In this document: positions 1-24,912 of the stretch, one piece after another | Position numbering within the stretch: position 1 is the first letter of the stretch | Layout of the letters: every line of letters starts with the position of its first letter | Source of the DNA: a virus | Length of the DNA: 24,912 nt | Virus record (IMG/VR): IMGVR_UViG_3300025652_000508 | Location: 1-24,912 of that record | Strand: one strand, 5' to 3' | Translations under genes and position numbers: made by a program | The notes under the pieces: model-generated | What the model saw: the letters and a program-made list of their open reading frames with translations, nothing else | What the model was told of the DNA's origin: nothing | Database searches by the model: none

Positions 1-85
1 TACGATCCTCGTACTCAAGAGCATCCCACTCTGCTTTATCTATGCTGCCATCACCATTGACATCAAATTTTTTAAACTCATCCAT
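1..85 (-). CDS. EF-hand calcium-binding protein, N-terminal part (cut by window edge)
   Basis: I translated this short frame by hand. An ATG at 85 opens a frame that stays open to base 1, giving 28 residues that begin MDEFKKFD. Residues 8-19 (DVNGDGSIDKAE) are a textbook 12-residue EF-hand loop: D at position 1, N at 3, D at 5, G at 6, I at 8 and E at 12. The next residues (WDALEYEDR) fit the exiting helix. A strong ribosome binding site (AGGAGA) lies about 6 bases before the ATG, and the upstream gene ends 10 bases away, so the start is convincing. The rest of the protein is outside the window, so its length and any second EF-hand are unknown. EF-hands bind calcium; what it does for the phage is not evident. 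It is the last visible gene of the secreted/membrane cassette. Confidence 0.75.
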   Translation of the reverse strand, partial: MDEFKKFDVNGDGSIDKAEWDALEYEDR

Positions 86-94
86 AGTTATCTC

Positions 95-574
95 CTAATC
101 AGACAGAGGATTATCCAATGCCCTCTGCAATTTACCCATCAACTTATCTTCAAGGTCTTTCATCTCAGCATCTTGATTTGATCGCAATCGTTCACGTTGC
201 GATTCGAATCTAAGATCTGCTGCATCAATCATACTGCGTACTTTTTCTTCTGTCTTACGCACCAAAGACTCGACACGATCTGATTGCTGCTCAACTCTAA
301 GAAGATCATCACGCAATCCATTCTTAATATCACGAGTGTAATCAACTGTCTGTTGTACTTGCGCATCCATCAGATCCATTTGCTGTTGGTACTCACCAAG
401 ATCTAAGCCAGCTACATCTTCTATCTTCTGATACATAACGAACCCACCATACAGGCCAGCAACTACAGTAGATACAAAGGTAATGATGGCAAGCACAGAT
501 GCAAAGGACATCTTAACACCACCAGCTTTAATCTGTTTGTCGGCAAGGCTATCAAATTCTGTAAGATCTACCAT
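95..574 (-). CDS. Membrane-anchored coiled-coil protein, unknown function
   Basis: The 159-residue protein has a short hydrophilic N-terminus, one hydrophobic segment at about residues 22-47 (FASVLAIITFVSTVVAGLYG and following), and then a long charged helix rich in Q, E, R and K, with heptad-like spacing from about residue 60 to the end. The topology suggests a single-pass inner-membrane protein with a coiled-coil tail, but orientation cannot be fixed from sequence. Its ATG shares one base with the stop codon of the preceding gene (TGATG), so the two are probably translationally coupled. It resembles conserved hypothetical proteins of marine phages; I know of no function. A spanin-like or holin-accessory role is possible from the topology alone, but nothing in the sequence proves it. 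Confidence 0.7.
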   Translation of the reverse strand: MVDLTEFDSLADKQIKAGGVKMSFASVLAIITFVSTVVAGLYGGFVMYQKIEDVAGLDLGEYQQQMDLMDAQVQQTVDYTRDIKNGLRDDLLRVEQQSDRVESLVRKTEEKVRSMIDAADLRFESQRERLRSNQDAEMKDLEDKLMGKLQRALDNPLSD

Positions 575-966
575 CAGTTTTCAAAGTCCATACTATCACT
601 AGATAAATTCTTTAGTGCTTCCAGTTCATCACGCAGCTTTTGTATCTCTAGCCTACGCTGGGCTAGCTCCACTTGGTATAGGTCATCACAATTAATACGA
701 GACTTAGGTTTGTCTAGCGGTATAACTATACGAGCATACACACCTATGTCTTTACCTCTACTCATTGTATCTAAACCAGACAGCACACCTGTAATCCCAT
801 ACTCAAGGTTAACTCCACCACCTACCGCATTGCTGCAGCGTAAATTATTTGCAGAGAAACTATCTGATTGGTAGTTCATAGGTGGACTAGGCAATGACAA
901 AGCAAGTGAGCTACTCTCAGCAAAGGCAGAGCTAGATAAAATACATAAGAGCGCAGCTAATCTCAT
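574..966 (-). CDS. Exported protein with C-terminal coiled coil, unknown function
   Basis: The 130-residue protein opens with a Sec-type signal peptide (MRLAALLCILSSSAFA, with an AFA-E cleavage site at about residue 16). The mature part has an N-terminal stretch rich in S, P and N, a glycine-rich central part (about 49-62), a probable beta strand YARIVIPL (about 77-84) and a charged C-terminal helix (about 95-125). The mature chain has exactly two cysteines, C44 and C93, consistent with one disulfide in the periplasm. The start ATG overlaps the upstream stop by four bases (ATGA). I recognise the general pattern from marine phage genomes, where it is annotated only as hypothetical. Periplasmic location is inferred from the signal peptide. 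Confidence 0.7.
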   Translation of the reverse strand: MRLAALLCILSSSAFAESSSLALSLPSPPMNYQSDSFSANNLRCSNAVGGGVNLEYGITGVLSGLDTMSRGKDIGVYARIVIPLDKPKSRINCDDLYQVELAQRRLEIQKLRDELEALKNLSSDSMDFEN

Positions 967-1352
967 GCTGGCATACCATCAAGTCGAGAACAAATCCTAG
1001 ATGACACTAGTGTTTTTGATTCGAGCTGCTTCTTAACCTTAGATGTTGTGCATACATAGGTGGCTTCATCCATGTCTGACTTACGAATGTATACACTGAA
1101 GTTCTTTCGAGTCTGGTATGCTACCTTAATTATTCTGTACGTTGCAGAAAAGGGGATGCTATCCCAGTTCAAATCAAACAAACCGATCTCGTAATACCTG
1201 ATCTCTTCCCTTGAGTTAAACAAAGACAAGTCAACCTTGACCACACCAGTAACGTGAGATGGTTTAACTATAGGATAAGCTGGTGTCATCTCATGTGCAT
1301 GGGTTGAAAATGCCCATACCAAAAAAAATATTATCAGCTTATTTTGCAACAC
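963..1352 (-). CDS. Exported protein with possible pilus-chaperone-like (Ig-like) fold
   Basis: The frame starts with GTG at 1352 (a TTG at 1349 is an alternative) and encodes 129 residues. Residues 1-19 form a signal peptide (FFLVWAFSTHA, then HEM). The mature part looks beta-rich and Ig-like, with alternating strand segments such as VKVDLSLFNSREE (about 38-50), YYEIGLFD (about 53-60) and KNFSVYIRKSD (about 83-93). These loosely recall the first domain of PapD-type periplasmic pilus chaperones. Mature cysteines C101 and C121 could form a disulfide. The gene overlaps the end of the upstream exported, beta-rich protein by 14 bases, which is suggestive because chaperone and subunit genes often pair. 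The fold suggestion is inference from strand patterning; no catalytic motif is visible. A run of eight T occurs in the signal-peptide codons. Confidence 0.65.
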   Translation of the reverse strand: MLQNKLIIFFLVWAFSTHAHEMTPAYPIVKPSHVTGVVKVDLSLFNSREEIRYYEIGLFDLNWDSIPFSATYRIIKVAYQTRKNFSVYIRKSDMDEATYVCTTSKVKKQLESKTLVSSRICSRLDGMPA

Positions 1353-1827
1353 AACTAGCCTGTACTATTGCAGTGTATACGCCACCAACGAAAGGCTTTG
1401 ATGCTGCATAGGTGGCACTTGATGCTGTGCTAAACCAAGTAGATCCTGCAACAGTTAGATCAAACACAGTAGTATTATCGTATACAACCTTGGCTGCATC
1501 ATACCCTGACATACCAGCGTCACTTGTTTGCGTGACACTAGTGCTGCCTGTCCATGCGACTGAATCAGTAAGTGCTGGGGAAGAGCTGAATGATGTTGGA
1601 TGTGTAATGTTTGCAGTGTAGTAGTTGGCAAGAGCTACATCAAATCTAATGACAGGTAGTACACCACCATCAGCAGGGGTAGTGCTTAACTTGCTAGCTA
1701 TAGGATTGCCATACACACCACTCTTAGTTGTTTGTATTACACACTTAGCTTCCACGTTACCTGTTATATCTACATCAGCGTAAGCTGGTAATGCACAGAG
1801 TGAAAGTATTGCCAAAGAATATTTCAT
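1339..1827 (-). CDS. Exported beta-rich protein, fimbrial/spore-coat-U-like in style
   Basis: I place the start at ATG 1827 rather than the in-frame ATG at 1839, because GAGG sits about seven bases before 1827, while the 1839 start would overlap the previous stop and lacks a good site. The 162-residue product has a signal peptide (MKYSLAILSLCALPAYA, then DVDI). The mature chain is rich in S, T, A, V and Y and looks like consecutive beta strands. It opens with DITGNVEAKCVIQ and ends with TAIVQASCVAK. C29 and C159 thus lie at the two ends and could staple the domain. The opening recalls spore-coat-U or fimbrial-subunit domains, in which an early cysteine follows a V-x-A pattern. That comparison is weak and unproven. 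Between two other exported proteins, it may be a periplasmic or surface component. Confidence 0.7.
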   Translation of the reverse strand: MKYSLAILSLCALPAYADVDITGNVEAKCVIQTTKSGVYGNPIASKLSTTPADGGVLPVIRFDVALANYYTANITHPTSFSSSPALTDSVAWTGSTSVTQTSDAGMSGYDAAKVVYDNTTVFDLTVAGSTWFSTASSATYAASKPFVGGVYTAIVQASCVAK

Positions 1828-1835
1828 ATTAAACC

Positions 1836-2708
1836 TCATTTGTTGTACTGCATATCAACCATTTGTTCGTGCAGTATTTGTTGTGCTAAGTTATTACGCA
1901 AGGCTTTCTTGTTATCAAGTATTTCTGAGTCAGCAAGACCAGCAGCGTCAGCATAAACACCACCATTGATAGATGCATTGTAGTACATAGCTATATTAGT
2001 CTGTTGATTAATAGCCATAATAATATCATCTTGCCCTTGCGTCTTAAAGAGGGTCAGCGCATTGGCAGATGCAGTCAAACCCATTTCAATTCTATTCTCT
2101 TCTTCTTCTTCCTCTTCATCCAGTATAAGATTACCATCCTCATCATACTGAAATTCTGTATCTGTATCTATAGCAGCAAGAACATTCTCATCTGCCATCA
2201 CATCATAGATCTCTACCTGTGGTATATCAGGCACAGGCTTTATATAACCAGCGCAAGATGGATCTGATTGTGGGTCATAACATACATCTATCCTGTAGTT
2301 GTATATAACAAATGCATCAGTAACGCTGCCTTCACCTTCTACCTCAATAGATCCAGCACCCCAGTTAGCTGATGGTATATTAGCCAGAGAAAAAGACTTG
2401 ACGATTGTATTGCTTGGGACACCTGACCAATCATCTGTCTCTCTAAATACATAGCCATCACCAGTAGAGTTGAGGTTGCCAACGTGTACCTTCATAGCGT
2501 CTTCTGTATTTTTAACTGTGGTGTACCTGTAGAGTAATCCGTTTATATCTAAGCCAACAGCATCAGGCAAAACACCAGCCATCCCCCAGCTTAACGAGCT
2601 GGATGCAGCATTGCCTGTAGCCCCATAAGTATATGGGTCAGAGTAATAACAAGAAGGCCAGAGTGCTAATGATAACACCAAGGCCAATCTTAGTTTCGCT
2701 GTTCTCAT
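1836..2708 (-). CDS. Exported protein with acidic poly-glutamate tract, unknown function
   Basis: The 290-residue protein begins with an N-terminal signal sequence (MRTAKLRLALVLSLALWPSC). AGAGG lies about seven bases before the ATG, so I accept this start even though it overlaps the upstream gene by 71 bases. The mature part is beta-rich to about residue 140 and includes DGYVFRETDDWSGVP (about 84-98). C143 and C152 form a tight pair in a D/P/S-rich segment. Residues 181-204 are very acidic and end in seven consecutive glutamates (198-204). The C-terminal 80 residues are probably helical. C20 lies near the likely cleavage site, but its context (WPSC) is a poor lipobox, so I do not call it a lipoprotein. 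It resembles conserved hypothetical proteins of marine phages. Confidence 0.65.
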   Translation of the reverse strand: MRTAKLRLALVLSLALWPSCYYSDPYTYGATGNAASSSLSWGMAGVLPDAVGLDINGLLYRYTTVKNTEDAMKVHVGNLNSTGDGYVFRETDDWSGVPSNTIVKSFSLANIPSANWGAGSIEVEGEGSVTDAFVIYNYRIDVCYDPQSDPSCAGYIKPVPDIPQVEIYDVMADENVLAAIDTDTEFQYDEDGNLILDEEEEEEENRIEMGLTASANALTLFKTQGQDDIIMAINQQTNIAMYYNASINGGVYADAAGLADSEILDNKKALRNNLAQQILHEQMVDMQYNK

Positions 2709-3186
2709 TGAACATCCTCTTGATTACATCGTTCTGATCTCGCTCGATCTCTTGCTTAACCGATTCCATTTCCCATGCTAGCCTAGCCTTATCTCCTACC
2801 AACCCATCTTTAGGGCAAGGAGTACCAGCATTAAGCATAGCATCAAACACTCTTTCGTCTTGGCACATTACTGATACGGCTGCCACTTTCATCCCCATAT
2901 CGTACATGGTTTTGGCGTTCTTTAATTTTTCACAGTTCATATCTCTAACAGTACGACCAGCAGAGATACCAAGTATCTGTGTTTGTACTGCACCAGCTAC
3001 ACCAACAGTACATAAGTCACTGTTACTCGCGCTAATCTGTGGGGAAATTGCAGAGGGTGGTGGACTGTTGATGGTTGTGTCCATCTTTCCATCCGATATT
3101 ACTGTACTCTCTGACTTAATTGTATCATCAGCAGCTAATGCGCTGCCGATTAAAATAAACAAACCAATTAATATTGTTCGTAACAT
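2638..3186 (-). CDS. Exported protein with C-terminal membrane anchor, unknown function
   Basis: The 182-residue protein has a clear signal peptide (MLRTILIGLFILIGSALA, then ADD) and a C-terminal hydrophobic segment (about residues 167-182, GLGVIISTLAFLLLL). It is therefore probably held in the inner membrane with its body in the periplasm. The mature part contains four cysteines (C59, C85, C108, C124), enough for two disulfides. The conserved-looking core around residues 56-126 includes DLCTVG, AVQTQILGIS, RDMNCEKL and DAMLNAGTPCP. I recognise this core from proteins found repeatedly in marine phages, always of unknown function. The charged helix at about 133-163 links core and anchor. It starts one base after the stop of the XhlA-like gene and is the first of five consecutive exported products. 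Confidence 0.7.
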   Translation of the reverse strand: MLRTILIGLFILIGSALAADDTIKSESTVISDGKMDTTINSPPPSAISPQISASNSDLCTVGVAGAVQTQILGISAGRTVRDMNCEKLKNAKTMYDMGMKVAAVSVMCQDERVFDAMLNAGTPCPKDGLVGDKARLAWEMESVKQEIERDQNDVIKRMFNENSETKIGLGVIISTLAFLLLL

Positions 3187-3187
3187 G

Positions 3188-3379
3188 TTACATTTTCATT
3201 AGTACCGCAACGAGCAGGGTTAATATTGCTCCTGTTGCTGCAATCATAATGCTTTCCATACGTTTAACTCGACCAAATAGATCTTTGAATTGTATCTTAA
3301 CTTCTGTTTTAATTGCAACCACTTGCTTTTCTAGCTCGTCAAGCCTGTCATGCGCAGAAGATATAGTTCTTTTATTCAT
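3188..3379 (-). CDS. Small membrane protein, XhlA/holin-accessory-like
   Basis: The 63-residue protein has a charged amphipathic N-terminal helix (about 8-42) with heptad-like hydrophobics (LDELEKQVVAIKTEV) and one C-terminal transmembrane helix (about 44-62, SIMIAATGAILTLLVAVLM). This matches the architecture of the haemolysin XhlA family, small coiled-coil/TM proteins that assist phage lysis. AAGGAAG precedes the ATG by about five bases. It follows the tail-assembly-chaperone-like gene after 8 bases and precedes the exported-protein cassette. It is the only plausible lysis-linked membrane protein in the window. No endolysin is visible, so a lysis role is inference from architecture. Confidence 0.6.
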   Translation of the reverse strand: MNKRTISSAHDRLDELEKQVVAIKTEVKIQFKDLFGRVKRMESIMIAATGAILTLLVAVLMKM

Positions 3380-3390
3380 TTAATCTTCCT

Positions 3391-3810
3391 TTATGTAGGC
3401 TTAGTAGGCCAAGTAACTGTGTTAGGAAACCCAGCTTGTGCTGGTAGGTTAAGCAAATCAGTTCGGTACTGTGTCCACTCTGCTTGTTTAGCTTCTGTTA
3501 GTTCAGCCCAGCGCAGAGGATTAGTTACTATAGGGTCTACTTCTTCTACCAACTTTTGGTCACGTTCTACTCTTAAACTATCCGCTAGTTCTGCATCTAG
3601 CTCTGCTTGAGTAGGTGCAACATACGCCGCATAGTCTGAACCAATAAGCCCAAGCAATACGCTGTTGTCTACAGTAGTATCTGGATCATTAGGCATTAAT
3701 CCATAAGGTATCCAACCATGTTCTGGATGGTTAATCTCTACTTCAAATGCAGTGTTCTCTGCGTTAAGTGATTGTGCGTTACGCACTTCTGTTATTGTTA
3801 CTTGTGGCAT
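3391..3810 (-). CDS. Tail fibre assembly chaperone-like protein
   Basis: The 139-residue protein has a beta-rich N-terminal half (about 1-65, with GWIPYGLMPNDPD) and a helical middle (about 66-100). It ends with a pattern I associate with phage tail assembly chaperone proteins of the Phage_tail_APC type: W-A-E-L-T followed by WTQYRTDLLNLPAQ and a C-terminal proline- and tryptophan-containing tail (about 109-139). Such proteins help fold or attach fibres. Its place directly after the collagen-like fibre protein agrees with that role. A perfect AGGAGG sits about seven bases before the ATG, suggesting high expression. It could instead be a small structural baseplate-like or fibre-tip protein. 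Confidence 0.6.
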   Translation of the reverse strand: MPQVTITEVRNAQSLNAENTAFEVEINHPEHGWIPYGLMPNDPDTTVDNSVLLGLIGSDYAAYVAPTQAELDAELADSLRVERDQKLVEEVDPIVTNPLRWAELTEAKQAEWTQYRTDLLNLPAQAGFPNTVTWPTKPT

Positions 3811-3838
3811 AAACGCCTCCTATTTTTGTGATTGTTTA

Positions 3839-4552
3839 TCAAGATATTCTGCAATAAACAGAAGCCTTGAAGCCTGTACTGTTTTGAACACTACCATTGT
3901 AATAACCATTAACACCCATAAGCCTCCAAGTCCCTGAAGGTTGTGTACCTCCGTCGTAGCGACCACCACTTGAACTAGCCCAATCTAAGCTTGAACCAGC
4001 TCTTGTCGAGCCAGCCGTAATCCCAGCTTGGTTCAACCACAGAAATGCATAAGAACCAACAGTATTAACACTTGTTGATGGTGTCCCTGCTGGCCCAGTA
4101 GCACCTTGGCTACCTGTAGCACCAGTTGGCCCTTGAGAACCAGTATTACCTTGTGGCCCTTGTGCGCCTGTCGCACCTTGTGGCCCAGTTGCACCAGTAT
4201 TTCCTTGTGGCCCTTGCGCCCCATCAGCACCATCAGCACCAATAGAACCATTAGAACCATTAGAACCAGCTGCACCTGTTGCACCTGTTGCACCTGTTGG
4301 CCCTTGTAACGCAGCCACAGTAATTGTTTGTCTTTTCCAAACACCAGCACTTTCATCATATACTGGCACAAAGTCAGAGCCAGTTGCATTCGTTGCTGTT
4401 GCCATTGTTGATGGTAAGAAATCTGTAGCTGCTGAACTAGCTGCTGTACCTAATCCTGTAATTTCAGATACGTTTATTAATCCGTCATCTAATATAGCAC
4501 CCATATTCCCAGAAAGAATATCAGCGAATTTTCTACTTTTTGACCTACTCAT
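3839..4552 (-). CDS. Collagen-like fibre or fibre-tip protein
   Basis: I choose ATG 4552, not the in-frame ATG at 4738, because 4552 has AAGGA about seven bases upstream and gives an 8-base overlap with the preceding gene, whereas 4738 would overlap it by 194 bases. The product has 237 residues. Residues 1-80 form a head that starts [15 protein letters not shown]. Residues 84-158 are 25 uninterrupted Gly-X-Y triplets ([15 protein letters not shown] style). The last 75 residues form a globular domain rich in W, Y, G and S that ends KASVYCRIS. Gly-X-Y runs form collagen-type triple helices and are common in phage tail fibres. The C-terminal domain is then a candidate receptor-binding tip. It lies between a fibre-associated protein and a chaperone-like protein. 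Confidence 0.8.
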
Positions 4553-4832
4553 TTGATATTCCTTGTGCATCCATTGCTGTCTGGTATGCAGTCTTAACTG
4601 CGTCTGTCCAAACTGCATTGCATATTGCTTGTACTTCTGTTGACTCACCTGAGATGTCAGTGTCACCCCATGTGTCACCTGATTTAGTTGAGCAAGATAA
4701 GACGTGACGATGGAATGATCTACTGATCTCTGTGCCATCTCGTGCTATCACTGTAGCTGTACGAACTTGCACATGCTTGTGATCTCCTACGACTTCAATC
4801 TTATCTTCAACTTGTGTTTCTGTTAGTGCCAT
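4545..4832 (-). CDS. Conserved small tail-fibre-region protein, unknown function
   Basis: The 95-residue soluble protein has an N-terminal beta-rich part including [19 protein letters not shown] and [11 protein letters not shown] (about 11-46), followed by an acidic segment and a C-terminal helix with [19 protein letters not shown] (about 67-86). I recognise this layout from marine phages, where near relatives sit beside the tail fibre gene and have no assigned function. The ribosome binding site AAAGGAGG lies about six bases before the ATG. No signal peptide or membrane segment is present. By position, it may be a virion-associated tail or fibre-connecting component. The histidines in the DHKHV and FHRHV segments could bind metal, but this is speculation. 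Confidence 0.65.
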
Positions 4833-4896
4833 ATTGGCCTCCTTTAGTTTATCGTGGCGTTAGTGCCACCTGTCCAACCCAAAGCTATGCGGTGGG
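4833..4896 (-). other. Gap after tail fibre gene with small hairpin and strong RBS
   Basis: This 64-base gap holds an imperfect hairpin on the transcribed strand: GTGGC, loop ACTAAC, GCCAC. It maps to about 4853-4868. The hairpin lies just before the AAAGGAGG ribosome binding site of the next gene. It has no U-tract after it (GATAAAC follows), so it is more likely an RNA-processing or mRNA-stability element than an intrinsic terminator. No promoter is evident. Confidence 0.3.
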
Positions 4897-7800
4897 TTAT
4901 GAGTTTGTTTTATATGTTCCACTTATACGAAAATCGGTAGCCGCTTGGGTTTGTTGTGCGCTAGTTCCTGTAACACCAGTACCTCCTCCAGTATAAATAT
5001 AACCATAATTACTATTATCAGAACACTCCGCCCACATATCGGTGACAGACCCACTTGCAAGCCCATTTGCGAGTACAAGAATTGCGCTTGAGGAATCACC
5101 CAAATTAGCAACAGTAAAAGGTAAAGGGAAGCGTATAGCTCCTGCTGGAGAACTAACACTAGACACTCTAAAATAACCAGAAATGTGAACTAGACTCCCA
5201 ACTTTTGTGTAAAACAAAGTATCATAAGAAGAGTTTAACGTAATCGTACCAGAAGTTGTAGGAGTAAGAGAAAAAACTTCAGTACCCTCTTCATAATCGT
5301 CCAACTTATTAGCCGACCCAGTGCCACCGAGGTATACACCGCCGCCTACATAGAAATCTTTAAAGCGATTACCACTAGCCCCAAGGTCAATAACATTGTT
5401 GCTATCTGCTCCAGCAGTGGTACAAGGAAAAATAGAATTAGTATCGCCAGCAAATCTTAAACCAGTATCACCATTAAGTAGATGCATTCTTGTCCCACTA
5501 ACACCAATACTACCTACTGCCGCCGTTAAACCGTGGTTTACAATCCTCATAGCCTCAAAATCAGCATTTGATTCTGGCATCATGATAATACCGCCATCTG
5601 ATTTAGCTACAACATTTATAGGAAAATTATTGCTTATTGCGCTAGTTCTATTTACAATAAGAGTTCCTGACGAGTCGATGCGCATACGTTCTGAGCCGCC
5701 TGTAAGCATTTTTAAAACATTAGCACCGCCAGCTTCGTTACCATGATTAGAACTTAAAGTCATAGTTCCGTCTGAATAACCAATTAAAGCATAGTTAGAA
5801 TCATCTGGGTCTATTATTTTTATTTCAGGAGTATTGTCATCAAGAAATTGTATAACTCCTCCTACATCTAATTTAGCACTAGGCGAACTCGTCCCAATAC
5901 CAACGTTGCCTGACGAGTCTATTCGCATACTTTCTGTAGCACCAGTACCAAACGCTAATGGTGATGCTTGGTTTTGACCATCAATACTAAAAAAAGTAGT
6001 AACCCTTTCATTCGCACTGTTTCCATAAATACTATGTATGTTAATACCACCAGCTTGAGTGCTGTCAGCGGCGGCAATACGCATTACGTTTTCACTGCCA
6101 TTACTAGACAGACTACCATTTACATCTAGTTTATAAGCTGGCGAACTCGTACCAATACCAACATTATTACCTGTATATAGATTACTTCCTGTGCTGTTTA
6201 GATAAGCGCTTCCTGTGCTATCTTTTAACTCTACTGAAACGATTGCATCGGTAGATTCAAACTTAGCAGGGGTGTTAACCGCCCCACTATTAACGTGCAA
6301 ACCATCAGCCGTCACTGTGCCTGTTACGTTTATATTTCCAGTGCCATTAATGTTGTTTGAATTTAAATCTAAATTACCACCTAGTTGTGGAGTAGTGTCA
6401 CTCACAATGTCTGTGCTTAGATTATCAAATGATGTTTTAAATGCTGCTATATCTACACCATCTACTGTACCACTTACAGTTACGTTTGAGTTAAACTGTA
6501 CTGGCCCAATAAATGTACCGCCTGTTGTAGCTGGTACTGTGTCAGCAACTTGGAATGACTTAAATGCATATATGTTTACTACGTCACCAACAGCCGCGCC
6601 TACGTCTAGCGTTACTGTAAGACCTGTTGTTGTTGTATAGTCTGATGGGTCTAAGATAACACCATTCATTGTTACTAATAAGTTAGCTGCAATAAATGAC
6701 ATTGATAATCCATTGTCGTCATTGCCTGAGAATGCAGTCTGTCCAGCGGTAGCTGTATATTCAAATAGTGTTAGCGATGCGACACCAGATGATGATGCGG
6801 CAATCCAGTTAGCACCATCGTATACTTGCATAGCACTAGACGAACTTGAAAAGTACAATGCACCTTGAACTAAAGCATCGCCATCATTGTCTACAGTTGG
6901 GTCAGAAGATTTAACTCCTAGATACTTATCATCAAAATTATCTAAAGCTGTTGCGGCGGCGGCTGCACTATTAGCTGCGGCTACTGCATTTTGTGTAGTT
7001 GTTGTTTCTGCGTTACCAATGCTTGTTGCTGAGTTAGCAGCAGCAGTTGCAGAGTTAGCAGCATTTGTTGCGTTTGTTGCAGCTGCTTGTATAGCTGATA
7101 AGTTGTTTGTTACATTAGATAAGTCACCAGCAAGAGGAGCAACAGCACTAATAGCTGTGATATTATTAGCAACATCAGACATATACTGTGCTACTGGCCC
7201 TACTAAATTTACGTTTGCTATATTATCAGCAACAGTTGTTACTTTTGTTATCACTGTACCAACGTCATTAACGTCATCTATGCTACTAGCTACTAAATTA
7301 ATGTTACTAGAGTTTGCATTAGCTGTAGTTATTGCAGACATATTAGTATTTACGCCAGTAACGTCAGCAATCTTAGAAGATACGTTATTAACCTGTGCTA
7401 TAGACCCTGCTACTGTGCCTATATTTGTAGATGCAACAGCTACAGTATCAATATTTGTTAACTTTGCTTGTACCGCAGAGATTTCACCAAGCGAATCAGC
7501 TACATCATTAACGTCAGAGATAGATCCACCGACTAAATTAATGTTTGTAATCGCACCAGCTACACTATTGACGTTAGAAAGTGCTGCATTAATAGCATTT
7601 ACGCTCGTCATAGAATTGCTAACAGCAGTTACGGCTGCATTTGCACTAGCTACAGTAGTAATATTACCACTAATTCCAGCTAATGTAGCAATCTCAGAAG
7701 TAACTGAACCGATTGCTGTTAAATCCGCGCCAGTAGGACCAACCTCTAAAGCACCAGAGCTAGTGTTAAATTGGATAGTCTTACCTTTGCGGCTGTCAAG

Positions 7801-8202
7801 TGCTGGGAGAAGTAGACCACTTGCCAACTCATAATCATTAATTTGTATTGTTCGTGACACTCTATCGTTAAGGTCTGCAACCTCTGCAACAATACGATCT
7901 AGCTGCCCATCTAAGGATGCAGCGTTATAATTAGCCGTCAGGTCTGTTGTACGCTCCAAAGGAACGTCCCTGACAAGCGTTACCTCGTTATTTAACGTAA
8001 CACCAGCATTCATAGTTACTGTCCCTGTAGAGCCATTTCCTCCAGTAACAGAATAATGTGTAGTAATTGTTTTTAGTGTACCCTCGACGTAAACTTTTAT
8101 GTCTGTGTTTTCAAAAAACTCAAACGGAACTGTAAACACAGTCTGACCAGATGTTGCTGTGTAGTTTATTCGTGGGTTGTTGTTAGCTATATTTATTGTC
8201 AT
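4897..8202 (-). CDS. Tail fibre protein with T7-type N-terminal attachment domain
   Basis: This is a 1101-residue fibre, against 553 for T7 gp17. Residues about 4-130 resemble the T7-type fibre N-terminal domain that docks on the tail: YTATSGQTVFTVPFEFFE, a VYVEGTL strand, VTLVRDVPLERTTDL, then DRIVAEVADLNDRVSRTI. Residues about 165-390 are short degenerate repeats rich in N, V, I, S, A and D, expected to form a coiled-coil or beta-helical shaft, followed by an Ala/Asn/Ser-rich stretch (about 390-425). At about 476-556 there is a second copy of the YTATxGQTxF module. VGIGTSSP followed by KLDV occurs at about 681 and 767, a repeat common in phage fibre and spike tips. The C-terminal 130 residues form a distinct beta-rich domain, the likely receptor-binding end. 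AGAGGTGA precedes the ATG. Confidence 0.85.
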   Translation of the reverse strand: MTINIANNNPRINYTATSGQTVFTVPFEFFENTDIKVYVEGTLKTITTHYSVTGGNGSTGTVTMNAGVTLNNEVTLVRDVPLERTTDLTANYNAASLDGQLDRIVAEVADLNDRVSRTIQINDYELASGLLLPALDSRKGKTIQFNTSSGALEVGPTGADLTAIGSVTSEIATLAGISGNITTVASANAAVTAVSNSMTSVNAINAALSNVNSVAGAITNINLVGGSISDVNDVADSLGEISAVQAKLTNIDTVAVASTNIGTVAGSIAQVNNVSSKIADVTGVNTNMSAITTANANSSNINLVASSIDDVNDVGTVITKVTTVADNIANVNLVGPVAQYMSDVANNITAISAVAPLAGDLSNVTNNLSAIQAAATNATNAANSATAAANSATSIGNAETTTTQNAVAAANSAAAAATALDNFDDKYLGVKSSDPTVDNDGDALVQGALYFSSSSSAMQVYDGANWIAASSSGVASLTLFEYTATAGQTAFSGNDDNGLSMSFIAANLLVTMNGVILDPSDYTTTTGLTVTLDVGAAVGDVVNIYAFKSFQVADTVPATTGGTFIGPVQFNSNVTVSGTVDGVDIAAFKTSFDNLSTDIVSDTTPQLGGNLDLNSNNINGTGNINVTGTVTADGLHVNSGAVNTPAKFESTDAIVSVELKDSTGSAYLNSTGSNLYTGNNVGIGTSSPAYKLDVNGSLSSNGSENVMRIAAADSTQAGGINIHSIYGNSANERVTTFFSIDGQNQASPLAFGTGATESMRIDSSGNVGIGTSSPSAKLDVGGVIQFLDDNTPEIKIIDPDDSNYALIGYSDGTMTLSSNHGNEAGGANVLKMLTGGSERMRIDSSGTLIVNRTSAISNNFPINVVAKSDGGIIMMPESNADFEAMRIVNHGLTAAVGSIGVSGTRMHLLNGDTGLRFAGDTNSIFPCTTAGADSNNVIDLGASGNRFKDFYVGGGVYLGGTGSANKLDDYEEGTEVFSLTPTTSGTITLNSSYDTLFYTKVGSLVHISGYFRVSSVSSPAGAIRFPLPFTVANLGDSSSAILVLANGLASGSVTDMWAECSDNSNYGYIYTGGGTGVTGTSAQQTQAATDFRISGTYKTNS

Positions 8203-8270
8203 GTGTCACCTCTGTATTCTTTTTTCCATTGATTGCATAGAAGCGCAACGCACAAAACATGCCGCACAAT
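8203..8270 (-). promoter_or_regulatory. Gap upstream of tail fibre with repeated TTGTGC motifs (candidate control site)
   Basis: The 68-base gap between the ejection-protein stop and the fibre start carries two copies of TTGTGC on the transcribed strand (top-strand gcacaa at 8264-8269 and 8250-8255). The first lies in TCTAAATTGTGC, which recurs exactly at the end of the large terminase gene (22705-22716). The second lies in TTTTGTGCGTTGC, which recurs upstream of the capsid gene (19434-19446). I see no good sigma70 -35/-10 pair. The element could be a phage-specific promoter or processing site, or coincidence. The fibre ribosome binding site AGAGGTGA is at the downstream end. Confidence 0.3.
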
Positions 8271-11200
8271 TTAGAACCCACCTATACCTCTAGGCATATC
8301 TATTTCATCTTTAGCAAACTTGCGGAAATCATTAACTAAACCTCTTAACCAAAATATATTCATAAATGGTAGGTCGCCAACTAGATCACTTGTGCCTTTA
8401 CCAACATCTCCAGTAACTAACTCAGCCATATTTCTATACATATCTAATCCATAGCTCGGGCCAGCACCAAGAATACCAGTAATAGCTTCACCTGTATCTG
8501 GTTTTTGTGGGAACTTAGGCTGTATTGCACCGCCAGTTACATTTGGCCCACCTAATGCTAGTGCTGTAGTCATGCCTGTATAGAACATATCTGTCATTAT
8601 TGGCATTAACCCAGAGTAATCTAAAGATCTAAGGAATTTGTCTTGGTATGACATCTCAACCCAATCAGGAGTTTTAAGATTAAGTGTCATGTAGCCTAAA
8701 CCTAGAGCTAATGACGCTCCGATGTATTTACTTTTTACCTGACCATGTGCATATGCACCCATAGTTTTGTTAACAGCAGCTAATGCGTAGCTGTAGAACT
8801 GAAACGGCAATCCAAGCATACCATTCTCAATACGCGCATAGCCTTTGTTTACAGGGTCTTCTTTCATACCAAACTTACTTGCTACACGCATTGGTATATA
8901 TACAATGCCATCTGTAATAGTTGGTTTGTCTGCTGGCGTACCCATAAGTATAGTATTCATTACACCAGAACCTAATGCATTGCGGAATGTTTGCACTGTT
9001 TCATCAGCTTCTTGAATTTGTCTGCTGTATTCTTTTTCAGCTGCAAGTTGTAAACCAGATTCTTTTTCATTTCTAATATATTTAAAAGCATCTTCATCAA
9101 TTCTTTGCTCATAATCTGGTACAGATTCACCAGCACGTATTTGTTTTGTTGTGTGATGTAATTCATGCATAAGAATAAAGTTTATAAATTCTTCTTCGCT
9201 ATCCATTAAATCTATATTTTTAACATAAGTAACATGATGCCTATATTGTTCTTCAGTTAACTTACCATTTGCTAAATCATCATCTAATTTAGCTATCATT
9301 GCATCTTCGTTTACTTTTCCAGTTGGTTTATTATATGCTTCTCTTATTGCTTTTATATTTACAAAAACTGATGCTGGATCTGGTGGGTCATTAAAAGCTA
9401 GCCCTAAGTTACCTTCGTAGCCTCTTCGTTTAAACACATCATCAACAATTTTTTGATCTGTTATAATTCTACCAACATAAAATTCTTTGCCAAATCTATT
9501 TAACAATTCTTTTTCTGTCATTTTACTTAATGGCTTGCGTGATATTTTGTATGTTTTAGCCATATCAACTTTTATTTTTGCAAGATCAGGCTGCGCCCAT
9601 TCTTCCGTATTAGCCATATACAAACCACTGTCTGTCTTTTCCCAATTAGATTTAGCTATTCTTTTAGCGTCAGCTTCATCTATGTTGTATCTAAGGAGGT
9701 ATTCTTTTTCCATCTTAGTAATTTTTTTATTAGGATCAGCCCAACGCACAGCATAATCTATAAGGGTATGGCTGCGCATCATGCCATCAAAATCTTTTAA
9801 TATCCTGGTCACTGGGCCCAATCCATTTAAAGTAAAGAAAGCATCTGTAGCTTTATCTAAGTAATCGCCACGAAAAGGATTATTGTTTAAATCTTCAGAC
9901 AAACGCATCTGCACATTACCAAGCAATCTTTCTAATGCTTCACCAGCTGCGCGTATTTCTAGGCCACCCATTTTTAATGCGTTCTTATCAAGCACAGAAA
10001 ACAAGCCCTTCATTGTAGGTGCAAATCCATGTTCCATTACAATCTTTGCTGGCTCTGTAATTGTAGCTAATACCGCACCACCAAGGTAACTAAGTTGTGC
10101 TGCTGATCTTAATAATCTAGCAACTCCTTGATTCATTGCATCTGGCCTTCTGAGAACAGACCCTACAACTCTATCATAAAGTATTCTTTGTTCTTTTTGT
10201 GCTGCTCTTATCTCGTCAATGCTAGCACCAGCATCCATCATCTTATCATATGTGCCATCTAGTACATCATCTATTGAGCCGCCACTAAACTTTTTAGAAA
10301 ACTCATAACGACCTGATGTTTTTTGTGTGTAGGCTTTCATAATACTAATTGGATTACGTTGCATGTAATCAAGCACTAATCTATTAGGTATGTCTAATGC
10401 TCTATGTTTAAAGTGCTTTGACTTACCAGCACCATAAAACATTTTATCAGGATCAAGAGGATCAGGATCGTTTAGCATTCTATCAACTGTATCTTTAACC
10501 CTTTTAGCTATAGCGTCAGGGCTTGATGACATTTTAACTTTACCCCATCTACCATCAGGTAATTTAGTATATGTCTCTGGATTGCTTTGATACCACTTAG
10601 CTAAGATCTTTTCAAACTCTGGTCTGTTAGCTTCAATCGCAGAAAAATCCCAATAGCGCGGTCTAAATATATCTTCATTAGGTGGAGTTAGTTTACCCAT
10701 TGCACCTAAATCATCTAACTGCTGCTTAGTTTCTGCTATCTCTTTTTTAAATCTATCAATCTGTGTGCCAATATTTTTAGCATGTACTGCATCTTTTGTC
10801 TTAGCTAGTCTGCCTTCTGCAACTTTTAATCTAGCTTCGCGATCTAGCATGTATTTTTTGTAATAGCCTTCACTACCAATAAGACCTTCGTCTTTTAAGC
10901 GCACTTCCCAATCGTCATAAAATTCATTAAGTTTTTGCATAGCGCGTGCTTCAAAATCATTAGCTGGTTTTTCTCCGCGTATAGATTTGCCATCTATTTC
11001 TGTTACCCATTCTTCAAAATCTTTACGTTTAGGCATATAATCTAAAGGTTTTGTTACACCTGATCCTGTAGATTCACCCCATATAGTAGCTATTTCGTCG
11101 TATGCTCTTACCCATGTACCTTGATGCAGTTTTGCATTTTGGAATACTGAGTTACCTATCTTCTGACCTTTTTTATTTGCAGACAATAAAATACCAGAAT

Positions 11201-12011
11201 CATTAGCAATAGCTAACGTGTCTAATTTAACTTCATTAGGTATGTTAGGATTAGTAATTATTCTTTTCATAGGTGTTGTAGCTGATTTATATATCCAAGA
11301 ATCAGTAAATATATTTTCTGGTATACTTGCATCAGGGCCACCAGCAACAGCAGTTGCTTGTACGCCATCGCCTTTTAGTGCTTTGTTTAATTCACCTATT
11401 TCAACTTCTGCATCTTGTGTTGCTTTAAATCTTCTTGCAGCTGGTATGCTTACCATACTATTTATTGCGCCACCAAAAATTGTAGAGGCTGCAATATTTA
11501 ATCCTGACTCAGCAGCAGTAACAGTAGGATCAATAGGGTATCTAATAGCTTCTTGCGCAACAGCAACGCCACCAGTTGATATAGCACCAGCCCTAAAGCC
11601 ACCACCAATAGTCTTAGCAGCACGTAGAGGCAGAGAAATATAATTTATAGGGTCAACAAATTCACTTATTGCAAGCGCACCAAAGCTAGCTCTACTTAAT
11701 GTTTCATCAACTTTTAACGCTCTATATAAATTGTTTACCTTAAAAGTTAATTGGTCTGCATTTTCAGCACTAATTAAATGATGTGTATATTTTTCTAAAC
11801 CTTCTGGTATATGGTCGATTGCATTAAAATTTGGGTCTTTGTTTTTAGGATCAAACCCAAATTTAATTTGTTCATTAAGAAAGTTTACAGAAGATGCATA
11901 CTTATCCTCTAAGCTCGCACCAATTAGTTTGCTCCAACTAGGTTCTGGCGCACCTAAATTTGCATTTGTTGGTGATAAATTTTTTAATGTAGTAAATGCA
12001 TTATCTACCAT
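8271..12011 (-). CDS. Giant internal virion (ejection) protein, gp16-like, with embedded HELHH peptidase-like domain
   Basis: At 1246 residues, this is close to T7 gp16 (1318), and it holds the gp16 position between a gp15-like protein and the tail fibre. gp16-class proteins travel with the DNA and help build the channel across the cell envelope. The N-terminal 200 residues include several amphipathic or hydrophobic helices (about 115-200). The middle is largely helical and charged. The C-terminal part from about 1003 contains VQTFRNALGSGVMNTILMGT and hydrophobic helices (about 1060-1190). I do not see the transglycosylase signature of T7 gp16. Residues about 806-1000 form an AT-rich block with HELHH at 949-953 and acidic residues at 968-974, a metallopeptidase-like motif. 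The block interrupts an otherwise continuous helical region. The start ATG has only a weak AGGAC upstream. Confidence 0.75.
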   Translation of the reverse strand: MVDNAFTTLKNLSPTNANLGAPEPSWSKLIGASLEDKYASSVNFLNEQIKFGFDPKNKDPNFNAIDHIPEGLEKYTHHLISAENADQLTFKVNNLYRALKVDETLSRASFGALAISEFVDPINYISLPLRAAKTIGGGFRAGAISTGGVAVAQEAIRYPIDPTVTAAESGLNIAASTIFGGAINSMVSIPAARRFKATQDAEVEIGELNKALKGDGVQATAVAGGPDASIPENIFTDSWIYKSATTPMKRIITNPNIPNEVKLDTLAIANDSGILLSANKKGQKIGNSVFQNAKLHQGTWVRAYDEIATIWGESTGSGVTKPLDYMPKRKDFEEWVTEIDGKSIRGEKPANDFEARAMQKLNEFYDDWEVRLKDEGLIGSEGYYKKYMLDREARLKVAEGRLAKTKDAVHAKNIGTQIDRFKKEIAETKQQLDDLGAMGKLTPPNEDIFRPRYWDFSAIEANRPEFEKILAKWYQSNPETYTKLPDGRWGKVKMSSSPDAIAKRVKDTVDRMLNDPDPLDPDKMFYGAGKSKHFKHRALDIPNRLVLDYMQRNPISIMKAYTQKTSGRYEFSKKFSGGSIDDVLDGTYDKMMDAGASIDEIRAAQKEQRILYDRVVGSVLRRPDAMNQGVARLLRSAAQLSYLGGAVLATITEPAKIVMEHGFAPTMKGLFSVLDKNALKMGGLEIRAAGEALERLLGNVQMRLSEDLNNNPFRGDYLDKATDAFFTLNGLGPVTRILKDFDGMMRSHTLIDYAVRWADPNKKITKMEKEYLLRYNIDEADAKRIAKSNWEKTDSGLYMANTEEWAQPDLAKIKVDMAKTYKISRKPLSKMTEKELLNRFGKEFYVGRIITDQKIVDDVFKRRGYEGNLGLAFNDPPDPASVFVNIKAIREAYNKPTGKVNEDAMIAKLDDDLANGKLTEEQYRHHVTYVKNIDLMDSEEEFINFILMHELHHTTKQIRAGESVPDYEQRIDEDAFKYIRNEKESGLQLAAEKEYSRQIQEADETVQTFRNALGSGVMNTILMGTPADKPTITDGIVYIPMRVASKFGMKEDPVNKGYARIENGMLGLPFQFYSYALAAVNKTMGAYAHGQVKSKYIGASLALGLGYMTLNLKTPDWVEMSYQDKFLRSLDYSGLMPIMTDMFYTGMTTALALGGPNVTGGAIQPKFPQKPDTGEAITGILGAGPSYGLDMYRNMAELVTGDVGKGTSDLVGDLPFMNIFWLRGLVNDFRKFAKDEIDMPRGIGGF

Positions 12012-12026
12012 AATTATTTAGTCCTA

Positions 12027-15000
12027 TTATTTAATATTGTTTGGTTTAGCCATAGGTCCAAATTGTTTAACCCTATCTTTTACTTCTATTTCATTTTCAG
12101 CTGCGTCTTGACTTGCACGTATTAGTTGTTTTTCTATAATATCTTCTTGTATTTTACGATTCTCTCTGTATTCAGCAGTTAGTTTTGTATTAAATTCAGC
12201 AAGAAACAATCCTTCTTCATCTTCTGTAAGTAAATATTTTATACCAGTAGGATTATCATTTTCATCAAATGTTTTATAAACTGGAACATATGATATTTCA
12301 TTAGTATTTGGATTTGGTATTAAAAATACCTGTCTTTTTTCTGCTGTTTTCTTTGCATAGGTAACTTGTTCTTCACTTGAAAAACCTTCGTACTGTGTAC
12401 CAAGTGAGCCAGCTCGCGCAAATTTATCAGCATGCATAGAAAATCTTAAATCAGGTAGTGGTTTGCCTACGCTATCTGTACCTGATTGCGGTATAACTAT
12501 GTCTCTTAAATAATCTTCAATCTTTGCTACAAACTCAATTTGCTCGCCATAATCTGGGAATACAGAAGTAAGTGCGTATTGTGATTGTTGCTTATCAGAG
12601 AATGGTGCATCAGGATCTAAAACATATTCTGACTTTAAATACTTTTTCTCAATATACCTATCTATAAAATCAGTTATCATTTCTGGGTTATCACCACGTC
12701 TTGATAATGTTTTTACTACAGGTAATAAATCTCTAGTTAATGTAGGATCATCTGTAAAATCAGCAACAAATTCAGTAGGAGTTTTACCTAAATGCTCAGT
12801 TAAATTTTTACTTTCGCCATCACGCTCAAGCTCTGCAAACTGTCGTGCTATTTCAATTACAGGCATTCCAGTAATTTTTGCTGATCTTTGTATTTGATCT
12901 AGTCTACTTAAATTAGCTGCGGACATAACATCATTTAAACGACTTGCTGTTTGGCCATTAGCTATCCTAGAATTATCTAGCTCTACAAATAGTTCAAAAT
13001 AACTTTGAGAGTTAGGGTCTTCAACTCCACTAATTAATTGCTCTAATCCATTTAATAATTTCTTACTAGGCGTACCTCGTAATACTTTTAAAATTTTAGT
13101 TTTTTCTACATCGCTATATGTGCTGTATAAAGACACATCTAAATTATAATCTTTGTTTATGACAGTATCAGAAGCAGTTTGTAATTTTTTATCTTTTCTA
13201 TCACCTGTGCCTGTTCTTGCAGTATTTTCTAAAGCTAACTGTGCATTTACTTTTTCTTCTTCATCTTCTCTATTGCTTATATTAATTTTAATACTGTCAG
13301 CAGCTCTAATAAATTCTTTAGGATCATTATTTCCTAACAGATCTACGATTCTTTTAGCGCGCATTACTTCATCTTGACGTACACTTCCGTCTGTGTTTGT
13401 CATACCCCTTACATCGCCTTCACGATTTGGACCTGTTGCAGTTTCAACAAATTGTATTAACGCTAAAAATTCTGAAGATGTAGCAGTTTTAGCAAATTCA
13501 CTCATTACACCAGCAGCAGCATTACCTTCAATCAACTTCCTATCTCTAGTGTAATCTTCTACTGTATAGCCATGCTTGCCTATTTTACCTTTTAACTCTG
13601 CATCAACTTTATCTAATGTACTTTTGGTCATTAAATTAGATTGTGCATACACAGAGTATTGTTGGACATAATCAAATGTTTTTAATTTTTCTTGATTGTC
13701 TAATTTATTTTGTTCTGTTTGGTTTGTTCCATCTGTTAACACATTAGATATATAAGTTCTGTCTGCTTTGTAGTCATAAACACCTGTACCAACCATTGTT
13801 TCTAGCAAAGTTTGTTGTACGTTTGTTAATTGTGCAAAATCTTCTGGATTTGGATTAAAAATATAGCCTTTAACATAATCTAAATTTCCTTGATCTTGCG
13901 CTATATCTGCAACTTTAAATAATAATGGTTTAATTATTGCTTCTCTTAAAGCTTTAACATCACTTTCAAATGCTTCTGAAGTATATACACTACCTTCAGC
14001 GTTCATTCGTTGTGTTAGTACACTAACTTGTTCTTGATAATGTTCAAAAATACCTTGGACTAATGGCGCAACCATATCTAATGACTCGCCATCTAAACGA
14101 CCAAATCTTTCGTCTATTTTTTTATTGCCAATAGAGTTTACAAGTTTTGATATTTCACTAGTTATTCTTCCAGTTTGATTATTAAATATTACCTTATTAT
14201 TTTTAAGGTCTAATTTTTTTTGTGCCGTTAATGCTTTTGCTTTAGCTGCTAGATCTGCATTATTTGCAGTTTGCACTTTATAAAATGTACTATTCATTGA
14301 TTCTGCTAATGAACTTGCATTAACAGCAATCTCATTAATAGTATTTACATCTAAATAATCTTTTATTTTACTAAGCTGTACTTTTGATATTTCATCTAAA
14401 TGATTTTCAACAACACCACCAGATTTTATGTAAGTAACAATAGCTGCTCTTTGTGTAGGATTTTCTGTTTGACTAATTAAGGTACTAACAAATCCGCTTA
14501 TACCAGCTATCTCTAAACTTGTTTGTGTAGCCTCTGCTGCTCCAGCTTTAAGTAAATTAGACGTTTCTCCATTTTGAAAGTTAGCTACGTTTTCTTCAAT
14601 GACGTGTAACATTTCTTCAAAATTACCAGCTTTACCATAATCAGTGACAGCTTCTACTGCTGCTGTACCTTTTTTTATAATAGAGTTGCCAGCATCTAGC
14701 CTAACTTTATCTCTTAATTCTTTTTGCAAAGATAACTTATTAGATGCTAACTGTTTACTGCCATGTACTTGTATAAAAGTTTTATACATGCCATCTGCAT
14801 TTTCAGACATTGAAGCTATATGTTGTGACATAGCTACTGCATAATCTTCTGGTTTATACTGATACTTTAAAGCTAATTCTTGCGCTCTAATATTCATTTC
14901 GTCTTTTATAGAGTCTTCGTATCTTTGCGTAATAACATTTCTATAAGCTTTTTCAGCTATTGATCCCATGCCTTCTGGTGTTGCCATAGCTTTTGGCCTA

Positions 15001-15221
15001 CCTGTAAGCGGATTAAGCGTAGTAATACTACTTACGTCTACGCCCATAGCTGTTTCTGCACCTACTTTTTGTGCATTTTCTGCTGCATCATTGTAAGCTC
15101 TGCGCGTAAACTCATCAGCTTCAGCTTTTATAGTTTCCCATAACTCAGCTTCACCTGTGTTTATTCTGCGAACGCCAACTGGTTTATTGAAGACTTGTGT
15201 TTGTTGCCTAATGACAGCCAT
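12027..15221 (-). CDS. Large internal virion protein, gp15-like
   Basis: The 1064-residue protein lies between gp14-like and gp16-like genes, the place of T7 gene 15 (747 residues), so it is considerably longer than the T7 protein. It is almost wholly helical and hydrophilic, rich in K, E, Q, N, T and A, with no signal peptide, no clear transmembrane helix and only short hydrophobic stretches. The N-terminus has a conserved-looking segment: VFNKPVGVRRINTGEAELWE at about 9-28. gp15 forms part of the tubular core that is ejected into the periplasm on infection. I infer that role from position, size and composition, since internal virion proteins diverge too fast for motif-based recognition. The ATG directly follows the preceding stop (TAAATG), with GGAGGGATGGG upstream. 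Confidence 0.7.
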   Translation of the reverse strand: MAVIRQQTQVFNKPVGVRRINTGEAELWETIKAEADEFTRRAYNDAAENAQKVGAETAMGVDVSSITTLNPLTGRPKAMATPEGMGSIAEKAYRNVITQRYEDSIKDEMNIRAQELALKYQYKPEDYAVAMSQHIASMSENADGMYKTFIQVHGSKQLASNKLSLQKELRDKVRLDAGNSIIKKGTAAVEAVTDYGKAGNFEEMLHVIEENVANFQNGETSNLLKAGAAEATQTSLEIAGISGFVSTLISQTENPTQRAAIVTYIKSGGVVENHLDEISKVQLSKIKDYLDVNTINEIAVNASSLAESMNSTFYKVQTANNADLAAKAKALTAQKKLDLKNNKVIFNNQTGRITSEISKLVNSIGNKKIDERFGRLDGESLDMVAPLVQGIFEHYQEQVSVLTQRMNAEGSVYTSEAFESDVKALREAIIKPLLFKVADIAQDQGNLDYVKGYIFNPNPEDFAQLTNVQQTLLETMVGTGVYDYKADRTYISNVLTDGTNQTEQNKLDNQEKLKTFDYVQQYSVYAQSNLMTKSTLDKVDAELKGKIGKHGYTVEDYTRDRKLIEGNAAAGVMSEFAKTATSSEFLALIQFVETATGPNREGDVRGMTNTDGSVRQDEVMRAKRIVDLLGNNDPKEFIRAADSIKINISNREDEEEKVNAQLALENTARTGTGDRKDKKLQTASDTVINKDYNLDVSLYSTYSDVEKTKILKVLRGTPSKKLLNGLEQLISGVEDPNSQSYFELFVELDNSRIANGQTASRLNDVMSAANLSRLDQIQRSAKITGMPVIEIARQFAELERDGESKNLTEHLGKTPTEFVADFTDDPTLTRDLLPVVKTLSRRGDNPEMITDFIDRYIEKKYLKSEYVLDPDAPFSDKQQSQYALTSVFPDYGEQIEFVAKIEDYLRDIVIPQSGTDSVGKPLPDLRFSMHADKFARAGSLGTQYEGFSSEEQVTYAKKTAEKRQVFLIPNPNTNEISYVPVYKTFDENDNPTGIKYLLTEDEEGLFLAEFNTKLTAEYRENRKIQEDIIEKQLIRASQDAAENEIEVKDRVKQFGPMAKPNNIK

Positions 15222-15674
15222 TTATCCCATCCCTCCAGTAGCAGCAGTTTTTTGGTAATCTTGTATACCACGCGCCATAGTTCCAGCAGCTTGAAACAGC
15301 GAAGCGCGCCTAGCATTTGCACCACCACGACGTAACGCCATAGCTTCTCTTGTTCTTGCGCTAGATTCAGTCTGTCTTTGGAAATCAATTCTGCTAAGAT
15401 CAACTGACGCAATTTCTTTTTGCTTGGCTAAGAAAGCCTCAACAGACTTGTCTGAACCCACATCTCTACCGCTAGCATAAAACATAGCTACATTAGCTTC
15501 TGTTGCTAAATCATATTCATACCTACGATTAGCGGCTTGTTGTAATGCTAATACTTCACCTTGCTCTCGCTCGGTTTCTGTATTGAATGCATCCATTCTG
15601 GCTGCATCTTCTTTTGCTTTCCCTGCTTGTATTGAAGCATACGCTGATATTCCAGCACCAATTAATTGCCACAT
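15222..15674 (-). CDS. Internal virion protein, gp14-like
   Basis: The 150-residue protein opens with a short hydrophobic, glycine/alanine-rich segment (MWQLIGAGISAYASIQAGKA, residues 1-20). It continues as a charged, alanine-rich helix to about residue 125 and ends in a glycine-rich tail (ATGGMG). This design, with a small hydrophobic N-terminus and a long amphipathic helix, is typical of the gp14 class of podovirus internal proteins (T7 gp14 has 196 residues), which insert in the outer membrane during ejection. It sits between the nozzle gene and the gp15-like gene, as in T7 except that no gp13 equivalent is present here. The ATG shares one base with the preceding stop (TAATG), implying translational coupling. 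Confidence 0.75.
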   Translation of the reverse strand: MWQLIGAGISAYASIQAGKAKEDAARMDAFNTETEREQGEVLALQQAANRRYEYDLATEANVAMFYASGRDVGSDKSVEAFLAKQKEIASVDLSRIDFQRQTESSARTREAMALRRGGANARRASLFQAAGTMARGIQDYQKTAATGGMG

Positions 15675-17863
15675 TATGTAATCAACTCCGATATTAAGCC
15701 ATTGATCTGCAACGGCATGGGTTCTTCTTGCTCAATAGTAACTTGAGGACTTCTGCTATATCCTAAAAGCCTAACCTCTTTATTACCTTTAAATCCAGTA
15801 ATATTATTAACAGCCCTGTTATTTACCTTAATAGACTCAGAATCTTTTAGGTTAAGAACTACTGTACTTATACCGCGCACATCACCTGTAACTGGCCCAT
15901 TAGCTGCTACAGTGTCTATTGGATTAGTTATTATTTTAGATGTATACTTTTTACCTACATAAAAATGAGTATAACTACTATGCCCTGTCATAGTAATATT
16001 CCCACTAGTTACAGTAAATTCACCTAAGTAAACTTTATTAGTACCATCATACCCAATTACATCTACAGTACCGCTAGAATACAAACTACTTACACTTACA
16101 GTACCGCTGCCATAAGCTACATAAAGATAGTTATCTAAGCCAATATCATCAAGAAACTCAGACAATACATAGTTATTATTAACGTCTTGCTGGTAAGTAA
16201 ACAGTCTATCACCTATTGCGGTTGTTGCTTTATAGCTGCCTTGCGATGTTAAACCTGTCCAAGCCGCACGTTTTTCTGCTCTGTTAGAACTAAACAACGC
16301 CATATCACCATCAGCCATAACCAAAGCTGCATATGATTCAGCAGTATTAAATCCAGAATGCACAACTGCTATATCTACAGGTGTTTTAATAAGATGCGTA
16401 GCTACAGTAGATATTGCTGTAGAAATATATGCATCCTCTGCATCAGAATATATGTACTCCCGAATAGCCCTACCACCGCGCTCAACAAAAATAGTTGCAC
16501 CATCAATAGAAGTAGGCAAAACAAACTCACTACCAAATGGCGTTTGTTTTCTTATCTGTGCGTTAGTAGGTGTAATAGCTTGATTAAGGTATGTAGGAAC
16601 ATACAATTCATCTGACAGTGTAAATATCTGCAAGTCACGATTAGATCTCATGTATCTAATTTCATTAACGTCACCAGTGGCAGCTACTAGATTTATTGCA
16701 TCTGTATCTTCACCTTCACCAACATTGTAATCAAAAAACTCACCAAGCGAAGACATCCATATCGTATCTGGTTCAGCCAAAGTACCGCCAAAACAAAGTC
16801 TATTTTCATGGAATGTTACTGAAGCTGGGTATCCACGCAATGCAGAGAACGCTTGCTCGTCCCAATTAGTTGTTGCACCATTTGATGTTATTTTTACAAA
16901 GCCACCACCATCTTCTGATTCGTTTGCATTAGCTGATGCATTAACTGTATATGTATTTATATCTAATATTTCTACAACAGTTCTGCTTCCGTTTATGCTG
17001 CTAGCATTTATCCCACCAACTGCCACTGCATCAGATATAGTTAAGGCACTACCTACTATTAACCCATGTGATAAATGAGTAATCTCAATCGTACTGCTAC
17101 CATTTCTTGTTCGTAATGGATTTGTAACAGTTAGCCTTGTTGATAATTCTTTTACAACAGTGCCGATTGCTTGTGTGGTACTGTTTACAGATGTTATTAC
17201 AATCTCATTGCCACCATATCTAACAGTTACACCAATATGTTTACCTGTTGTATCCCAATAAGGTGCGCTTGTAGTAATAGTTCTATTGCTACCTGTTGCG
17301 GGATTGCTTGAAGATAATGTTACATTTGTAGAATAAAACGAACTATATGGTTGATATGTATCTTTATTGTCATAGCTTGTATCAAAGCTAAATACACTAA
17401 GCTCAAATGCTGTAAGTGATGTACGCGTAAGCATACGAGGCGCAAACAGCGGATGGCATATAAACATTACATCACCATACTGTGCTGTATTGTACTGGCG
17501 TAAATAATCTTTATCAAAAGGCAGCACATTATTTTGAGTGTCAGCAGTTATAGTTGATACTAAACTAACTGTACCATCAGTTAACAACCTCCAGCAGAAT
17601 ATATAAGCTTCACCTATACCAATTACATACTGCTCGTTATCATCAAATATAAAAGGAGCTAAGTGTAAGTCTTTATTAGTACGTGTATTCTTATATATAA
17701 ACTTAGTGCCGTGTCGTTTCTTTACTGCACCTTCTGGCAATACAATCATGTTTTCTAAGCTTTGCGCAGACGCAGCATAGATAGGACTATCAGTCCTCAT
17801 TATAGTATTGTCGCTTATTTCGCCGTACTGAAAGCTATTCTGTGGTATTCTTACTTTCTGCAT
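15674..17863 (-). CDS. Tail tubular protein B (nozzle), gp12-like
   Basis: The 729-residue protein is close to T7 gp12 (794), which forms the nozzle at the end of the short tail. The N-terminus carries the typical opening: IPQNSFQYGEISDNTIMRTD, followed by Y-A-A-SAQSLENMIVLPEGAV and KKRHGTKFI (residues 5-55). This pattern is shared by podovirus tubular B and related stabilisation proteins. The remaining sequence is beta-rich and low in charged helices, as expected of a propeller-based nozzle. Its ATG shares a base with the stop of the gp11-like gene (TAATG). No signal peptide or catalytic motif is seen. Position next to tail tubular A and the internal proteins makes this one of the safest calls in the window. 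Confidence 0.85.
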   Translation of the reverse strand: MQKVRIPQNSFQYGEISDNTIMRTDSPIYAASAQSLENMIVLPEGAVKKRHGTKFIYKNTRTNKDLHLAPFIFDDNEQYVIGIGEAYIFCWRLLTDGTVSLVSTITADTQNNVLPFDKDYLRQYNTAQYGDVMFICHPLFAPRMLTRTSLTAFELSVFSFDTSYDNKDTYQPYSSFYSTNVTLSSSNPATGSNRTITTSAPYWDTTGKHIGVTVRYGGNEIVITSVNSTTQAIGTVVKELSTRLTVTNPLRTRNGSSTIEITHLSHGLIVGSALTISDAVAVGGINASSINGSRTVVEILDINTYTVNASANANESEDGGGFVKITSNGATTNWDEQAFSALRGYPASVTFHENRLCFGGTLAEPDTIWMSSLGEFFDYNVGEGEDTDAINLVAATGDVNEIRYMRSNRDLQIFTLSDELYVPTYLNQAITPTNAQIRKQTPFGSEFVLPTSIDGATIFVERGGRAIREYIYSDAEDAYISTAISTVATHLIKTPVDIAVVHSGFNTAESYAALVMADGDMALFSSNRAEKRAAWTGLTSQGSYKATTAIGDRLFTYQQDVNNNYVLSEFLDDIGLDNYLYVAYGSGTVSVSSLYSSGTVDVIGYDGTNKVYLGEFTVTSGNITMTGHSSYTHFYVGKKYTSKIITNPIDTVAANGPVTGDVRGISTVVLNLKDSESIKVNNRAVNNITGFKGNKEVRLLGYSRSPQVTIEQEEPMPLQINGLISELIT

Positions 17864-18441
17864 TAGCTACGCCTTTGTGCTATAAACCTTGATGTCATTA
17901 ACTTGCGTGTTGTTTGTTGTTGCGAGTCAAGTCGTCTAGCTTTTATCATTTGTCGCTCACCTTGCTGATCCATCATTTGCGCTAGGTTAGCGTCTCTAGC
18001 GATTGATAGTGATAGCATTGCGGCTACTTGGAACTCTACAGCTAATGTAAAGTAGGAAGGCCAAGAAGATTCGCTGGCTCTGTATATATAATCAGCAACA
18101 ACAACTTCTTCTGTAGTTGTATCACAATATACTTTATCGCCATATGTGTCATATATTATTGGGTCGTCGTTAACTGTAACAGCACTAAGCATAAGAAGAT
18201 CTGATGGCATTTGGTATGCTGCATCATATCTGCTAGTAGGTGCTGCAGCTAATCTGTTTAATACTTGTTGGTTTGTAGCAAATCGCCAGCGTGTACTTGT
18301 CAACGCGGCTCTTGCTATGTCCTCGTACATTGCGTCAACTACATCAGCTTCGGCTGTACCTTCATCAAACGATGAAATAGGAGAACCGCCCATAAGGACG
18401 GAAGCGCGTGAACATACTTTTATTGGTGTATTTGCTGGCAT
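17863..18441 (-). CDS. Tail tubular protein A (adaptor), gp11-like
   Basis: The 192-residue protein matches T7 gp11 (196) in length and position. It has the usual pattern of a helical N-terminus (VCSRASVLMGGSPISSFDEG, residues 8-27), then EADVVDAMYEDIARAALTS and WRFATNQQ, a common motif pattern in tail tubular A proteins (about residues 30-58). A beta-rich middle follows, and the C-terminus is long, helical and R/Q-rich. Tubular A forms a 12-fold ring joining the portal to the nozzle. It is the first gene after the capsid hairpin, so its expression may depend on read-through or on a separate promoter, as for the corresponding T7 gene after Tphi. No promoter is seen in its 50-base leader. Confidence 0.85.
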   Translation of the reverse strand: MPANTPIKVCSRASVLMGGSPISSFDEGTAEADVVDAMYEDIARAALTSTRWRFATNQQVLNRLAAAPTSRYDAAYQMPSDLLMLSAVTVNDDPIIYDTYGDKVYCDTTTEEVVVADYIYRASESSWPSYFTLAVEFQVAAMLSLSIARDANLAQMMDQQGERQMIKARRLDSQQQTTRKLMTSRFIAQRRS

Positions 18442-18467
18442 TTCTTCAACCTATATATTGGAGTTAA

Positions 18468-18485
18468 AGGGGGCTTTCGCCCCCT
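18468..18485 (-). terminator. GC-rich hairpin after the capsid gene (attenuator-like terminator)
   Basis: On the transcribed strand this reads AGGGGGC-GAAA-GCCCCCT: a perfect 7-bp stem, six of them G-C pairs, closed by a GNRA-type GAAA tetraloop. It begins 7 bases after the capsid stop codon. The following bases are TTAACTCC, so the U-tract is very short. It is therefore likely a leaky terminator or an mRNA-stabilising hairpin rather than a full stop. T7 has its main terminator Tphi at the same place, just after the capsid gene, where it reduces but does not abolish downstream tail-gene expression. Confidence 0.75.
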
Positions 18486-18491
18486 AAAATA

Positions 18492-19301
18492 TTAGTTGTT
18501 GTCTAGAACTTCGTAAACGCCATTGTTGTCGATTACTACTGAACCCATTGACATCATTGATGTAGCTAGGTGTGCAACCTTTTGCGGTACATAGTTAAGC
18601 TCTGTTGCAACATCAGAGTTAATACCGATACCAACTGATGATGTATGGTATGCAAAGTTTTTACCACCAGCAACAGCAGACGTTGAGAAGATCTTAAATC
18701 CTAAGAACTCTTTCATTGTCATACCACCAGCAAATGGTAGGCTTTGTGGCCCAACATAATCACTTGATGCGAACTCATTAATGTTAAACAAGTCAGTGTA
18801 TCCAGCTGGAGACATAGCAATATAACGCTGTCCGTCTTCTGGAATGTCAGCTGTACCCATTGTTTCAAACAATGTTAGTAAGTCAGCTTTTGCTAATGCG
18901 CCAGATGTGTCAGCGATTTGCGTTGAGTTTGCACCAGCATCCATTGCTGCTGTGATTAACTCATCTGTTTTACGGCCTAATGCGGCAGCAGCAGATTGAG
19001 CTACAACTTGACGCTCATTGATGTTGATCTTTAATTCGTCCAACTTATCAATGTATTCCGCTGCGTAGTAGTCAGCCATTGTGACTTCTACGTTAGTGTG
19101 CGCTAGTTCCATTGCTGTAACATCTCCGTTACGTGCTTTGGTTGACGCTGTGCCTGTTCCGATTTTCTGGAATCTTGCTACTGATGCAGATACATTTGTT
19201 GAACGTACTGTGTTGCGAAGCTTAGAACCCATGCGTTGATACGCCATGTGGACTTCAGTTTCGAACTGCTTAATAAAAGCTTGGTCGATAGTATTAGCCA
19301 T
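18492..19301 (-). CDS. Major capsid protein
   Basis: The 269-residue protein follows the scaffold region and is the only candidate for the head shell protein. Its N-terminus (MANTIDQAFIKQFETEVHMA) and helix-then-beta layout fit podovirus capsid proteins of the HK97-type fold. A long N-terminal arm and helix (about 5-30) precede a variable loop with GTGTASTKARNGDVTAM (about 48-64). A spine helix (about 108-122) and a P-loop/A-domain part (PLPFAGGMTMKEFLGFKIF, about 188-206) follow. It is shorter than T7 gp10A (345) and resembles marine podovirus capsid proteins. It has a moderate site, AGGAAAAG, before the ATG, its own 78-base leader, and a strong hairpin directly after the stop, as expected for the most abundant product. 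Confidence 0.85.
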   Translation of the reverse strand: MANTIDQAFIKQFETEVHMAYQRMGSKLRNTVRSTNVSASVARFQKIGTGTASTKARNGDVTAMELAHTNVEVTMADYYAAEYIDKLDELKININERQVVAQSAAAALGRKTDELITAAMDAGANSTQIADTSGALAKADLLTLFETMGTADIPEDGQRYIAMSPAGYTDLFNINEFASSDYVGPQSLPFAGGMTMKEFLGFKIFSTSAVAGGKNFAYHTSSVGIGINSDVATELNYVPQKVAHLATSMMSMGSVVIDNNGVYEVLDNN

Positions 19302-19379
19302 TTTCTTTTCCTAAATATAAAGTTTCGGTTACTCGGGTATCCGTTCCTTCACATCGACAAGGGTATCCAAATGGGCCTT
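19302..19379 (-). other. Capsid gene leader with direct repeat GGATACCC
   Basis: This 78-base leader between the GNAT-like gene and the capsid gene contains two direct copies of GGATACCC on the transcribed strand (top-strand gggtatcc at 19335-19342 and 19361-19368), 26 bases apart. The downstream copy sits in CGGATACCCG, which can form only a 3-bp mini-hairpin. An AT-rich TTTATATTTAGG lies near the ribosome binding site, but no -35 element is found at the right distance. The repeats may bind a regulator or phage polymerase; the evidence is only positional. Confidence 0.3.
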
Positions 19380-19901
19380 TCAGTGCATCACGGGCCGTGA
19401 TGTTTCACTATAAGCACTTTTTTGTGGGGAAATGCAACGCACAAAATCAACATAGTGGTTAGAATTAAACTCAGTTACACCTATTGCTTCAAAGCCTAAC
19501 CATGCTGCCCAATCCAACATAAACTGGTGATCGCTTAATATACGCATAGACATTTCGTCCTGTGTTCTATCAAAAAATGTTATCAACATGCGTGATCCAC
19601 GCGCTATAGATGTAAAGTTTTTCTTAATATTCTTAGAAAACATTGCAAAAAACTGTGGTGTTTCTCTGTTATCTTCGTACCAAAGGCCAGATATTGCAGT
19701 AAATACTTCACCTTCTTTGCGTACTAAGTAGCAATCAGAGTATTTCATCATCTCTTCAATGCATTCTCTGACGTTATGGTAGCCAAGGAGATTTATCTCC
19801 CTGACATTTTCTGGACTCAAGTTAGAAATTACTTCTTCTACATGATCTTTTGTAAAAGGAGTTAGGTAAAAATTACCACGCTTTATTATCTTAGCTTCCA
19901 T
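19380..19901 (-). CDS. GNAT-like protein in the structural module (gp13-like candidate)
   Basis: The 173-residue protein has the layout of an N-acetyltransferase-like fold: an opening strand with the pattern NFYLTPFTKDHVEEVISNLS (about 10-29), where a T-x-x-D-x-x-E pattern starts the first helix, then CYLVRKEGEVFTAISGLWYE (about 57-76) as a beta hairpin, a helix, and FMLDWAAWLGFEAIGVTEFN (about 126-145), the usual end of GNAT domains. T7 gp13, a small virion-morphogenesis protein, has the same GNAT-like look. I do not see a convincing acetyl-CoA loop (Q/R-x-x-G-x-G/A), so catalysis is doubtful. It lies between scaffold and capsid, not between gp12 and gp14 as in T7, and overlaps the scaffold end by 11 bases. 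Confidence 0.6.
   Translation of the reverse strand: MEAKIIKRGNFYLTPFTKDHVEEVISNLSPENVREINLLGYHNVRECIEEMMKYSDCYLVRKEGEVFTAISGLWYEDNRETPQFFAMFSKNIKKNFTSIARGSRMLITFFDRTQDEMSMRILSDHQFMLDWAAWLGFEAIGVTEFNSNHYVDFVRCISPQKSAYSETSRPVMH
19386..19402 (-). repeat. Inverted repeat at the end of the GNAT-like gene, upstream of capsid
   Basis: CATCACGG-n-CCGTGATG is a perfect inverted repeat with 8-base arms around a single base. Because a 1-base loop is impossible in RNA, the hairpin would use a 6-bp stem (CATCAC/GTGATG) with a GGCCC loop. Flanking GTG and CAC allow partial extension of the stem. It lies in the last codons of the GNAT-like gene, so the coding sequence and the structure overlap. No U-tract follows, which argues against an intrinsic terminator; an operator or RNA-processing site before the capsid gene fits better. 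Confidence 0.45.
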
Positions 19902-20622
19902 AAAGCTTCTTAAAGCCAGCCTCTACTTGCCGAACAAATGCTGGATCATTCTTACTCCAGTATCTAGGATCTTGCATCATTTCCTTTAAGCTATCTTCTG
20001 AAAGACCAGCAGCAGGGGTAGCATCACCAGCAAATGAGCCATCTTTCATAGCTTCTTGAATTGCTTCCATAGCTATAACACCTTCATGTGTTTCCATCAT
20101 GCGCTCGATTGCTGGCATAGTTTCGCTAGGGAAGAACTTAGTGGCGAACATTGAAGCTGACTCAATGCGCTGATCTGCATTCTCCCCTAGCTTTGCAGCT
20201 TCAGCATCAAGATCAGGAGCAGACCCATCCAATGCTTGAAGATACATTTCAATACCTTTTTCAAACTTATCTTGACCAAACCCATTATCAAATGATTGGT
20301 CAGCCCACCATTTTAATAGCTCGTTATCAACAGCATCTTCATTATCTACAAAGTCTGGCAATGAATATTCGCCAGCAGATGCAGGGCGTTCAGCATTTTT
20401 AGTTGAATCAAACTCTTCTTTAAACTGTGCGCGTAAGTCTTCTTCTTTAGTACCTAGCTTAGACTCTAACTCTTTATAAGCTTTAGCTAAATCTTCACCG
20501 CTTTTGTATTTTTCTGGCAACCATTCTGGTCTAGCTGGAGCCGCGTCTTCAGCAACTACGAAGTCACGCTCTTCTGCTTCACCATGTGTAGACTGCTCTG
20601 ATCCTACTGGTATGTCATTCAT
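19891..20622 (-). CDS. Capsid assembly scaffolding protein, gp9-like
   Basis: The 243-residue acidic protein carries the usual features of podovirus scaffolds (T7 gp9 has 307). It has an acidic, disordered N-terminus (about 1-30), then WLPEKYKSGEDLAKAYKELE (about 34-53), the recognisable WLPEKFKs-type segment followed by K-S-x-E-D-L-A-K-A-Y. A GEYSLPDF segment follows at about 83-90, then helical, acidic regions and a short basic C-terminus with FVRQVEAGFKKLYGS (about 229-243) that would bind the capsid protein. Its start overlaps the Bbp19-like stop by four bases (ATGA). The protein guides procapsid assembly and then leaves the head. Confidence 0.85.
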   Translation of the reverse strand: MNDIPVGSEQSTHGEAEERDFVVAEDAAPARPEWLPEKYKSGEDLAKAYKELESKLGTKEEDLRAQFKEEFDSTKNAERPASAGEYSLPDFVDNEDAVDNELLKWWADQSFDNGFGQDKFEKGIEMYLQALDGSAPDLDAEAAKLGENADQRIESASMFATKFFPSETMPAIERMMETHEGVIAMEAIQEAMKDGSFAGDATPAAGLSEDSLKEMMQDPRYWSKNDPAFVRQVEAGFKKLYGS

Positions 20623-20879
20623 TTGTTTTTACTCCTATGTGCATGATTAATGCGAGCCTCTATAATGCCAACAATAAATCGTTGACCTTCATGGTGTCGC
20701 AATTCTTCTGAGTTCACATTAGGCCCATGTACCATTTCAATAGTTATGGAGCGCAAATACTTTTTAACAGCTTCCCCAGCAGGGGTACTAAACACTTCTG
20801 CTACATTTTGGCTTATCTCAAGATCTTGACTTGTTGCTCTTTGATAGCCGTCGATTCCAATATTAACCTTGTTGCTCAA
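20619..20879 (-). CDS. Bbp19-like small protein between portal and scaffold
   Basis: The 86-residue frame begins with TTG at 20879, inside the last codons of the portal gene (17-base overlap). An AAGGTGA site lies about six bases upstream, which supports this unusual start. Residues 30-81 show the pattern FSTPAGEAVKKYLRSITIE, then VNSEELRHHEGQRFIVGIIEARI, which resembles the Bbp19-like phage domain (F-x-T/S-P-x-G near the start, E-G-x-R in the middle). Such small proteins lie next to portal genes in many podoviruses, but their role is not known to me. It may be a virion or packaging accessory. A product starting at a later in-frame codon would lose part of this pattern. Confidence 0.6.
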   Translation of the reverse strand: MSNKVNIGIDGYQRATSQDLEISQNVAEVFSTPAGEAVKKYLRSITIEMVHGPNVNSEELRHHEGQRFIVGIIEARINHAHRSKNK

Positions 20880-22404
20880 TCATTTCACCTTGCTGTTGCT
20901 GCGCTTGTTGTTGCGCCATTTGTTGCGCTAATGCAGCTATTTGTTTACGCTGTTCTTCATCGCGAATCAAGCTTTCAGGTACACCAAACTTTTTAGCTAG
21001 GTGTATAGCTGTTTTTTCACCATCAATTAATAGCTGCAACATCTCTGGCCCAAACGTACCAGCGACCATCTCAAGGAAGCGTCCAACACTAGAAATATCT
21101 TGGTTAGATTGCGCTTGAGCTAGCGGAGAAACGGAACGTATCTTAACTTCACGTCCATTTACTGTAGGTACATCAATACGTCCTTGCTTTTTAAGGATGT
21201 AAATAACGCGCTGTAGTACAGGTTGCACCAATTCAGCTTGTAATCTACCGAAAGCAGCACCCATACGCCTAGAAAGATCTGCCATACGCTCCGCTACTTC
21301 TGTAGCTGACGCTGGTGTCTTGTCTGGATTGCCTAACATATCGTTATATAGCGCACGTTTTATGTTTTGACGCATATCACCAAGCACTAATTGAGCTACA
21401 TCGAAGTTTCCAGCTGCACGAATAGGCTGTAATCCGCTAGATCCCATAGCTTTTGGGATGATAGATCCTGGGACTAACTGTATTGTATCTGGATTTATAA
21501 CGCCATCATCTTCCATTTGATATATGCCAGAGATAGCCATCTGTGCGTTCTCAAGTATCATTTCAATGGTAAGATTTGTAGTTTTAATAGCAGATAGAGC
21601 GTTAATTAATGGGCCGCGACCATAAACTTCGCCAGCACACTTAGACCAACGGAAGCATATGAATGGATTTGAACCGCTGCCCCTCATTTGTTTGTAGTTT
21701 AGTATAGTATTCGTAGTCATACAGAAGGCATAGCTTAGATAAGCCTCCTCATTCTTTACAGAATAGTCTCTACATACAACTTCAAGTACAGTTGTTGTCT
21801 TATCTGACCCCATATAGTTCATAACTTTAGGATCAAGCGTACCATTTGGGTACATCATAGCTAAATGATCGTACTTTACACCCTTTCTTTCACGGAAAAC
21901 GTGGTCAATTCTATCATCTGGGCCAGTATCTAGCACCACATGAGGCAATGGTATGGCAGAAAAGTTGACAGGACTAAGCGCATCGCCCTCTTCTACGCAT
22001 AAAACACCAGTACCAACCGCTAAATCCATGAAGGATTCGTGTACTTCTTGGCTAAAGTTAGAGTTTTGTAGTATCTCAAAGACGTATTCTGTTACTTCAT
22101 CAAGCTCGTTATCAACAGATTCGCGCTGATTTGGAGGAACTTCACTACCAGCCATGAGATCAGCCCACCTAGCAAAATTAGGTACAAGCCCAGATTGGAG
22201 GCGACTAGCAAACTCTTGAACACCAACCACCGCAGTCTCGTCAAATATGCGATCATCGCGTCTTTGCCCAGCAGTTTCAGCGTAAAAACTTTCACGTTGA
22301 GGTAGTGCATATTCATAGCACTCCTCGAACAACGGAACCCAGTTCTCGCGAAAGGACTTGGCTTTCTCATACTTTTGTATGTACTGCTTGGCTGTTTTAT
22401 CCAT
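20863..22404 (-). CDS. Head-tail connector (portal) protein, gp8-like
   Basis: At 513 residues it is close to T7 gp8 (536). The N-terminus (residues 3-40) shows the typical opening: KTAKQYIQKYEKAKSFRENW, then LFEECYEYALPQRESF. The middle has FDETAVVGVQEFASRLQSGL (about 53-72) and PFICFRWSKCAGEVYGRGP (about 247-265), patterns I know from podovirus connector proteins. The C-terminal third includes TPASATEVAERM (about 361-372) and ends in a glutamine-rich tail (about 487-513). The portal is a 12-mer ring through which DNA is packaged and ejected and onto which tubular A docks. The ATG overlaps the previous stop by one base (TAATG). Confidence 0.9.
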   Translation of the reverse strand: MDKTAKQYIQKYEKAKSFRENWVPLFEECYEYALPQRESFYAETAGQRRDDRIFDETAVVGVQEFASRLQSGLVPNFARWADLMAGSEVPPNQRESVDNELDEVTEYVFEILQNSNFSQEVHESFMDLAVGTGVLCVEEGDALSPVNFSAIPLPHVVLDTGPDDRIDHVFRERKGVKYDHLAMMYPNGTLDPKVMNYMGSDKTTTVLEVVCRDYSVKNEEAYLSYAFCMTTNTILNYKQMRGSGSNPFICFRWSKCAGEVYGRGPLINALSAIKTTNLTIEMILENAQMAISGIYQMEDDGVINPDTIQLVPGSIIPKAMGSSGLQPIRAAGNFDVAQLVLGDMRQNIKRALYNDMLGNPDKTPASATEVAERMADLSRRMGAAFGRLQAELVQPVLQRVIYILKKQGRIDVPTVNGREVKIRSVSPLAQAQSNQDISSVGRFLEMVAGTFGPEMLQLLIDGEKTAIHLAKKFGVPESLIRDEEQRKQIAALAQQMAQQQAQQQQGEMIEQQG

Positions 22405-22649
22405 TAACTAAACCGATCTAAGAATCCACCACCGCCAGCTTTAAACAAAGAACGACGACCTTTACCGCCGCGCATAGCTTTACTTTCAGCGCGTGACTCT
22501 ACTGCTTCACCAATATCCTCACGTTTCTGTTCTGCTTTTTCATCAATTTCTGCACGTTTTGCATCTTCTGCTGCTATACGAGCATTAGCTGCTTCTCTTG
22601 CCTCGCGATCTATATCGGCTTGGCTTCTTCTGCTACCGCCACCACACAT
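22404..22649 (-). CDS. Small MCGGGS protein between terminase and portal
   Basis: I start this gene at ATG 22649, not at an upstream start, because AGGAGA lies about six bases before 22649. The 81-residue product begins MCGGGSRRSQADI, continues as a charged, alanine/glutamate-rich helix (about 9-57) and ends in a basic, glycine-rich tail (GGKGRRSLFKAGGGGFLDRF, about 60-79). Cys2 after the initiator is conspicuous. Small proteins that begin with a Cys-Gly-rich motif and end in a glycine/arginine-rich tail lie at this position in many marine podoviruses; their role is unknown. No signal peptide is present. Confidence 0.7.
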   Translation of the reverse strand: MCGGGSRRSQADIDREAREAANARIAAEDAKRAEIDEKAEQKREDIGEAVESRAESKAMRGGKGRRSLFKAGGGGFLDRFS

Positions 22650-22711
22650 GTTATTCTCCTTGGTTGTTTTACATTGGTTGGCACAGAAAAGAATAATTTT
22701 CAATGCACAAT
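22650..22711 (-). promoter_or_regulatory. Gap after large terminase with shared TCTAAATTGTGC motif (candidate control site)
   Basis: The 62-base gap begins at the terminase stop. TCTAAATTGTGC (top-strand 22705-22716, overlapping the stop) is identical to the sequence at the end of the gp16-like gene, and TTGTGCATTG (22701-22710) matches TTGTGCGTTG found upstream of the fibre and capsid genes except at one base. The rest is AT-rich and ends with AGGAGA before the MCGGGS gene. I see no convincing sigma70 promoter. Confidence 0.3.
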
Positions 22712-24235
22712 TTAGAGTCTTGACCACAAACCTTTTCTGCGCTGCGGCTTATTTCTGTTATCAAACACGTTAAAAGAAGCGTTTGCAACAGTAGCAGACG
22801 CTGGTTTCTGGTTGTTTATTAAGGCTCTACCCTCTCCAGCCCCTAACATTTGGTACTGTAATGCGTCATGTACGTGTGAAAACATATTTTTATCAGGCTT
22901 ATCGGCGTATCTTTCGCCCGAAACCTCCATACGTCTGTACTGATACCCACCTTCAAATCCTTTTATTAGCTGCTGACAGCGAGGATCTATAAGAAATGCT
23001 GGCTTTCCGTCTGCCATTTTCTGTAATTGGGACGCAACACTCTCTAATCTTAGGTCAACAGAGTTAGAAGGAGCAGGGAAAGCACGCAAACCAGCACCAC
23101 GCAGTATGTGAAACGGCGTTGATTCATCAGTTTGAGCGCGGAAATCACCAGCAGGGTCGCCATATATAAACACCTCGGAACATGTAGAGAACCTAGTCGC
23201 TATCTCTTGGCGCAATACCTCTGCAAATCTAACGATACCCATGTCAAATGCAACGATTTCTTGCTGTATTAGCCACCTTCCGCGTACCTTTTGCCCCATT
23301 GTAGCAGCAGGGGTAAGCCCAAAATCTATACCAATGTATAGGGGTGCGCCAGCAGCAATAGGTATTTCTTCTTTTGCTACATGCACATCGGTTGCAAACA
23401 TCTGATAGATAGGTTTACCCTCTTGGATTGAGCCTAATTTGTTCATAACGTATACGTCAATCCAGCTTTTTGTCTTACCGCGTATTAGATTTGGGTAGTA
23501 ATCCTCGCGCATATACTCCCTATTCTCTGCAACATCGTTAGGTACATAGTCATCTATCTCCCCATCTTCGTCTAGCTTTTCAACCATGCCGCTAGGTTGG
23601 GTATAAAACGACCAGTTGTCGGGTTTAACCAGCATTTTAGCTTGTTCACGCGGTATATGGTCAGGAACTGGGACTTCGCCAGACATGATAGGCCACCAAT
23701 GGTCTTCTTCTGGTGCGTTAGTATCACAGATAACGCCTGTCCAAGTAGCACCGCCATCACGCATAGAGGGAAAACGGCCTACACGCATGGTACATGCATC
23801 AATAATTGACTTAGGAATTTCTCTAGCTTCGTTAACCCATATGCCTGTCAGCTCTAAAGACAGCAATTTCTTAACATCTTCTGGCCTATCAAGTGCTAAG
23901 AAGAGGACTTCAAGCTCAAGATCGCCTTTTTTTATCATATGTGTATAGGGAACAGACCAAGTAAACTTGCCCCATGCGTCTTCTGGAAACCAATCAAGCC
24001 AAGTTTTTATGGTTGTAGTCTTTAACTGTGGGTTTGTATTACGGATTATTGCCCATCTGCTGCGGCGTATGCCCTGCTTATTAGGCTTCTGCGCTAGTGC
24101 GCGTCTAAAAATTTCTACGCAACAAGATACTGACTTGCCAGAACCAACAGGCCCACGAATGCCACGAAAAAACGTGTCGTCTTTCATAAACGCCTTAACA
24201 ACTTCGCCATCTGGCCTGTATTTAAAATCTATCAC
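22712..24235 (-). CDS. Terminase large subunit (packaging ATPase and nuclease)
   Basis: The 507-residue protein starts with GTG at 24235, overlapping the previous stop by four bases (GTGA). The N-terminal ATPase domain carries the Walker A motif RGPVGSGKS (about 27-35), a Walker B region GIWVNEAREI (131-140) with E136 as the likely catalytic acid, and the coupling segment VICDTNAPEEDHWW (about 168-181). The nuclease domain has the acidic triad of the RNase H-like fold: D304 in YIGIDFGLTP, D360 in IYGDPAGDFRAQ and D457 in FSHVHDALQYQ. The enzyme pumps concatemeric DNA into the procapsid and cuts it. It is encoded before the portal, whereas T7 gene 19 lies at the far end of the late block. Confidence 0.95.
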   Translation of the reverse strand: MIDFKYRPDGEVVKAFMKDDTFFRGIRGPVGSGKSVSCCVEIFRRALAQKPNKQGIRRSRWAIIRNTNPQLKTTTIKTWLDWFPEDAWGKFTWSVPYTHMIKKGDLELEVLFLALDRPEDVKKLLSLELTGIWVNEAREIPKSIIDACTMRVGRFPSMRDGGATWTGVICDTNAPEEDHWWPIMSGEVPVPDHIPREQAKMLVKPDNWSFYTQPSGMVEKLDEDGEIDDYVPNDVAENREYMREDYYPNLIRGKTKSWIDVYVMNKLGSIQEGKPIYQMFATDVHVAKEEIPIAAGAPLYIGIDFGLTPAATMGQKVRGRWLIQQEIVAFDMGIVRFAEVLRQEIATRFSTCSEVFIYGDPAGDFRAQTDESTPFHILRGAGLRAFPAPSNSVDLRLESVASQLQKMADGKPAFLIDPRCQQLIKGFEGGYQYRRMEVSGERYADKPDKNMFSHVHDALQYQMLGAGEGRALINNQKPASATVANASFNVFDNRNKPQRRKGLWSRL

Positions 24236-24426
24236 TTATCTAATATCTTATTATCTACGCCAACTTTAATCATTCTAACTGCAATTTCGGGGCCAATAGC
24301 CTCAATTATCTTATCAGCTTCGAAATCTGTCTGAAAATGCTTGGGATGATGCTTCATATGTACGATCCGCACCACCCTACGCAGTGTATCGCGCTCTTTC
24401 GGCTGCAATGTATTAAGAAAACTCAA
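24232..24426 (-). CDS. Small protein upstream of TerL (small terminase candidate)
   Basis: A 64-residue frame starts at TTG 24426, as no ATG or GTG precedes the conserved-looking body. It has an N-terminal basic helix (KERDTLRRVVRIVHMKHHPK, residues 10-29) followed by TDFEADKIIEAIGPEIAVRM, a helix-turn-helix-like arrangement. Such a small basic helical protein directly before TerL (start/stop overlap GTGA) would suit a DNA-recognising small terminase, but it is shorter than T7 gp18 (89 residues), and sequence alone does not prove it. I recognise similar proteins before TerL in marine phages without a stated function. AAGGAAAAG lies about ten bases before the TTG. Confidence 0.55.
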   Translation of the reverse strand: MSFLNTLQPKERDTLRRVVRIVHMKHHPKHFQTDFEADKIIEAIGPEIAVRMIKVGVDNKILDK

Positions 24427-24428
24427 GG

Positions 24429-24608
24429 TTACTTTTCCTTTTTAAAGGGTGTCGCTCTAGTTTTTCGTTCTTTCTTAGGCTTTGCTGCCTCCTTTACCTC
24501 TAGCAGAGGCTTAGAATCGCGAGTACGCGTCTTCCCAGAGTAAGTCATGCCAGCTAATTCGTGTGTGTCGCCTGTATATGCGTCACCATTTTTAAATGTC
24601 CAAGCCAT
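24429..24608 (-). CDS. Small basic protein with repeated Y-x-G-x-T motif
   Basis: This is a 59-residue protein with ATG at 24608 whose first base is the last base of the preceding stop (TAATG). Residues 1-32 carry two copies of a short motif (NGDAYTGDTH and MTYSGKTRT). The C-terminal half is lysine- and arginine-rich (KEAAKPKKERKTRATPFKKE, about 39-58) and probably disordered, so nucleic-acid or membrane contact is possible. Proteins with this repeat occur before the terminase in marine phages and are uncharacterised. No signal peptide or membrane segment is present. Confidence 0.6.
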   Translation of the reverse strand: MAWTFKNGDAYTGDTHELAGMTYSGKTRTRDSKPLLEVKEAAKPKKERKTRATPFKKEK

Positions 24609-24757
24609 TATTTATCCTTTTTCAATAAAGTTTTCTTCTTAGGGAAGCCAGCTTTCATATTTTTGTAAGCCTTGTCACTGATAGTAGAGTTTTTCTTAGA
24701 CCTACTTGTTCCCTTTTTCTTACGTGCATTCATGTTTGCATATAATCCTTCAGGCAT
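24608..24757 (-). CDS. Small lysine-rich MPEGLYANMNARKKK protein
   Basis: I start this gene at ATG 24757 rather than at an upstream ATG (24820), because the proposed start gives MPEGLYANMNARKKKGTSR, an opening I know from small marine phage proteins, and because it overlaps the upstream stop by eight bases. The 49-residue protein is very basic, with many lysines through to KKDK at the end and only one hydrophobic patch. It probably binds nucleic acid or acidic partners, but no function is established. It is coupled to the next gene through a TAATG junction. Confidence 0.6.
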   Translation of the reverse strand: MPEGLYANMNARKKKGTSRSKKNSTISDKAYKNMKAGFPKKKTLLKKDK

Positions 24758-24912
24758 TTTTCTTATTCCTTTTGCTAATTGCTGCAGCTTTAGACTTAGC
24801 GTCAGCTGAACTAGAAGCACCCCAAGCCCTTAAAGATAATAATTTTCTAGTAGGTTTCCCCTTAGAGTCTCTGTCAGGCCCCTTGTTACCAGCCATTCGT
24901 GCTAAGAAAGAA
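24750..24912 (-). CDS. Small basic protein, C-terminal part or complete 48-residue form (at window edge)
   Basis: The reading frame ends at TGA 24750 and remains open to base 24912. An internal ATG at 24896 would give a 48-residue protein (MAGNKGPDRDSKGKPTRKLL and onward), but no ribosome binding site can be seen in the 16 bases before the edge. The frame upstream reads SFLARMAGNKGP, which resembles the SFCARMxGM segment near the C-terminus of some marine phage hypothetical proteins. I therefore suspect that the true gene is longer and extends off the window. The visible part is basic, with SLRAWGASSSADAKSKAAA near the end. Confidence 0.45.
   Translation of the reverse strand, partial: SFLARMAGNKGPDRDSKGKPTRKLLSLRAWGASSSADAKSKAAAISKRNKKNA

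Follow-up and report, generated by a model that had tools for sequence, protein, structure and literature searches.

A conserved block of exported proteins in a putative phage late region appears to combine at least two modules, one of them a trio with predicted chaperone-like and pilin-like members

Organization of the block

The window analysed is the 24,912-nucleotide stretch at positions 1 to 24,912 of the virus record IMGVR_UViG_3300025652_000508, which begins with a series of minus-strand genes. Five consecutive open reading frames, termed A to E, each start with a Sec-type signal peptide, that of B being the weakest, as the first-pass annotation had described. A (2638..3186) encodes an exported protein with a signal peptide at approximately residues 1-18, four invariant cysteines and a hydrophobic C-terminal segment (residues 164-182), and belongs to a marine-phage family that forms part of phrog_20531. 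B (1836..2708) carries a cysteine pair in its N-terminal region, a Pro/acidic linker and a conserved C-terminal segment ending in VDMQYNK. C (1339..1839), a relative of phrog_25895, and D (963..1352) encode exported proteins predicted to adopt a β-sandwich and a single PapD-like Ig domain, respectively, whereas E (574..966), related to phrog_37374, encodes a small exported protein with two probable β-strands bracketed by Cys44/Cys93 and then a probable helix. These are followed on the same strand by F (95..574), with an N-terminal membrane segment and a long coiled coil ending in NPLSD in an i-spanin-like topology, and by G (1..85), which encodes an EF-hand protein with membrane segments, truncated here to its N-terminal part by the contig end and ~107 aa long in relatives. 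Directly upstream of A, also on the minus strand, lies a gene for a 63-aa protein with one membrane segment (3188..3379), conserved only in the closest relatives.

The genes overlap by 71 nt (A/B), by ATGA (B/C and D/E), by 14 nt (C/D) and by 1 nt (E/F), so that co-translation is probable. The order A-B-C-D-E-F-G is constant in those IMG/VR relatives that are long enough, where the block lies between variable tail-fibre genes on one side and a holin/endolysin cassette on the other; such conservation of gene order was one of the supporting signs named in the first pass. It had been suggested that F and G may belong to the block, and they can be assigned to it since both come after E in these relatives. 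Median dN/dS values of 0.07 (A), 0.14 (B), 0.13 (C), 0.12 (D) and 0.09 (E) indicate clear purifying selection on all five genes. No Pfam match was obtained for A to F and no match among PDB sequences for C to E; the block proteins and their homologues are annotated as hypothetical, none scoring above Pfam or NCBIfam cut-offs.

Export signals and conserved cysteines

Using a simple n/h/c-region scan of the 25 window proteins, A, C, D and E scored strongly (3.6-4.5) and B more weakly (2.0), the best scorer outside the block being tail tubular protein A (1.8), which has a poor h-region. If exactly five of the 25 proteins are exported, the chance of their genes being consecutive is 21/53130 (~4e-4). 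In the alignments, the mature parts are conserved and the signal segments variable. Together, the presence of signal peptides on all five predicted chains is well supported.

The paired cysteines reported in the first pass proved to be near-invariant, being kept in 98-100% of homologues: C59/85/108/124 in A, C143/152 in B, C33/163 in C, C101/121 in D and C44/93 in E. The pair in C had been given as C29/159, counted from an inner ATG, and corresponds to C33/163 from the gene start. The exception is C20 of B, shared by only 16% of homologues and outside any lipobox; B was thus ruled out as a lipoprotein, and no conserved lipobox was found in the homologue alignments of A to E.

Two modules with separate distributions

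A, a long exported protein (B') and the membrane coiled coil F make up a set that several types of isolated pelagiphage carry; in several marine phages it sits close to genes for lysozyme or holin. A also occurs with F- and G-like neighbours in other marine phages that lack C-D-E. B shares only a short C-terminal match with the long pelagiphage B' proteins, and homology is not claimed. F shows a weak Rz-like match among PHROG families (E-value 0.03).

Conversely, Vibrio phages and bacteria have C, D and E but not A-B. Matching records from Vibrio phages of unrelated lineages number 179 for C, 179 for D and ~180 for E, with the gene order C-D-E in the records inspected. Comparison of marine with Vibrio profiles gave E-values of 2.6e-7 (C), 2.1e-4 (D) and 3.4e-13 (E), against 0.098 or worse for unrelated pairs. 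Homologues of the trio also reside in small bacterial operons, in which the order varies (C-D-E-C2 or D-E-C), and profile comparisons linked bacterial to Vibrio-phage C (6.9e-9) and bacterial to marine D (2.8e-5). In Erwinia and Klebsiella phages, the neighbours of E are exported, have the sizes of C and D and follow the order D-E-C; sequence similarity of these neighbours to C/D was sought and not found. The trio adjoins or comes after tail-fibre-type genes in several phage lineages and precedes holin/endolysin genes in Vibrio T5-like phages, whereas lysis genes are not its neighbours, or those of its counterpart, in Queuovirinae and Klebsiella jumbo phages. A 770-860 aa protein encoded before the trio in Vibrio phages was considered as a possible usher and ruled out: it belongs to phrog_10818 and has neither a signal peptide nor an usher match.

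Judged from sequence, co-inheritance of C-D-E in unrelated phages and bacteria is well supported, and the block appears to comprise at least two modules, the A-containing marine set and the trio. The envelope system envisaged in the first-pass annotation therefore stands as a multi-protein set that is kept as a unit and adjoins lysis genes, and not as a single five-gene system.

Predicted folds of the C-D-E trio

D is a 129-aa protein (~110 aa when mature) of one domain, for which an AlphaFold model with a pLDDT of 89.1 was obtained. The best solved chains in VIA-align were FimC, Caf1M, DraB, SfaE, PapD and CsuC (Z 9-10.3), with an rmsd of ~3 over ~100 residues covering chaperone domain 1. A profile of Vibrio-phage and bacterial D sequences further matched PapD-type chaperones at an E-value of 7.3e-5, compared with 0.32 or worse for C, E, A and B as controls, in support of the confident prediction that D is a single PapD-type Ig domain, folded like domain 1 of pilus chaperones.

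C is likewise confidently predicted to be a β-sandwich (pLDDT 91.7), and its identity as a pilin is less firm than the assignment of D. Pilins were frequent among its Foldseek matches, which included the PapG pilin domain, CfaB, FimF, PapA, CsuA/B and PapK (probability 0.44-0.99), whereas the best VIA-align matches were generic sandwiches (Z up to 7.2) and pilins were absent from the list. The first 10 residues are loosely placed in the model and hold a conserved alternating I4-G6-V8 pattern resembling that of a pilin N-terminal extension. A disulfide apparently ties the first and last strands of C, so that a donor-strand groove could be closed. By sequence, the profile match of C to spore-coat-U pilins was not significant. 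C is best described as pilin-like in its predicted structure, its identity as a pilin being unproven.

E, likewise exported, small and conserved, has no confident or known fold. A hint of the Pfam OEP family fell below the cut-off (E-value 0.0017; Erwinia homologue, 18.6 bits against a cut-off of 22), and profile-profile comparison with OEP gave E-values of 0.008 to 0.24; a TolC-type/OEP outer-membrane protein was thus not confirmed. The earlier view that no gene of the block has a known function can be narrowed for D and, less firmly, for C.

Relationship to known systems and proposed function

Together the trio resembles a pilus-building kit pared to the minimum, with C likened to a pilin, D to a pilus chaperone and E as a small additional partner. 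The likeness to chaperone-usher pili lies in the PapD-type N-terminal Ig domain of D and in C as a small exported sandwich encoded beside it, similar to pilins by Foldseek. Classical chaperones, however, have two domains and ~200 aa, whereas D is without the second; the block is also without an usher (a barrel of ~800 aa) or an adhesin, contains the extra conserved partner E and shows no Pfam-level match. The block showed neither an usher nor any other recognised secretion pore, and no usher was apparent among the open reading frames of four 9-11 kb bacterial trio loci. Adhesive surface structures are expected near cyclic-di-GMP genes. Such genes lie beside only three of the bacterial loci, encoding GGDEF-EAL and HD-type proteins in one, an EAL protein overlapping E in another and an EAL protein in the third.

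One exported fibre system, curli, is already known from marine phages (PMC9599517). The curli (type VIII secretion) genes of pelagiphages and methylophages are, like the block, a multi-gene exported surface or secretion set of marine phages with conserved gene order, common to unrelated phages (PMC9599517, PMC9004378). The block differs in its folds and in its presence in Vibrio phages and bacterial operons, and no Pfam match to CsgG, CsgF or CsgA was found in A to F. The position after tail-fibre genes recalls receptor-masking phage systems such as T5 Llp, through which the phage masks its own receptor, FhuA (PMC9586334). Llp is, like the block proteins, a phage-encoded small exported disulfide protein, but it is a lipoprotein acting alone, whereas the block comprises several genes and its proteins are not lipidated.

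The pilus-kit likeness and the occurrence in unrelated phages and bacteria lead us to infer that phages carrying the block probably remake the surface of their host cell ahead of lysis. In the reading we prefer, at a probability of about 0.45, two exported modules act side by side: C, chaperoned by D, would alter the infected-cell surface together with E, and A, B, F and G would help or time the opening of the outer envelope. Late in infection, the host Sec system would export A to E, whose cysteines would form disulfides in the periplasm. D would bind and protect C in a chaperone-subunit manner, and C would be handed on, to either the outer membrane or the surface of the cell, together with E. 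With two OMP-like strands and then a helix, E may stand in for an usher as an anchor or outer-membrane partner. The surface coat or short fibre so formed would most likely keep siblings and progeny from re-adsorbing, through superinfection exclusion or masking of the receptor, and may also promote cell-cell adhesion. A, B, F and G would form an envelope-spanning part adjoining the holin/endolysin genes. A bolder extension, which we regard as rather unlikely, is that C-D-E forms a hitherto undescribed surface system of the chaperone-subunit type, with a single-domain PapD-like chaperone, a pilin-like subunit and, replacing the usher, E as a dedicated outer-membrane partner; it would be under cyclic-di-GMP control in bacteria and independently captured by several phage lineages to coat infected cells.

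Alternative interpretations

The whole block may instead be lysis machinery, an outer-envelope-disrupting complex that takes the place of Rz/Rz1 spanins; F would supply the inner-membrane coiled coil, and A, B and C-E the periplasmic and outer-membrane parts. A 3-TM holin-like gene and an endolysin come after the block, and F, with its weak Rz-like match, has a predicted topology that fits the spanin plan of an inner-membrane anchor and a periplasmic coiled coil close to holin and endolysin; the lysis-gene neighbours of the A-B'-F set and of the trio in Vibrio T5-like phages point the same way. The outer-membrane lipoprotein partner of spanins was, however, not found in the block, the only candidate being the poorly conserved C20 of B; moreover, the trio or a counterpart of it is separated from lysis genes in Queuovirinae and Klebsiella jumbo phages, and bacterial chromosomal trios cannot serve phage lysis, which makes this explanation of the entire block unlikely.

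It is similarly doubtful that A to E act singly, as small blockers in the periplasm or morons that serve superinfection exclusion or defence in the manner of T5 Llp or T1 Cor, and have gathered at one late locus without forming a complex. Llp, a small periplasmic disulfide protein closing its receptor from inside (PMC9586334), provides a precedent, and the trio adjoins tail-fibre-type genes. Morons come and go, whereas the A-to-G genes are constant in presence and order in all relatives long enough and C, D and E co-occur in unrelated phages and bacteria; the low dN/dS and the lack of a conserved lipobox in any of A to E also argue against it. The location after tail-fibre-type genes in several lineages would equally suit an export route that leads C, D and E (or A and B) onto the virion, or onto vesicles that are released, where they would be accessory parts for receptor binding. 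Virion assembly in tailed phages is cytoplasmic, yet A to E have signal peptides and disulfide-type cysteines, and homologues exist in bacteria outside phages, so that a virion or vesicle location is very improbable.

Implications

If the surface-altering reading is true, a minimal usher-free form of chaperone-assisted surface subunits would exist that has so far escaped notice, since the proteins are short and no family model covers them. This system would be widespread in lytic phages, among them an abundant marine lineage and ~180 sequenced Vibrio phages. The block would thereby offer a testable gene set for late host-surface change by lytic phages, and Vibrio phages with laboratory hosts make such testing practical.

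Conservation of the exported block

The window, a partial 24.9-kb IMG/VR virus contig with a G+C content of 39.5%, encodes on its minus strand a podovirus-type late region with portal, capsid, tail tubular proteins, internal virion proteins, tail fibres and a terminase large subunit, which shares 63% identity with its counterpart in Pelagibacter phage EXVC031P. As it is a fragment, an usher or a separate spanin may be encoded in the remaining genome. The first-pass annotation read five consecutive genes as encoding exported, mostly cysteine-paired proteins of a multi-protein envelope system, and the positions it gave, with neighbouring genes overlapping, were recovered for A (2638-3186), B (1836-2708), C (1339-1839), D (963-1352) and E (574-966). 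Of the five Sec-type signal peptides it called, those of A, C, D and E were clear when 25 proteins of the window were scanned by a rule-based method, whereas that of B was only weak. In alignments of 38-54 distinct homologues, the signal segments varied and the mature chains were kept; the cysteine pairs were 98-100% conserved but C20 of B only 16%. With dN/dS values of 0.07-0.14, A-E are under purifying selection.

Conservation of gene order was examined in 80 IMG/VR relatives of A and 77 further E-seeded loci, searches that retain best matches only and may have missed scattered distant versions. The order A-B-C-D-E, continued by the membrane coiled-coil protein F (95-574) and the EF-hand membrane protein G (1-85, cut by the contig end), was found in every relative with a sufficiently long contig, and was complete at 95 loci, some contigs being counted twice under two locus identifiers. 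The remaining patterns were mostly contig ends, isolated phages or Vibrio phages. Block-bearing contigs reach 100 kb; the tail-fibre genes upstream differ between contigs, and downstream lie a holin-like protein with three transmembrane segments and an endolysin, the latter of two or more types. The metagenome-assembled genome Rhodobacteraceae bacterium Water_Bin34 carries the block on four contigs, with a divergent version on two (44 and 71 kb); these are probably phages binned into the assembly, and give a hint of a host.

Two modules in isolated phages

The block comprises two modules. Clear homologues of A occur in isolated phages of differing types, namely HTVC033P, HTVC202P, HTVC115P, HTVC023P, Baldr, Mosig (Kyanoviridae), a Votkovvirus and roseophages; C, D and E were not found in the A-carrying isolates searched. 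In the pelagiphages and the Votkovvirus, A is followed by an acidic protein of 430-610 aa, which in most of them is exported, and then by a coiled-coil membrane protein whose C-terminus is mostly NPL plus a few residues and to which F is related (profile E-value 8.9e-11); in roseophages a different protein occupies the intervening place. The acidic protein is Glu-rich, lies directly after A or one small gene on at seven loci, and is annotated 'carbohydrate binding' in two cases. A and this protein form an exported pair recurring across unrelated marine phages. The GenBank records for Pelagibacter phages Hodr and Baldr (OQ414635, OQ414636) appear to bear each other's locus tags.

Vibrio phages, including T5-like Thalassavirus (~120-128 kb), Queuovirinae (~59-60 kb) and phages of 79-84 kb, carry C, D and E without A and B. 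Record matches numbered 179 for C, 179 for D and 196 for E (185 of the latter from Vibrio), and clean profile comparisons of marine and Vibrio versions gave E-values of 2.6e-7, 2.1e-4 and 3.4e-13, respectively; unrelated pairs did no better than 0.098. In the Vibrio records examined, the trio immediately follows either a single large gene or two, and those tested were of the phrog_10818 type. Published starts of D or E are set too far downstream in some of these phages, longer frames taking in signal peptides for E of River4 (4890-5279 of its locus) and for D and E of pVco-14 (4549-5270). Vibrio phage D81 has a further envelope-modifying gene, annotated as PagP-like lipid A acylation, ~4 kb downstream of C-D (9224-9661 of its locus).

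Homologues of E (E-value 1.5e-9 to marine E) were also found in Erwinia (Vequintavirinae) and Klebsiella jumbo phages, flanked at five loci by exported proteins comparable in size to D and C, in the order D-E-C; the sequences of these flanking proteins are not similar to either C or D, and they are thus positional counterparts only.

Predicted structures of D and C

The model of D (pLDDT 89.1) matched solved structures that were, among the leading hits, nearly all pilus chaperones aligned on domain 1 (Z 9-10.3), followed closely by other PapD-superfamily Ig domains (MSP, FixG). Profile comparison with bacterial PapD-type chaperones gave an E-value of 7.3e-5 (controls 0.32 or worse). The fold is no proof of function, since the top single Foldseek match was a Cu-only superoxide dismutase. 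C was modelled as a beta-sandwich (pLDDT 91.7). Pilins recur among its Foldseek matches, whereas VIA-align preferred other sandwiches (Z up to 7.2) and its sequence profiles did not reach the spore-coat-U pilins; C is therefore termed pilin-like, and not a pilin.

Bacterial trio operons

Among 398 Pseudomonadota genomes sampled, eight had relatives detected with the E profile, Water_Bin34 not counted. Six have clear exported operons, arranged C-D-E-C2 (C2 being a second C-type gene) in four similar high-G+C genomes, C-D-E in one and D-E-C in one; the seventh has D-E-C accompanied by another C-like gene, and the eighth case is less certain. Bacterial C matched Vibrio-phage C (6.9e-9) and bacterial D marine D (2.8e-5) in profile comparisons, and no NCBIfam or Pfam model scored above cut-off for any trio protein. 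The surrounding genes appear ordinary chromosomal ones. E is plasmid-borne in Vibrio nigripulchritudo, V. campbellii, Vibrio sp. THAF190c and Mesorhizobium sp. B2-1-8, the last having the complete C-D-E-C2 set, every member annotated 'hypothetical protein'. One alphaproteobacterial family had the locus in 11 of 81 genomes; the distribution is sporadic, as two class-wide samples gave 3 of 754, the two centre genomes included. Cyclic-di-GMP genes adjoin the trio at three loci (a GGDEF-EAL and an HD-GYP-like gene at one, an EAL gene overlapping E at another, and at the third an EAL gene separated from C by 1.1 kb), an association that is no more than suggestive.

Proposed function

No published description of such a phage module was found in the open-access PMC literature. 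A, B, F and G may act at lysis, as their position and the predicted topology of F make plausible. Taking the demonstrated export signals, co-inheritance and fold of D as a starting point, D would aid C in the periplasm, and C together with E would reach the outer membrane or the surface, giving an altered cell surface. Adhesion may be the effect of the trio, a reading placed second on account of the bacterial cyclic-di-GMP neighbours and of phage-borne curli as a known parallel (PMC9599517). Superinfection exclusion or receptor masking would be the first choice, because the trio lies repeatedly beside tail-fibre-type genes and T5 follows this strategy through a small periplasmic disulfide protein (PMC9586334).
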